The notes beneath the pieces were generated by a model, which was given only the letters and a program-made list of their open reading frames with translations, was not told the origin of the DNA and did not search any database. Shown piece after piece: positions 1 to 64,000 of a DNA stretch of 64,000 nucleotides. Both the position numbers and the translations under genes were made by a program. This DNA is from Brevibacillus agri (GTDB lineage Bacteria > Bacillota > Bacilli > Brevibacillales > Brevibacillaceae). Position 1 is the stretch's first letter. Each line of letters opens with the position of its first letter. The DNA is taken from assembly GCF_004117055.1 (NCBI RefSeq), contig NZ_CP026363.1, forward strand, positions 1,155,001 through 1,219,000, read 5' to 3'.

Positions 1-1495
<1,495 letters not shown>

Positions 1496-1550
1496 CACAT
1501 TTCTTAGCAAACATGCGTATTCAGTTTTGAAGGAACAAACCTTCCACATT

Positions 1551-1627
1551 GGAGCTGTGGTGAAGTTGGAGTTCACGCCGGTCTGTCACACCGGAGGTCG
1601 CGGGTTCGAGTCCCGTCAGCTCCGCCA
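1551..1627 (+). tRNA. tRNA-Asp (GTC)
   Basis: Cloverleaf with acceptor GGAGCTG/CAGCTCC, anticodon loop CTGTCAC (anticodon GTC), T-arm GGTTCGAGTCC and genome-encoded CCA. It follows the 23S gene after only about 55 bp, with no 5S gene between. Confidence 0.97.
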
Positions 1628-1669
1628 TTTCTATCTAAGAAAAAGTCAGAAATGGCAATGGAATAGCAT

Positions 1670-1745
<76 letters not shown>

Positions 1746-1750
1746 TGTAC

Positions 1751-1826
1751 GAGCCATTAGCTCAGTTGGTAGAGCATCTGACTTTTAATCAGAGGGTCGA
1801 AGGTTCGAGTCCTTCATGGCTCACCA
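1751..1826 (+). tRNA. tRNA-Lys (TTT)
   Basis: Acceptor GAGCCAT/ATGGCTC, anticodon loop CTTTTAA (TTT), encoded CCA. It starts 5 bp after tRNA-Phe. Confidence 0.97.
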
Positions 1827-1867
1827 GTTTTTACAAACAATTGAACAGGGAAAAGATGATACAATAT

Positions 1868-1943
1868 GCGGACGTAGCTCAATTGGTAGAGCGTCGCCTT
1901 GCCAAGGCGAAGGTCGCGGGTTCGAGACCCGTCGTCCGCTCCA
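1868..1943 (+). tRNA. tRNA-Gly (GCC)
   Basis: Acceptor GCGGACG/CGTCCGC, anticodon loop TTGCCAA (GCC), encoded CCA. Last tRNA of the cluster; a terminator follows. Confidence 0.97.
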
Positions 1944-1955
1944 TTACAGTTCGTA

Positions 1956-1990
1956 AACACCACTTGCTATGCGCCAGTGGTGTTTTCCTG
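1956..1990 (+). terminator. terminator of the rRNA-tRNA operon
   Basis: Perfect 9-bp stem AACACCACT/AGTGGTGTT followed by TTTTCC, 12 bp after tRNA-Gly. Confidence 0.85.
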
Positions 1991-2174
1991 CTTTTACAGA
2001 TTTTCCGAACGAGAAAGCCCGCTACGGTGCGATAGCACCCCCTAAGAAATTGCGTGAAGAGTTTCCACATCTTCGGCATTTGCCGAGTTTGTGGACACGC
2101 TCATACTTCGTTTCTACCGCAAGTGAAACGATAAAGCGATATGTCGAACAACAGAAAACAAGGGGGTGAAAATC

Positions 2175-3251
2175 ATGTCGCAGACCATCACAGTCAAAGT
2201 GAAATTGCTTCCAACAAAAGAACAGGCTTCTATTTTGCGTGAGATGAGTCAAACGTACCTCTCCACTATCAATACTCTCGTTTCCGAAATGGTTGCTGAA
2301 AAGAAAAGCACAAAGAAGTCGAGTAAGGATATTTCTGCTTCTTTGCCAAGTGCCGTTAAAAATCAAGCTATCAAGGACGCGAAAAGTGTGTTTAAGAAAG
2401 CGAAGAAAAGCAAATTCACTACTGTTCCTGTTTTGAAGAAACCTGTCTGCATTTGGAACAATCAAAACTATTCGTTTGATTTCACGCACATTTCCATGCC
2501 GATTATGATTGACGGCAAGGTAACTAAAACACCTATCCGTGCTTTGTTAGTTGATAAAGACAACCGTAACTTTGCTTTGCTAAAACACAAATTAGGTACG
2601 CTTCGAATCACACAGAAAGCAAATAAATGGATTGCCCAAATTTCTGTCACCATACCTACTATGGAAGGAACAGGAGTAAAAGTCATGGGGGTTGATTTGG
2701 GTTTAAAAGTTCCTGCCGTTGCTGTAACAGATGATGAAAAGGTACGTTTCTTTGGGAATGGCAGACAAAATAAGTACATGAAGCGTAAGTTCCGTTCTGA
2801 ACGCAAAGCATTAGGCAAAAAGAAAAAGGTAAATGCGATTCGTAGTTCAAAAGATAAAGAACAACGTTGGATGAAAGACCAAGACCATAAGGTTAGTCGT
2901 GCTATCGTAAATTTTGCAAAAGACAATAAAATTTCTGTCATTCGCTTGGAACAACTGGCGAATATTAGACAGACGGCAAGAACAAGCCGTAAAAACGAAA
3001 AGAATCTGCATACTTGGTCATTTTATCGCCTGTCTCAGTTCATTGAATATAAAGCGAATTTAGTTGGTATTAGAGTTGAGCATGTGAATCCTGCATACAC
3101 AAGTCAGACATGCCCTAAATGCTCTGAGAAGAATAAGGCACAAGACCGTAAGTATAAATGCAAATGTGGATTCGAAAAACATCGTGATTTAGTCGGTGCT
3201 ATGAACATTCGATATGCACCTGTGATTGATGGTAACAGTCAATCAGCCTAA
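2175..3251 (+). CDS. tnpB: RNA-guided endonuclease TnpB
   Basis: About 358 residues, normal TnpB length. The N-terminal half is the basic nucleic-acid-binding part (MSQTITVKVKLLPTKEQ onward). The RuvC-like nuclease follows, with its first Asp in MGVDLGLKVPAV, its Glu in VIRLEQLANI and its last Asp in HRDLVGAMNIRY; a four-Cys zinc ribbon (CPKC...CKCG) sits before the last Asp. All catalytic residues are present, so the protein is probably active. TnpB proteins cut DNA next to a short adjacent motif, guided by an RNA made from the element's right end. The ATG at 2175 is preferred over the in-frame GTG at 2166, which lies inside the ribosome-binding site AGGGGGTG. Confidence 0.93.
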   Translation: MSQTITVKVKLLPTKEQASILREMSQTYLSTINTLVSEMVAEKKSTKKSSKDISASLPSAVKNQAIKDAKSVFKKAKKSKFTTVPVLKKPVCIWNNQNYSFDFTHISMPIMIDGKVTKTPIRALLVDKDNRNFALLKHKLGTLRITQKANKWIAQISVTIPTMEGTGVKVMGVDLGLKVPAVAVTDDEKVRFFGNGRQNKYMKRKFRSERKALGKKKKVNAIRSSKDKEQRWMKDQDHKVSRAIVNFAKDNKISVIRLEQLANIRQTARTSRKNEKNLHTWSFYRLSQFIEYKANLVGIRVEHVNPAYTSQTCPKCSEKNKAQDRKYKCKCGFEKHRDLVGAMNIRYAPVIDGNSQSA

Positions 3252-3406
3252 GATGCTATATGCACTGTCTTAGGAGGGGCAATGAGATGCCCTCATCTTG
3301 AAGGCTGTTCAAAACAGAAATGGACTGCGAACGCTTAGTCATTCAAGAATCCCACCCGTACACCGCAAGGTGGAAGGCTTGCGGCTTTAGCCGTGGGAGT
3401 CTCAAC
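3252..3406 (+). ncRNA. right-end (omega/re) RNA of the tnpB element
   Basis: Directly downstream of tnpB lies a structured stretch with nested complementary blocks (GGGGCAATGAGATGCCC near 3276; CCCACCC...CCGTGGG at about 3351-3398). In this family that region forms the scaffold of the TnpB guide RNA, and the 5' part often overlaps the end of tnpB. The guide would be the flanking chromosomal sequence beginning at about 3407 (TGTAAAATACACAC). RNA ends are inferred, not seen. Confidence 0.6.
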
Positions 3407-3502
3407 TGTAAAATACACACTTTAAAAGACGAGTCAGCTTGTAGGCTGGCACCGCTTCTGGTACGATACTTGAAGTGCTGCTCCTATGATGTTGGAGGTT
3501 TT

Positions 3503-6171
<2,669 letters not shown>

Positions 6172-6251
6172 CGTGCTTGTAACATGAGTGAAATAATTCA
6201 AGGGTAAGATAAAGACAATGAATTGACCCCCTTATCTATATAAACATTGTT

Positions 6252-6285
6252 GCGTGGCTGGCATTTCAGTCGCGCATCTTTTTTT
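6252..6285 (+). terminator. terminator after trxB
   Basis: Imperfect hairpin GCGTGGCTGG/TCAGTCGCGC followed by ATCTTTTTTT. It separates trxB from the rapZ gene group. Confidence 0.65.
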
Positions 6286-6408
6286 GTCCAAAAACAGCTT
6301 GTTCGCGAGCGGAAACGAAAGCTGGGAAAAGTGGGGAAGCGCCCAAAAAGGTGCGAATAGGGGCGCGAGTATGGTATGCTATTGTCAGAATCGTAGGAGG
6401 CGAGTTGC

Positions 6409-7290
6409 GTGACGGAATTGGGAAACGACAAGGCCATTAATCTCCTGATTATTACCGGAATGTCAGGTGCGGGAAAAACAGTTGCTGTACAAAGCTTGGA
6501 GGACCTGGGTTATTTTTGCGTTGACAACCTGCCCCCAGTACTGATTCCCAAATTTGCCGAGTTGGTCAAACAGTCTGGCGGGAGTATTGAGCGTGTCGCT
6601 TTGGTGATCGACTTGCGTGGACGGGAGTTTTTCGAAAGTCTCTCCGTGACGATCGAGAGCCTGGATCAGATGGAGGGATTGTCGTATCACATCCTCTACC
6701 TCGATGCGAACGACCAAACGCTGGTTTCCCGTTACAAGGAAACTCGTCGCAGACATCCGCTTTCACCGAACGGTTCCCCTCTGGAAGGAATTCATGCTGA
6801 GCGCCGTCTGTTGCAGGAAATGAAGGGCTGGGCGCATCAGATTATCGATACGAGTCAAATGAAGCCAGCGCAGCTTCGGGAAAAAATCATCAACCAATAC
6901 GCACAACAAGGATCACCCCTTACGATCAATGTATTGTCGTTTGGCTTTAAATACGGTACGCCGATTGACGCGGACTTGATGTTTGATGTCCGGTTTTTGC
7001 CGAATCCGCATTATGTAGACGAGTTGCGGCCCAAGACCGGATGCGATCCAGAGGTGGCTGATTACGTGATGAAGCACAAGGAAACCAAAGAGTTCATCGA
7101 GAAGCTGACGGACTTTTTGGCGTACACCTTGCCTCATTACCAGCGCGAAGGCAAAAGCCAGCTTGTGATCGGAATCGGCTGTACGGGCGGAAAACACCGC
7201 TCGGTCGCGATTGCAGAGCATCTGGGCCAGACCTTCGGAAAAGATTTTACCATCCGCGTCAGTCATCGAGACATGGAAAAGAACAAGTGA
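6409..7290 (+). CDS. rapZ: RNase adapter / nucleotide-binding protein RapZ (YvcJ)
   Basis: 293 residues, full length. The Walker A motif GMSGAGKT lies at about 17-24, and the C-terminal half carries the family block [18 protein letters not shown]. In Gram-negative bacteria RapZ binds small RNAs and recruits RNase E; the Bacillus homologue YvcJ binds and hydrolyses nucleotides, with links to competence. The start is GTG with AGGAGG 8 bp upstream; a possible -10 TATGCT lies at 6375-6380. First gene of the conserved rapZ-yvcK-whiA-crh group. The Nudix gene yvcI, present here in B. subtilis, is absent. Confidence 0.95.
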
Positions 7291-7375
7291 GCATAGGATG
7301 GCAGGAAGAAAAACGTTAGGTCATCCGCAAGAGAACGCCACCTGTTTATTTGTATCAGAAATAATGAGGTGACAT

Positions 7376-8386
7376 ATGCCTACTAAGGGAATGGGGAGGC
7401 TGCAGTCAAGGCCATTACGAATTGTCGTCATTGGCGGAGGAACGGGTCTGTCCGTCCTTTTGCGCGGTTTGAAGCATGAGCCGGTGCATATTACAGCGAT
7501 TGTAACCGTAGCAGACGATGGGGGAAGCTCGGGACGTCTGCGCGAGGAAATGGATATGCTGCCGCCCGGAGATATTCGCAATGTGCTGACTGCTTTGGCC
7601 GATACGGAGCCGTTGATGGAAAAAGTCATGCAGTACCGTTTTTCCTCAGGCACGGGATTAGCAGGGCATAATTTGGGAAATCTATTACTTGCCGCAATGA
7701 ACGAAATCACGGGAGATTTTGTCACCGCAGTCAAAACATTGAGCGGAGTTTTGGCGGTGCGTGGAGATGTGCTGCCTGCGTCCACGCAATCCATTCGTCT
7801 GAAAGCCGAAATGACGGATGGCTCAATCGTGATCGGAGAATCCCAAATACCGCTGACAGGCAAGGAAATCAGACGGGTTTTCCTTGATCCGGCAGACGCT
7901 GTGCCGCTGAGCGAGGCGCTTTTGGCCATTGCTGAGGCGGATGCCATTTTGATTGGACCGGGCAGTTTGTACACGAGCATACTGCCCAATTTGCTGGTGC
8001 GCGGTCTGTTTGCTGCGATCAAGCGCTCAACGGCCCCGAAGATTTATATTTGCAACGTAATGACACAGCCAGGAGAGACGGACGGTTTCACCGCCTCGAA
8101 GCATGTGCAGGTCATGTACGATCATGTAAAAGAATCATTTCTGGATACGATCATTGTCAATTCAGCCGAGCTGCCGAACCACGTGTTGGAAAAATACGCG
8201 GAGAAAGGAGCGGCTCCTGTCCCCTGTGACCTGAAAAAGCTGCGTCAGCTCGGCTTGCATATTGTCGCAAAGCCGTTGGTTACATTTGAGGATGGTTACC
8301 TGCGTCACGATGCGCATGCCGTGAGCAAGCAAGTCGTTTCACTCGTCAAGCGCAGACGGAGGGTGCTGAAGATAGAGAAGGAGTAG
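7376..8386 (+). CDS. yvcK: gluconeogenesis factor YvcK (CofD-like)
   Basis: 336 residues. The N-terminal glycine-rich nucleotide-binding loop VIGGGTGLSVLLRGLK and VTVADDGGSSGRLR, and the later GPGSLYTSILPNLLV, identify the CofD/YvcK family. In B. subtilis YvcK (MgfK) binds UDP-sugars and is needed for growth on gluconeogenic carbon sources and for cell-wall synthesis and shape. It lies 85 bp after rapZ and only 9 bp before whiA, as in other Firmicutes. The ATG has GAGGTG a few bases upstream. Confidence 0.95.
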   Translation: MPTKGMGRLQSRPLRIVVIGGGTGLSVLLRGLKHEPVHITAIVTVADDGGSSGRLREEMDMLPPGDIRNVLTALADTEPLMEKVMQYRFSSGTGLAGHNLGNLLLAAMNEITGDFVTAVKTLSGVLAVRGDVLPASTQSIRLKAEMTDGSIVIGESQIPLTGKEIRRVFLDPADAVPLSEALLAIAEADAILIGPGSLYTSILPNLLVRGLFAAIKRSTAPKIYICNVMTQPGETDGFTASKHVQVMYDHVKESFLDTIIVNSAELPNHVLEKYAEKGAAPVPCDLKKLRQLGLHIVAKPLVTFEDGYLRHDAHAVSKQVVSLVKRRRRVLKIEKE

Positions 8387-8395
8387 TGAGGTTCG

Positions 8396-9343
8396 ATGTC
8401 ATTCGCCGCGCATACCAAAAAAGAACTGACCATGATGGAGGGCGCCGACTGCTGTAGCAAGGCCGAATTGTCTGCCTTGATCCGTATGAACGGGAGCTTG
8501 CAGTTCGGAGCAGGACGCCTGGTGCTGGATGTGACGACGGAAAATGCGGCGATTGCCAGAAGGATTTACACCTTGATTAAAAAGCTGTTTCAGACGCACT
8601 GCGAGCTGCTCGTTCGCAAAAAGATGCGGCTGAAAAAGAACAACGTCTACATCGTGCGAATACCTAACCAGGCCAATGAAATTTTGCAAGACCTGGCGAT
8701 CATGGACAGCAGCCTGTCGTTCGTACCCGGGATCGCTCCCGAGATTGTGAAAAAGTCGTGCTGCCGGGCTGCCTACCTGCGCGGTGCTTTTCTGGCAGGC
8801 GGTTCGGTCAACCATCCGGAGGCATCCAGCTATCATCTGGAGATATTCACCTCCTATCAGGATTTTTGCGAAGCATTGACCAAGATCGCCAATCGGTATA
8901 AACTAAATGCCAAGTGCATCGAGCGGAAAAAGGGGTACGTCCTCTACATTAAAGAAGGCGAGAAAATCACGGAGTTTTTGAGCCTGATCGGAGCACACCA
9001 GGCTCTGTTGTATTTTGAGGACGTCCGGATCGTAAAGGACATGCGCAACTCTGTGAACCGTTTGCACAATTGCGAGATTGCCAACATCAACAAAACGGTA
9101 AACGCTGCCACAAGACAAATGGAAAACATTCAGCTCATCGACCAGGAAATCGGGCTGGAGAACTTGCCCAGACGTCTGCGTGAGGTAGCCGAACTTCGTG
9201 TGGCACACCCCGACATCAATTTGAAAGAACTGGGGGAAATGGTCCCAAGCGGAGTTGTCAGCAAATCGGGAATTAATCACCGCTTGCGAAAAATTAACGA
9301 AATCGCTGACAAAATACGTGAAAAACAAAATCTTTCGTTGTAG
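8396..9343 (+). CDS. whiA: DNA-binding protein WhiA
   Basis: 315 residues. The N-terminal part is the degenerate LAGLIDADG-homing-endonuclease-like fold ([17 protein letters not shown]), the C-terminal part the helix-turn-helix ([18 protein letters not shown]...[10 protein letters not shown]). WhiA is a chromosome-associated protein; in Streptomyces it activates sporulation cell division, and in Bacillus it affects chromosome segregation and division. It follows yvcK by 9 bp, so it is probably co-transcribed and perhaps translationally coupled. Confidence 0.96.
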
Positions 9344-9393
9344 ATGCATGATATACTAAAGGATAATAGTCTACAAGGTTAGGAGGTCCATTC

Positions 9394-9651
9394 ATGGTTC
9401 AACAGCAGGTTGTGGTTCAGTTGAAGACCGGTTTGCAGGCTCGTCCGGCTGCCTTTTTCGTACAAGAGGCCAACCGTTTTGTATCGGAAGTATTCGTAGA
9501 AAAAGGCAACAAAAAGGTCAACGCGAAAAGCATCATGGGTATCATGAGCCTCGCCATCAGCTCGGGAACGGAGATTACCATCTTGGCAGAAGGGCCGGAT
9601 GCCTCCCAGGCAGTTTTGAGCCTTTCCAATCTGGTAAGCAAAGAAGAGTAG
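9394..9651 (+). CDS. crh: catabolite repression HPr-like protein Crh
   Basis: 85 residues of the HPr fold. The residue aligned to the phosphotransferase His15 of HPr is Gln15 (KTGLQARPAA), so it cannot pass phosphate to sugars; the regulatory Ser46 is kept (NAKSIMG). This is the defining pattern of Crh, which after phosphorylation on Ser46 by HPr kinase acts as a co-repressor of CcpA, and which interacts with methylglyoxal synthase in B. subtilis. AGGAGG precedes the ATG; a strong terminator follows. Its place after whiA is conserved. Confidence 0.95.
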   Translation: MVQQQVVVQLKTGLQARPAAFFVQEANRFVSEVFVEKGNKKVNAKSIMGIMSLAISSGTEITILAEGPDASQAVLSLSNLVSKEE

Positions 9652-9665
9652 AAAACGATGGACGA

Positions 9666-9700
9666 AAGACACTGTCCCTTAATCGGGGGTGTCTTTTTTT
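9666..9700 (+). terminator. terminator after crh
   Basis: Stem AAGACAC/GTGTCTT with further pairing inside, followed by TTTTTT. It ends the rapZ-crh group. Confidence 0.85.
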
Positions 9701-9773
9701 GCGTCCATGCATCATTTTGCGTGGCGCAGGGTATTGCTAAACAATGTAGAGCGCAATAAAGGAGGAATGACTC

Positions 9774-9968
9774 ATGAGCAATCGTGACACGTGTCGGGAT
9801 AGCTGCAACGAAGGTCGGGATGCATACGACATGGACATCGACCGGATGATAAATGAAGGACTTGGCGGCGGAATCGTTTCCGATCAGAACGGCTTGATCG
9901 AGGAAACGAGCGTGGATACGATGACAGGGGCAAGCTCCGCGCAGCAAGCCTTAGACGACGAGCGATAA
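9774..9968 (+). CDS. small acidic protein of unknown function
   Basis: 64 residues, hydrophilic and strongly acidic, with two Cys near the N-terminus (DTCRDSC). No family is recognised. The ATG has a perfect AAAGGAGG ribosome-binding site 8 bp upstream, so translation is likely. It lies 13 bp before the spore-protein gene sspH and may share its transcript, which hints at a late-sporulation role; that is inference only. Confidence 0.7.
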   Translation: MSNRDTCRDSCNEGRDAYDMDIDRMINEGLGGGIVSDQNGLIEETSVDTMTGASSAQQALDDER

Positions 9969-9981
9969 GAGGGAAGAACCT

Positions 9982-10161
9982 ATGGATCTGACAAGAGCGC
10001 AGGCTATTCTTTATTCTCCTGAAAAAATCAAGGTAGAATACCAAGGCGAGTCGGTGTGGATCGATGCAGTCGACGAGAAGACGTCTACCGCGCGCATTCA
10101 TCAGGAAAGAAACCCCGGCAACAGCTTGACTGTGTACGTCAGTCAGTTGGAAGAAGTCTAA
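9982..10161 (+). CDS. sspH: small acid-soluble spore protein, H type
   Basis: 59 residues, too short for many gene finders. The sequence starts MDLTRAQAILYSPEKIKVEY and contains VWIDAVDEKTSTARI, the pattern of the SspH family (the B. subtilis protein has RAKEIVESPDMKKVTYNG and VNEETGTARI at matching places). These minor proteins are made in the forespore and packed in the spore core. GAGGGAAG precedes the ATG. It supports a spore-forming host. Confidence 0.85.
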   Translation: MDLTRAQAILYSPEKIKVEYQGESVWIDAVDEKTSTARIHQERNPGNSLTVYVSQLEEV

Positions 10162-10299
10162 GTCTACCCTCGCAAACGAAACAAAAGCGTAGCTGGCAAG
10201 CCGAGCGCGGGACGTCCTGGCGTTTTCACGGCTGCTTTGTCAGCGAATGATAAGGGCGTGCCGACAGGGGACCACCGAGGCACATACAGCGCCCTATAA

Positions 10300-10342
10300 A
10301 AAAACACTCGTGCCAACAATTCGATGGGCACGAGTGTTTTTT
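10300..10342 (-). terminator. terminator of clpP (works in both directions)
   Basis: Long stem AAAACACTCGTGCC/GGGCACGAGTGTTTT with A/T runs on both sides. It lies 11 bp after the clpP stop on the minus strand and could also stop transcription from sspH. Confidence 0.9.
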
Positions 10343-10352
10343 GACGCAGACG

Positions 10353-10955
10353 TTACTTTTTCGAAGAAGGCTCGGAAGTAATGACTTTGTCGATCAATCC
10401 GTACTCTACTGCTTCTTGGGCAGAGAGGAAGTTGTCGCGATCCGTATCCTTCTGGATGCGCTCCAGCGGCTGTCCTGTACGCTCAGCCAGGATGGTGTTC
10501 AGGTGGTCGCGCATTTTCAAAATGCGTTTCGCCGCGATTTCGATATCGCTTGCCTGACCTTGTGCACCGCCCAATGGCTGGTGAATCATCACTTCGCTGT
10601 TTGGCAGCGCATAGCGTTTGCCTTTTGTTCCGGCAGCGAGCAGGAAAGCGCCCATCGAAGCGGCCATTCCGATACAAATGGTGGAGACGTCTGGCTTGAT
10701 GAAGTGCATCGTATCGTAAATCGCCATTCCGGCAGTGATGGAACCGCCAGGACTGTTTATGTACAGATGAATGTCTTTCTCCGGATCTTCCGCCTGAAGG
10801 AACAACAGTTGGGCCACCACAATGTTGGCTACCGTGTCATTGATGGGGGTTCCCAGAAAGATGATGCGGTCTTTGAGCAGGCGCGAATAAATATCGTAAG
10901 CACGTTCACCGCGGTTGGTCTGTTCAATGACAGTTGGAATCAAATTCATGTGCAT
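10353..10955 (-). CDS. clpP: ATP-dependent Clp protease proteolytic subunit
   Basis: About 200 residues. Serine peptidase of the tetradecameric Clp protease, which degrades misfolded and regulatory proteins fed by ClpC, ClpX or ClpE. The catalytic Ser is in AASMGAFL, the His in [10 protein letters not shown], and the Asp follows. Two start codons are close together; the upstream ATG (MHMNLIP) has GGAGG at 8 bp spacing, while the downstream one at 10949 matches the usual start of the family. The promoter overlaps a CtsR operator, so class III heat-shock control is expected. Confidence 0.96.
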
Positions 10956-10983
10956 CTCGTCTTCCTCCTCTCTTTGTAAGATT

Positions 10984-11013
10984 ATCATACACAAAAGGTC
11001 AATGAAGGTCAAA
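10984..11013 (-). promoter_or_regulatory. clpP promoter with CtsR operator
   Basis: Read on the minus strand, -35 TTGACC (11012-11007), a 17-bp spacer and -10 TATGAT (10989-10984) stand before clpP. Read on the plus strand, 10997-11013 is GGTCAATGAAGGTCAAA, the tandem heptad of CtsR (consensus RGTCAAANNNRGTCAAA) with one mismatch. The operator covers the -35 box, which fits repression that is relieved by heat or protein stress. Confidence 0.85.
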
Positions 11014-11086
11014 CACATAAGTGCACGCCCTCACTACCATGTTTGCCATTTTGCCTCTCCCTAAACCTATGGCAAAAGGAAAGCAT

Positions 11087-11308
11087 TCATTCTTCTTCCG
11101 CGTCGTCTGCTTCCGTCAGGTCGACAGCCAGCTTGAGCGTCGCCTTCATCTTTTTCCCCTTGATGATCGTATATTCCTCCACCTGCTTGGCCGAAAGCTG
11201 ATTGATGGCCTCTGCCAGCTCCTGCTGATTTTTGTACGGCTGGATGGTCAGCAAACATTCTTCATCGCTGGCTTCCTGGTAAATCAGAAAAAAACGATCG
11301 CTCGCCAT
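11087..11308 (-). CDS. small protein of unknown function
   Basis: 73 residues starting MASDRFFLIYQEASDEECLL, with a mixed alpha/beta look and a very acidic tail (EADDAEEE). No family is recognised. A clear GGAGGAAG ribosome-binding site precedes the ATG. It lies upstream of clpP in the same direction but clpP has its own promoter. Two DnaA-box-like sites lie in its upstream region (11334-11366). Confidence 0.7.
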   Translation of the reverse strand: MASDRFFLIYQEASDEECLLTIQPYKNQQELAEAINQLSAKQVEEYTIIKGKKMKATLKLAVDLTEADDAEEE

Positions 11309-11528
11309 GAAAGCTTCCTCCGTTCAAGCAAAGTTATCCACAGTTTTATCAACAGGTTGTGCACAAAAACATTTGTTCGCGGGATAGCACGCCTGATTTC
11401 CATAGTTTTGGCATATTTGGCGTCTCGTTAACATAGGAAAAGTATGGAATGAAAAAGAGGAAAAAGCAGATATGTGTCGAAAATGATAAAATTGGAATTC
11501 ATTTCATAAAAATCGAGGGGTGTTTAGT

Positions 11529-11993
11529 ATGCTTCGCAAGTTTTCCACATTGATGCTTACAGCCGCTTTGCTGACAGGAAGTGTTGCAGCGACTGCTGCT
11601 TTTGCCCAACAGGCACCTGCACAGCAACAACTGAAAATCAAAGTTGAGCTGAATGGCAAAGAGCTGCCGTTTCCTCAAGACATCGTAACTGAAAACGGAG
11701 TGGCTTATGTAAACGCAAGTACGTTGGCATTGGCACTCGGAGGCGCAGCAGCATGGGATACCATGACCAAATCGCTTCTGGTTTCCAAAGATAACAAGTA
11801 CGGCCTGCGCATGTATGAAAACAGCACGTTTGCTTACAAAAACGGCAAGGAAATCCGCGTGCCGAACCCGCCGCGTGCAACTACCGGAGCTGTGCTGGTA
11901 CCATTGGTGTACATCGCACAAGAGCTGGGTGCCAAAGTGACTTACGATGCGAAAACACTCACCTACAAGCTGACAACCGAGATCAATTCGTAA
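11529..11993 (+). CDS. secreted stalk-domain protein (copper amine oxidase N-terminal-like)
   Basis: 154 residues. The N-terminus is a typical signal peptide (MLRKFSTLMLTAALLTGS...AFA/QQ). The mature part (VELNGKELPF...VNASTLALALGGAAAWD...VLVPLVYIAQELGAKVTYD) fits the stalk domain often annotated as copper amine oxidase N-terminal, which is common in Brevibacillus and Paenibacillus surface proteins. No enzyme domain is attached. The ATG at 11529 is preferred over GTG 11520, which overlaps the GAGGGG ribosome-binding site. Confidence 0.8.
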   Translation: MLRKFSTLMLTAALLTGSVAATAAFAQQAPAQQQLKIKVELNGKELPFPQDIVTENGVAYVNASTLALALGGAAAWDTMTKSLLVSKDNKYGLRMYENSTFAYKNGKEIRVPNPPRATTGAVLVPLVYIAQELGAKVTYDAKTLTYKLTTEINS

Positions 11994-12013
11994 CCTTTTG
12001 GATGATTCCTCCG

Positions 12014-12043
12014 TTGTGATTGCCTTCGCGCTTCTCGTATAAT
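12014..12043 (+). promoter_or_regulatory. sigma-A-type promoter for the 33-residue gene
   Basis: TTGTGA, 18-bp spacer, perfect TATAAT, 40 bp before the small gene at 12083. Confidence 0.6.
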
Positions 12044-12082
12044 AGAGAAAAAGCAGGCGCAATCGAGAGGGGACTTACACTC

Positions 12083-12184
12083 ATGCAAGGAACCACGTTT
12101 GCCAGTGTAGCGATGCTGGTTGGCTTTGTAGTATTGGCCATATACGTTACGTGCAAAGCGTATTCCCAAAAATACAAAGAGTAA
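12083..12184 (+). CDS. single-pass membrane microprotein with KAYS motif
   Basis: 33 residues: a hydrophobic helix (VAMLVGFVVLAIYVT) then CKAYSQKYKE. The same arrangement, one helix followed by KAYS and a charged tail, occurs in the YtzI-like gene at 16106, so the two look like paralogues. A good promoter, GAGAGGGG ribosome-binding site and terminator frame the gene. Function unknown. Confidence 0.7.
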   Translation: MQGTTFASVAMLVGFVVLAIYVTCKAYSQKYKE

Positions 12185-12198
12185 TAATATTTTTCCAT

Positions 12199-12236
12199 AA
12201 AAACGACCACTCTTGCGGGATGTGGTTGTTTTTATT
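12199..12236 (+). terminator. terminator after the microprotein gene
   Basis: Stem AAACGACCAC/GTGGTTGTTT followed by TTTATTT. Confidence 0.85.
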
Positions 12237-12308
12237 TAATTTTCTGAAAATATACTGCACGGAAATATAAACCAAGGTAATAAAACAGGAGAAATATTAT
12301 CATTTCTA

Positions 12309-12336
12309 TTGCAAATTTTCTAAAATATCCTACAAT
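12309..12336 (+). promoter_or_regulatory. promoter of the amino-acid binding protein gene
   Basis: TTGCAA, 16-bp spacer, TACAAT, about 50 bp upstream of the start at 12387, in a very AT-rich leader. Confidence 0.55.
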
Positions 12337-12386
12337 GAAAGAGTGCATCATAGTTTGTTCGTAAATAAAGAGGGGGATGTTTTGCT

Positions 12387-13601
12387 ATGAAAAAACAGAA
12401 ATCACTGTCAATTCTGGCTGCTACGGTAGCACTGGGGACATTGCTTGCAGGTTGCGGCGGCGGTCAATCCAGCGCCCCACAATCGAACAGCGGAGGCGGA
12501 AGCACCAGTGGCGGCGGAGCAGGGGAGAAGCTGGTTATCGCCGTAGTCGGTCCGATGTCCGGCCAATATTCCGATTATGGAAGCACAGCCAAAGCAGGTG
12601 CGGAATACGCCCTGAAGGAAAAGCAGGAGGCGTTCAAGGCGCTCGGCTTTGACGTACAGCTTTCCGCACAAGACGACCAGGCTGACCCGAAACAAGGGGT
12701 AGCCGTCGCCCAAATGTTGATTTCCAACCCTGATGTGGTAGGTGTCGTCGGCCACGCAACAACTGGTGCCTCGATTACTGCCGCTGCCCAATACGATCAA
12801 GAAAAGCTCGTGATGGTATCTCCATCCGCAACAGGTTCTGACCTGACTGAGCAAGGCAAAAAGATCGTACACCGCATCTGTGCGCGTGATGACCAGCAAG
12901 GCTCCAAGGCAGCCATCTACGCGAAAAACCAGCTCGGTGTAAAATCGGCGTTCATCATGCACGACAAGGCTGCTTACGGCCAAGGTCTTGCGGAAGAAGT
13001 GAAAAAGCAGTTTGAAGCAGACGGCGTGCAAATCGTCGGCTTCGAAGGCGTAACCGCAGGCGAGAAAGATTACAGCGCGGTCATCAACCAGATCGTGTCG
13101 AAAAATCCGGAAATGATCTACTTCGGCGGCTACTACTCCGATGCTGGTATCATCGTCAAGCAGGCGCGCGAAAAAGGCTTCAAAGGCATCTTCATGGGTG
13201 GAGACGGCTACGACTCCGCTGACCTGGTGAAAATCGCCGGCGCTGAAAATGCGAACAACGTCGTCTTCACCTCGACTGTCGGTGACGTAGGCGCTACAGA
13301 AGAAGGCAAGAAATGGATCGAAGACTTCGAAAAATCGACTGGCAACAAAGTGGGGATCTTCACATCTTTCGGTTATGATTCCATGGGCGTAATGCTCAAC
13401 GGTCTGGAAGAAGCGATCAAAGCGAACGGCGGCAAAAAGCCAACCCGTGAGCAAGTGCTGGAAGCCGTGCACAAAACAAAAGACTACAAAGGCAAATTCG
13501 TAAACGTGACCTTCAACGACAAAGGCGACAACGAGTTCGCGTCCGTCTACGTGTACAAATACGAAGACGGGAAAAAAGTTTACATCGGCGAAGCGAAGTA
13601 A
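12387..13601 (+). CDS. branched-chain amino-acid-type ABC substrate-binding lipoprotein
   Basis: 404 residues. A lipoprotein signal peptide ends in the lipobox LLAGCGGG, and a Gly/Ser-rich linker follows. The rest is a type I periplasmic-binding fold of the LivJ family (VIAVVGPMSGQYSDYG, VVGHATTGASITAAA, GIFMGGDGYDSADLVK). It would catch leucine, isoleucine, valine or a related compound outside the membrane. No permease or ATPase genes are next to it, so it must work with a transporter encoded elsewhere, or act as a sensor. AGAGGGGG precedes the ATG. Confidence 0.9.
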   Translation: MKKQKSLSILAATVALGTLLAGCGGGQSSAPQSNSGGGSTSGGGAGEKLVIAVVGPMSGQYSDYGSTAKAGAEYALKEKQEAFKALGFDVQLSAQDDQADPKQGVAVAQMLISNPDVVGVVGHATTGASITAAAQYDQEKLVMVSPSATGSDLTEQGKKIVHRICARDDQQGSKAAIYAKNQLGVKSAFIMHDKAAYGQGLAEEVKKQFEADGVQIVGFEGVTAGEKDYSAVINQIVSKNPEMIYFGGYYSDAGIIVKQAREKGFKGIFMGGDGYDSADLVKIAGAENANNVVFTSTVGDVGATEEGKKWIEDFEKSTGNKVGIFTSFGYDSMGVMLNGLEEAIKANGGKKPTREQVLEAVHKTKDYKGKFVNVTFNDKGDNEFASVYVYKYEDGKKVYIGEAK

Positions 13602-13673
13602 TCGGTCGGTAGGAACGAGCCGTTTGGGACATACTACGTTTGGCACGAAGACCAGCTAGAAGGAGGCATTCGC

Positions 13674-13793
13674 ATGTCAAACAATCGCAATACGAAAAAC
13701 GGCGGCAATCAAGGGCACAGCAGCAAGACCCAGGATACCCAGAAGCAAAAGTCCGAACGAGATCGCAACCTGAACAAGCAAGACCCGCAATAA
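13674..13793 (+). CDS. 39-residue hydrophilic protein, possibly spore-associated
   Basis: Very polar, rich in Asn, Gln, Lys and Ser (starts MSNNRNTKNGGNQGHSSKTQ), with no hydrophobic core. The composition recalls small spore proteins such as SspP/CotL, but no specific family can be assigned. AAGGAGG stands 6 bp before the ATG, and a strong terminator follows 10 bp after the stop, so it is a real transcription unit. Confidence 0.6.
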   Translation: MSNNRNTKNGGNQGHSSKTQDTQKQKSERDRNLNKQDPQ

Positions 13794-13803
13794 GCGAAAA
13801 GCA

Positions 13804-13847
13804 AAAAGCCCACCCAAGCGAGCTTGACGCTCCTGGGTGGGCTTTTG
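13804..13847 (+). terminator. bidirectional terminator
   Basis: Stem AAAGCCCACCCA/TGGGTGGGCTTT with A and T runs on the two sides. It serves the converging 39-residue gene and the minus-strand DUF4023 gene. Confidence 0.88.
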
Positions 13848-13852
13848 CGATC

Positions 13853-13990
13853 TTACCAGATTCCTTGCTTGCTCGGCAGCCGTTTTTCCGGGTGGCCGTA
13901 GCCTTGGTGCTTGCGGCTTCTCAGATTTTTCGCCTGCGATTCGCGAATTTTGGCGACGAACTCGCTCGTGCTCATTTTGGTAAAGTCCAT
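13853..13990 (-). CDS. DUF4023-type small protein
   Basis: 45 residues: MDFTKMSTSEFVAKIRESQA followed by KNLRSRKHQGYGHPEKRLPSKQ. This matches the DUF4023 pattern of Bacillales (FVEKLHxxQxK...NKxxxGxGxPxxKLPNKQ). The function is unknown; the family is found in spore formers. GGAGGTG lies 4-5 bp before the ATG. It is 41 bp downstream of the histidine kinase gene and on the same strand. Confidence 0.75.
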   Translation of the reverse strand: MDFTKMSTSEFVAKIRESQAKNLRSRKHQGYGHPEKRLPSKQGIW

Positions 13991-14031
13991 AGGGCACCTC
14001 CATCTTCCACGCTGTTTGGCTTGACGCCTTT

Positions 14032-15906
14032 TTAGGATGGCCCTTTTTGCTCGTGCGCAATCGGGAGCGTAATTTTTACAGTCGTGCCCTCATTGCGTTT
14101 GCTGGCGATTTCCAGGTGGCCTCCGTGGTCTTTGATGATTTTGCTGCTAATCATCAGGCCCAGGCCGGTTCCGTTTTCCTTTGTAGTGAAAAAAGGATCG
14201 CCCAGCTTCGGAATCAGCTCTTCCGGTATTCCGCAGCCGTTGTCCGCGATCGTAATCAGTACCTCCTGATCGGCCTTTGCGCTGGTGGCTAGCATGATCT
14301 CGCCGTGTCCGTCAATCGCTTCGAGCGCATTTTTGACGATGTTGATAAACACTTGCTTCAACTGGTTTTCTTCGCCGGAAATAACGGGGGCATACTCAAA
14401 AGACGTGTGAATCGGAATGTTTTTCAGGTTCGATTCCGATGCCAGCAAGGTCAAGACGTTTTCCAGCAAGGAGACGAGGGAAAGCGACTTGATCTGGACG
14501 TTGTGCGGCTTGGAAAGCACGAGCAGCTCGCTGACGATGAAGTTGATCCGGTCCAGCTCCGAGAGCATGATGTCCGCGTACATTTGTTGCTCGCTCAGCG
14601 TCGGCTTCAAAAGCTGGATAAAGCCTTTCAGCGAAGTGAGCGGATTGCGAATCTCGTGCGCGATGCCCGCGGCCAGCTCGCCGATCACCGAGAGCTTCTC
14701 GGCCTGGCGGAGCAGCAGCTCGTTGTTGCGGCGCTCAGTAATGTCGCGGGACACGATGATAAAGCCGTCGCACTCGCCGCAGTCGGTCAAAATCGGCGCG
14801 CCTTTTGCCTCCAGAACGATCCAGTCGCCATGCGCGCTCCGGTAGCGAAATTCGCAGGTGCGAGGCTCCAGCGTCCGGACCAGATCGTGAAATTGCTCGC
14901 GGACACGCTCGACGTCTTCCGGGTGAACGCATTGGAAGCACATTGGCCCGGCGTGCTGGCTCGTCCCTGTGACCCGCTCATAGGAAGGCGAGAGGTGCAC
15001 GATCTCGCCATGCTTGTCGGTAATCAAAATCAAATCGTCGGTATGCTCGGCAATGATTTTGCTTTCCTTTTTGATGCGGGACAAAGCCGCCTCGGAAACT
15101 TTGCGTTCCGTGACGTTGCGGGACACAAACATGATGTTTTTGACGGTCCCGTCTTCCTGGACCATGGGAATGCCGCGCGTCTCGAAGGAGATCCACGCGC
15201 CGTTTTTATGCCGGGAACGAAGCTCGAGGAAGACGGGCTGTTTGGTTTGGAAAATTTCCCGCTGTTTGGCCAGGAGCAGAGGGAAGTCTTCGGGATGAGT
15301 GATTTCCAGGCTGCCCGGAGAGACGAGCTCGGCAGGCGAGTAGCCGAGCTGCTGCTCGATGGATGGAGAGACGTATATCCGCTGCAGCGTCTCGTCGAAA
15401 ATCGTCACAAGGTCCTGGGTATGGTCAATCAACAGCCGATACTTGGTTTCGGTCTGGCGCAGCGCTTTTTCGATCCGCTTGCGGTCGGAGATATCGCGCG
15501 TGACGCAGGAGGCCGCGATAATGGTGCCATTTTCGTCCCGGATGGGGGTTGCGGACAGCGTAACTTCTACGAGTGTCCCGTCTTTGCGCTTTCGCACCGT
15601 CTCGTAGTTGGTCAAATGAACGCCCATGCTCCTGACGGCGTCAAACAGTTGTCTCGTTTCGTTGACGAGCTCGTCCGGGATAAAACAGTACGGAGAAGCG
15701 TCAAGCTCCTCCAGCGACCACCCGTAATATTGCTCAAACGCTTGATTGACCAGCACGATGCGGTTGTCCATGTTGCTGATGGAGATGGCATCTGTCGTAT
15801 AGTGAAAAAACGCTTTCAAAATCTGGTCGGGAAAGAGGAGACTCGTCATCTGGCGCGGAACATGCTTCTTTTTCCACGTAAACGTGGGCTTTAGCTGATC
15901 TGTCAT
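14032..15906 (-). CDS. PAS-domain sensor histidine kinase (sporulation-kinase-like)
   Basis: 624 residues, soluble, with no membrane segments. Three PAS domains are readable in order: roughly 30-145 (TTDAISISNMDNRIVLVNQAF), 155-275 (HTQDLVTIFDETLQRIYVSP) and 285-400 (HTDDLILITDKHGEIVHLSP). The dimerisation/phosphoacceptor domain carries the His in AAGIAHEIRNPLTSLKGF, and the ATPase domain has the N box (INIVKNALEAI), G1 (DNGCGIPEELI) and G2 (GTGLGL) motifs. No response regulator gene is adjacent, as for KinA/KinE-type kinases that feed the Spo0 phosphorelay. The start at 15906 (MTDQLKP) has a modest GGCAGGA ribosome-binding site; a frame extends further upstream. Confidence 0.9.
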   Translation of the reverse strand: MTDQLKPTFTWKKKHVPRQMTSLLFPDQILKAFFHYTTDAISISNMDNRIVLVNQAFEQYYGWSLEELDASPYCFIPDELVNETRQLFDAVRSMGVHLTNYETVRKRKDGTLVEVTLSATPIRDENGTIIAASCVTRDISDRKRIEKALRQTETKYRLLIDHTQDLVTIFDETLQRIYVSPSIEQQLGYSPAELVSPGSLEITHPEDFPLLLAKQREIFQTKQPVFLELRSRHKNGAWISFETRGIPMVQEDGTVKNIMFVSRNVTERKVSEAALSRIKKESKIIAEHTDDLILITDKHGEIVHLSPSYERVTGTSQHAGPMCFQCVHPEDVERVREQFHDLVRTLEPRTCEFRYRSAHGDWIVLEAKGAPILTDCGECDGFIIVSRDITERRNNELLLRQAEKLSVIGELAAGIAHEIRNPLTSLKGFIQLLKPTLSEQQMYADIMLSELDRINFIVSELLVLSKPHNVQIKSLSLVSLLENVLTLLASESNLKNIPIHTSFEYAPVISGEENQLKQVFINIVKNALEAIDGHGEIMLATSAKADQEVLITIADNGCGIPEELIPKLGDPFFTTKENGTGLGLMISSKIIKDHGGHLEIASKRNEGTTVKITLPIAHEQKGPS

Positions 15907-16044
15907 AAATATCCTGCCTTGCGGTTCAATTATTTGGATAGTCGTGTCGAGATAGTATTCGTGTTGTTGACGGTGTTTTCCTATCGCCAAAATTAGAATA
16001 TAGTGGGATTGGCTGGTAATTTATCGTTGGTAAACGGTTGAAGG

Positions 16045-16074
16045 TTCAAAAGCGCCGAAAAAATAGGCTATAAT
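16045..16074 (+). promoter_or_regulatory. promoter of the YtzI-like gene
   Basis: TTCAAA, 18-bp spacer, perfect TATAAT, 32 bp before the start at 16106. Confidence 0.5.
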
Positions 16075-16105
16075 GTAGGGAGCAAAAACTGGCGGGGGTG
16101 TATGC

Positions 16106-16258
16106 ATGAGCACGGGGTTTATCATCGTTCTTGTCCTGACGTTTGTTCTTATCATCGGGGCCACGATTTTGGTTACGAATAAAGCTTATTCCCGGAAACC
16201 GGAGCAGATTGATCCGCTGCCGGGGAAAGACGCGGCGAGCAAAGAGCTGGATCAGTAG
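16106..16258 (+). CDS. YtzI-like single-pass membrane protein
   Basis: 50 residues. One hydrophobic helix (FIIVLVLTFVLIIGATILVT) is followed by NKAYSRKPEQIDPLPG, the signature of the YtzI family of small Bacillales membrane proteins (helix, then KAYS, then IDPLP). Function unknown. GCGGGGGTG precedes the ATG. A strong terminator follows 13 bp after the stop. Confidence 0.75.
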   Translation: MSTGFIIVLVLTFVLIIGATILVTNKAYSRKPEQIDPLPGKDAASKELDQ

Positions 16259-16271
16259 AGCGGAAAAAATC

Positions 16272-16308
16272 AAGCCTGCGGCGAGGATGGCGCTGCGCAG
16301 GCTTTTTT
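16272..16308 (+). terminator. terminator after the YtzI-like gene
   Basis: Stem AAGCCTGCG/CGCAGGCTT followed by TTTT. Confidence 0.88.
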
Positions 16309-16334
16309 GGCGCGAAAAACAGGGCTGTAAACAG

Positions 16335-16364
16335 AAAAAAGACTGGAATGCATCCAGTCTTTTT
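16335..16364 (-). terminator. terminator of tRNA-Arg
   Basis: Perfect stem AAAAAGACTGG/CCAGTCTTTTT just downstream of the tRNA on the minus strand; T runs on both strands. Confidence 0.88.
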
Positions 16365-16368
16365 CGTA

Positions 16369-16443
16369 TGGTACGCCTGAAGGGAATCGAACCCCCGCAC
16401 ATGGTTCCGGAGACCATTGCTCTATCCACTGAGCTACAGGCGT
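16369..16443 (-). tRNA. tRNA-Arg (CCG)
   Basis: Read on the minus strand: acceptor ACGCCTG/CAGGCGT, D-arm GCTCAGTGGATAGAGC, anticodon stem ATGGT/ACCAT with loop CTCCGGA (anticodon CCG, reads CGG), T-arm GGGGGTTCGATTCCC and encoded CCA. A single isolated tRNA gene. Confidence 0.96.
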
Positions 16444-16665
16444 GCAATATAATGGTTGACACTAATTAATTATAAGTCATCCACGGGGAAAAATGCAAAC
16501 GAAAAACGAGATTTTGTGTGATTTTTTTTCATGAGTGTGAACAGGAAGCAATCTCAATTTTTTGTGTACGCTCTTCAAAAATTGGCAGGAAAATTGCAAG
16601 AGAGAACGAATATAATGAAAATTAAAGAGACATTCGCAAGAAGCAGTGGGAAGGGGGCGAGCTTC

Positions 16666-18039
16666 ATGAACATGGGATTGGGTTTGTATCAGGAACAGAC
16701 GCTGAAACTTGTGATGACGCCGGAGTTGCGTCAGGCCATTACTATATTGCAATACTCTGCTGTTGATCTGATCTCCTATTTGCAGGATCAGGCCAACGAA
16801 AATCCTGTATTTGACCTGGAAGTGGCAGCGGAAGTGGCTACGGCAAAAGCAGAAAAGCCGGCGCCGGAAATCGACTGGAAGGAAATCGTCGGAAACCGCG
16901 CGACAGGCGATTATTCTCCGGCAAAAAATGAAAGCACTTACAACCCGCTGGATTACGTGCAGCAAGGCAACGAAAACTTGTATGAGCATCTGGAGCGGCA
17001 GCTTGGCTATGTAAAAGGCTTCTCGCCTCTGCAAAAGCGAATCGCACTGTTTTTGATCGGAAATTTGGACGAAAAAGGCTATCTGGAAATTACGCTGGAG
17101 GAAGCGAGCCGCAATCTCGGGGTAGACGTGCCGGAGATTGAGGATGTGCTGTCGGTGTTGCAGCATTTTGATCCGGTAGGCGTGGCGGCGCGTAGTCTGG
17201 AGGAATGTTTGCTCTTGCAGTTGGAGCACCTGGCCCTCGACGACGAAAAGATCGTCCTGGTCGTGCGCAACCATCTGCAAGACCTCGCCGACAACCGCTA
17301 CCAGCGCATTGCCGACAAAGTGGGCTGCACGCCGCAGGAAGTGCAGACGATGGCGGATTTGGTCCGCACGCTGAATCCAAGGCCCGGCGCCCAGTTTTCC
17401 CAGGCGGAGACGAGATACGTCATCCCGGACGTGACGGTGGAAAAGGTCGGGAGCGAGTACGTCGTGCTCGTCAACGATGTGGCGGCGCCGCGTTTGAAAA
17501 TCAACAGCTTTTATGAGAAAATGCTTAGTCAGCAAAAAAGCCAGGAAGAGGCGAAGCAGTTTATCCACGACAAGCTTAACGCTGCGATGTGGCTGGCGAA
17601 AAGCCTGGAACAGCGCCGTCTGACGCTGATGCGCGTCACCCAGGCGATCGTGGACATGCAGCGCGACTTTTTCGACCGCGGCATCCATTACTTGAAGCCG
17701 ATGACGCAAAAGGAGATCGCCGAGCGGGTCGGCTTGCACGAATCGACGATCAGCCGTGCGACCAGCAACAAATACGTGCAGACTCCGCGGGGCATTTTTG
17801 AGCTGAAATACTTCTTTACTTCCGCCCTCACCACTTCCAGCGGGTCTGCGACATCCTCGGAGAGCGTCAAACGCAGAATCAAGGCGTTGATTGAGCAGGA
17901 GGATCGCAAGGCGCCGCTGTCTGACCAGAAGCTGGGGGAAATGCTGCTTGCGGAAGGAATCGAAATTTCTCGCCGCACGGTCGCCAAGTACCGCGAAGAA
18001 ATGCTGATCCCGTCCTCTGCAAAACGAAAGAGGTTTTAA
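16666..18039 (+). CDS. sigL: RNA polymerase sigma-54 factor
   Basis: 457 residues. The N-terminal activator-interaction region is Gln/Leu-rich (LYQEQTLKLVMTPELRQAI), followed by the core-binding domain, a helix-turn-helix (TQKEIAERVGLHESTISRATS) and the RpoN box near the end (SRRTVAKYREEM). It directs transcription from -24/-12 promoters with enhancer-binding activators. The ATG at 16666 fits the family start and has AAGGGGG upstream; the longer frame from 16531 adds an unrelated 45 residues. It lies upstream of cggR, as in B. subtilis. Confidence 0.96.
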   Translation: MNMGLGLYQEQTLKLVMTPELRQAITILQYSAVDLISYLQDQANENPVFDLEVAAEVATAKAEKPAPEIDWKEIVGNRATGDYSPAKNESTYNPLDYVQQGNENLYEHLERQLGYVKGFSPLQKRIALFLIGNLDEKGYLEITLEEASRNLGVDVPEIEDVLSVLQHFDPVGVAARSLEECLLLQLEHLALDDEKIVLVVRNHLQDLADNRYQRIADKVGCTPQEVQTMADLVRTLNPRPGAQFSQAETRYVIPDVTVEKVGSEYVVLVNDVAAPRLKINSFYEKMLSQQKSQEEAKQFIHDKLNAAMWLAKSLEQRRLTLMRVTQAIVDMQRDFFDRGIHYLKPMTQKEIAERVGLHESTISRATSNKYVQTPRGIFELKYFFTSALTTSSGSATSSESVKRRIKALIEQEDRKAPLSDQKLGEMLLAEGIEISRRTVAKYREEMLIPSSAKRKRF

Positions 18040-18045
18040 ACGACA

Positions 18046-18318
18046 ATGAACAACAAGCAGCTTGAGGTCGTCCTGTACGGACGGAAAAAATGCCATTTGT
18101 GCGACGATGTGGAGCTTGCCATCCGCAGTCTGGCGGAAGAGTTTCCGTTGCAACTGCACATCGTGGACATTGAGAGCGACGCACAGCTTCACGAAGAAAT
18201 GATGCTGGTGATTCCGGTAGTGGCGATCGACGGAGAAGTAGTGTTCCGTTCGATTACGCATGTAGTGACGATCGAGGAGCTGCGGGCTGAGTTTCGGAAG
18301 CGCCAGTTGACCAGTTGA
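18046..18318 (+). CDS. glutaredoxin-like protein (DUF836)
   Basis: 90 residues with a thioredoxin fold. The redox motif CHLC lies at about 16-19 (LYGRKKCHLCDDVE) and the cis-Pro loop is IPVVAIDG. It probably reduces or glutathionylates/bacillithiolates a protein partner; the substrate is unknown. It begins 6 bp after the sigL stop, so it is presumably co-transcribed. A hairpin follows. Confidence 0.85.
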   Translation: MNNKQLEVVLYGRKKCHLCDDVELAIRSLAEEFPLQLHIVDIESDAQLHEEMMLVIPVVAIDGEVVFRSITHVVTIEELRAEFRKRQLTS

Positions 18319-18327
18319 ATGGAAGAA

Positions 18328-18363
18328 AAGCTCCCCCTGCCAAGATTGGGCTAGGGGGAGCTT
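18328..18363 (+). terminator. hairpin after the glutaredoxin gene, likely terminator
   Basis: Stem AAGCTCCCCCT/AGGGGGAGCTT; the T run is displaced (GCATGTTTTT), so termination may be incomplete. Confidence 0.65.
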
Positions 18364-18415
18364 GCATGTTTTTCGCCGATATGCTACATTCAAGGTGAAG
18401 CAAGTGATCTTTTTT

Positions 18416-18461
18416 TTGCACCAATCGGGACAAAAAATGTATATACAGGGACAAAAAACGT
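18416..18461 (+). promoter_or_regulatory. cggR-operon promoter and CggR operator
   Basis: Two direct repeats GGGACAAAAAAnGT start at 18427 and 18448, 21 bp apart (two helical turns). This is the layout of the B. subtilis CggR operator (CGGGACN6TGTC repeats). A promoter TTGCAC (18416-18421), 18-bp spacer, TATATA (18440-18445) overlaps it. CggR bound here blocks transcription; fructose-1,6-bisphosphate releases it in known systems. Confidence 0.88.
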
Positions 18462-18494
18462 CCCGATCAATTTTACAGCCAAGGATGTAAGCAC

Positions 18495-19520
18495 ATGCGA
18501 CGATTACTGGAACTGCAGCAAAAGCTGCTGCCTGATCTGACTCAGGTCTTGCGCGAGAGGTATATGCTGCTCCGGTCGATCTACCACTTGCAGCCGATCG
18601 GACGCAGAGGGCTTGCGCAAGCGATGAATACGACAGAGCGTATTTTGCGGGCGGAAGTCGAGCTGTTGAAGGAGACAGGGCTGTTGACGGTTACCGCCGC
18701 AGGGATGCACCTGAGCGGAGAGGGGCAGCAGGTGCTGGATGACATGGAGCCGCTCGTAGGCGAACTGTTTGGCCTTACAGACTTGGCAGAAGGTCTGCAA
18801 AAGAAGCTCGGCATCCCGGAAGTGATCGTGGTGCAGGGCGACGCAGACCAGTCGCCGTGGGTCAAGGATGAGCTGGGGCGCGTAGGAGCGAGAGTGCTGA
18901 AGCAGGTCGTTCAGGAGGGAGATATTGTCGCCGTGACAGGCGGCACCTCCATCGCAAGCGTAGCCAACCACTTGACGCCTTCCGCTTCGTTCAAAAATGT
19001 GCAGTTTGTGCCCGCACGCGGCGGCCTGGGCGAGAGAGTGGAGCTGCAAGCCAACTCGCTTGCCGCTGCCATGGCTGCAAAGACTGGCGCTACTTACCGG
19101 CTGCTTCACGTGCCGGATCGCCTGCATCCGGAAGCCTTGCAGACGCTGCTCAAGGAGCCGCAGGTGCAAGATGTGCTCTCGCTTTTGCGGGATACGCGCA
19201 TCGTGCTGCACGGCATCGGCGACGCCCTCGCAATGGCTCGCCGCCGCAATTATTCGGAAGAGGAGCTCGCTGATTTGGCAGAAGCCGGGGCGGTGTCTGA
19301 GTCCTTCGGCTACTACTTTAATGAAGCGGGCGAAATCGTCCACCGGATGCCGACGATCGGGCTGCAACTGGAGGAAGTGCACAAAGCTGAAACGGTACTC
19401 TCCATAGCGGGGGGCGAAAGCAAGGCAAAAGCGATTCTTTCCTTTGCCAAACAATCGTGTCAGAATGTACTCATTACGGATGAAGGGGCTGCAAGAGCCT
19501 TGTTGTCCGCACGATTGTAA
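18495..19520 (+). CDS. cggR: central glycolytic genes regulator CggR
   Basis: 341 residues of the SorC/DeoR family. The N-terminal winged helix (GRRGLAQAMNTTERILRAEVELLKETGLL) is followed by the sugar-phosphate-binding domain (VTGGTSIASVANHL, HGIGDALAMARRR). In B. subtilis it represses the gapA operon and senses fructose-1,6-bisphosphate. It is the first gene of the operon and has its own operator just upstream, so it autoregulates. AAGGATG precedes the ATG by about 5 bp. Confidence 0.96.
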   Translation: MRRLLELQQKLLPDLTQVLRERYMLLRSIYHLQPIGRRGLAQAMNTTERILRAEVELLKETGLLTVTAAGMHLSGEGQQVLDDMEPLVGELFGLTDLAEGLQKKLGIPEVIVVQGDADQSPWVKDELGRVGARVLKQVVQEGDIVAVTGGTSIASVANHLTPSASFKNVQFVPARGGLGERVELQANSLAAAMAAKTGATYRLLHVPDRLHPEALQTLLKEPQVQDVLSLLRDTRIVLHGIGDALAMARRRNYSEEELADLAEAGAVSESFGYYFNEAGEIVHRMPTIGLQLEEVHKAETVLSIAGGESKAKAILSFAKQSCQNVLITDEGAARALLSARL

Positions 19521-19538
19521 CGGAAGGAAGCTGATCGT

Positions 19539-21928
<2,390 letters not shown>

Positions 21929-21951
21929 CACGTAAAATAGAACTGTTGTGA

Positions 21952-21975
21952 AAAAGGGAGAGCAATCTCCCTTTT
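21952..21975 (+). other. GNRA-capped hairpin between gapA and pgk
   Basis: Perfect 10-bp stem AAAAGGGAGA/TCTCCCTTTT with a GCAA tetraloop. There is no further T run, so it may stabilise the gapA 3' end after processing or act as a partial terminator that lowers expression of pgk and later genes. Confidence 0.7.
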
Positions 21976-22024
21976 CCCATATGTTTTTTCCGAATAAAAA
22001 GCCAATGATTTGGGAGGATCGTTC

Positions 22025-23209
22025 ATGAACAAGAAATCTATCCGCGATGTTGAGCTGGCAGGCAAGCGCGTATTTTGCCGTGTCGACTTTAACGTGCCGA
22101 TGCAGGACGGGAAAATTACCGATGATACTCGCATTCGCGCTGCTGTGCCAACTATCCGTTTCCTGATGGAAAAAGGGGCCAAAGTAATTCTGGCAAGCCA
22201 TTTTGGCCGTCCGAAGGGGCAAGTAGTGGAAGAGATGCGTCTTACTCCTGTCGCTTCCCACCTGTCTTCGCTTTTGGACAAGGAAGTGCGCAAGCTGGAT
22301 GATTCCATAGGGGCAGACGTAGAAGCGGCAGTCGGGCGCATGGAAAACGGAGACGTGATCCTGCTCGAAAACGTGCGCTTCCATGCGGGAGAAGAAAAGA
22401 ACGATCCGGAACTGGCAAAACGCTTTGCGGCGCTGGCCGATCTGTTTGTCAATGACGCTTTTGGGGCAGCACACCGGGCACACGCTTCCACAGCGGGAAT
22501 TGCCCAATACATACCGGCTGTAGCGGGGCTGTTGATGGAAAAGGAAATTCGCTTCCTGGGCGGAGCCTTGTCCAAGCCAGAGCGTCCATTTACGGCAATC
22601 GTCGGCGGCGCAAAAGTAAAAGATAAAATTGCTGTGATTGAGAACTTGTTGACCAAGGTTGACCACTTGATTATCGGCGGCGGCATGGCAAATACATTCC
22701 TCAAGGCACAAGGCTATGGCATCGGCGCATCGCTGTGCGAGGATGACAAGCTCGATCTGGCTCGTAGCTTGATGGAGCAGGCAAAAGAGCGCGGCGTCGA
22801 GCTTTTGATGCCAGTCGACGTCGTTGTGGCAGACCGCTTTGCGGCTGACGCGGAGAAAAAAGTCGTTTCCATCGATGCGATTCCGGATGGCTGGATGGCG
22901 CTCGATATCGGGCCAAAAACAGTGGAACAATACCGTAGCGTGATTGTCGAGTCCAAAACGGTCGTTTGGAACGGACCGATGGGCGTGTTTGAAATGGACG
23001 CTTTTGCAGAAGGCACAATCGGCGTCGCCAAAGCGATGGAAGCGTGCGCGGGTACGACCATCATCGGCGGCGGAGACTCCGTGGCTGCGGTGGAAAAAGC
23101 GGGCGTAGCCGAGCAGATGACCCACATTTCTACAGGTGGCGGGGCGTCGCTGGAATTTATGGAAGGCAAGGAGCTGCCAGGCGTAGCTGTGCTGGCAGAT
23201 CACGAATAA
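22025..23209 (+). CDS. pgk: phosphoglycerate kinase
   Basis: 394 residues. It transfers phosphate from 1,3-bisphosphoglycerate to ADP. The N-terminal substrate-binding blocks RVDFNVP and [10 protein letters not shown] and the C-terminal nucleotide-binding [13 protein letters not shown]...[13 protein letters not shown] are present. The ATG at 22025 has GGGAGGATC 4-5 bp upstream; an in-frame non-ATG start at 22010 lies before this ribosome-binding site and is rejected. Confidence 0.97.
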
Positions 23210-23230
23210 GAGCGAAGCGGGGGAGTTTGC

Positions 23231-23989
23231 ATGCGGACACCAATTATCGCGGGGAACTGGAAGATGTTCAAGACGATTGCCGAGGCGAAGGCGTTTGCGG
23301 AAGAAGCCAAGGCTGGCAACAGCACTTCCGGGGTACAAAAAGTCATTTGCGCGCCATTTACAGCTTTGGCTGCCTTGAAAGAGGCGTTTGCCGGCACAGA
23401 TATTGCCGTTGGCGCGCAAAACATGCATTTTGCCGAGCAGGGTGCATACACCGGGGAAATCAGCGCGGCGATGCTGAAGGAAATCGGCGTGGAGTACGTG
23501 ATTCTCGGCCATTCCGAGCGTCGCCAATACTTCAATGAAACAGATGAGAGCGTGAATCAAAAAGTCGTAGCTGCGCTTGCGGCAGGTCTGGTGCCGATCG
23601 TGTGTGTCGGCGAAAGCCTGGAGCAGCGGGAAGCAGGCGAAACTGCTCAAGTTGTGCGCACGCAGACGGAAGGGGCGTTTGCGGGCCTGACAGCCGAGCA
23701 GGTGGGAAAAAGCATCATCGCCTACGAACCGATCTGGGCGATTGGCACAGGCAAGTCCTCGACTGCCGAGGATGCCAACGAGACGATTTCGTTGATCCGC
23801 AGCGTGGTCGCGGAGCGCTTCGGCCAGGCGACAGCGGAAGCCGTGCGTATTCAGTACGGCGGCAGCGTCAAGCCGGAAAACATCGCCAGCTACATGGCGC
23901 AGCCGGATATCGACGGTGCGCTGGTCGGCGGAGCGAGCCTGGCTGCGGACAGCTACTTGCAGCTTGTGGCAGGTGCGGCCAAGCGATAG
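23231..23989 (+). CDS. tpiA: triosephosphate isomerase
   Basis: 252 residues. It interconverts dihydroxyacetone phosphate and glyceraldehyde-3-phosphate. N-terminal GNWKM, catalytic His in LGHSERR, catalytic Glu in [11 protein letters not shown] and the phosphate-binding [17 protein letters not shown] are all intact. It starts 21 bp after pgk. Confidence 0.97.
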
Positions 23990-24004
23990 GAGGAGGAGAA
24001 ACAG

Positions 24005-25546
24005 ATGGCACAAAGACCAAAGCCGGTAGCGCTGTTGATTCTGGATGGCTTTGCCTTGCGCAGCGAAACGTACGGCAACGCGGTAGCGCAAGCGAACAAA
24101 CCGAACTTTGACCGTTTCTGGAACGAATACCCCCATGCGACGCTGGAAGCGAGTGGACTGGCTGTCGGATTGCCGGAAGGGCAAATGGGGAACTCCGAGG
24201 TAGGACATCTGAACATCGGTGCAGGCCGTGTCGTCTATCAAGATTTGACACGCATCACCAAGTCGATTCGCGAAGGCGCCTTTTTTGAAAACGAAACATT
24301 GGTAGCTGCCTTCGAGCACGCGAAGCAAAACAACAAGCAGCTCCACCTGTTCGGGCTTTTGTCCGACGGCGGCGTGCACAGCCATATCGAGCATTTGTAC
24401 GCGATTTTGGAGCTGGCCAAGCGGCAAGATTTTGGCCGCGTCTACATTCACGGCTTTCTCGACGGCCGCGACGTATCGCCGGACAGCGCCGTTGGCTACA
24501 TTGAGCAACTGCAAGCGAAGATTGCGGAAATCGGCGTAGGCAAAATCGCAACGGTGCAGGGCCGCTACTACGCGATGGACCGGGACAAACGCTGGGAGCG
24601 CATCGAAAAAGCGTATCGCGCCATGGTGTATGCGGATGCTCCCGCTTACCGCGATCCGATCCAGGCGGTCAAAGAGTCCTACGAAAAGTCGATCATGGAC
24701 GAATTTGTCATGCCGACAGTGATTGTCGGCGACGACGACAAGCCGGTGGCGAAGATCGAAAGCGGCGACTCGATCATCTTTTACAACTTCCGTCCTGACC
24801 GGGCGATCCAAATTTCGCAAGCATTTACGAACGAGGACTTCCGCGGCTTTGATCGCGGCGAGGGACGCCCGCGCGATCTGCACTTTGTCTGCCTGACCCA
24901 TTTTTCCGAGACGGTGAACGGATACGTGGCCTACAAGCCTTCCAACCTGGACAACACATTGGGAGAAGTGCTTTCGCAGCACGGATTGAAGCAACTGCGC
25001 ATCGCCGAGACGGAGAAATATCCGCACGTGACTTTCTTCTTTAGCGGCGGGCGCGAGCAGGAGTTCCCAGGCGAGACCCGCATCCTGATTCCTTCGCCAA
25101 AAGTGGCAACCTACGACCTTCAGCCGGAAATGAGCGCTCCCGAGCTGACCGATGCGGTTGTCGCAGAGATTGAAGCGGAGAACTTCGACGCGATCATTCT
25201 CAACTTCGCCAACTGCGACATGGTCGGCCACTCCGGGAAAATGGAGCCGACGATCAAGGCCGTCGAAACCGTTGACGCATGCCTGGGCCGCGTGGTTGAC
25301 GCGATTCTCGCCAAAGGCGGCGTGGCTGTCATCACAGCAGACCACGGCAATGCCGATCTGATGCTGGATGAGGAAGGGCGTCCGATCACCTCGCACAGCA
25401 CGTATCCCGTGCCTGTGATTGTGACCAAAGCAGGAGAGAAGCTGCGAGAAGACGGTATTTTGGCCGATCTGGCTCCGACCTTGCTCGACCTGCTGGGAGC
25501 CGAGCAGCCAGTGGAAATGACAGGCAAATCGTTACTTGCAAAATAG
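24005..25546 (+). CDS. gpmI: 2,3-bisphosphoglycerate-independent phosphoglycerate mutase
   Basis: 513 residues, the normal length of the Mn2+-dependent enzyme. The metal- and Ser-containing start [10 protein letters not shown], the phosphorylated Ser in [17 protein letters not shown], and the C-terminal metal-binding ITADHGNAD are present. It converts 3- to 2-phosphoglycerate; in spore formers the pH and Mn2+ sensitivity of this enzyme controls 3-phosphoglycerate storage in the forespore. AGGAGGAG precedes the ATG 15 bp after tpiA. Confidence 0.97.
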
Positions 25547-25615
25547 CCCGCTCTAGGACACACTGATAGGTGACTAGATGCCATACAAATACTTGCGGGG
25601 CACCTCGCATACTAA

Positions 25616-26920
<1,305 letters not shown>

Positions 26921-26934
26921 GGCCATCGGCCAGC

Positions 26935-26983
26935 AAAAAGAAGCGGTACCTGCGCAGACGATGCGTAAGGGCCGCTTTTTTCA
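26935..26983 (+). terminator. terminator of the glycolytic operon
   Basis: Hairpin with arms AAAAAGAAGCGG and CCGCTTTTTTC and partial pairing in the middle; the T6 run follows the stem. Confidence 0.8.
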
Positions 26984-26987
26984 TAGA

Positions 26988-27060
26988 GATAAGATTCTTA
27001 TCCAGTATAAGTGCAACTAAGGCTGCGCCAAAGGCTCGACGCAGCCAAGTTTTCTCATGC
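26988..27060 (+). repeat. dispersed intergenic repeat, copy A
   Basis: Palindrome GATAAGA-T-TCTTATC at 26988-27002, then CAGTATAAGTGCAAC, then a 40-bp block at 27021-27060 that is 36/40 identical to the block at 56794-56833. Both copies lie between genes. Related but weaker stretches occur at 56001-56040 and perhaps 60340-60440. Confidence 0.75.
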
Positions 27061-27072
27061 GCAGAGAGATCG

Positions 27073-27714
27073 CTACTGTAGCCTGGGACAGTTTGGCGGC
27101 AGGCGAAAAGGGGTGCAGTCCAAAGCGAGCTTGCGAGGGGGAACGGGGATGGAAGCGGGGCGCGGCGCACACATCCGGCCTATGACCTCTAAGACGACAG
27201 GCGCCTCGACGAGAATCTCCAGGCAGAGGAAGACATCCAGCTCAACTGCACCCGTCTGCTGCAACAGCGCAGGATTCGGACGGCATTCCACAGCGGCGAG
27301 CCGGCATGTGATGTTTTCGTGGTCCAACGGCTGTGGCAGGCTGAGCGCTACTTCTTCCTCCAGGCAGAGCGGCGCGGGAAGCTCGAACAGCAAATCGCCA
27401 TCGACGAAAAAAAGCACGCTGAGCGTTGCCTCGACAATGAAGCGGGCAATCGCGATCGGCACGCGCTGGCTGCCTGCCATGTGAACAGCTTGCCGGACGG
27501 GAGGCAGCAGGCGGCAGGAGACAGGCAAGCAGGAACAAGGGTGGTCAGGAGGCAGACATTGTACAGATAGCGGCAGCCCGGCACGCAGTCTGTCGTGCAG
27601 GGATGAGCGCAAAGGCGCGGGGACAGGGAGCCGGGCGCGGCAATAGCTCGTGACGAACACCCAATCGTACAGTTTTGGCAGGTGAATGTACTGTTCGCGT
27701 ATCGTATATGGCAA
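27073..27714 (-). CDS. protein of unknown function, possibly spore-surface
   Basis: 213 residues, starting LPYTIREQYIHLPKLYDWVF, with several Cys in the middle, an Ig-like beta-strand-rich stretch (VELDVFLCLEILVEAPVVLEV) and a Cys/Pro-rich tail (MCAPRPASIPVPP). No family is firmly recognised; the tail style is seen in spore coat or exosporium-type proteins, which is a guess. The TTG at 27714 is the likely start, since AAGGGAGAG lies 8 bp upstream; a frame with ATG reaches 27741 but lacks a ribosome-binding site. Confidence 0.6.
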   Translation of the reverse strand: MPYTIREQYIHLPKLYDWVFVTSYCRARLPVPAPLRSSLHDRLRAGLPLSVQCLPPDHPCSCLPVSCRLLPPVRQAVHMAGSQRVPIAIARFIVEATLSVLFFVDGDLLFELPAPLCLEEEVALSLPQPLDHENITCRLAAVECRPNPALLQQTGAVELDVFLCLEILVEAPVVLEVIGRMCAPRPASIPVPPRKLALDCTPFRLPPNCPRLQ

Positions 27715-27810
27715 GCTGGCTCTCTCCCTTCCGCATGGCAATGCGTGTCGTTTCTACATACTATGGGCGATGCGGGCAATAGGCATCTGCGGATGTTTTG
27801 CTTTTGACAT

Positions 27811-27847
27811 AAAAAAGGACTGAGCCTGTGCGAGAGGTTCAGTCCTT
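27811..27847 (-). terminator. terminator of the siderophore importer operon
   Basis: On the minus strand the stem AAGGACTGA/TCAGTCCTT is followed by TTTT, just after the ATPase gene. Confidence 0.85.
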
Positions 27848-27864
27848 GTGGAGCGGCTGCCGTT

Positions 27865-28698
27865 TTACGACATCGCGACTGCTTTTTCTTTTGTCTTCAC
27901 GCTGCCAGAGCCAATCCGGCACTTGCTGTAAGGAATGCACATCGGCGTGCCGTACAGCGGGTCCAGTGTGATCTGGCAGTCCATATCAAACACGGTGCGC
28001 ACGAGGTCGGTCGTCAGGATTTCTTCCGGCGCGCCCTCGGCCACGACTGTCTGGTTGTGCACGGCGACGATATGGTGCGCGTAGCGGCAAGCGAGATTCA
28101 AGTCGTGGAGGACCATGACGATGGTGCGTTGTTCCATTTCATTCAGCTCATACAACAGGTCCAATATTTCAATCTGGTGCGACATGTCCAGATACGTCGT
28201 CGGTTCGTCGAGCAGAATCGTTTCGGTCCCTTGCGCCAGTGTCATGGCGATCCAGGCCCGCTGGCGCTGACCTCCGGAGAGGCTGTCGACAGAGCGGTTG
28301 GCCAGCTCGGTAAGCTGGGTAGCGGCCAGTGCTTTTGCGACCATTTGCTCGTCTTCCTCTGACCATTGCTGCAGCCAGTTTTGATAAGGGTAGCGTCCCT
28401 GCTTGACCAGTTGCTGAATCGTCAAGCCTTCCGGGGCGGTTGGGCCTTGCGGGAGGATAGCCAGACGTTTTGCTACTTCCTTCGTAGACCGCTTGGCGAT
28501 TGATTCACCCTCTAGCAAAATGGCTCCTTCCTTCGGCTTCAGCAGGCGAGCCAGCGAGCGCAGCAGTGTCGATTTGCCGCTGCCGTTGCTGCCGATGAAA
28601 ACCGTGATTTTTCCACGCGGGATATTCAGGTTGAGTGCTTCGATGATGTTGCGTTCCCCGTAGGACAAGGTGAGGTTGCGGGTTTCCAAAGCTTGCAT
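27865..28698 (-). CDS. iron-siderophore ABC transporter ATPase
   Basis: 277 residues. Walker [10 protein letters not shown], signature [10 protein letters not shown], Walker [14 protein letters not shown] and the switch His (VLHDLNLA) are complete. The C-terminal extension after the core is typical of FhuC/FecE/FepC ATPases that energise import of ferric siderophores or haem. The ATG at 28698 has AAAGGAG 10 bp upstream. It is the last gene of a minus-strand operon with two FecCD-type permeases; a Fur box stands at the operon head. Confidence 0.95.
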
Positions 28699-28717
28699 GA
28701 GGGCAGAACTCCTTTCG

Positions 28718-29752
28718 CTAGCGATTTCGGTTTTTGTACAGCAAATAGATGAAAAACGGAGCACCGATCGCAGAGGTGAAGACCCCGACAGGCACCTCGA
28801 TCGGAGAAAAGGCCGTGCGCGCGATCAAATCGGCAGCGAGCACGATGATGGCGCCGAGAAACGCCGACAGCGGGAGCGCACCGCCAAAGGACGGGCCGAT
28901 TAGCTGTTTGGCGATGTGCGGCGCGAGCAAAGCGACGAAGCTGATGTCTCCTCCGACGGACACGGCTGTTCCGGTCAACGCGGCGCAGATCATGAGCAGA
29001 AGGAAACGATCCCATTGCAGCGCGCTGCCCAGGCTCGTCGCGACATCGTCGCCGAGCTGCTGGATGTTGACTCTGCGGGCGAGAACGGCAGCGACTGCAA
29101 TCAGGATGACGACCCACGGCAAGATCATGAACACATCGTTCCAGTCGACGCCGTAGATGCTTCCCGTCAACCAGAGCAAGGCTTTGTTTTGCAGCAAAAA
29201 CGGGCTGAACATAATCAAAATGGTGACAAGCGCACCCGCAGCGATCTTGATTCCGACACCGATCATGACGAGACGCAGCGGCGTGACGCCTTTTTTCCAC
29301 GACAGGGCGTACAGCAGAAACGTCGTCAGCATTGCTCCCAAAAAGGCAGTAGGAGGCAGCCATTTGATGCTCGCTGTTTCAAAGAGAAGCAAAAAGCCTA
29401 CGGCGGCAACCGAAGCGCCTCCGGCTACGCCAAGCACGTCAGGCGAAGCGAGCGGGTTGCGAATAATCCCTTGCATGATCGCGCCCGCCGCTGCCAAAGC
29501 TGCTCCCACCAGGACGGCAATCAGGATGCGCGGAAGCCGGAATTGCTGGACAACCAACGCATTTTCTTCCGAACCGATTCCGAGCAGGACTTTGACGACA
29601 TCCAGCGGCGCAATTTTCATCTCGCCCATTCCGAGACTGACGACTGCCACAGCCAGGGCAAGCAGCAGCGCGATGGTTGTATACAGCAGCGTTTTTTTAT
29701 GTAGCTGAAAAGAAAACCGTTTGCCAAAGCGCAGAGGCAGGTATGGCTTCAT
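28718..29752 (-). CDS. FecCD-family siderophore permease
   Basis: 344 residues, about nine to ten membrane helices. FecCD landmarks are readable ([53 protein letters not shown]; the end [22 protein letters not shown]). It forms half of the membrane channel for ferric siderophore import. The start codon overlaps the stop of the first permease by one base (TAATG), indicating translational coupling and a permease heterodimer. Confidence 0.94.
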
Positions 29753-30759
29753 TATTTATCCAGCCCCTTTCGTGCGACATAGATGAAGAACGGAACACCG
29801 ATCAGGGCGGTCATGACGCCAATTGGCACTTCGGCAGGCATGGCGATAAAGCGTGCGCCGATATCGGCCAAAAGCAAAAGGATCGAACCGAGCAGTCCGC
29901 TGTACAACAGCACCCAATGCGTTTCGATTCCGACAAGATAACGGGCCAGATGCGGCGTGACCAGTCCGACGAAGCCGATCGGGCCAGCGACAGCTACTGC
30001 GCAGCCGGAGAGCAGGACGATCACGACACCGATTGAGAGCTTGACGAGCAAAGTGCGCTGGCCGAGACCTTTTGCCACATCGTCGCCCATGAGCAGCGTT
30101 TGAATGGGGCGGGCCAGCAGGAAAGCGGCGATCCAGGCGAAGATCATATATGGAAAGACTGTAGCCAAATACTCCAGCTTTCTTCCGCCGACAGAGCCAG
30201 CAAGCCAGAAAAGCACCTCGTCGGCAGCTTTTTCGTTGAGTACCATCATCGCGTGGCGGATGGAAGCAGCCAAGGCAGTAATCGCTGCCCCTGCAAGCAC
30301 CAGCTTGACGGGAGTAAGGCCATCTCTGCCGAATGAGCCGAGCAGGTAGACGATGAACCCGGCTACGGCAGCTCCGAAAAAGGAAATCCACGTAAACTCC
30401 GTAAGCGAGCTGATTCCGACAAACGTAACGGCGAAAACGACAAAGAGAGAAGCGCCTGCGTTCAGTCCAAACAGCTCAACATCTGCCACAGGGTTTCTCG
30501 TCAGCGATTGCAGCAGGGTACCTGCAAGGCCGAGACAAAAGCCGACCGTCAGCGCATTCAGCACGCGCGGCACCCGAACTTCTTTAATGACAATATGTTC
30601 GTTTGTTCCGTTAAAATGGGTATAGGCGTCAATGGCTGTTTGCCAGCTCGTATCAATCACGCCAAACACAAGACTGGCATAGCTGAGGTAAACCAGCAGC
30701 AGAATGGCGATAGCCACTCCTAGAATTTTGCGAAAACGGCTTGCTAGTAAAGCATTCAT
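29752..30759 (-). CDS. FecCD-family siderophore permease
   Basis: 335 residues, about nine membrane helices, with the same landmarks (RVPRVLNALTVGFCLGLAGTLLQSLTRNPVADVELFG; LVTPHLARYLVG; EVPIGVMTALIGVPFFIYVARK). First gene of the minus-strand importer operon. AAGGATG precedes the ATG. The promoter region is shared with the divergent binding-protein gene and holds a Fur-type box. Confidence 0.94.
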   Translation of the reverse strand: MNALLASRFRKILGVAIAILLLVYLSYASLVFGVIDTSWQTAIDAYTHFNGTNEHIVIKEVRVPRVLNALTVGFCLGLAGTLLQSLTRNPVADVELFGLNAGASLFVVFAVTFVGISSLTEFTWISFFGAAVAGFIVYLLGSFGRDGLTPVKLVLAGAAITALAASIRHAMMVLNEKAADEVLFWLAGSVGGRKLEYLATVFPYMIFAWIAAFLLARPIQTLLMGDDVAKGLGQRTLLVKLSIGVVIVLLSGCAVAVAGPIGFVGLVTPHLARYLVGIETHWVLLYSGLLGSILLLLADIGARFIAMPAEVPIGVMTALIGVPFFIYVARKGLDK

Positions 30760-30856
30760 GAGGGCTACATCCTTATCTATGCATGTTGTTCTGTAGGCAT
30801 TTCGTACCCTGCCCTATAGTAAGTGTAGAGCCGGCCTGACTATGTGTCAATGATTT

Positions 30857-30871
30857 TGAGAGTCATTATCA
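30857..30871. promoter_or_regulatory. Fur box between divergent siderophore genes
   Basis: TGAGAGTCATTATCA matches the 7-1-7 Fur consensus TGATAATNATTATCA at all but two defined positions. A weaker, half-matching site (TGATTTACATTCTCA) lies at 30922-30936, closer to the binding-protein gene. Both fit iron-dependent repression of the two divergent units. Confidence 0.75.
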
Positions 30872-30968
30872 ATTTATACTTGACGATCACCCTCGCATGA
30901 AGGTAGGATAGTCAGTGTTATTGATTTACATTCTCAATTAGCCAAATAGGTAAGGGGGTCCTTGCACC

Positions 30969-31982
30969 ATGTTTTCTCGTACATACCGTACGGCAGGCGG
31001 TAAAGTGTTCTTCGCCGTGCTGATGGCGCTTTTGCTGATTGTCACTGGTTGCGGCAATCAACAGGCGACTGAGCAAAAACCTGCAGAACAACAACAACCT
31101 GCTGAACAAGCTACAGGCAATTCCGCAGGTTCCGAGCAATCTTATACAGTCAAACACGCGATGGGCGAAACCATCATTAAAGGTACACCACAGCGCGTAG
31201 TCATGCTGACCAACCAAGGGACAGAAACCTTGATGGCACTTGGCGTGAAGCCAGTAGGTGCTGTTGGTGCCGCTCATGATCCGACTCAATTCTACGATTT
31301 CACCAAGTCCTTCCTGGAAGGCACCAAGTCTGTTGGTACAGAAGGTCAGCCAAACCTGGAAGCAATCGCTGCCCTGAAGCCTGATCTGATTCTCGGTATG
31401 AAATTCCGTCATGAAAAAATTTATCAACAACTGTCCGCAATCGCTCCGACCGTGTTCGTAGAAGAGCCACGCGGCGACTGGAAAGCAAACTTCAGCCTGT
31501 ATGCAGAAGCGGTAAACAAAAAGGCGGAAGGCGAAAAAATCATCGCTGACTGGGAAAAACGTGTAGCCGAGTTCAAGGAAAAAGCAGGCGACAAGCTGAA
31601 AACGCAAGTATCCGTCGTGCGTTTCATGCCTGGTAAAGTTCGCATCTACTATAAAGACACCTTCACTGGCGCGATCTTCAAAGACCTGGGTCTGGCTCGT
31701 CCAGCTTCCCAAGACAAAGAAGAGTTTGCAGCAGAAGTAACCAAAGAGCGCATTCCAGAGATGGACGGCGACATCATGTTCTACTTCACGTATGAGACAG
31801 GAAAAGGCGAAGCGTCCAAGATCGAGCAAGAATGGACAAACGACCCTCTGTGGAAAAACCTGAACGTAGTAAAAGCAGGCAAAGCGTTCAAAGTGGATGA
31901 TACGATCTGGAACACTTCCGGCGGTGTCATCGCGGCAAACAAAGTGCTGGATGAGCTGGAAGGCTACATCATCGGCAAATAA
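30969..31982 (+). CDS. iron-siderophore-binding lipoprotein
   Basis: 337 residues. A signal peptide with lipobox LLIVTGCGN, a Gln/Glu-rich linker and a type III (FhuD/BtuF-like) binding fold (PQRVVMLTNQGTETLMALGVKPVGAVGA; NLEAIAALKPDLILGMKF). It captures a ferric siderophore, ferric citrate or haem outside the membrane and hands it to the divergent permease pair. GTAAGGGGG precedes the ATG. A strong terminator follows. The ligand cannot be told from sequence alone. Confidence 0.93.
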   Translation: MFSRTYRTAGGKVFFAVLMALLLIVTGCGNQQATEQKPAEQQQPAEQATGNSAGSEQSYTVKHAMGETIIKGTPQRVVMLTNQGTETLMALGVKPVGAVGAAHDPTQFYDFTKSFLEGTKSVGTEGQPNLEAIAALKPDLILGMKFRHEKIYQQLSAIAPTVFVEEPRGDWKANFSLYAEAVNKKAEGEKIIADWEKRVAEFKEKAGDKLKTQVSVVRFMPGKVRIYYKDTFTGAIFKDLGLARPASQDKEEFAAEVTKERIPEMDGDIMFYFTYETGKGEASKIEQEWTNDPLWKNLNVVKAGKAFKVDDTIWNTSGGVIAANKVLDELEGYIIGK

Positions 31983-31992
31983 GCGCAGAGAC

Positions 31993-32026
31993 AAAAAAGA
32001 CAGGGGCGAGTTGCTCCTGTCTTTTT
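31993..32026 (+). terminator. terminator after the siderophore-binding protein
   Basis: Stem AAAAAAGACAGG/CCTGTCTTTTT with inner pairing GC/GC; ends in T5. Confidence 0.88.
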
Positions 32027-32059
32027 GCCTGTTTGCATGCGCTGCTGCGGTCTGTGAGG

Positions 32060-33313
32060 TTACCCTGCCATGTTGTTGACGGTGCCCCGCGGGTAGTAAA
32101 TGTTCACGTGATCGATGTAGAGGCTCTCCGGTTTGCCCGCAGTTCCGGAAAAGACGATTTTCAGCTCGTAGTCCGGCGTGACCTTGTACGTGTAAATGGT
32201 TTGCCCGGCTGCGGTCGCGGTGCTTGTCGGCTTGCCCAATGCTTGCAAAACCTCTGCTTGCGTGATCGCTTGCAGGCGAGGGTCGTAGGAACGAATATCG
32301 ACGACTTGCATGCCTTTGTTAAAGGCGAAGACCAGTCCGCGATTCTGGTACGTATTGTATGTGAGTCCGTTGACGTAGGAGACGACATCAGGCTTGCCGA
32401 TTTGTTTTTCGATTTCGTCAAAGACGTCTTTTTCTACCCGATACTCGCTGCCGAGCGTCTGCCCGTTTTTGGCCAGCTCGCGCAAGTCTTGCAGCATGTC
32501 GATGTTGCTTCCGTACAGCATCAGGTTTTTGTTGCCTTGCGGGTAGTAGACGTTGTATCTCACGAGAACGAGGTTCGTGTCACCTGCGCTCTTCAAGCCC
32601 TGGAAGATGAACTTCACCTGGTATTTGCTCGTCACGTCGTAGGTGTAAATGGTCTGATTGCCAAATTCGCTGACGCGGTTCGGTTTGCCCCACGCTTTTT
32701 CCACTTCGGACAAATGGATTTGATGCAAGCGGGGATCGGTCGTGCGGATGTCGACAAGCTGCATGCCTTTGTTGTAGCCGAACACGACGCCGCGCTTCGT
32801 ATAGGTGGAGTAGGTGAGTCCGTTGGCTTGATCGGTATAGTCTGGCTTGCCCCAGTCTTTTTCGACTTGGTCGAAGACGGTGTTTTCCACGGTGTACGGT
32901 GCGGTAAACCCTTTGCCTTTTTCCGCTTCCGTGCGGATCAGCGGCAGCAACTGCTCGGATTGTGGCGTGACAGGTGCAGGGTTTACGGCATTTCCTTTGC
33001 CGGCTTCAGGCCCTGGCGAAGCAGATGTCGAGCCGGGCGTCTGGTTGGTCGGATCTGGCAGTGCGCTCTGCTGATTGTTGCTGATGAGGGTTGCTCCCAT
33101 CCAGATCGTCGCGGCAAGCACGGAGCAGATCGCCAAGCCTTTTCCCAGCCCGGAAAAGCGGCGGGCAGACACAACTGGTTCGGATTGAGTGCGCGAATGC
33201 GCGTCGGTGGAACGAATCGTAGACAAAATCGCTTGTTTTTTTCCTTCGGTCATTTTCATGTCAGGCAGTCCTTTCATTTCTTCTAAAAGTTGTTCATCTG
33301 TTTTAAATCGCAT
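32060..33313 (-). CDS. membrane-anchored DUF4309 (YjgB-like) protein, probable anti-sigma partner
   Basis: 417 residues. The cytoplasmic N-terminus (1-54) is followed by one membrane helix (GLAICSVLAATIWMGATLI), a Ser/Pro/Gly linker, and two copies of a DUF4309-like domain outside the membrane (each with KPDYTDQANGLTYSTY or KPDVVSYVNGLTYNTY and a later IYTYDVT/IYTYKVT). It overlaps the ECF sigma gene by 11 bp, so the two are translationally coupled. Gene position and topology suggest an anti-sigma factor with an extracellular sensor, but no zinc-binding anti-sigma motif is visible in the N-terminus. Confidence 0.75.
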   Translation of the reverse strand: MRFKTDEQLLEEMKGLPDMKMTEGKKQAILSTIRSTDAHSRTQSEPVVSARRFSGLGKGLAICSVLAATIWMGATLISNNQQSALPDPTNQTPGSTSASPGPEAGKGNAVNPAPVTPQSEQLLPLIRTEAEKGKGFTAPYTVENTVFDQVEKDWGKPDYTDQANGLTYSTYTKRGVVFGYNKGMQLVDIRTTDPRLHQIHLSEVEKAWGKPNRVSEFGNQTIYTYDVTSKYQVKFIFQGLKSAGDTNLVLVRYNVYYPQGNKNLMLYGSNIDMLQDLRELAKNGQTLGSEYRVEKDVFDEIEKQIGKPDVVSYVNGLTYNTYQNRGLVFAFNKGMQVVDIRSYDPRLQAITQAEVLQALGKPTSTATAAGQTIYTYKVTPDYELKIVFSGTAGKPESLYIDHVNIYYPRGTVNNMAG

Positions 33314-33827
33314 CGCCTACCATCCCCTTTCTTTCCTGCAAAAGCTGCTCTTTTACCGCCTTCATGGCCCGATGCATGGTGACGTTGACCTTGCTTTCCG
33401 ACCAATCCAATATTTCAGCGGTTTCCTTGGAGGATAGTCCCTTGATCCCGCGAAGGATCAGTACCTCGCGATAGGTGGGCTTCATTTGCCGCAGCGCATG
33501 GTACAGCGCTTGCTGTTCGTCGTGCAAATGCAAAATCTCCTCTGGCGTCTTTTCTTCGGATTGAACTTTGGCGAGCCATTTGTCCGGCAGCCAGTTGCGA
33601 AATCGTTGTTTTCTGGCGAAGTCGATTGCCGTATGCCTGGCGATGGTGAGCAGCCATGTCTTCGGTTGCGATCTGCCTTCAAACGTTTCCAGTGACCGCA
33701 GCGCCTTGAGGAATACATCCTGGACGAGATCTTCCACGTCTTTGTTTCCGGTATAGTAGACGAGAAACTTGTAGATGTCGTCGCTATAGCGCAGAAACCA
33801 TTGCTCAATGATGTTGTTTTTGTCCAT
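33303..33827 (-). CDS. ECF-type RNA polymerase sigma factor
   Basis: 174 residues. Region 2 (FLVYYTGNKDVEDLVQDVFLKAL...SQPKTWLLTIARHTAIDFARKQ) and region 4 (LRQMKPTYREVLILRGIKGLSSKETAEILDWSESKVNVTMHRAM) are complete, separated by a short linker. It should direct transcription of a stress or envelope regulon, kept inactive by the membrane protein encoded next. The start at 33827 (MDKNNII) has AAGGTGG upstream; the longer frame is rejected. Confidence 0.93.
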   Translation of the reverse strand: MDKNNIIEQWFLRYSDDIYKFLVYYTGNKDVEDLVQDVFLKALRSLETFEGRSQPKTWLLTIARHTAIDFARKQRFRNWLPDKWLAKVQSEEKTPEEILHLHDEQQALYHALRQMKPTYREVLILRGIKGLSSKETAEILDWSESKVNVTMHRAMKAVKEQLLQERKGMVGDAI

Positions 33828-33895
33828 AGCTGAACCACCTTTTTGCTTTCTACTTGTAATTTGACGACCAAGGTGCGCTTTCATTACAAAAGACG

Positions 33896-33927
33896 AAAAA
33901 AACTGCCGGAATTATGACCGACAGTTT
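33896..33927 (-). terminator. terminator of the FetAB-like operon
   Basis: On the minus strand, AAACTGTCGG/CCGGCAGTTT followed by TTTT, 20 bp after the permease stop. Confidence 0.85.
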
Positions 33928-33947
33928 CTGGAAATTCGTTTTTTTAG

Positions 33948-34694
33948 TTAGTGGTGAAGCATGGCGTCGCGGGTAAACCAGAGCCGATAGCTCAGCATGC
34001 TGATGAGGACAGCAGAGACAGCGGCAGAGGAACTGAAGCTGAGCATGATGAGAATTTGGTAGCGGACGGCTTCGACCGGGCTTGCGCCGGCGATAATCAT
34101 GCCGGTCATCATTCCGGGAAGCTGAACGAGCCCGATTGTTTTCATCGTGTCAAACGTAGGGATCATGCTCGCTTTGACGGCGCGCTTCAATACCGCTTGA
34201 ACGGCCTGGCGGGGAGTCGCACCCAGGCAGAGCAGCGTCTCGATCTCGCCACGGGAAGTTTCCACTTCGCGGTTCATATGGGAGAGGAACAAGCTGCAAA
34301 CGATCATGGAGCTACCGATAATCATGCCGCTCATGGGAATGAGGTACTGGGGCGTAGGCGTGACCAGTCCGAGTGTTACCAGCAGTCCCATGGTGACCAG
34401 CTCCGTGATCGAAAGCGAAATCGCGATCCGCCAAAAAATGCCGCGCAGCTTTTTCCCTTTGCTGGCGGCGTTCCAGGAGGCGACCGCAATCATCATGGCG
34501 ATAATCAAGAGGATGAACAGCAGGCTGTCCGCGTGGAAAACAAACTGCAGCACGTAGCCGATGACCAGCAACTGCAAGGTGGAACGGACCGTGCCGATGG
34601 CGATTTCTTTTTCCAGCCCAAGCCTTTGCCATAGAGAGAGGAGGAGGGCGATCAATACGAAGGCAAAGGCGATCCAGATGGATGTATAGGTCAT
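33948..34694 (-). CDS. FetB-like ABC permease (UPF0014)
   Basis: 248 residues, about seven membrane helices. The family block LLCLGATPRQAVQAVLKRAVKASMIPTFDTMKTIGLVQLPGMMTGMIIAGASP is complete. In E. coli FetB with FetA exports iron and protects against oxidative stress. The start ATG overlaps the ATPase stop (ATGA), so the two are coupled. Together with the nearby siderophore importer this gives both import and probable export of metal in one 8-kb stretch. Confidence 0.88.
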   Translation of the reverse strand: MTYTSIWIAFAFVLIALLLSLWQRLGLEKEIAIGTVRSTLQLLVIGYVLQFVFHADSLLFILLIIAMMIAVASWNAASKGKKLRGIFWRIAISLSITELVTMGLLVTLGLVTPTPQYLIPMSGMIIGSSMIVCSLFLSHMNREVETSRGEIETLLCLGATPRQAVQAVLKRAVKASMIPTFDTMKTIGLVQLPGMMTGMIIAGASPVEAVRYQILIMLSFSSSAAVSAVLISMLSYRLWFTRDAMLHH

Positions 34695-35446
34695 GAGTGC
34701 ACCTCTCTCGCTGTGTGCGCATGCGCGCTTTGCAAAAAGTCGCGGGCTTGTATCGTGGGCGGCGCGTGGAAAAAGGAGTGGCTGGGCAGGTCAGCCTGTA
34801 GTTGGTGCTCCGCCAGAAACCAGATGCGCTGACAACGGCTGCGGGCCTCCTCCAGATCATGCGTGACCCAGAGAATGGTCGTGCCTGACTGCTCATGCAA
34901 ATCGACGAGCAACTGCTCCGTGGCCTGTTTGCTGGCCGTATCGAGCGAGGCCGTCACTTCGTCCAGCAAAAGGACGTCCGGCTGCAGTAGCAAGGTGCGG
35001 ATAAGGGCAAGCCGTTGCTTTTCTCCGCCAGAAAGCTGGTCGGCCGGCTTTGACCAGTCGACCTGCTCCAAATGAAGCTGCTCGCACAGGGCGCGAGCGA
35101 GCTTTTCATCGAATGAGCGCTGATGCAGCACGCTTACGGTACGCAAATTGTCTTCCACTGTGCCCGGCAGCATGATCGCCTGCTGAGCGACGTAGCTCAC
35201 TTTCATGCGCCAGGCGCCGCTCTCCCACTGGGTCATTTCTTTTTGCGCGAGCCGGACCGTACCGCTGTCTGGCGGCAAAAGACGACCGAGAATGCGCAGC
35301 AGCGTGCTTTTTCCCTGCCCCGATTTTCCAAGGATTCCGATAATGGCAGGTTCCGGGATGATCGCGTTCAGGTCGTGGAAAAGCCAGTGGCCGGAGGGCG
35401 AGAGGACTTTTTTGCCCAAAGCTTCAATCTCCATGACGGTACTCAT
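34691..35446 (-). CDS. FetA-like ABC ATPase
   Basis: 251 residues. Walker A GKSGQGKST, signature LSGGEKQRLAL, Walker B LLLDEVTASLD and switch His (THDLEEA) are present. Partner of the UPF0014 permease encoded downstream with a 4-bp overlap. GGGAGGATTTTT precedes the ATG at 35446. The export substrate (iron in E. coli) is inferred from the family. Confidence 0.88.
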   Translation of the reverse strand: MSTVMEIEALGKKVLSPSGHWLFHDLNAIIPEPAIIGILGKSGQGKSTLLRILGRLLPPDSGTVRLAQKEMTQWESGAWRMKVSYVAQQAIMLPGTVEDNLRTVSVLHQRSFDEKLARALCEQLHLEQVDWSKPADQLSGGEKQRLALIRTLLLQPDVLLLDEVTASLDTASKQATEQLLVDLHEQSGTTILWVTHDLEEARSRCQRIWFLAEHQLQADLPSHSFFHAPPTIQARDFLQSAHAHTAREVHS

Positions 35447-35469
35447 GCAAAAATCCTCCCATCAACGGG

Positions 35470-35502
35470 AAAACACCGAAGAGGACGAGTCTCCGGTGTT
35501 TC
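35470..35502 (-). terminator. terminator of the cytochrome c gene
   Basis: On the minus strand, AAACACCG/CGGTGTTT with extra AGA/TCT pairing, 24 bp after the cytochrome stop, before the FetA-like gene. Confidence 0.75.
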
Positions 35503-35525
35503 TCCAATACAGGCTATCTATGTAC

Positions 35526-35921
35526 TTATTTATGCTCCGACAGCCATTGTGCAACCGCTTGAATTTCCGGTTGTTTTTTCAGCATTCCTGGAGGCATGCC
35601 GCCTTTACCTTCTTTGATAATTTTGGCGATGTCTTCAGCGCTGAGAGTTGCCCCGACTTTAGTCAGGTTCGGACCAGCGATCCCCTCCAGATTTTGTCCA
35701 TGACAGGAAGCACAGTTTTGCTTGAAAATAGCTTCAGCATCAATGTTGGCAGTAGGTGCACCGCCACCTTGCGCTTCTTCTCCATGTTTTGGTGGGAAAA
35801 TAATCGATCCTACGAGTGCAATGAGAAAAACTAGAAACAAGATACCAAACGAAGTGAAAAAGGCCTTCGCGGAATCAATTACGTCGTTTTGATTCATGTC
35901 TTTTTTGTTGGACCCAGCCAT
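35526..35921 (-). CDS. membrane-anchored c-type cytochrome
   Basis: 131 residues. One N-terminal membrane helix (FGILFLVFLIALVGSIIF), a short linker, and a single-haem class I cytochrome c domain with CASCH as the haem site and the distal Met in GGMPPGM. It resembles the small Bacillales cytochromes c550/c551 that pass electrons to cytochrome c oxidase outside the membrane. GGGAGG lies 8 bp before the ATG at 35921. A 24-bp inverted repeat upstream (36019-36042) may be an operator. Confidence 0.92.
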   Translation of the reverse strand: MAGSNKKDMNQNDVIDSAKAFFTSFGILFLVFLIALVGSIIFPPKHGEEAQGGGAPTANIDAEAIFKQNCASCHGQNLEGIAGPNLTKVGATLSAEDIAKIIKEGKGGMPPGMLKKQPEIQAVAQWLSEHK

Positions 35922-36018
35922 TGACAAAGACCTCCCGAAGCAAATAATAAAGGTTCAACTGCAATTTTACGGCAAAATCTTGACAGTTGCAAGGCGACGG
36001 CCAAACAGACAAAGAAAG

Positions 36019-36042
36019 TACACAATTTGCCAATTTTGTGTA
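36019..36042. promoter_or_regulatory. inverted repeat, candidate operator
   Basis: TACACAA and TTGTGTA form perfect 7-bp arms around a 10-bp centre, about 100 bp upstream of the cytochrome c gene and 180 bp upstream of secG. The layout suits a dimeric regulator; which one is unknown. Confidence 0.4.
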
Positions 36043-36219
36043 AACAATCTTTTCTAGTATTGTCGCTTATATTGTGCGTAAAACAGGCAAATATTATTTC
36101 ACGGTAGTTTGGTTTATATATAATGGAAGGGATAGCGGGTTGCTGTTACCTGACAAGTATGATAAAGTGTTTATATTGGTTTTTTACCGCCTTGGAAATC
36201 CGTTTTGAGGTGAATGAAG

Positions 36220-36462
36220 ATGGCATTGGCTGCGAAAATTTTACTTGTGATCGCAAGTATTGGCTTAATTATCGTCGTGTTGCTGCAATCTGGAAAAAGT
36301 GCCGGCCTTTCGGGAGCGATTGGTGGCGGTGCAGAGCAACTGATGGGCAAGCAAAAAGCCCGTGGGATTGACGCACTTTTAGGGAAACTGACCGTTGTGT
36401 TTGCGGTTGCTTTCATGATTTTTGCGATTTTGCTCGGATATTTCTTGAAAACAGGAGCGTAA
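36220..36462 (+). CDS. secG: Sec translocase subunit SecG
   Basis: 80 residues with two membrane helices around the conserved loop SGKSAGLSGAIGGGAEQLMGK. It assists the SecYE channel in protein export. The ATG at 36220 is chosen because GAGGTGA lies 9 bp upstream; the ATG at 36214 is too close to it. A weak promoter (TTTCAC, 16 bp, TATAAT at 36119-36124) stands upstream. The order secG-rnr-smpB-ssrA is conserved in Bacillales, here without the esterase gene often found after secG. Confidence 0.93.
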   Translation: MALAAKILLVIASIGLIIVVLLQSGKSAGLSGAIGGGAEQLMGKQKARGIDALLGKLTVVFAVAFMIFAILLGYFLKTGA

Positions 36463-36467
36463 TAGAC

Positions 36468-36515
36468 GAATAGCCGAAAGACAGCGAGTGCGACTTGCTG
36501 TCTTTTTCGCTATTC
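36468..36515 (+). terminator. terminator after secG
   Basis: Inner stem AAAGACAGC/GCTGTCTTT with a T5 run, enclosed by a second pairing GAATAGC/GCTATTC. Confidence 0.8.
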
Positions 36516-36605
36516 CGATTGCGATGTAGATGAACGGTGAATACTACATAGTAATGGATAAATGGAGGAGCGCGGTAGAGCCACGCGAAAAAAGGAGGTT
36601 TGTGA

Positions 36606-39110
36606 ATGACAGATCAAGAAAAGATACTCGCGTTCATGCGGGAGCAAGCTTATCACCCTATGACGGTGAAGGAGCTGGAGGAAGCGTTTGAGCTCAAGGA
36701 CTCGGCTTCCTTCAAGGAGCTGGTGAAAACGCTGAACGCACTGGAAGCGAGCGGCGAGGTAATTCGCACGCGTGCGAACCGATACGGCGTGCCGGAAAAA
36801 ATGAACCTGGTGCGCGGGCGTCTGCAAAGCCATCCAAAAGGCTTCGGATTTATTATTCCGGAAACGCCTGACATGGAAGATATATACGTCCACGCCAACG
36901 ACATGAATGGAGCGATTCACGGCGACACCGTGCTCGTGCGTGTCGAGAAGGAAGCGGGCGGCAATCGCCTGGAAGGGCGAATTATTCGCGTCGTCGAACG
37001 GGGCATGACCCAGGTTGTGGGGACGTTCAAGGATGAGACGTACTACGCGTTTGTGATTCCGGATGAGAAACGGATCGGCAAAGATATTTTTATCCCGAAA
37101 AACGCATATAACGGAGCGGTAGACGGCCACAAGGTCGTCGCCAACATCGTCCGCTACCCGGAAGGACGGGTCAATCCCGAGGGAGAGATCGTAGAAATTC
37201 TGGGGCATAAAAACGATCCGGGTGTGGACATTTTGTCCATCATCCGCAAGTTCAACCTGCCGGAAGCATTTCCGGAGGATGTGCTGGCCGAGGCAGAAGC
37301 GGCGCCGGACGAGATTTCGGAAGAGGAGATCAAGGGACGCCGCGACCTGCGCGACCGGATGATGGTCACCATCGACGGAGCAGACGCCAAGGACCTGGAC
37401 GACGCCGTTTCGCTCGAAGTGCTGGAAAACGGCAATGTCAGGCTCGGTGTGCATATTGCCGACGTCAGCTATTACGTCCGCGAAAAATCGGCTCTGGATA
37501 ACGAAGCGTATCGCCGGGGCACGAGCGTCTATCTGGTCGACCGCGTCATCCCGATGCTGCCGCACCGTTTGTCCAACGGGATATGCAGTCTGAATCCAAA
37601 GGTAGACCGACTGACGATCTCCTGCGACATGGAGATGGACCAAAACGCGCAACTCGTGAAGTACGATATTTTTCTCAGCGTGATTCGCACGAACGAACGC
37701 ATGACGTATGCCGATGTGCGCAGCATCCTGGAAGACAAGGACGAAGCCTTGATCGAGAAGTACAGCGAGCTCGTCCCGATGTTCCAGGAGATGGAGAAGC
37801 TGGCGTTGAAGTTGCGTTCCAAACGGATGCAGCGCGGCGCAATCGACTTCGATTTCCGCGAAGCGAAAATTTACGTCAACGATGAGGGCACCCCGACAGA
37901 CATCGGGTTCCGCACGCGCTCCATCGCGGAGCAGATCATTGAGGAATTTATGCTGGCGGCCAACGAAACAGTGGCCGAGCATTTCCACTGGATGAAGCAG
38001 CCGTTTATGTACCGGATTCACGAAGACCCGAACGCCGAAAAGCTGATGGCCTTCATGGAGTTCATCACCAACTTCGGCTACTCGATCCGCGGCAAGGGCA
38101 ACTCCGTCCACCCGCGCGCCCTGCAGCAGCTTTTGGAAGAGGTAAAAGGCACGCCGGAAGAGATTATCATCAGCACGGTCATGCTACGTTCCATGAAGCA
38201 AGCGCGCTACGACGCGGAAAGTCTGGGTCACTACGGCTTGTCCACCGAGTTTTACACGCACTTTACGTCGCCGATTCGCCGCTACCCCGACCTCATCGTC
38301 CACCGCCGCATTCGCGAGTGGATCGAGCAGGGCAACAACCTGTCGGAGAAGCGCCTGGCGTACTGGGCCGAGCAGATGCCGATTATCGCCGAGCACGCCT
38401 CCCAGCGCGAGCGGCTGGCGGTAGATGCCGAGCGCGAGACAGACGACCTGAAAAAAGCCGAGTTCATGAAGGAGCGCGTCGGAGAGGAGTTCGAGGGCGT
38501 CATTTCCAGTGTGACCTCGTTCGGGCTGTTTGTGGAGCTGCCCAACACGATCGAGGGCCTGGTGCACATCAGCTTCCTGACCGACGACTACTATCATTAC
38601 CACGAAAAAATGTACGCGCTGGTAGGCGAGCGGACGGGCAAGCAGTACCGCATCGGGGATGTAGTGCAGGTCCGCGTGGCGAACGTCAACGTGGATGAGC
38701 GCACCATCGACTTCGAGATCGTCGGCATGACCAAGGCAGCCGGATTCCGCGGCAGCCGCGAGCGCACGCCGCGCGTCATCGACGGCCGGGGCACAGGTCG
38801 CAAGCCGACTCGCGGCAAGCAGGATCGCTCCCGCGGTGGCCGTCCCGAGCGGCCAGATCGCCAAAAGGCCAAAAAGCACCCGGCGGAAATCCGCCAGAAG
38901 TACAAGGATCGCCGCAAAGGCGAAGGGAACAAAGCTTCGCGCGGCCCAGCTTCCGGTCCAGCAACTGGAAACAAAGACGTCCTGCCGATTGGGCAGGGTG
39001 GAGAAGAGGCCCAAGGGGAGCAGCAGAAGGGCTTCTGGGAAGATTTTGTCCGCTCCAAAAAGAAAAGCCGCAAGAATGTAGTCAGCCAGGCGAAACGGAA
39101 GCGGCGTTAA
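36606..39110 (+). CDS. rnr: ribonuclease R
   Basis: 834 residues. An N-terminal helix-turn-helix-like region, two cold-shock domains, the RNB catalytic domain with its Asp cluster ([18 protein letters not shown]) and a C-terminal S1 domain ([20 protein letters not shown]). A 3'-to-5' exoribonuclease that degrades structured RNA; it works with tmRNA in removing defective mRNAs, which fits the neighbouring smpB and ssrA. The last about 115 residues form a long basic low-complexity tail ([20 protein letters not shown]... ending KRKRR), longer than in many relatives. AAAGGAGG precedes the ATG. Confidence 0.96.
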
Positions 39111-39245
39111 TTAAACGGTTGTGTAAGGGGCTTTCCGTACAGGGGAGGCCCCGGCAAGCAGGCAGAGACGAGCTTGAACAGGGAGGAGACTTCCTGTTTG
39201 CGATCGGGGGGACGCGGCAAACACGGCAGTTACCCGGCAAATGTC

Positions 39246-39274
39246 TTGCCACAGCGGGCAAAATTTGCTAGACT
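39246..39274 (+). promoter_or_regulatory. promoter upstream of smpB
   Basis: TTGCCA, 17-bp spacer, TAGACT, about 40 bp before smpB. Confidence 0.5.
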
Positions 39275-39315
39275 AACTGTTACGAAACGCAGTACGTACA
39301 AGCGAGGTGATCTCC

Positions 39316-39789
39316 ATGTCAAAAGATAAAGCCGGAACCAAGACAGTCGCCCAAAACCGAAAAGCGCGCCACGATTACCACATCGAGCAAGTATTCGAAG
39401 CAGGGATTGCCCTGACCGGTACGGAGATCAAGTCGGTGCGTGCCGCGCGTGTCCAGCTCAAGGACAGCTTCGCTCGCGTACAAAACGGCGAGCTGCTTCT
39501 GTACAACGTGCACATCAGCCCGTACGAGCAGGGCAACCGTTTCAACCACGAGCCGGAGCGTACCCGCAAGCTGTTGATGAGACGGCTGGAAATCCTCAAG
39601 CTGAACGGCCTGATTCGCGAAAGAGGCTACTCGCTGGTCCCGCTGAGCATTTATTTGAAAGGCGGCTGGGCCAAAGTCGAGCTCGCACTCGTCAAAGGGA
39701 AGAAGAACTACGACAAGCGCGAAGACCTCAAGAAAAAGGACGCTGCCCGCGAAGTCGAGCGCGCCCTGCGCGAACGCCAAAAGGCCTGA
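39316..39789 (+). CDS. smpB: SsrA-binding protein SmpB
   Basis: 157 residues. It binds the tRNA-like part of tmRNA and brings it to stalled ribosomes for trans-translation. Family blocks [42 protein letters not shown] and the basic tail [23 protein letters not shown] are complete. The ATG at 39316 has GAGGTG upstream; the GTG at 39307 lies within that ribosome-binding site. Confidence 0.97.
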
Positions 39790-39835
39790 GCGCTGCCTAA
39801 CTGGTTTGCTTTGGCAGGCCTGGCAGCAATCGACG

Positions 39836-39865
39836 TTGAGTTTTGCCTGCCGCTTGTGCTATATT
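39836..39865 (+). promoter_or_regulatory. possible promoter of ssrA
   Basis: TTGAGT, 18-bp spacer, TATATT. It lies about 95 bp upstream of the mature tmRNA, so a leader would have to be removed; the hairpin at 39906-39944 lies within that leader. Confidence 0.4.
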
Positions 39866-39905
39866 AAATAGGCAGCAAGCAATACACCATTTTGTACACA
39901 ACAGT

Positions 39906-39944
39906 CTAGGTGCGGATCAATGGCTCTTCACCTAGGCTTTTTCT
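39906..39944 (+). terminator. terminator-like hairpin upstream of ssrA
   Basis: Arms CTAGGTG and CACCTAG, then GCTTTTTCT. It could end smpB transcription or be part of the tmRNA precursor. Confidence 0.55.
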
Positions 39945-39957
39945 CACCTTATACCAT

Positions 39958-40314
39958 GGGGGCGTTCTGGATTCGACGGGGATGGTAGAGCATGAGAAGC
40001 GAGCCGGGGGGTTGCGGACCTCGTCACCAACGCAAACGCCATTAACTGGCAACAAACAACTTTCTCTCGCTGCTTAATAACCAGTGAGGCTCTCCCACTG
40101 CATCGGCCCGTGTGCCGTGGATAGGGCTCAACTTTAACGGGCTACGCCGGAGGCTTCCGCCTGGAGCCAAAGGAAGAAGACCAATCAGGCTAGGTGCCAG
40201 GTCAGCGCGTCACTCCGCGAATCTGTCACCGAAACTCTAAACGAGTGACTGCGCTCGGAGATGCTCATGTATCGCTGTTTTCGGACGGGGGTTCGAATCC
40301 CCCCGCCTCCACCA
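39958..40314 (+). ncRNA. ssrA: transfer-messenger RNA
   Basis: 357 nt. The ends form the tRNA-Ala-like acceptor (GGGGGCG/CGCCTCC, then A and encoded CCA) with T-arm GGGTTCGAATCCC. The message part ends CTC GCT GCT TAA TAA at 40066-40080. Read backwards in frame it gives the tag (A)GNKQLSLAA, beginning at GGC 40048, close to known Bacillus tags ending in LAA. Pseudoknot-forming blocks follow. The gene is intact even though an integrated element starts right behind it, as expected when the element recreates the 3' end. Confidence 0.96.
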
Positions 40315-40410
40315 ATACATACTTGATATGCCAAGGGATTTCGGTGTATTAGATAAGAAAAAGTAGCCGATTTGTAGCCGATAGGTTTTTTAATATAATT
40401 ATTGAGTTAC

Positions 40411-40440
40411 CCCAGTAGCCCTTATGACTACTGGGTTTTT
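40411..40440 (+). terminator. terminator at the left end of the element
   Basis: Stem CCCAGTAG/CTACTGGG followed by TTTTT; it would end ssrA transcription before the integrase. Confidence 0.85.
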
Positions 40441-40751
40441 GCTTGTTATTTAATGTTAGATCGTGTTATCTTGTATTAGTAGGCGAAAACTCCCCTCGTA
40501 AGTTTAAGGAGCGTGAATACAAATGGCAGGACACTATATAAAGCTTGAGAGTGGAAAGTATAGGGTAACGATGGACTATGGAATTATAAACGGTGAGAGA
40601 GTAAGAAAAAATAAAAACGTCTCTACCGAAGCAGAAGCAAAAAAACTACTTAATGAATTTGAGTATAATCAGCAAAGAAATTTACTTGTACAAAACAGCA
40701 AGATGACACTGGCTGAGTTCCTTGAACACTGGATGGACAATTATGTGAAAT

Positions 40752-42195
40752 CATTAGCGTTGCATAAAAAATGAATCCATCTATTGTCAAATTATTCTGA
40801 ATGACATTTTCAACTTCACAACCAAAAACGAGAACAGCCAAGCAAAAGGTAGCCACTATCCATTTGGTAGTTTTATACATTTATTACAACATCGACAACA
40901 ACAAACAACACTTACTTCCTTTTCTGTCGCCCTCTGGATGTTCGTTTGGATTGGTAATCCATTCTGCCTATCCATTGTTCAAAGGTCTGCCAGAGAAACA
41001 CTTTGAGCCATCTACTGATTTGCAGCAGACTGTGCTGACTGTTTCTTTCCAGCTTTACAAGAAGCAACAAGCAGTAAGCAATGAGAGCGAGAAAAACTTG
41101 ATTCCAGACCGCATTTTCACTTGTTCCATAGAACGTCTTGATCTTTGCGTGTTGTTTCATCCATTTGAAAAACAGTTCTATTTGCCAGCGCCAACGGTAG
41201 ATGTCGCTCAATTCTTCTGCTTCTAAGTCGAACCGATTGGTGATGATTCGAATACGATTTCCTTTCGAATCATGCGTTTCAATCAGTCGTAACACATTAT
41301 CCACCCGTTTTTGTGGCGTTCCAAGAAGGATCATGGAGTCAGATAAAACGGAGCTTTCTGGTGGTACTTTGAAAGTATACAAATGACGAGTTTCCGCGTT
41401 ATCCTTGAGACGTGAAGCAAAAAAGATGCCCTGATCGGTATACTCATCGAACTTTTCATAATCCACGTACCCTCGATCAAAGACGTACATGGCTCCGATC
41501 TCATCAATCAGCGACTCCATTTGGGTGCGGTCATTGGATTTGGCACAAGTTAGGGAAATCTTTTCAGGATAGACATCCTCCTGGCTTGCGAAAACGAGAC
41601 GAAGATGAATTTTGATTCCTGCCTTTGTTTCGCGAAAGGTTGCCCACTTATACTTTTGCAAACATAATCCAATTGTAGTGGAATCAATGATCTTTATGTG
41701 TTTTCGAAGAGAGCAGGCTTTTCCAGAAACGCGTTGAATTTGCTGGACAAGGTCGACAAAAACTTCTTCAAGCAAAGCAGGTTCTACCCGATTGTTTTTT
41801 CGACTAAGCTGTGCGGGGCTGATCGATGACAGTCCTAATTCTTGCTGAAATTTCTTTGATAGAACATCGTCAGCAATGGCTCGAAGCCCTTCGCGTTGCT
41901 GAAGTTGGGCATGTAAAAATAGGAGAAGATACGCTTTTGTCGTCAGCTTCTTCACGTACTTGTCTTGATCCGTTTCGTCAATTCGTTGTTGAAGTTTCAT
42001 AATATTGATGGGTGCAACCCATTTACCAAATGAAGAAAATAGGGTATTCTTGTCCATGAGCTATCCTTTGCGTTGGATTTGGACAGGAACTACCTGACCT
42101 TTCCAGTGTAAAGGATTTTTTTGTTCCCTAGACAACCAAATACCAAAGATTATGTGTATTTTGAATGATGGGAAAAGATTAATGCAACGCTAGTG
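40752..42195 (-). mobile_element. IS4-type insertion sequence inside the integrase gene
   Basis: 1444 bp. The terminal inverted repeats are CATTAGCGTTGCAT (40752-40765) and ATGCAACGCTAGTG (42182-42195), with one mismatch. A 9-bp target duplication ATGTGAAAT flanks it (40743-40751 and 42196-42204). Removing the element and one duplication restores the integrase reading frame exactly. One transposase gene on the minus strand. Confidence 0.93.
40912..42057 (-). CDS. IS4-family transposase
   Basis: 381 residues. DDE catalytic residues: Asp in IKIIDSTTIGL, Asp in MYVFDRGYVDYEKF, and Glu in the YREK-like IYRWRWQIELFFKWMKQH. The N-terminal part (QRIDETDQDKYVKKLTTKAYLLLFLHAQL) is typical of this IS4 branch. 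The frame is uninterrupted, so the transposase may be active. It faces opposite to the integrase it interrupts. Confidence 0.93.
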   Translation of the reverse strand: MDKNTLFSSFGKWVAPINIMKLQQRIDETDQDKYVKKLTTKAYLLLFLHAQLQQREGLRAIADDVLSKKFQQELGLSSISPAQLSRKNNRVEPALLEEVFVDLVQQIQRVSGKACSLRKHIKIIDSTTIGLCLQKYKWATFRETKAGIKIHLRLVFASQEDVYPEKISLTCAKSNDRTQMESLIDEIGAMYVFDRGYVDYEKFDEYTDQGIFFASRLKDNAETRHLYTFKVPPESSVLSDSMILLGTPQKRVDNVLRLIETHDSKGNRIRIITNRFDLEAEELSDIYRWRWQIELFFKWMKQHAKIKTFYGTSENAVWNQVFLALIAYCLLLLVKLERNSQHSLLQISRWLKVFLWQTFEQWIGRMDYQSKRTSRGRQKRK

Positions 42196-43086
42196 ATGTG
42201 AAATACAATTGTGAAGAAACCACTGCTTATGGCTATAGAAATATTATCAACAAACATCTTACTCCATTTATGGGAAATGTTGAATTACAAAAACTTCAGC
42301 CAGCACATATACAACAATACTACAAGCATTTGATGGATAATACGGGACTATCACCGAATACAGTCCATAAGCATCATGCAACTATCCGTAAAGCACTTGA
42401 TTACGGCTTGAAACAGCAGTTAGTTTATAGAAATGTAGCTGATGCAGTATCGTTACCACGAAAGAAAAAATTTGAAGGAAAGTCCTATACAAGAGAGCAG
42501 TTAAGAATTTTGCTTGAGAAAGTAACGGATACCAAAATAGAACTTCCTGTATATCTTGCAGGATATTTGGGATTGAGACGTGAGGAAATATGTGGTTTGC
42601 GATGGAAGAATATTGACTTCACGCAACGAATCATCCATATAAATGAAGTTCGGGTTAGTGCGGGCAATAGAACCATAGTCAAAAGCCCAAAAACTGAGAA
42701 GAGTCAAAGGACATTGTATATAACCGATGAGTTATACGATATTTTAATTAAGAACAAAGCCAGATACGATGAATATAAAAAAATTCTCGGCAGTGAATTT
42801 GATGATACAGGGTATATTTATGCGAAGGAAAATGGAAAACCGTATAAGGTCAATTATATTACAGATCAATTCAGGGAATTCCTTGAAATTCATGATTTAC
42901 CAAAAATTAGGTTACATGATCTGAGACACACTTTTGCCAGCATCTTATATGATGCAGGAGTTGATCTAAAGGCAATATCTGAAGCTCTCGGTCATTCGGA
43001 CTTGGGAACAACAAACAAAATCTATGCACATAGATTTGACATAAACCATATGAAAACTGTCACTGCCATCAGTGAGGCATTAAAAT

Positions 43087-43130
43087 AAAGAGAAACCTCC
43101 TGCAAGTCGTCTCGCAGGAGGTTTCTCTTT
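43087..43130. terminator. bidirectional terminator between int and xis
   Basis: Perfect 17-bp stem, arms AAAGAGAAACCTCCTGC and GCAGGAGGTTTCTCTTT; it overlaps the stop codons of both converging genes. Confidence 0.92.
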
Positions 43131-43308
43131 AAGAAGCAATGGTTTGTTGATTTATCCAGGCAATAAGTCCATCGTAAGGTATACGGATTTGTTTTCCTAC
43201 TTTAATATGTGGAACGCCATTTTTGATCAGATCATACATGACGTTTCTCCCAACTCTTAAAATGCTTCTTGCCTCTTCAACTGTAAGTAAGTTCAAGTTT
43301 CTTTCCAT
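43129..43308 (-). CDS. xis: excisionase-type DNA-binding protein
   Basis: 59 residues consisting of one helix-turn-helix of the excisionase/MerR-like kind (LLTVEEARSILRVGRNVMYDLIKNGVPHIKVGKQIRIPYDGLIAWI). Such proteins bend the attachment-site DNA and favour excision by the integrase. The start MERNLNLL has AGAGGG upstream; a longer frame with a TTG start is less likely. It converges on the integrase gene. Confidence 0.85.
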   Translation of the reverse strand: MERNLNLLTVEEARSILRVGRNVMYDLIKNGVPHIKVGKQIRIPYDGLIAWINQQTIAS

Positions 43309-43652
43309 AAATTCATGACCCTCTCTATTTTTGTATATTGATTTTTCTTTTGCTTTATGAGTCAAGTATAAGAAAAAAACAAGCTCTTGTAGTTAGAAAA
43401 TCGGGTCTATCCGCTCTGAGGTTTAGTACAGTAAAGTAGTAAAGTGGCTTGGGATTTTATTTCACTTCTAAACTATGATATGGAATATTTCCATTAATCC
43501 ATTTTAACAATGGTAGTTTCTTTGTGGTATCCATTATCTTGTAGTATGATCTGAGTAAGAACATATGTTTCTGTTATTGTAAGTTATCTACGATTGCAGA
43601 ATGTAAGCATTGATAATAAACTATTGATATTGGGAAGGACAAGGTGGATAAC
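43309..43652. other. AT-rich non-coding stretch in the element
   Basis: 344 bp between the divergent xis and methyltransferase genes. No open frame with a ribosome-binding site is visible. It presumably holds the promoters of both genes; AT-rich -10-like hexamers are too many for a firm call. Confidence 0.5.
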
Positions 43653-44861
43653 ATGAAAACTATAACTCACATTGATTGTTTTTCTGGTCCAGGTGGCATC
43701 TGTACAGGTTTTAGAGCTTCTGGGATAAAAACTGTATTAGCAATTGAAAAAGTTGAAAGCTGTGTTGAAACGTATACAGCTAATCACTCTGTACCAGTTA
43801 TTCACAAAGACATTCGTGAGGTTACAGAACAAGATATTAGGCAGTTTGTAAAAGGAGAAGTGGATATACTGACTTCTGGTATGCCTTGTGAAACTTTTAG
43901 TACCGCAGGGTCAAAATCGAGAAGTTTTTACGATCATAGGCAATTTTTGTTTATGGAAGCAATTAGAATTGCAGAAATTGTTAATGCAAAAATGATATTA
44001 TTTGAGAATGTACCTGCGATTACAACCAAAAAAATTGAAAAAAACGGCGAGAAATTAATTGTTCAGGAAATTTTTGAACAGCTTGAAAAGCATGGATACA
44101 AATATCATATTGATGTGATATTGAATTCAGCAGATTTTGGTGTTCCACAATATAGGGAACGATATTTTATTTTGGCAAGTAAGCTAAAAAAAGACTTGCA
44201 TGTGCCAGCTCCATTGATGCAAGGTCATGTTACTGTAAAAGAAGCTTTGATAGATCTCCCAAGTGTTGAGGCAAATTCAAAGAAGGAAGCGAAAAACTAT
44301 CTGAATATAGATTCGGCATACACCAGACTTATGAAGGATAATAATTTTTGGAAACTTGATCAACCCGTTACAGAAATCACTTACCATTTACCTCCGAATC
44401 ATCGTGAAGGTACACTTAGACGGTTCTCAATGATAAATCAGGGGGAAGGTCTTAAAGATTTGTTTGATAAACTGTCGCCAGAGGAGATTGAAAAGCTTCA
44501 AGGCGAGCGGGTGTTGCCGAAAAAATGGTATATCCAGAGGAATAGAAGATTAAAAGCTGATCAGCCAAGCGTTACTGTAACATCTCATTGCCTCGATGAA
44601 TTGTTACATCCATTTGAAAATCGCTCATTAACTGTTAGGGAAGTTGCACGCCTTCAGGGTTTTCCAGATAACTATGACTTCAGAGGCGGCCCTTTTATTT
44701 GCCCTCATATTTATGAAACGCAAGATAAATATGAACAAATAGGTGATGCTGTTCCTCCGCTGTTAGCATATCACTGGGGGAAAACTATCCAAGAAATCTT
44801 AAAGGAGAAGGCGAAGAATGATATCGAATCATGTGGATTATTGTATTCAGAAGTACAATGA
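43653..44861 (+). CDS. DNA (cytosine-5) methyltransferase
   Basis: About 402 residues. The C5-methyltransferase motifs are in order: motif I FSGPGGICTGF, motif IV with the catalytic Cys SGMPCETFS, motif VI FENVPAI, motif VIII PQYRERYF, a variable target-recognition region, and motifs IX-X (REVARLQGFPDNY; IGDAVPPLLAYHWGK). It protects host DNA from the endonuclease encoded next. The ATG at 43653 matches the family start; GTG 43644 is an alternative. Codon use is AT-rich compared with backbone genes, fitting transfer. Confidence 0.93.
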   Translation: MKTITHIDCFSGPGGICTGFRASGIKTVLAIEKVESCVETYTANHSVPVIHKDIREVTEQDIRQFVKGEVDILTSGMPCETFSTAGSKSRSFYDHRQFLFMEAIRIAEIVNAKMILFENVPAITTKKIEKNGEKLIVQEIFEQLEKHGYKYHIDVILNSADFGVPQYRERYFILASKLKKDLHVPAPLMQGHVTVKEALIDLPSVEANSKKEAKNYLNIDSAYTRLMKDNNFWKLDQPVTEITYHLPPNHREGTLRRFSMINQGEGLKDLFDKLSPEEIEKLQGERVLPKKWYIQRNRRLKADQPSVTVTSHCLDELLHPFENRSLTVREVARLQGFPDNYDFRGGPFICPHIYETQDKYEQIGDAVPPLLAYHWGKTIQEILKEKAKNDIESCGLLYSEVQ

Positions 44862-45639
44862 TATATTTTTAGCGGAAATAAAAGCTGGTAAAGATGAGAG
44901 TTTTGCACAAAAAAAGGCAATTAGGGATTCAACTATTGAAGCAATGAGGACTTTTCAGCATGTTGAGCCAGCGGAAATTTGGAAAGCTGTGTACACTGCA
45001 CATATTCACAGAAAATCAGGAATTGTTGATACAGAAGTAATAAAACAAATTGTATCAGCCGAGAATAGTTGGAAAAAGTCAAGTGGACATGCATTTGAAG
45101 AAATGATTAAACTCTTAGGTAACTTGGTCTTAGAGGATAAAGGAATAACCATACATCTACAGAAAGAATTAAACCATTTAATCAGAGACAAGGAAATTCA
45201 TAATGAGGTAAGAGATATTAGTTGGTTAAAAGAGCAGATAACATCAAGCGTATTTGACCTGTATATTTCTGTACTCAAAGATAACAAAAGATATGTTTTT
45301 GGTTGTATACAAAGTAAAACGAGCATCCGTGATAGAGTTACACGGGATAGAGAACCTTCGATGCATGCAATGGAAGCATTTTTTTGGTCAACAGCGATTG
45401 TGTTAGATGGAGATTTTTTGAAGCTACCAAAATTCAAAGCAATGGTCAACGGTGGAACAACGGAATATGTAAATAATGGTTGGCATGGAATGTATGTTTT
45501 TTCAGATCAATACACTGATGGAAGGATCTATCCGTTAGATATTGATCTTACAACCTTTGTTGAACATGCTCAAAAAGCCTCACATTATTGGTTGACACAA
45601 AGACAGTGGTTTAATAGTGAATGGAATGCAACTAATTAG
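44818..45639 (+). CDS. type II restriction endonuclease (BsaWI/CCGG-type candidate)
   Basis: 273 residues. It overlaps the methyltransferase gene by 44 bp in another frame, which marks it as the partner. The core (SSVFDLYISVLKDNKRYVFGCIQSKTSIRDRVTRDRE) has an Asp before a beta-hairpin and a Lys followed 12 residues later by a Glu, like the PD-(D/E)XK variant of CCGG-cutting enzymes. The helical N-terminus and length recall BsaWI (W/CCGGW). Restriction activity is a confident inference from context; the recognition site is a guess. Confidence 0.75.
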   Translation: MISNHVDYCIQKYNDIFLAEIKAGKDESFAQKKAIRDSTIEAMRTFQHVEPAEIWKAVYTAHIHRKSGIVDTEVIKQIVSAENSWKKSSGHAFEEMIKLLGNLVLEDKGITIHLQKELNHLIRDKEIHNEVRDISWLKEQITSSVFDLYISVLKDNKRYVFGCIQSKTSIRDRVTRDREPSMHAMEAFFWSTAIVLDGDFLKLPKFKAMVNGGTTEYVNNGWHGMYVFSDQYTDGRIYPLDIDLTTFVEHAQKASHYWLTQRQWFNSEWNATN

Positions 45640-45751
45640 CAAGTATCCTTTAAAAGCCTTCGTTGTATGGTATTATCCCCTCATGGTAGACAGTGAAAAA
45701 AGACCTCATGGTATGATGAGATCAACACTGTTGACCGGAGGGGATTTTCTT

Positions 45752-46090
45752 ATGCCGCCACGTAAAGGGCAAAAACAGCAGCAATATGACGAAGCAACGA
45801 AGAGCGAAGCAGTACGTTTGCGGGTTGAGGAGCATTGGAGCTACCCAATGATAATGGAGAAATTAGGCATTAAAAGTAAGACGCAGATTCGGGAGTGGGT
45901 ACAGAAACGGCAAAACGGTGAAACGTTTGAAGACTATAGAGGGCGATGGATCAAGAAGTATTTCAGCAGTCTAGAGGAAGAGAACAACTACTTGAAAGCG
46001 CAGGTCGAATACCTAAAAAAGCTCAATCCAAATCTACACGGGGAGGGAAGTTGGATAAGCAAACCCGGTTTAGGACGATCGAAGAAATGA
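45752..46090 (+). CDS. IS3-family transposase OrfA
   Basis: 112 residues. N-terminal helix-turn-helix (KSEAVRLRVEEHWSYPMIMEKLGIKSKTQIREWV) and a leucine-zipper-like helix (LEEENNYLKAQVEYLKKL). A canonical slippery heptamer A-AAA-AAG stands at 46015-46021 in the right phase for a -1 shift into orfB, giving the fused OrfAB transposase. GGAGGGG precedes the ATG at 45752; the longer frame from 45617 starts outside the IS. Confidence 0.9.
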   Translation: MPPRKGQKQQQYDEATKSEAVRLRVEEHWSYPMIMEKLGIKSKTQIREWVQKRQNGETFEDYRGRWIKKYFSSLEEENNYLKAQVEYLKKLNPNLHGEGSWISKPGLGRSKK

Positions 46091-46902
46091 GTCGCAAGTA
46101 CGCTGTGGTCATGCTATGCGAAATAGCGGAGGTCTCCCGGGCGGGCTACTACAAGTGGAAGGCGACGGAGAAGGTTCGTAAGGTACGTGTGGAGCAGGAT
46201 GCCGACCTAAAGGAACATATACTGGCAATTCACCGCATTCGCCCATACTTTGGGTATAAACGAATGCGCACGGCTCTACGCAAAGAGGGACTACAAGTAA
46301 ATACGAAGAAAGTTCGCCGACTGATGCGAGAATTGGGCATCCGCTCAGTGATCCGCAAAAAGCGTCCATTTGCCGGCCGCAAGCCCTCCATCGTGTTCAA
46401 CAATGTCCTTAATCGCCAGTTCGCTGCGGACGAGGCTAGAAAGAAATATGTAACCGATATTACCTATATTCGAGTCGTCGATGACTTCATTTATCTGTCC
46501 GTGGTCCTGGATCTGTATAATAACGAAACGGTTGCTTGGGAAGTGTCGGAGAGAAACGATCTTGATCTTGTGCTGTCTACGGTGAAGCAACTGGGTAATG
46601 GAGATGCGATCCTGCACTCCGACCAAGGATTCCAGTACACTACCAAGACATACGCAAATCTGTTGCAAGAACAAGGGCTAACCGGAAGCCATTCCAGACG
46701 GGGGAACTGCTTCGACAACGCTTGTGTTGAATCGTTTTTTTCACACCTGAAGACGGAAAAGTTGTATCTGGAGAAACCAAGAGATATAGCTCACGCTCGC
46801 AAACTGATCGCTGAATACATCGAATTCTACAATACAGAACGGTTCCAGAAAAAACTCGGCGACCTCTCCCCAGTCCAATACCGGGAATCGATCGCCGCTT
46901 AA
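45946..46902 (+). CDS. IS3-family transposase OrfB (made as OrfAB fusion)
   Basis: The rve/DDE integrase part of the transposase, in the -1 frame relative to orfA. The catalytic residues are Asp in KKYVTDITYIRV, Asp in ILHSDQGFQYT and Glu in NACVESFFSHLK. The HTH_21 region (IHRIRPYFGYKRMRTALRKEGLQVNTKKVRRLMRE) precedes it. The frame begins inside orfA; translation most likely enters by frameshifting at 46015-46021 rather than at the ATG 45946. Confidence 0.9.
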   Translation: MDQEVFQQSRGREQLLESAGRIPKKAQSKSTRGGKLDKQTRFRTIEEMSRKYAVVMLCEIAEVSRAGYYKWKATEKVRKVRVEQDADLKEHILAIHRIRPYFGYKRMRTALRKEGLQVNTKKVRRLMRELGIRSVIRKKRPFAGRKPSIVFNNVLNRQFAADEARKKYVTDITYIRVVDDFIYLSVVLDLYNNETVAWEVSERNDLDLVLSTVKQLGNGDAILHSDQGFQYTTKTYANLLQEQGLTGSHSRRGNCFDNACVESFFSHLKTEKLYLEKPRDIAHARKLIAEYIEFYNTERFQKKLGDLSPVQYRESIAA

Positions 46903-46946
46903 GATAGCGTCTTTTTTTAGTGTCTACTTGACGGGGCTATGACCAG

Positions 46947-46971
46947 GCAGCTCAAGAAGAGCTGCTCTTTT
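46947..46971 (+). terminator. terminator right of the IS3 element
   Basis: Stem GCAGCTC/GAGCTGC, then TCTTTTC. It lies just outside the IS and may belong to the original chromosomal gene on the left. Confidence 0.65.
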
Positions 46972-47042
46972 CTTCGACGTGCTTCCAAAGATGGAAAAGA
47001 GCAAGCCATGTACGAAGTGGTGAAGACTGGTCGGCCCACTCA

Positions 47043-47078
47043 AGACAAAATGCCACTGTCCACGTGGCTTTTTGTCTG
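47043..47078 (-). terminator. terminator of the amidinohydrolase gene
   Basis: Arms AGACAAAA-GCCAC and GTGGC-TTTTGTCT; on the minus strand it follows the stop codon. Confidence 0.75.
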
Positions 47079-47085
47079 TAGGAAG

Positions 47086-47961
47086 CTACACACGCTCCAC
47101 CGGAGAAGTCAGGCAAGTCGGGCCGCCCGTGCCTTTGTAGGAGATTTCTTCGCCTTCGTATTCGTACACGGTAGCGCCTGCTTTTTCCAGCCGCTCCTTC
47201 GTGACCGGATTGCCCGCCACGACCATGCACACGCGCGGGGCGAGCGCGAGGACGTTGCTGCCGAGGTTTTCGTATTCGCGATCGGGCACTTCGATCAGTT
47301 CGATGCCTCTGTCGACGAGCAGTTGGCGGAAAAACACAGGCATCAGCTTGGAGTAGACGACAGCGAGATCGTGGTCGACGAGGCTGATAATCGACATCAG
47401 ATGCAGGCACTCGGCCGGGCCGCGGTCATATGGCAGCGGTACGACGATGACTTCTTCCGTGAAGTCCTTGACCATCTCCTTAATCTGGGCGATCGCCGCC
47501 TGATTGGTGCGGAAGCCAAGCCCGATCGCCAACGTTTTTTCATCCAGCCAGACGAGGTCGCCGCCGTCTGCCTGCGCATCGCCTGTCAGTTGTCCCAGGA
47601 TCGGGATGTTGTTTGCTTGCAAAAACTCCTTGTACACTTCCGCTTCGCCTTGGCGCAGCTCTTTGCCGGATTTGAGGATGATCGCGCCTTTGGACGTGAA
47701 CTTTACCGGATCATGGGCGTAGAGGGAGTCGAGCCCGGTTTTGTCCGATTGCGGGAGGTACAGCACGTTGGCTACGTGCTCGCGGAGGATCGCTTCGAAT
47801 TTTTCGTACTCCTGCAAAGCTTTGTCCCAGTCAGGGCAGTCTGTATAGTGAAAAGTTTTCCAGGATGCGTCGAGATGGGCCTGGCTGATAAACGCTTCGC
47901 GGGGATGCTTGATGATGACGGTTTTCAGCTTTTTGACCATGGATTGGCTGCCTTGGAACAT
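47086..47961 (-). CDS. amidinohydrolase (dimethylargininase-type)
   Basis: 291 residues of the pentein fold. The catalytic Cys is near the C-terminus (GGPTCLTSPVERV), the His in AECLHLMSII, and an acidic guanidine-binding residue in ADGGDLVWLDE. This pattern is that of N(omega),N(omega)-dimethylarginine dimethylaminohydrolase and related arginine deiminase-like enzymes, which would release citrulline from (methyl)arginine. AAAGGAGG lies 5-6 bp before the ATG. It is divergent from an IclR regulator, a likely controller. Confidence 0.85.
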   Translation of the reverse strand: MFQGSQSMVKKLKTVIIKHPREAFISQAHLDASWKTFHYTDCPDWDKALQEYEKFEAILREHVANVLYLPQSDKTGLDSLYAHDPVKFTSKGAIILKSGKELRQGEAEVYKEFLQANNIPILGQLTGDAQADGGDLVWLDEKTLAIGLGFRTNQAAIAQIKEMVKDFTEEVIVVPLPYDRGPAECLHLMSIISLVDHDLAVVYSKLMPVFFRQLLVDRGIELIEVPDREYENLGSNVLALAPRVCMVVAGNPVTKERLEKAGATVYEYEGEEISYKGTGGPTCLTSPVERV

Positions 47962-48157
47962 GGTTGCCTCCTTTTATTCCGCATTGTAGAATATTGTTCA
48001 TATTTCGAAAATTTATTTTCAGTGTACACATTCTGATTTTGCACTGTCAATCGTTATTCCGGGCTTGCAGCGGCTATCGCGGGAAGTTTTTTGCGATTCA
48101 CAAAATTACGGCAAATCATTTAAGATGAGGTAGACGAGACATGAGGAAAAAGGGGAA

Positions 48158-48898
48158 ATGACTGTGATTCAATCGTTTGATCGGGCGATGGCGATTGCGA
48201 CGGCACTTGCGTCGGACGAGCATAGAAAGTGGTGGACCATCAACGATTTGGCGAAAGAATGTCAGCTCCCGGTGAGTACGATCTACCGCTTGTTGTACAC
48301 GCTGATGAAGCACGGGCTGGTGGAGCAGGATGCAGCTACCAAGCAGTACACACTGGGGATCAAATGGATGGAGTTCGGCCTGCGCGTGCTCGACCGGATT
48401 GATTACCGCAAAGTCATCAAGCCGATGATCGAGGAGCTTGCCAGAGAGGTGGAAGAAAGCGTTTACTTCAGCCAGCCGAGCGGCCTGGAGTCGATTGTGA
48501 TCGATCGCGTGGACAGCCAGCACAACATTCGCATCTACGACCAGCTTGGTTTGCGCATCCCGATGCACATCGGCGCGGCAAACAAGGTTGTTTTGGCGCA
48601 CATGCCGGCAGAAGAAGCGCGGCAAATCGTGTTGCAGCTCGTCGGCGAGGAGGAGACGCCCGCTTTCATGGAAAAGCTGGCCGAAATCCGCAAAGTCGGC
48701 TATGCCGTCAGCTTCGCGGAACGGACGGAAAATACGGCTTCGGTCGCGGCACCTGTTTTTGATTACACGCAAAAAGTAATCGGCGCTTTGAGCATCGGCA
48801 TCGTCACCTTCGATTTGAAAGAAGAGCGGTTGAATTATTTGATCGAGCGCGTGAAGGACGTCGCCCGCAAAACGTCGCAGCGGCTGGGGAAGATGTAG
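48158..48898 (+). CDS. IclR-family transcriptional regulator
   Basis: 246 residues. The N-terminal winged helix (WTINDLAKECQLPVSTIYRLLYTLMKHGLVEQD) and the C-terminal GAF-like effector domain (LGLRIPMHIGAANKVVLAHMP; GYAVSFAERTENTASVAAPVFD) are complete. The intergenic space to the divergent amidinohydrolase gene is about 200 bp, so it probably controls that gene; the effector would then be an arginine derivative (inference). AAAGGGG precedes the ATG. Confidence 0.92.
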   Translation: MTVIQSFDRAMAIATALASDEHRKWWTINDLAKECQLPVSTIYRLLYTLMKHGLVEQDAATKQYTLGIKWMEFGLRVLDRIDYRKVIKPMIEELAREVEESVYFSQPSGLESIVIDRVDSQHNIRIYDQLGLRIPMHIGAANKVVLAHMPAEEARQIVLQLVGEEETPAFMEKLAEIRKVGYAVSFAERTENTASVAAPVFDYTQKVIGALSIGIVTFDLKEERLNYLIERVKDVARKTSQRLGKM

Positions 48899-48964
48899 CT
48901 TTGCGATGTCTATATGCTGGAAATTTTTCTGCTATATGAAAAATATGGTCGAAAGCTCCTGGCG

Positions 48965-49000
48965 AGACTGTCAGCCCGAATGATCGGGGGCAGTCTTTTT
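48965..49000 (+). terminator. terminator after the IclR gene
   Basis: Arms AGACTG/CAGTCT with inner CCCG/CGGG, then TTTTT. Confidence 0.8.
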
Positions 49001-49106
49001 GGGGCCAGTGACGGTTTGTGCTTTACGGGCAAAGCTTTTCGCATAATTACTGCCAAAACTTTACATAGTAACAGGAGGAAACGGTTGGGGCAGGAGGCGT
49101 TTTTGC

Positions 49107-49830
49107 GTGGAACTGTTCAGTGAGAGCTTGATTGTAGTCGGGCGTGTATTTACGATTTTGCCGCTGCTGTTGATCGTGACGCTGTTCATGGGAAAGCGTT
49201 CGATTGGCGAGCTGCCTGTCTTTGATTTCATGATTATCATCACGCTAGGCTCCGTGACCGGGGCCGATATTGCCGAGCCGAATGTCCACCACATTCCCAT
49301 TGCGGTAGCGATTGTGGCGCTTGGGGGGCTGCAACGCGTCGTGTCCCAGTGGTCGATTGTGTCCAGGCGCTTCGGCAAAATGGTCACGTTTGAGCCAACG
49401 GTCGTTTTTTTACAACGGAGAGTTTCTCGTCCCTCAACTGAAAAAGATACGCTATTCGCTCGATAACGTACTGCAAATGCTGCGGGAAAAAGACATTTTT
49501 GACCTGTCGGAGATTGAGATGGCGATCATCGAGGCCAATGGCCGGCTGACTGTCCTGAAAAAATCTGCGCAGCAGCCAGTGACGAGACAAGACCTGCAAA
49601 TCCGGACTGCCTCGACGGGCCTCTCCCTGCCTGTGATCGTCGAAGGGAAAATATGTAAAGAGGCGCTGAAGTACCGCGAACGGGACGAAGGCTGGCTTTT
49701 GCAGGAGCTGAAAAAAAGCGGCGTCGCCATCGAGCAGGTTTTTCTCGCCACATTGAATCGGCAAAACGACTTGCTGTTTTTTGAGAAACATCCGGACAAT
49801 CCGCAGCGGGTTCCGCCCGTTCAGCATTGA
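49107..49830 (+). pseudogene. DUF421 membrane protein, frameshifted
   Basis: The first part (49107-49410) encodes three membrane helices and the family block LFMGKRSIGELPVFDFMIIITLGSVTGADIAEP...SRRFGKMVTFEPTVVF. The rest of the family (YNGEFLVPQLKKIRYSLDNVLQMLREK onward to 49830) continues in another frame. The shift falls in a run of seven T at 49405-49411; six T would give an unbroken protein of about 240 residues. It may be a real mutation, a phase-variable tract or a sequencing error. GTG start with GCAGGAGG upstream. Confidence 0.88.
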
Positions 49831-49985
49831 GAGGAAGGCAGACAGCATGCAGCGTACAGGCGCGCCAGGCTATCATTCAAGGAAGCGTGTATTTTGCCGA
49901 TTTCATTTATTAAAAAATATTTTATCAATTAAAAATCATTTTAGAGGATAAGTGTGGTTGTCATCTCAATTAGGGAGGAATGACC

Positions 49986-50625
49986 ATGCTTGTTTTCAAG
50001 GCGATGGAGCAATGCTCGGTGGCGGAGGCCGTTTTGGCCTACAACAGAGGGTTTTCCGGCTATTTTTTCGACCAGTCCAAAACGCCGGACACGCTTATCT
50101 GGAAAATGGGGAAGGAGGAACTTTCGCCTGCGCATTCGCTGGTTGCGTTTGTAATGGCGAGCCGGCCGGAATCGTGCTGAACGGGATATGGAACAGAGGC
50201 GGGCGAAAAATCGGCTGGAACGGAGGGACAGGGGTGGCGCCGAAGCACAGGCGCAGCGGAGTCGGGCAAGCGTTGATCGAAGCGACGTTGCAGATTTACC
50301 GCGAGCAGGGCGTGGAGCTTGCGGCGCTGGTCGCCATCTCGAGAACGTGCAGGCGGGCGGCTACGCGCTGTACAGGCGGATTTTTGATGAACAGGGAAGG
50401 CAAACGACTGCCTTGCTGTTTCAGTGTGAAGCCAGTCCCGGACGAGCAGACCGGGAGGCGATTGTCGCAAGCGCACTGGCCCATGTGTTTGCTCCGCTGG
50501 ACCAGGAGCTTCATCGCCTCACCGTCAATTTGCCCGTCGCAAATGAGGCAACCACCCGAATTTTGCAAAGTGCGGGCTTTTCCACGCTGGCCGAGCAGGT
50601 TTTCATGACCAGGCCACTCGCCTAG
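49986..50625 (+). pseudogene. GNAT-family acetyltransferase, two frameshifts
   Basis: Three frames join into one GNAT protein. Frame 1 gives MLVFKAMEQCSVAEAVLAYN to SLVAFV; frame 2 gives NGEPAGIVLNGIWNRGGRKI and the acetyl-CoA loop VAPKHRRSGVGQALIEA; frame 3 gives ENVQAGGYALYRRIFDEQ to the end VFMTRPLA. Each shift corresponds to one missing base, near 50150 and near 50340. A good ribosome-binding site (GGGAGGAATG) precedes the first ATG. As written the product would be truncated at 64 residues. Confidence 0.85.
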
Positions 50626-50628
50626 CTG

Positions 50629-51885
50629 CTACTGCGGCTGATGGTACGGAAACGTAATCGTGAACTTGGTGCCGACCTTCGGCTTGCTCGACACGCTCAC
50701 AGAACCGCCAAACGTGTGAATGACGTGATAGGAATAAGTCAGGCCGAGTCCGGTCCCGCTCGTTTTGGTAGAAAAATAGATCGTGCCAAGTCGTCTGATC
50801 TGGCCCTCGTCCATCCCGATGCCGTTGTCCTTGATGACGAGCAGGGCGTTGTTTTTTTCGATGAACAACGACAGGGAGACTTTCCCTTTGGCCGTCTCCG
50901 CGCATGCCTCGATGGCGTTTTTGATAAAGTTGACCAGCACCTGCTTGAACTCGTCGGGATTGGCCATGATCGTGACGGGCTTTTCATAAGCTTGCAGCTC
51001 CAACTCGACGTTGTTCATGTTGGCAAACGGCAGCATGACCTCGCGGACGACATGGAGCTGCTCGCATACGTCGATCAGCTCGGTGCGCTCCTTGAGCGGC
51101 TTGGACAGCGCCAGGTACTCCGTCAAAATCGCTTCCGTGCGCTGAATCTCGTCCATGCTGATGCGAATGTACTGATCGGTTTTCGCAATGTTTCCCGGGT
51201 CCTCCTGGATCAGGCGCAAAAATCCTTTGACGGCCGTGAGCGGGTTTCGCACCTCGTGCGCCAGTGAAGCGGCGACGTGGCTCATCGTCTCGATTTTTTC
51301 GTTTTGGGCATGGCGAATGAACAATTCCTTGTCTGATACGCATTTGCTAAATAACGACATCAACAGCCAGATGCCGACAAAATTTTGAACGGGAATCACA
51401 AGCACATGATAGGGAAGCTGATGGGATACATAGGTGGGAAAATTGAAATAGGTCAACCCCAAATCTATCAGGGAAAAAAGCGCACCCGTCAAAAGAGTAA
51501 ACAGTGTTTTCCGATAACTGGCTTTGTAGCGTTGATATATCAGGAGGGAGATTGCAAACGTGGCGGCCATTACGAGCATGGCGACCCAGGTGCCTTCGCC
51601 GCCCAGATAAAAGCGGTACAGCGCTGATTCGATCAGCACGATCAAGGCGATTCGTACTCCGCCGTAGATCAGAGCGAAAAAGACGATGACGTGCCTGATG
51701 TCGAAAATGATTCCTTCGTTGACGCTCGAAGCGAAGGTCATCGCCAGAAACATGCAGACAGAGCTGGTTACGAGAATAAAGCAACGGCTATAGTTACGCA
51801 TCCGGTCGCGGTAATAGATGTTGAACAAAACAAACGGTGTCAAGGCAAAAAACATTTGCAAGATTAGTTCTTTTAGTAGACTCAT
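50629..51885 (-). CDS. KinB-like membrane sensor histidine kinase
   Basis: 418 residues. The first about 190 form five to six membrane helices of the 5TMR-LYT kind. The phosphoacceptor His is in AASLAHEVRNPLTAVKGFL; the ATPase domain has the N box (VNFIKNAIEACAET), DNGIGMDEG and GTGLGL. The architecture is like B. subtilis KinB, which feeds the sporulation phosphorelay; no response regulator is adjacent. It converges with the GNAT gene with only 3 bp between the stop codons. The ATG at 51885 is chosen; six residues upstream are possible. Confidence 0.88.
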   Translation of the reverse strand: MSLLKELILQMFFALTPFVLFNIYYRDRMRNYSRCFILVTSSVCMFLAMTFASSVNEGIIFDIRHVIVFFALIYGGVRIALIVLIESALYRFYLGGEGTWVAMLVMAATFAISLLIYQRYKASYRKTLFTLLTGALFSLIDLGLTYFNFPTYVSHQLPYHVLVIPVQNFVGIWLLMSLFSKCVSDKELFIRHAQNEKIETMSHVAASLAHEVRNPLTAVKGFLRLIQEDPGNIAKTDQYIRISMDEIQRTEAILTEYLALSKPLKERTELIDVCEQLHVVREVMLPFANMNNVELELQAYEKPVTIMANPDEFKQVLVNFIKNAIEACAETAKGKVSLSLFIEKNNALLVIKDNGIGMDEGQIRRLGTIYFSTKTSGTGLGLTYSYHVIHTFGGSVSVSSKPKVGTKFTITFPYHQPQ

Positions 51886-52087
51886 TAGACATCCCCATCG
51901 CAAATTTGCATGGCTTTTGCTTCAATCTACAAGGTTTCGACAAGACCTTACATAATTCCTCCAAAATTTGGACATCGAGTTGGGATTATTTTGGAGGACA
52001 AAAGCTTCAAAAACCTAGTTGACAGATGGGTAAAACAAGGATTATAGTCTGTATATATTAATACAAACGTTGCGAAAATAAAAACTA

Positions 52088-52208
52088 CTCTTATCCAGAG
52101 AAGGCTGAGGGAATGGCCCTATGATGCCCGGCAACCTAGCTGGCAAGATCACCGTCTTGCGAGCCAAGGTGCTAACTCCAACAGGTAGCGATACCTGACA
52201 GATAAGAG
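52088..52208 (+). promoter_or_regulatory. SAM-I (S-box) riboswitch aptamer
   Basis: Conserved S-box blocks in order: CTCTTATC (P1), AGAGAAGGCTGAGGGA, GATGCCCGGCAACC, GGTGCTAACTCCAACAGG and GATAAGAG closing P1. The 3' P1 strand with GGC (52204-52210, AAGAGGC) can pair with the first arm of the terminator downstream (GCCTCTT at 52229-52235), the expected antiterminator. S-adenosylmethionine binding would favour termination, so the downstream transporter should be made when methionine/SAM is low. Confidence 0.95.
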
Positions 52209-52226
52209 GCGCGAATCTTGTCGATC

Positions 52227-52259
52227 AAGCCTCTTTCATCTGTTGAAAGAGGCTTTTCC
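52227..52259 (+). terminator. riboswitch-controlled terminator
   Basis: Perfect stem AAGCCTCTTTC/GAAAGAGGCTT followed by TTCC; expression platform of the S-box leader. Confidence 0.9.
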
Positions 52260-52325
52260 TATTGGAAGGTCGTCGCCTCCTCAGCTTGAAGCTCAGCAGG
52301 AAGAAAGAAAAAGGGGGATTTTTCG

Positions 52326-53348
52326 ATGAAAAAGAAACTGGGTCTTGTCACATCAATCGTACTGGCTGCGTCGCTGGCCTTGACCGCTTGCGGCGGGGGA
52401 GCGGACACCCAAAATCAGGCGGGAAGCGGCGCTTCCGGCGGCGAGAAGGCGAAGCGCATTGCCTTGATTATGCGCCAAAACGTCGGCACGTTTTCTGCCC
52501 AATACATTAACGGCGTGAAGCAGGAAGTCGAGAAAAACGGCGGCGAGCTGACCGTATTCAACGCAGATACCGATTTGTCGAAAATGGCCTCCAACCTCGA
52601 TGCTGCGGTGAACCAAAATTTTGACGGCATCCTGATTGACCACGGTACGGCGGAAGCGCTGCAGCAAGGCACGCAAAAAGCGGTCGACAAAAAGATCCCG
52701 GTTGTGCTGTTCGACACCGATATCAAGCTGCCGGGCGTCCCTGTCGTCGAGCAAGATGACAACAAGCTGGCCGAGTTGAGCCTGGAAAAGCTGGCTGCCG
52801 ATACGGGCGGCAAAGGCAACATCGTGAAAATTTGGGTAGCGGGCTTTGCGCCGATGGAAAAGCGCCAGGTAACGTATGAAGCATTCCTGAAAAAATACCC
52901 GGATATCAAGGAAATCGCCGCGTTTGGCTCGGCAACGAACAACACCGCGCTGGATACGCAAGCGCAGATGGAAGCGATTTTGAAAAAGTATCCGAACAAA
53001 GGCGACATTACAGCCGTATGGGCATCGTGGGATGAATTTGCCAAAGGGGCAACCCGTGCGATCCAGCAAGCAGGACGCACCGAGATCAAGGTGTACGGCA
53101 TCGACCTGAGCGACGAAGACTTGCAACTGATCCAGGAGCCAAACTCTCCTTGGGTCGCGACAGCAGCGGTAGATCCGTCGAATATCGGACGCATTCACGC
53201 GCAGACCGTTTTCCAAAAAATGAAAGGCGAGCAAGTGCCAGACAGCGTGAAGCTGAATCCGGTGCTGGTCAAACAGGAAGACTTGCCAAAGGATAAAAAA
53301 GTAACGATGGGCGATCTGTCCCAATACGTACAAGAGTGGGGCAAGTAA
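52326..53348 (+). CDS. ribose-type ABC substrate-binding lipoprotein under SAM control
   Basis: 340 residues. Lipobox ALTACGGG, short linker, then a type I sugar-binding fold of the RbsB group (KRIALIMRQNVGTFSAQYINGVKQEVEKNGGELTVFNAD; LIDHGTAEALQQGTQKAVDKKIPVVLFDTD). The ligand is unknown; the S-box leader points to a sulfur compound of methionine metabolism, such as methylthioribose, instead of ordinary ribose (inference). AAGGGGG precedes the ATG. First gene of a three-gene transporter operon. Confidence 0.9.
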   Translation: MKKKLGLVTSIVLAASLALTACGGGADTQNQAGSGASGGEKAKRIALIMRQNVGTFSAQYINGVKQEVEKNGGELTVFNADTDLSKMASNLDAAVNQNFDGILIDHGTAEALQQGTQKAVDKKIPVVLFDTDIKLPGVPVVEQDDNKLAELSLEKLAADTGGKGNIVKIWVAGFAPMEKRQVTYEAFLKKYPDIKEIAAFGSATNNTALDTQAQMEAILKKYPNKGDITAVWASWDEFAKGATRAIQQAGRTEIKVYGIDLSDEDLQLIQEPNSPWVATAAVDPSNIGRIHAQTVFQKMKGEQVPDSVKLNPVLVKQEDLPKDKKVTMGDLSQYVQEWGK

Positions 53349-53373
53349 GCAAATAGAGCTGGTTGGTTTGGCT

Positions 53374-53408
53374 ATTCCCGTTGCTTTTGTCAACGGGAAT
53401 CTTGTTTA
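53374..53408 (+). terminator. partial terminator within the transporter operon
   Basis: Stem ATTCCCGTTG/CAACGGGAAT with the weak tail CTTGTTTATTT between the binding-protein and ATPase genes. It may give more binding protein than transporter, as is common. Confidence 0.6.
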
Positions 53409-53425
53409 TTTAGGGGGTGCGAAAA

Positions 53426-54916
53426 GTGTCCAGCTTGCAGATGAAAGGGATTGTGAAGCAGTTTTCCGGCGTGCCTGCGTTGCGCTCCGTCGATTTTGAA
53501 GTCAAGGCTGGCGAGGTGCACGCGCTGCTCGGAGCGAACGGAGCGGGAAAAAGCACGCTGATGAAAATTCTTACAGGCGCGTATCAGCCGGATGGCGGCA
53601 GCATCGCGATTGACGGCAAGGACGTCTCGATCCAATCGCCGCAGGATGCGAAAGCGTTGGGCATCCAGTGCGTCTACCAGGAAGTCGATACGGCGCTGAT
53701 CCCGTATTTGAGCGTGACGGAAAACATTTTGCTCGACCAGATCGTGTCCAAAAGCAGCAAGGGACTCATGAACTGGCAAGGGCTGCACAAGGAAGCGGAG
53801 AGCATTTTGCAAAGCTTCGGCTTTTCCATCCCTGTGCGCATGCTCGTCGAGGAATGTACGCTGTCCGAAAAGCAACTGATCTTGATTGCCCGCGCGACCG
53901 TGCAAAAAGCGAAGTACGTCATTTTTGACGAACCGACAGCCCCGTTGAGCACGAAGGAGAGCGAGCGGCTGTTTCTCATTATCGACCAGTTGAAAAAAGC
54001 AGGCGTCGGGATCATCTACATTTCCCATCGGCTGCCGGAAATTTTCGAAATCTGCGACCGGATCACGGTCATGCGCGACGGTCAACTGATTGCCACGAGC
54101 GAGACGGCCGCTACTACGATGGATGAAGTCATCGGGAACATGCTGGGCAAAAGCTTCGAGGAAGAGTTCCCGAAAGTGGAGCTGCCGATTGGCGAAGTGA
54201 TCCTGGAAGCGGCCGGAGTGGCTGGCGGCAAGGTGCGCGGTGCGGATGTGAGCGTTCGCGAGGGCGAGATCGTAGGCGTCGTAGGACTTGTCGGGGCAGG
54301 GAAGACGGAGCTGGCCCGGCTGCTGTTCGGAGCGGATGCGGCCGAAGCTGGCGAGATCAGGCTGAAAGGCAAGGCGGTACGCCTGCGCTCGCCAAAGGAA
54401 GCCGTGGATGCAGGGATCGTCCTCGTCCCGGAGGAGCGGCGAAAAGAAGGCATTTTTGTCGAGGAGTCGGTGAAAAACAATTTGTCTGTCTCGACTTTGT
54501 GGAAATGGTCGCGCCTCGGGTTTGTCCGCAGGGGAGTCGAGGCGGGGCAAGCGCGGGAGCTGGTGCAGCGGCTGGGTGTGAAGACAGCGGACATCGGCCA
54601 GTTCGTCGGCCACCTCAGCGGGGGGAACCAGCAAAAGGTCGCAATCGGCAAATGGCTTGATACGGATGCGCAAATTTTCATGTTTGACGAACCGACCAAA
54701 GGCGTGGACATCGGCGCGAAAAGCGATATTTACCGCCTGATCGGAAAGCTGGCGGAGCAGCGCAAGGGCGTTTTGTACTTTTCCTGCGAGTTTGCGGAGG
54801 TGCTGGGCATCGCGGACCGGATTCTGGTCATGTTCGAAGGGAAAATCGTCCGGGAGCTGAGCCGGGCGGAAGCGACGCAGGAGCGGATTATGTATTATGC
54901 AAGCGGAGGTGAGTAA
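53426..54916 (+). CDS. ribose-type ABC ATPase (two nucleotide-binding domains)
   Basis: 496 residues with two tandem ABC domains, as in RbsA/MglA. Domain 1 has Walker A GANGAGKST and Walker B YVIFDEPTAPL; its signature is changed to CTLSEKQLI, lacking the usual LSGG. Domain 2 has a degenerate Walker A (GLVGAGKTE), signature HLSGGNQQKVAIG and Walker B IFMFDEPTKGVD. The GTG at 53426 is the likely start (GGGGG 8 bp upstream); GTG 53417 lies within that site. It pairs with the single permease gene downstream. Confidence 0.9.
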   Translation: MSSLQMKGIVKQFSGVPALRSVDFEVKAGEVHALLGANGAGKSTLMKILTGAYQPDGGSIAIDGKDVSIQSPQDAKALGIQCVYQEVDTALIPYLSVTENILLDQIVSKSSKGLMNWQGLHKEAESILQSFGFSIPVRMLVEECTLSEKQLILIARATVQKAKYVIFDEPTAPLSTKESERLFLIIDQLKKAGVGIIYISHRLPEIFEICDRITVMRDGQLIATSETAATTMDEVIGNMLGKSFEEEFPKVELPIGEVILEAAGVAGGKVRGADVSVREGEIVGVVGLVGAGKTELARLLFGADAAEAGEIRLKGKAVRLRSPKEAVDAGIVLVPEERRKEGIFVEESVKNNLSVSTLWKWSRLGFVRRGVEAGQARELVQRLGVKTADIGQFVGHLSGGNQQKVAIGKWLDTDAQIFMFDEPTKGVDIGAKSDIYRLIGKLAEQRKGVLYFSCEFAEVLGIADRILVMFEGKIVRELSRAEATQERIMYYASGGE

Positions 54917-54917
54917 C

Positions 54918-55916
54918 GTGGAAGGTAAAAAATTCAGCCTGTTTGATTTTATTTACAAATACGGAACGGTTGCGGTTATTGTTATCGTTATGCTGTTATT
55001 CAGTTTGACCAACCCGTATTTTTTTACGTATGACAACATTACGGACATTTTGCGCTCGATCTCGATCGTGACGTTTGTCGCCATCGGCGTTACGTTTTCC
55101 TTGATTGTCGGGGGCTTTGACCTGTCTGTCGGTTCGACGGTGTCGCTGACTACCGTCGTCTCGGCCTCGATGATGGTCTGGTACGAGCAGGGCGTGTTCG
55201 CCACACTGGTCGTTCCGATTGCGCTCAGCCTGATCGTCGGGCTGGTCAACGCGTTTCTGGTCGTCAAAATCCGGATTCCCGACCTGCTGGCGACGCTCGC
55301 GATGCTCTACATCGTCAACGGGCTGCACATGACGTATTCCAAAGGCTACTCGATCTACGCCAACATGCCGATGGAAGACGGTTCGATGGCTCCGGGGAAA
55401 TTCCAGGAGTGGTTTTTGTGGCTTGGCCAAGGCAAAATTTTCTCGCTGCCTGTGCCAGTTATCCTGACCTTTTTGCTGGTCGCGGTCACGCACATCTACC
55501 TGACCTACACCAGACAAGGACGGATGCTGTACATGACGGGCGGCAATCTGGAAGCCGCGCGCTTGTCAGGCATTCCGGTCAATCGCTACCGCACGCTCGC
55601 CTACGTGTTATCCGCGCTGTTTGCCGGCTTGGGCGGGATGCTCTTGGCGGCGCGGATCGGGACAGGCCAGGTGAGCAGCGGCGGCTCGATGCTGATGGAT
55701 GCAGTGGCAGCGGCGTTTGTCGGCTTCTCTGTATTCGGCGCGGGCAAGCCGAATGTGTTCGGGACGTTCGTCGGCGCAATCCTGATCGGGGTGCTGCTCA
55801 ACGGCATGACGATGCTCAACCTGCCGTACTACGCCTACGATATTATCAAAGGGACGGTATTGGCGCTGGCGTTGGCTGTGACGTATTACCAGCTTCGGCG
55901 GAAAAGAAAAGCGTAG
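54918..55916 (+). CDS. ribose-type ABC permease
   Basis: About 332 residues, eight to ten membrane helices of the RbsC/BPD_transp_2 family (IGVTFSLIVGGFDLSVGSTVSLTTV; TRQGRMLYMTGGNLEAARLSGIPVNRYRTLAYVLSALFAGLGGMLLAAR; GAGKPNVFGTFVGAILIGVLLNGM). The GTG at 54918 directly follows the ATPase stop and has GGAGGTGA inside the ATPase end; an ATG at 54897 would overlap the ATPase gene. Last gene of the S-box operon. Confidence 0.9.
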   Translation: MEGKKFSLFDFIYKYGTVAVIVIVMLLFSLTNPYFFTYDNITDILRSISIVTFVAIGVTFSLIVGGFDLSVGSTVSLTTVVSASMMVWYEQGVFATLVVPIALSLIVGLVNAFLVVKIRIPDLLATLAMLYIVNGLHMTYSKGYSIYANMPMEDGSMAPGKFQEWFLWLGQGKIFSLPVPVILTFLLVAVTHIYLTYTRQGRMLYMTGGNLEAARLSGIPVNRYRTLAYVLSALFAGLGGMLLAARIGTGQVSSGGSMLMDAVAAAFVGFSVFGAGKPNVFGTFVGAILIGVLLNGMTMLNLPYYAYDIIKGTVLALALAVTYYQLRRKRKA

Positions 55917-55942
55917 AGGTGTTTGCGTTCGCGCGTGCAAGG

Positions 55943-55976
55943 CAGGTCGTCAGGGAGAAGCTGGCGGCCTGTTTTT
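55943..55976 (+). terminator. terminator of the S-box transporter operon
   Basis: Stem CAGGTCGTCAG/CTGGCGGCCTG followed by TTTTTG. Confidence 0.8.
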
Positions 55977-56219
55977 GTTGGGCAGAAGAAGAGTGGGTAC
56001 GATTCTTATCAGTGTACGTGCAGCATGGCGAGGCTGCGAAGGCGGGGAAAGCAAGAGTTGTGCCTTTTTGGGACGGAGGTTTTTTTTCGATTGCTTGGCG
56101 ACTTGGTGCAGTCAAGGTAGTTTAGGTTAGTTTAGGCGAGAATGTGGTTTTTATTGCGAGCCGTGGGATCAAGGCGGACTGGCTGCTTGGAAAACGGTTG
56201 ATCGTCGCGGTAGTGGTGA

Positions 56220-56320
56220 GAGGAAACAGGAGAAAGCGCTACAGGTACTTGGGCCTCTAGCGGGGGAGCGGAGGCTGGGTAGGAGTCCCAAAGACCTTCG
56301 CTGCTTTCTCCTGTTTCCTC
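56220..56320. other. 101-nt long hairpin
   Basis: Perfect 18-bp outer arms GAGGAAACAGGAGAAAGC (56220-56237) and its exact reverse complement (56303-56320). Further in, AGGTACTTGGG pairs with CCCAAAGACCT (two mismatches), and CCTC with GAGG. No T run follows, so it is not a plain terminator. It may be a structured RNA or a small inverted-repeat element. Confidence 0.7.
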
Positions 56321-56702
56321 TACGAGCTGTTTCTGTCGTTCGGGGGTGATTTTGGGTTGTAGATCAGGAAGCAAAGTGCTTAAGACAAGGAAGCGGTTTT
56401 TCTAAAAGCATGCATGTTGTATCGTCAGGGAGGCTAGCATTAATAGCTCTCAAGAAAGACGACAATCCCACCGCAAGCTTTCTTTTTTGTAGTGTCTTTT
56501 TCCCCGGAGCCGGGCAGTGATACCCCCAGCAGGGAGCCCAAGAAGTTACAGCGATTTCGTCTCTTTTCTCGCCACACCAAAAGCGCCGATAAAGGAGCTT
56601 TAAAAACCCAACCAACCCCACAGCATCATGTTCGGCTCATCACGCCACTACACTGCAAACAATTTTTTATAGTTCCAATCCTTTTTGTAACAGATAAGAA
56701 TG

Positions 56703-56833
56703 GATAAGACTCTTATCAAAGCATAAGTGCAGCAACATAACGAGACTTCGAACGAAACGATAGAGCAAGACTGATGCCCGCTAGGTACGTGAAGGCTTCG
56801 CCATTGGCTCGGCGCAGCCAAGTTTTCTCATGC
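56703..56833 (+). repeat. dispersed intergenic repeat, copy B
   Basis: GATAAGA-C-TCTTATC at 56703-56717 and AAGCATAAGTGCAGCAA, then about 60 bp of unrelated sequence, then the 40-bp block 56794-56833 shared at 36/40 with copy A at 27021-27060. Confidence 0.75.
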
Positions 56834-56896
56834 AAGAAAATGGTAATAGTTTCACACAGAACATCCCTCCGCTATAATACCTCTGGGGGGATATAA

Positions 56897-57706
56897 GTGA
56901 TTCATTATAAGACGTACATACGCGGTGAGGGTTATGAATGGGTGACCTTCGTCCACGGCGCGGGCGGCAGCTCATCCATCTGGTATAAACAGATCAAAGC
57001 TTACAAAGAACATTTTAATATTCTCCTCGTCGATTTGCGCGGTCATGGCAGGTCGAAGCAGCATCTGGGGAAGCGGCGGCCGAAATACACGTTCGAGGAC
57101 GTGAGCCGCGACATTATCGAGGTGATGAAGCACGAGAACATCGCTTCCAGCCATTTTGTCGCGGTTTCGCTCGGGACGATCATCGTGCAGATCATAGCAG
57201 AGCTGGAGCCGCACAAAATACGCTCGATGGTTTTGGCGGGAGCCGTGACCCGGCTGAATTTGCGTTCGCAGGTGCTGATTGCGCTCGGCAATCTCGTCAA
57301 GCACATCGTGCCGTACATGTGGCTGTACAAACTGTTTGCCTGGGTCATCATGCCGCGGGCGCGCCATCGCGAATCCCGGTCGTTATTTGTCAGAGAAGCG
57401 CAAAAGCTTTGTCAAAAAGAGTTCAAGCGCTGGTTTTCGCTGACGCACGGCATCAATGCGTTTTTATGCAGCCTGCTGGCGAAGGAGCCTCCGATTCCGG
57501 CCCTGTTTGTGATGGGCGACGAAGACTACATGTTTTTGCCCGCGGTTCAAGCGTGTGTGAGTCAGAGACAGTATGCGCAGTTGCGCCTTTTGATGAACTG
57601 CGGCCACGTGGTCAATGTCGATCAGCCGGAAGAGTTTAACCGGATTTCGATCGGATTTATCCGCGAGCAGACGGGGGATGGACGGTACGAGGTAAGCCCC
57701 GCTTAG
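56897..57706 (+). CDS. alpha/beta-hydrolase
   Basis: 269 residues. The oxyanion loop VHGAGGSSSIWYKQ, the VDLRGHGRS block, the nucleophile Ser in FVAVSLGTIIV (AxSxG in place of the usual GxSxG), the Asp in VMGDEDYMF and the His in NCGHVVNVDQP form a complete hydrolase core with an extended cap (about 145-205). Esterase, lipase or haloperoxidase-like activity is possible; the substrate is unknown. GTG start with GGGGGG 7 bp upstream. It stands alone. Confidence 0.88.
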   Translation: MIHYKTYIRGEGYEWVTFVHGAGGSSSIWYKQIKAYKEHFNILLVDLRGHGRSKQHLGKRRPKYTFEDVSRDIIEVMKHENIASSHFVAVSLGTIIVQIIAELEPHKIRSMVLAGAVTRLNLRSQVLIALGNLVKHIVPYMWLYKLFAWVIMPRARHRESRSLFVREAQKLCQKEFKRWFSLTHGINAFLCSLLAKEPPIPALFVMGDEDYMFLPAVQACVSQRQYAQLRLLMNCGHVVNVDQPEEFNRISIGFIREQTGDGRYEVSPA

Positions 57707-57822
57707 CTTGTGCGTTTGGCTGCCAGGCTTTGCGTTTGCGATTTGAACAGAAATGTGTTCCAATAAATGGAGCGGGTTCGGATTTGGTTTTGGCATACAT
57801 TTTCAGCGAAGGAGGACACGGC

Positions 57823-58566
57823 ATGTCGATTCAAAATGAACACGACTTGCTCGCTTTGCAGCGGATCGGGAGAATTGTGGCAGAAGCTAGAGAAGCGATG
57901 CTGAAGGCCGTCCGGGCGGGCATCACGACAAAAGAGCTGGATCGTATCGGCGGCGATATTTTGGCGAAGTACGGTGCGCGCTCGGCTCCACAGGTGACGT
58001 ACGACTTCCCCGGGCAGACGTGCATCAGCGTGAATCACGTTGTGGCGCACGGGATTCCCGACGGAACCGTGTTGAAGGAAGGCGATGTCGTCAACGTCGA
58101 CGTCTCCGCAGAGCTGGACGGTTATTTTGCCGATACAGGCGCTTCGGTTGTCGTGGGACAGGGAGAGCCTGTGAAGCAGGCGCTGTGCAAATGCGCAGAG
58201 GAATCGCTGTACAAGGCGCTGGATTCGGCCAAGGCTGGCTCCAAGTTGAGCCAGATCGGGCGCATCGTCCACAATGAAGCGAAGGCAAAAGGATTTACGG
58301 TCGTCAAAAATCTCACAGGCCACGGCATCGGCAAAAGCTTGCACGAGGAGCCGGCGCACGTCCTGAACTACTACGACAAATGGGACAAACGGCTGCTTAC
58401 GGACGGGCTGGTGCTCGCTGTCGAAACGTTTATTTCCACTGGAACGGAGTATGTGAAGGATGGGGCAGACGGCTGGGCTTTGGTGACGCCGGACAGAAGC
58501 TACGTCGCCCAGTACGAGCACACCGTCGTCATAACGCGCGGCAAGCCGATTATTTTGACGGCTTAA
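57823..58566 (+). CDS. map: type I methionine aminopeptidase
   Basis: 247 residues. It removes the initiator Met from new proteins. All five metal ligands are visible: Asp in VNVDVSAEL, Asp in FADTGAS, His in GHGIGKSLHEE, Glu in AVETFIS and Glu in AQYEHTVV. Its position away from the ribosomal protein operon suggests a second copy like B. subtilis MapB (YflG). The ATG at 57823 has AAGGAGG 8 bp upstream; the longer frame from 57730 is rejected. Confidence 0.94.
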   Translation: MSIQNEHDLLALQRIGRIVAEAREAMLKAVRAGITTKELDRIGGDILAKYGARSAPQVTYDFPGQTCISVNHVVAHGIPDGTVLKEGDVVNVDVSAELDGYFADTGASVVVGQGEPVKQALCKCAEESLYKALDSAKAGSKLSQIGRIVHNEAKAKGFTVVKNLTGHGIGKSLHEEPAHVLNYYDKWDKRLLTDGLVLAVETFISTGTEYVKDGADGWALVTPDRSYVAQYEHTVVITRGKPIILTA

Positions 58567-58623
58567 TCTTTTTTTTTTTCGCGTTTTTGCGCGCGGTGTT
58601 TTTGCGATCGTGAAAAAAGAGAG

Positions 58624-58653
58624 AGGCCCTATTGCGCTGATAGGGTCTTTTTG
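58624..58653 (+). terminator. terminator after map
   Basis: Stem GGCCCTAT/ATAGGGTC with one G-T pair, then TTTTTG; an 11-T run lies just after the map stop codon. Confidence 0.75.
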
Positions 58654-58762
58654 TTGTGCGAGAAAAGTTGCGAGAATGGGCAAGAATAACTTGCAGAACA
58701 GCCAAAGATTGTATATTCTCTATATAAGAATACATGTTCGTATTTACGGGAGGTCTTTTCCG

Positions 58763-59320
58763 ATGAATCGATGTGGCTGGGTGAATCAGGACCCGTTGTA
58801 TTTGGATTATCACGACCGGGAGTGGGGCGTGCCTGTCTACGATGACCGGCTGCTCTTTGAATATTTGAATCTGGAGGGCGCGCAGGCGGGGCTGAGCTGG
58901 TACACGATCCTGAAAAAGCGGGAGAACTACCGCCGGGCTTTTGACAACTTTGAAGCGGAAAAGATCGTGCAGTACGACGAGGAAAAGATCGAACAGCTTT
59001 TGCAGGATGAGGGCATCGTGCGGAACAAGCTGAAAATCAGAGGCGTCGTCAAAAACGCTCACGCCTATCTCAAAGTCGTGGAGGAGTTCGGCTCCTTTTC
59101 CAGCTACATCTGGTCGTTCGTCGGCGGCAAGCCGATCCACAACCACTTTCAGGAGCTTAGGGACGTACCTGCCTCCACCGAAATCAGCGACAAGATGAGC
59201 AAGGATTTGAAAAAGCGCGGCTTCACGTTTGTCGGTTCGACGATCTGCTACGCGTTCATGCAGGCAGTAGGCATGGTGAACGACCACGTGGCGACGTGCG
59301 ATCTGTATCAAAAAGACTAA
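58763..59320 (+). CDS. tag: DNA-3-methyladenine glycosylase I
   Basis: 185 residues. It removes 3-methyladenine from alkylated DNA. Family blocks: the zinc-site Cys and Trp in MNRCGWVNQDPLYLDYHDREWG, the catalytic Glu in LNLEGAQAGLSW, and the zinc-binding HDH/Cys end (VNDHVATCDLYQ). The ATG at 58763 has GGGAGG about 9 bp upstream; the longer frame from 58610 starts in the previous terminator. Confidence 0.95.
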   Translation: MNRCGWVNQDPLYLDYHDREWGVPVYDDRLLFEYLNLEGAQAGLSWYTILKKRENYRRAFDNFEAEKIVQYDEEKIEQLLQDEGIVRNKLKIRGVVKNAHAYLKVVEEFGSFSSYIWSFVGGKPIHNHFQELRDVPASTEISDKMSKDLKKRGFTFVGSTICYAFMQAVGMVNDHVATCDLYQKD

Positions 59321-59353
59321 TCAGGCTGGAACAGGGAGAGAGGGGGAAGCGAC

Positions 59354-59830
59354 ATGAACGCGAACGATCTGCTGATTCTGAATTTCGAGGAAGTCAGACG
59401 CCGAAGCATCAAAGTATGGCGGGCGATTCCAGACGACAGGCTGAACTGGAAGCCCGACGACAAAGCGTTTACCTGCGCACAAATGATTCGGCATGTCATC
59501 GAGGGCGAATTTTTGTATCACCAGATTTTGATTCAGCGAGGCAGCGCCGCTCTGTCTGCTCTCCCGAATCCGTATGAAACCAAGCCGTTCACGACCGTCG
59601 AGGAAGATTTGGCGTTTGCGCAGCCGTACCGGGAACAGTTTCTCGCCTTTGTCAAAGGGCTGGACAAAAGCGACCTGGAGAGCATTCGCATCGACCGCTC
59701 CGATGTCGGGTACGTCAGAACACTAGGGGACATGCTGCTGCGGATCGCCTATCACGAGTCCGTCCATACCGGCCAGCTTCTCGATTATATGAGAACGATG
59801 GGTGTCAAGCGGCCGAACATTTGGGACTGA
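59354..59830 (+). CDS. DinB-family protein
   Basis: 158 residues of the four-helix DinB/YfiT fold. The three metal-binding His are in MIRHVIEGE and AYHESVHTGQ. Members act as metal-dependent thiol transferases (for example with bacillithiol) or are of unknown function. It follows the glycosylase gene by 33 bp with GAGAGGGGG before the ATG, so the two are probably one operon linked to DNA damage or detoxification. Confidence 0.88.
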   Translation: MNANDLLILNFEEVRRRSIKVWRAIPDDRLNWKPDDKAFTCAQMIRHVIEGEFLYHQILIQRGSAALSALPNPYETKPFTTVEEDLAFAQPYREQFLAFVKGLDKSDLESIRIDRSDVGYVRTLGDMLLRIAYHESVHTGQLLDYMRTMGVKRPNIWD

Positions 59831-59934
59831 TCTGATGAACGCCCACGAGGAAATTCGATAAGAGCCAAGAGCCAGGACCTTTGCCAGATTGGGGAGGGGC
59901 TGGCTTTTGGTGTTTTTTGGTAAGGGGGGTGTTC

Positions 59935-60180
59935 TCGCTTTTGCCCAAACTTTCGCCCAGCCTCTCGCGCAAGTCTGTGCCCAGCCCTTAGCCTCGGCCT
60001 TGTTCGGCTTCTTGTCTAAACTTCGTGTAGCTTCTCGTCCAAACATTGTCCAGCCCTTAGCCCCGACTTTTTCAGCTTCTCGTCTCGGCCCTCACCGAGC
60101 TACTTGCCCCGGCCTTCGCCCAAGCCCTTCCCTAGCCTCACGCCCACCCTCACGCCTTAGCCCCAACCTTCCTACCGACT
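59935..60180 (+). repeat. degenerate pyrimidine-rich repeats
   Basis: Irregular repeats of words such as GCCCAGCCCTTAGCC, CTTCTCGTC and TTCGCCCA over about 245 bp; the plus strand is strongly C/T-rich. Repeats are degenerate with no fixed period. Confidence 0.7.
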
Positions 60181-60302
60181 GTTAGAAGTACATTTCAAGA
60201 AATCCGTCAACCGACAGCAGATGGAAATGTTCTGGAGTATGAGAACGGTGTACTTTTTAGGCAGCAAGGCGAATTGTAATGAAATTGTCGGGTCTACCCA
60301 CA

Positions 60303-60336
60303 AGCGCGATTCTGTTCAGGCAGAACGCGCTTTTTT
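60303..60336 (+). terminator. terminator, parent gene unclear
   Basis: AGCGCG/CGCGCT outer stem with inner CTG/CAG pairing and a T6 run. It may belong to the decayed gene on its left. Confidence 0.75.
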
Positions 60337-60603
60337 GTACAGATAAAAATGGAGAAGGTTCCTTGTCCAGCACAGGCGCAGAGCCGATACTCTGCCAAAA
60401 GCTTGGCAACTACGTTTTCTAATCAAGAAAATGTACATTTTTGTTCGGCAAAATTAGCTGGAAAAAATGATTGGAAATAACTTGAACTTTCGAGTTTTGT
60501 ATGAGATACTTGTACTACAAAACAGAACAAACGTTCCTATTAATCCTGCTGGGGAAGCGAAGCAGTCCTGATTTAAACACGGAACCAGAGAAGGAGTGAG
60601 TAT

Positions 60604-60834
60604 ATGCAAAAGCAACCAGCCCGGTTTACAGGCCGCCGCGAAAACGAATCGTCTGGCAGCGTTCTGCCAAAGGCGCAGCGAGGGAGACGCCAGGCGGTAC
60701 TCACTGTCCTCGGCTTTTTGCTCCCCGCCAAGGAGAGTCTCGCCTTTTATGGCAGAAGAGCTGGGGCGGCAAGCATTCGAGGCAAGAAAGCAATGATGCC
60801 GAAAGAAACTCAGCATGGAGCGAGCGGCCGATGA
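60604..60834 (+). CDS. small basic protein of unknown function
   Basis: 76 residues, very basic (QKQPARFTGRRENESSGS...RRAGAASIRGKK). No family recognised. AGAAGGAG stands 7-8 bp before the ATG, the main evidence for translation; an overlapping frame from 60596 lacks such a site. Its stop overlaps the start of the next small gene (ATGATG). Confidence 0.5.
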   Translation: MQKQPARFTGRRENESSGSVLPKAQRGRRQAVLTVLGFLLPAKESLAFYGRRAGAASIRGKKAMMPKETQHGASGR

Positions 60835-61031
60835 TGTCGATGGACTATGTACAGGTGCTCGCTGCTGTTGTCTGTTTTCTCGTCTTGGTCGTCGCCTTCA
60901 AGCACGTCGACCTGCAAATTCGCATCAACAACATTTTGGATCTGCAACTGAAGGCGAACAAGGAAAAAGAAAAAGAGGCAGAGTCGATCGAGAAAAAAAG
61001 CGATCCGCCTGCCACTGACGACAGATTGTAA
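60831..61031 (+). CDS. small membrane-anchored protein, end replaced by the IS30 edge
   Basis: 66 residues: one membrane helix (YVQVLAAVVCFLVLVVAF), then a charged coiled-coil-like tail (KANKEKEKEAESIEKK). The last codon and the stop lie inside the left inverted repeat of the IS30 element (from 61025), so the original C-terminus is probably lost. GGAG lies about 11 bp before the ATG. Function unknown; the open frame at 62088-62570 may be the missing part. Confidence 0.55.
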   Translation: MMSMDYVQVLAAVVCFLVLVVAFKHVDLQIRINNILDLQLKANKEKEKEAESIEKKSDPPATDDRL

Positions 61032-62087
61032 TATCAAGTGCGACACCTAGATAAAAAAACGGCCCATGATTGATTCGTGTAAAATGAAGTCACGACAACA
61101 CCATTTACACAGGAGAATCAATCATGAGTTATACACATCTTAGCATAACAGAGCGTAGTGAGCTAGCACTCCTTCATCGGTTGGGTTGGTCTGCCCGCGC
61201 CATTGCCAGAGAACTCAAACGGCATCATGCTACCATTGCCCGTGAGTTAAAACGGGGTTGTAAGGCAGGGGAATATCAGGCAGAAGCCGCGCATGAGGTT
61301 TACGAGAAACGTCGCGAACGGTCTGTTCCCAGAGGCAAGCGGACTCCTGAACGTGAGCATTACATTGCCAGTAAGCTGGCGCAGACCTGGTCTCCCGAGC
61401 AGATTGCCGGACGGATGAGTCAGGAATGCCCCGAACAGAAAGTGTCGTTTAAAACGATGTATCGCTGGCTGTATCAGGGCTTTTTGGTTAAAGGAGATAC
61501 CACCGTTCTGCGCCACAAAGGGAAACGCCGGAGACCAATCGAAACACGTGGTCGTTTCAACGTAGGAAAGTCCATTCGGCAGCGACCCAAGGAAGTACGA
61601 AAGCGTGAGAGCTTTGGTCATTGGGAACGGGATACGGTTGTTTCCAGCCGTGGAAAAAGTAAGGCGTGTGTCGCGACGTTCGCTGAGCGCAAGACACGCT
61701 TTTACCTTGCCGTAAAGATGCCTGATCGTACCTCGGCTTCCATGGAAAAGGCCTTTGGTTTCGTTGCTGAGTCGTTACCGAAAGGATCGTTTCAAACAGC
61801 TACCGTTGACCGTGGCAAAGAGTTTGCCTGTTACGAACGGCTGGAGTCAGCACATGGCGTAAACATTTACTTTGCCGATCCCTACTCTTCCTGGCAAAGG
61901 GGCACGAACGAGAACGCAAATGGCCTTCTGCGAGAATTTTTTCCCAAAGGCAAGGATTTTGCCGAAGTCTCCGAGGAGGAACTGATTCAGGCCTTGGAGC
62001 TCATTAACAATCGGCCAAGAAAATGTCTGGGTTGGAAGACCGCTTACGAATCATTCATGGAAGCTCTGTCGCACTTGTCTTGACAAT
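61025..62087 (+). mobile_element. IS30-family insertion sequence
   Basis: 1063 bp, the usual length. The 21-bp terminal repeats match at 17 positions: left ATTGTAATATCAAGTGCGACA, cut here as ATTGT...CAAGTGCGACA, and right TGTCGCACTTG...ACAAT. One transposase gene. No target duplication is visible, so the flanks may have rearranged. Confidence 0.85.
61124..62083 (+). CDS. IS30-family transposase
   Basis: 319 residues. N-terminal helix-turn-helix (LSITERSELALLHRLGWSARAIARELKRHHATIARELKRG), then the DDE domain with Asp in GHWERDTVVSS, Asp in TATVDRGKEFA and Glu in the block SSWQRGTNENANGLLREFFPKG. All look intact. The ATG has CAGGAG upstream. The stop codon lies inside the right inverted repeat. 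Confidence 0.94.
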   Translation: MSYTHLSITERSELALLHRLGWSARAIARELKRHHATIARELKRGCKAGEYQAEAAHEVYEKRRERSVPRGKRTPEREHYIASKLAQTWSPEQIAGRMSQECPEQKVSFKTMYRWLYQGFLVKGDTTVLRHKGKRRRPIETRGRFNVGKSIRQRPKEVRKRESFGHWERDTVVSSRGKSKACVATFAERKTRFYLAVKMPDRTSASMEKAFGFVAESLPKGSFQTATVDRGKEFACYERLESAHGVNIYFADPYSSWQRGTNENANGLLREFFPKGKDFAEVSEEELIQALELINNRPRKCLGWKTAYESFMEALSHLS

Positions 62088-62570
62088 TCGTCATGGGAGA
62101 ATGACCTGGCAAAAAAGCCGGAGCAGGCTGTTCAGGCAGTCGAGGCATACAGGCATTTCTGGACGGCGATGTACTCGCTGGCGCTCGCTTTTCTTGAGTT
62201 AACGGAGCAGCTCATGCTAGAGATGGCGAATCTCCGCCGCCCATCGCCCGATCGGCGTCTGGCCGAACAGCAAGTCATCCAGGTGCTTGAACTGTTGGAC
62301 GACCTTTCCCGTTTCGTGCTCCATTCGTCTTTGAACCAGTTGGAAGGCTACTGTTCTCCCTCCGCCGCGTTTTCAACGGCTTTTAAACAAAGGCTGAAAG
62401 ATTCGATACTCCCCTTGAAAAAGTACGGTGAACCTGGAGGGCCTGTTCGTTCCGTTGTACAGACTCACGGCAATTATCAGGCTCCTTGGCTGAATCGGGA
62501 GGTTTTTCCAGGGAGAACCAAGAGCCACAAGGTCGTGGGGCAAGCGAAAAAGTGGAAGAAGCAGCCGTAA
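62088..62570 (+). pseudogene. C-terminal part of a gene cut by the IS30 element
   Basis: The frame is open right from the IS edge (SSWENDLAKKPEQAVQAVEAYRHFWTAMYSLALAFLELTEQLM onward) and ends at 62570; about 160 residues, helical at first, basic at the end. No ribosome-binding site stands before the internal ATG at 62169. It is probably the remainder of an interrupted gene, perhaps of the membrane-anchored protein at 60831. Family not recognised. Confidence 0.6.
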
Positions 62571-62602
62571 AGTGTGGGGGCAAACGGCTTTTCGCTAGCT
62601 GA

Positions 62603-63561
<959 letters not shown>

Positions 63562-63581
63562 AATCGACTACAAACCGCACG

Positions 63582-63626
63582 GGCAAAGGGGTTGCGTACG
63601 CGCTGTCCCTTTGCCTCTTTCTTTTG
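63582..63626 (+). terminator. terminator after the collagen-like gene
   Basis: Stem GGCAAAGGG/CCCTTTGCC, then TCTTTCTTTT. Confidence 0.82.
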
Positions 63627-63787
63627 GCGAGAGACAGTTTACATTTTAGATGGACTTTCAAATGTAATTCGTGCGCGGACGGTGTACAATGGGGGAGTAG
63701 TAAAAATATTTCGTTAATAAATCTTGGATGATAGTATAATATTATCGGAATAAGTATGCCGATCATTCGGAGTGGGGACAGGTGGCA

Positions 63788-64000
63788 ATGGACGACTTGG
63801 CACTTTTTTTGGACGAGCATGAGGAAGCAGCGGTAGAAGAGTTCAGGAAACGGATCATGGTGTCTGAGCACGACCAGTTCAACGGAATTATTCATCTGAA
63901 CGGACAAGCCATGTACCGCATGGTGGCCGACTATCTCCGTTCGAAGATTACGCATGAGGATATCAAACAGCTTGCATATAAAGTAGCGCACGAACGGAAT
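63788..64000 (+). CDS. N-terminus of a HisK_N-type histidine kinase, cut by the window
   Basis: 71 residues are visible before the window ends: MDDLALFLDEHEEAAVEEFR followed by KRIMVSEHDQFNGIIHLNGQAMYRM. The helical pattern with a conserved ...HLNGQAMYRMV block is that of the N-terminal domain found on Bacillales sensor kinases (HisK_N). The kinase core would lie to the right of the window. GACAGGTGG precedes the ATG; a TATAAT box lies at 63735-63740. Confidence 0.65.
   Translation, partial: MDDLALFLDEHEEAAVEEFRKRIMVSEHDQFNGIIHLNGQAMYRMVADYLRSKITHEDIKQLAYKVAHERN

Follow-up and report, generated by a model that had tools for sequence, protein, structure and literature searches.

We identified in Brevibacillus agri a three-gene locus that very probably encodes an ABC importer of 5-methylthioribose (MTR) of the MtrABC type under the control of an S-box (SAM-I) riboswitch. 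The locus lies within a 64,000-nucleotide stretch of the genome (NZ_CP026363.1, positions 1,155,001 to 1,219,000 of the forward strand; hereafter the window), whose numbering is used below. MTR is the most likely physiological cargo, judging from gene content, the kinship of the solute-binding protein (SBP), co-occurrence and gene linkage. This assignment replaces a generic 'ribose transporter' reading with a specific sulfur-salvage importer. The features of the locus are as follows:

52019..52048 (+): promoter-like TTGACA-18-TATAGT (consensus scan, 11/12 matches, 0.7 expected by chance)
52088..52208 (+): SAM-I (S-box) riboswitch aptamer (RF00162, 80.4 bits, E 2.5e-17)
52198..52243 (+): predicted antiterminator, P1 3' strand with terminator 5' arm (MFE fold of 52196-52243, -17.4 kcal/mol)
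52227..52255 (+): intrinsic terminator stem-loop, 12 pairs, loop of 5, T-rich tail (fold and scan)
52326..53348 (+): solute-binding lipoprotein (SBP; MtrB-like, CUT2), 340 aa (PF13407, Peripla_BP_4; solved relatives 5ulb, 4ry8)
53374..53400 (+): 10-pair perfect hairpin between the SBP and ATPase genes (read from the sequence)
53417..54916 (+): two-domain ABC ATPase (MtrA-like, CUT2), 499 aa (ABC_tran, two stretches)
54897..55916 (+): permease (MtrC-like, BPD_transp_2), 339 aa (PF02653; start possibly GTG 54909)

Together, the SBP, two-domain ATPase and permease make up a complete CUT2 (ribose-type) ABC importer spanning 52326-55916. All three passed Pfam cut-offs (Peripla_BP_4, ABC_tran twice and BPD_transp_2, respectively), and the open reading frames and these domains bear out an earlier reading of the genes as RbsB-RbsA-RbsC-type. 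Cys22 of the SBP, at a lipobox-like site, is invariant across 16 alignment rows. The permease may start at the in-frame GTG at 54909, which agrees with the start of a relative (L065).

The leader matched RF00162 over the full length of the model (positions 1-108 of 108), with a score of 80.4 bits against a gathering score of 44.4 in an Rfam search. Its predicted fold (-67.0 kcal/mol) comprises the aptamer with P1 and the terminator hairpin. When the RNA was ended at the terminator 5' arm, the P1 3' strand (from 52198) paired with that arm (to 52243), producing a predicted antiterminator. Consensus scanning alone is weak evidence here: it returned a single terminator-like site, where shuffled sequence would give 0.6, and a single promoter-like site, where 0.7 would arise by chance. 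The leader is conserved: of 38 orthologous loci in the window's family, 32 carry an S-box match (18/20, 10/10 and 4/8 in three subsets). Among the six without one, L022 and L026 offer fewer than 150 bases of upstream sequence, and L059-L062 gave no match. A script called a terminator in 31 of the 32 orthologous S-box leaders, the call in L035 being weak (7 pairs); in 28 leaders it found P1 and the terminator arm to be complementary over 5 bases or more. The leader is thereby confirmed, at the level of sequence and predicted structure, as a SAM-I riboswitch in which P1 competes with an antiterminator/terminator. The preliminary description had proposed both an S-box aptamer and a terminator competing with the P1 strand; the Rfam match upheld the first and the predicted folds of the leader agreed with the second.

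By analogy with SAM-I switches, from which SAM binding by the leader and the direction of control are taken, the transporter is probably switched on when SAM is scarce. The leader would then form the antiterminator and the mtrB-mtrA-mtrC operon would be transcribed. With plentiful SAM, the ligand would stabilise P1, the terminator would form and transcription would stop. The lipoprotein would bind extracellular MTR, which would enter through the permease at the expense of the ATPase, and S-box-led MtnK, MtnA, MtnB, MtnW, MtnX, MtnD-like and MtnE-like proteins, encoded elsewhere in the genome, would convert the MTR to methionine.

By sequence and by fold, the best solved relatives of the SBP were 5ulb (37% identity) and 4ry8 (36% identity). 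The closer of the two, 5ulb, is a sugar ABC transporter SBP from Yersinia enterocolitica whose title names no ligand. The title of 4ry8 is that of an MTR transporter SBP, TLET_1677 of Thermotoga lettingae, and we take the ligand bound in that structure to be MTR. Its fold is like that of our SBP model (TM 0.82-0.84 by query length), which was built from the 16-row alignment with a pLDDT of 88.9; a single-sequence prediction was set aside at a pLDDT of 49. In a 42-row tree, a branch (96/94) united the SBP, 36 chosen relatives, 4ry8 and 5ulb to the exclusion of 3l49, 4wt7 and the ribose binder 2ioy. The SBP thus grouped with a solved MTR-named binder and with proteins linked to methionine salvage (mtn) genes, in a tree whose program flags 4ry8 and 2ioy as long branches. 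Within this tree 5ulb grouped with the mtnA/mtnK-linked proteins L061, L062 and L228-L231. A comparison of pocket residues with RbsB and MTR binders, suggested in the preliminary description, was made at positions picked from a list of RbsB contacts: D130, R180, W235 and D260 are kept in 4ry8, and aligned positions differ from 2ioy (R to T131, N to W235 and Q to V282). W235 was dropped as a marker for MTR because 4wt7 and 3l49 also have W there.

The changes relative to 2ioy argue against an ordinary ribose importer that acquired its S-box by chance, an explanation we regard as highly improbable. The closest NCBIfam names include RbsB, RbsA and RbsC, and the architecture is the CUT2 one of RbsABC; however, all three proteins fell far below the ribose equivalog cut-offs (RbsB 63.2/337, RbsA 483.5/745 and permease 182.6/398 bits, for models that may be narrow). 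The only ribokinase over its cut-off in the genome lies at 1,796,835, far from the transporter locus, and no transporter gene was recognised among its neighbours. The transporter operon holds no ribokinase, and no rbsD was recognised among the open reading frames around the locus. An LsrACDB-type autoinducer-2 importer was also considered, and the LsrB cut-off was missed (20.3/384 bits). The transporter may also take up ribose, because the genome has one ribokinase over the cut-off and no second RbsB-type binding protein was recognised among the PF13407 matches examined (the SBP itself, L049, L263 and L264, out of nine that include the SBP and the BMP protein of L049). From features of their open reading frames, we take L263 and L264 to be LacI-type regulators.

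The distribution of the transporter closely follows that of the MTR kinase, MtnK. Among 398 genomes of the class, MtnK was present in 134 of 135 SBP-positive genomes and in 60 of 263 SBP-negative ones, counts for which a Fisher test ignores the relatedness of the genomes. The single SBP-positive case without MtnK is a short contig, on which the transporter has mtnB- and mtnD-like neighbours. Tracking this close makes the long-standing prediction of an MTR transporter directly testable. We fetched 60 loci from the 101 SBP-positive genomes outside the window's family, taken down the list in order: mtn genes lay within the same stretch in 47, and an S-box stood on the transporter or headed its mtn operon in 41, or in 42 with L198 corrected by eye, where overlapping open-reading-frame calls hid the operon's leading S-box from the script. 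The 41 unfetched genomes belong mostly to large genera (15 in g48, 11 in g33, 9 in g23 and 6 in others); MtnK lies at most 5 kb from the SBP in 17 and on another contig or more than 1 Mb away in 11 (all g33), its position being unlisted for 13. In Cytobacillus gottheilii (L132) and Psychrobacillus (L142), the order is mtnK-mtnA-SBP-ATPase-permease behind an S-box. Co-occurrence with mtnK/mtnA, which the preliminary description had named as a check, thus came out strongly, with frequent shared mtnK-mtnA operons, and its proposal of MTR as cargo gained support from these operons, the kinase co-occurrence and the kinship with 4ry8.

The same neighbourhoods bear on a broader specificity, in which the transporter would import several 5-modified or plain pentoses, such as 5-deoxyribose, MTR and ribose, and the S-box would tie it to SAM by-products generally. 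5-Deoxyribose has the same structure as MTR except at the 5 position, and this reading would accommodate the ribokinase and the lack of a second recognised RbsB-type protein described above. In the relative L059, the transporter is accompanied by an MtnK-type kinase and by what is presumably a 2-hydroxyacid dehydrogenase, and the 8 kb of this locus gave no mtnA match. The recurrent linkage in the fetched loci, however, is to mtnK-mtnA and to mtnWXBD, and we consider broad pentose import unlikely.

In the B. agri genome, mtnKA and mtnWXBD, each led by an S-box, lie ~210 kb from the transporter. MtnK, MtnA and MtnB scored over curated cut-offs; MtnW and MtnX, with two models apiece, passed one of them. 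As had been noted before, no mtn gene adjoins the transporter among the genes inspected around the locus; the mtn sets stand elsewhere under their own S-boxes. Methylthioadenosine (MTA), the precursor of MTR, would also be compatible with an S-box, and the transporter might import it or another nucleoside. MTR is better supported than MTA because of the title of 4ry8, the near-perfect co-occurrence with MTR kinase and the frequent mtnK-mtnA operons. That kinase acts on free MTR, and the genome has a separate S-box-led system of the BMP type, a family that includes known nucleoside binders. We regard import of MTA or another nucleoside as highly improbable.

The preliminary description held that S-box leaders missing from most orthologues would count against its reading. 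In part this is the case: among the 80 named loci closest to the transporter, 54 have no S-box. By record title, 49 of the 54 are Paenibacillus, and in 52 the locus is also free of mtn genes; the named loci overlap in species with the 398-genome set and are not independent of it. MtnK was also present in 4/4 named Paenibacillus genomes carrying the transporter. No S-box was found within 45 kb of mtnK in four named Paenibacillus genomes or in five genomes of family f4, termed Paenibacillus-like solely because the best named matches of the SBPs of L209-L211 and L213-L218 are Paenibacillus (62-68% identity). Because mtnK in the genomes checked also stands without an S-box, the lack of one on the transporter is better read as the entire pathway being controlled differently than as a change of cargo. 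Brevibacillus, Aneurinibacillus and a number of Bacillaceae have the pathway with an S-box; the Paenibacillus loci and genomes that were checked have it without one. The 54 loci showed no conserved neighbours, the widest family of open reading frames reaching 18/54 besides transporter genes and antisense or overlapping frames. At eight of the S-box-less loci (L080, L094, L105, L209, L211, L213, L214 and L218), the only other known RNA element was a group II intron, in L218.

The MTR-transporter assignment is already in print, as a probable MTR ABC transporter, mtrACB, with an S-box was first identified in Bacillus cereus and gammaproteobacterial versions have metboxes (PMC3228920); the Brevibacillus system is a well-supported further example of this predicted transporter. 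Common to both are a sugar-type three-gene ABC importer, co-occurrence with mtn genes and, in B. cereus, the S-box, whereas the transporter described here is unlinked from mtn genes and differs in control from the gammaproteobacterial versions. The first B. cereus identification is reference 26 of that paper, presumably Rodionov et al. 2004. For Bacillus subtilis, PMC5743806 reports MTR influx by MtrA (YfnA) as experimentally authenticated. MTR influx would be common to MtrA and the window system, which is an ABC importer. B. subtilis YfnA is a single protein of the amino-acid-permease type, not an ABC transporter. Passages of PMC2211319, PMC4958253 and PMC6302742 yielded no information about the window transporter, apart from a reference to the supplement of Borriss et al. 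2018.

A second conserved S-box operon (L049) occurs in the same genomes and encodes a BMP-type ABC importer together with a nucleoside-phosphorylase-like enzyme. One narrow literature search found nothing on this system. Vitamin B6 is a competing candidate cargo, because the nearest NCBIfam names, below cut-off, are those of a putative vitamin B6 transporter. Tentatively, Brevibacillus might scavenge its neighbours' SAM by-products through two tiers of S-box control, with the MTR importer accompanied by an L049 system that imports and cleaves MTA, 5'-deoxyadenosine or a related nucleoside.

The importer genes of the window lie behind a leader with the first two of the following features, and the third lies within the gene run.

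52088-52208: SAM-I riboswitch (RF00162, 80.4 bits, whole model length covered)
52227-52255: 12-pair terminator, beside the aptamer in the predicted fold of the leader
53374-53400: perfect 10-pair hairpin separating the binding-protein and ATPase genes

When the sequence ends at the 5' arm of the terminator, the predicted fold pairs that arm with the 3' strand of P1 as an antiterminator, and the predicted leader is of the usual S-box off-switch design. One gene run follows the S-box, encoding a solute-binding lipoprotein, a two-domain ATPase and a permease, all of the CUT2 type. The hairpin at 53374-53400 perhaps sets the expression ratio of the binding-protein and ATPase genes.

The leader design is kept in relatives. 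The S-box model matched at 32 of 38 orthologous loci in the family of the window genome; among these 32 leaders, 31 gave a terminator call and 28 showed complementarity to P1. Two of the six loci lacking a match (L022 and L026) have less than 150 bases of upstream sequence each, and at one (L060) the transporter is a duplicate, the other copy in that genome (L057) being preceded by an S-box. At two more (L061 and L062), mtnK and mtnA, encoding methylthioribose (MTR) kinase and another methionine-salvage protein, lie immediately 5' of the transporter, as does an MtnK-type kinase gene at the last (L059). The kinase and MTR-type transporter of L059 span 465-6429, with no mtnA hit within 8 kb, a downstream gene that we take to resemble a 2-hydroxyacid dehydrogenase, and two MtnK matches in that genome; the arrangement is possibly a variant pentose route.

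The preliminary description had proposed a sulfur-containing pentose or nucleoside as cargo, for example MTR or methylthioadenosine. The closest named relative of the binding protein is from Brevibacillus gelatini (99%), and its top solved relatives, by sequence and by fold, are 5ulb and 4ry8; the title of 4ry8 names it 5-methylthioribose transporter solute binding protein TLET_1677. In a 42-row tree covering 36 chosen relatives, a 96/94 branch set the window protein, these relatives, 4ry8 and 5ulb apart from three other sugar binders, with a program warning that 4ry8 and the ribose binder 2ioy are long branches. Ribose might be a second cargo: the genome has one ribokinase, and no transporter gene was recognised adjoining it.

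The proposed MTR cargo was also considered through co-occurrence with MTR kinase in 398 genomes from the class, with E-value limits of 1e-60 for the binding protein and 1e-30 for the kinase. The binding protein was present in 135 genomes and the kinase in 194; 134 had both, 60 the kinase alone and 203 neither. The sole genome with a binding protein and no kinase match is represented by a 5.9 kb contig (L176), on which mtnB- and mtnD-like genes adjoin the transporter. Among 60 loci fetched from the 101 positive genomes outside the family, 47 carry mtn genes within the stretch. An S-box lies immediately 5' of the transporter in 15 and heads an mtn-transporter operon in 26 (27 counting L198), leaving 19 (or 18) without one; in six (L213-L218) the stretch lacks both an S-box and mtn genes, and all six genomes encode MtnK elsewhere. 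By coordinates, available for 28 of the 41 other positive genomes, MtnK lies within 5 kb in 17 and far off in 11. Gene orders include mtnK-mtnA-SBP-ATPase-permease (SBP, binding protein; Cytobacillus gottheilii and Psychrobacillus) and mtnWXBD-SBP-ATPase-permease-mtnE (an Aneurinibacillus, L135).

Tandem S-box pairs directly precede the transporter at L088 (3074-3383) and L130 (7614-7906), both Aneurinibacillus, and at L184 (8203-8512), L195 (5276-5568) and L196 (6909-7203), whose genomes are partly the same as those of the first two. The genome of L109 has a second MTR-kinase match in two pieces, with a stop within one (G404:C4:2292-3466), perhaps a decayed extra copy.

With the S-box model at E up to 0.1, no S-box was found at 54 of the 80 nearest named loci, 52 of which also lack an mtn gene in the locus. 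By record title, the 54 comprise 49 Paenibacillus, two Brevibacillus whose contigs end just upstream of the transporter, one Gordonibacillus and two metagenome assemblies. We asked whether the cargo differs without an S-box in Paenibacillus RC67, H1-7, baekrokdamisoli and silviterrae. MtnK exceeded its cut-off in all four; these genomes have 2, 2, 1 and 3 S-boxes, respectively, the nearest to MtnK being ~100 kb away or further in each. Five genomes of family f4 agree with this, having 2-3 S-boxes each, the closest ~48 kb or further from MtnK. In three f4 genomes (L209-L211) mtnK comes after the transporter and there is no S-box. No other regulatory-type Rfam element was seen at eight S-box-less loci. 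S-box control is therefore a lineage trait, unlike the tie to mtnK.

YfnA of B. subtilis, renamed MtrA, is presumably another kind of protein from the window importer. In the literature, YfnA is reported to serve MTR influx (PMC5743806); a probable MTR transporter resembling sugar transporters, mtrACB, was first identified in Bacillus cereus, under an S-box there and under metboxes in gammaproteobacteria, and was functionally uncharacterised when that paper appeared (PMC3228920); methylthioribose uptake and salvage genes are genome-specific members of MetJ regulons (PMC4239095); and mtrB is annotated (PMC7843439). Going by titles and abstract openings, we found no study testing this transporter in Bacillota, and for methylthioribose with Brevibacillus only biocatalysis for drug synthesis. 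Given this prior prediction, the window importer is not a new kind of transporter and joins one already known, still mostly predicted.

The 5.37 Mb genome itself has 14 S-box matches. MtnK and MtnA genes share one S-box leader ~210 kb from the window locus, and a divergent S-box, also ~210 kb away, precedes genes for MtnW, MtnX, MtnB and a 170 aa protein that we take to be MtnD-like, which matched no NCBIfam family at 1e-15. Scores exceed the curated NCBIfam cut-offs for MtnK, MtnA and MtnB; for MtnW and for MtnX, one model of two is passed. An S-box-led transaminase (L052), presumably MtnE, passes the transaminase subfamily PRK08068, and we take the S-box-led gene in L054 to be metK. Two tandem S-boxes occupy 2,460,349-2,460,709 (L002, L003 and L046), 5' of a gene that we assume resembles homoserine dehydrogenase. 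Regions at 30-37 kb (L050) and 5.360-5.368 Mb (L051), at both ends of the single contig, share their gene starts, and each carries an S-box with the same score; they are probably one region, the overlap of a circular assembly.

A second S-box transporter lies at ~882,216-888,590 (L049, 717-7090), where the S-box at 882,216 is followed by a BMP-type binding protein, an ATPase, two permeases, an ORF that we assume resembles a sulfite-oxidase-type protein, and a nucleoside-phosphorylase-like gene scoring 157.6 of 280.3 bits against the uridine phosphorylase model. Among the 30 top-ranked orthologous loci, the S-box model matches at 28; L258 has no match, and L251 only ~160 bases of upstream contig. 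This system could be a SAM-controlled nucleoside importer. Its nearest NCBIfam names, those of a putative B6 transporter, make a B6 importer a candidate too, although both scores are far below cut-off (74 of 400 bits for the binding protein, 429 of 670 for the ATPase). Because of that match, we consider it less likely than not that the two importers both scavenge SAM by-products.

An MTA/SAH nucleosidase (TIGR01704, 198 bits) at L263, 2337-3296, carries an extra C-terminal stretch, presumably glutaredoxin-like, and is preceded by a LacI-type regulator gene that we take to resemble ccpA.
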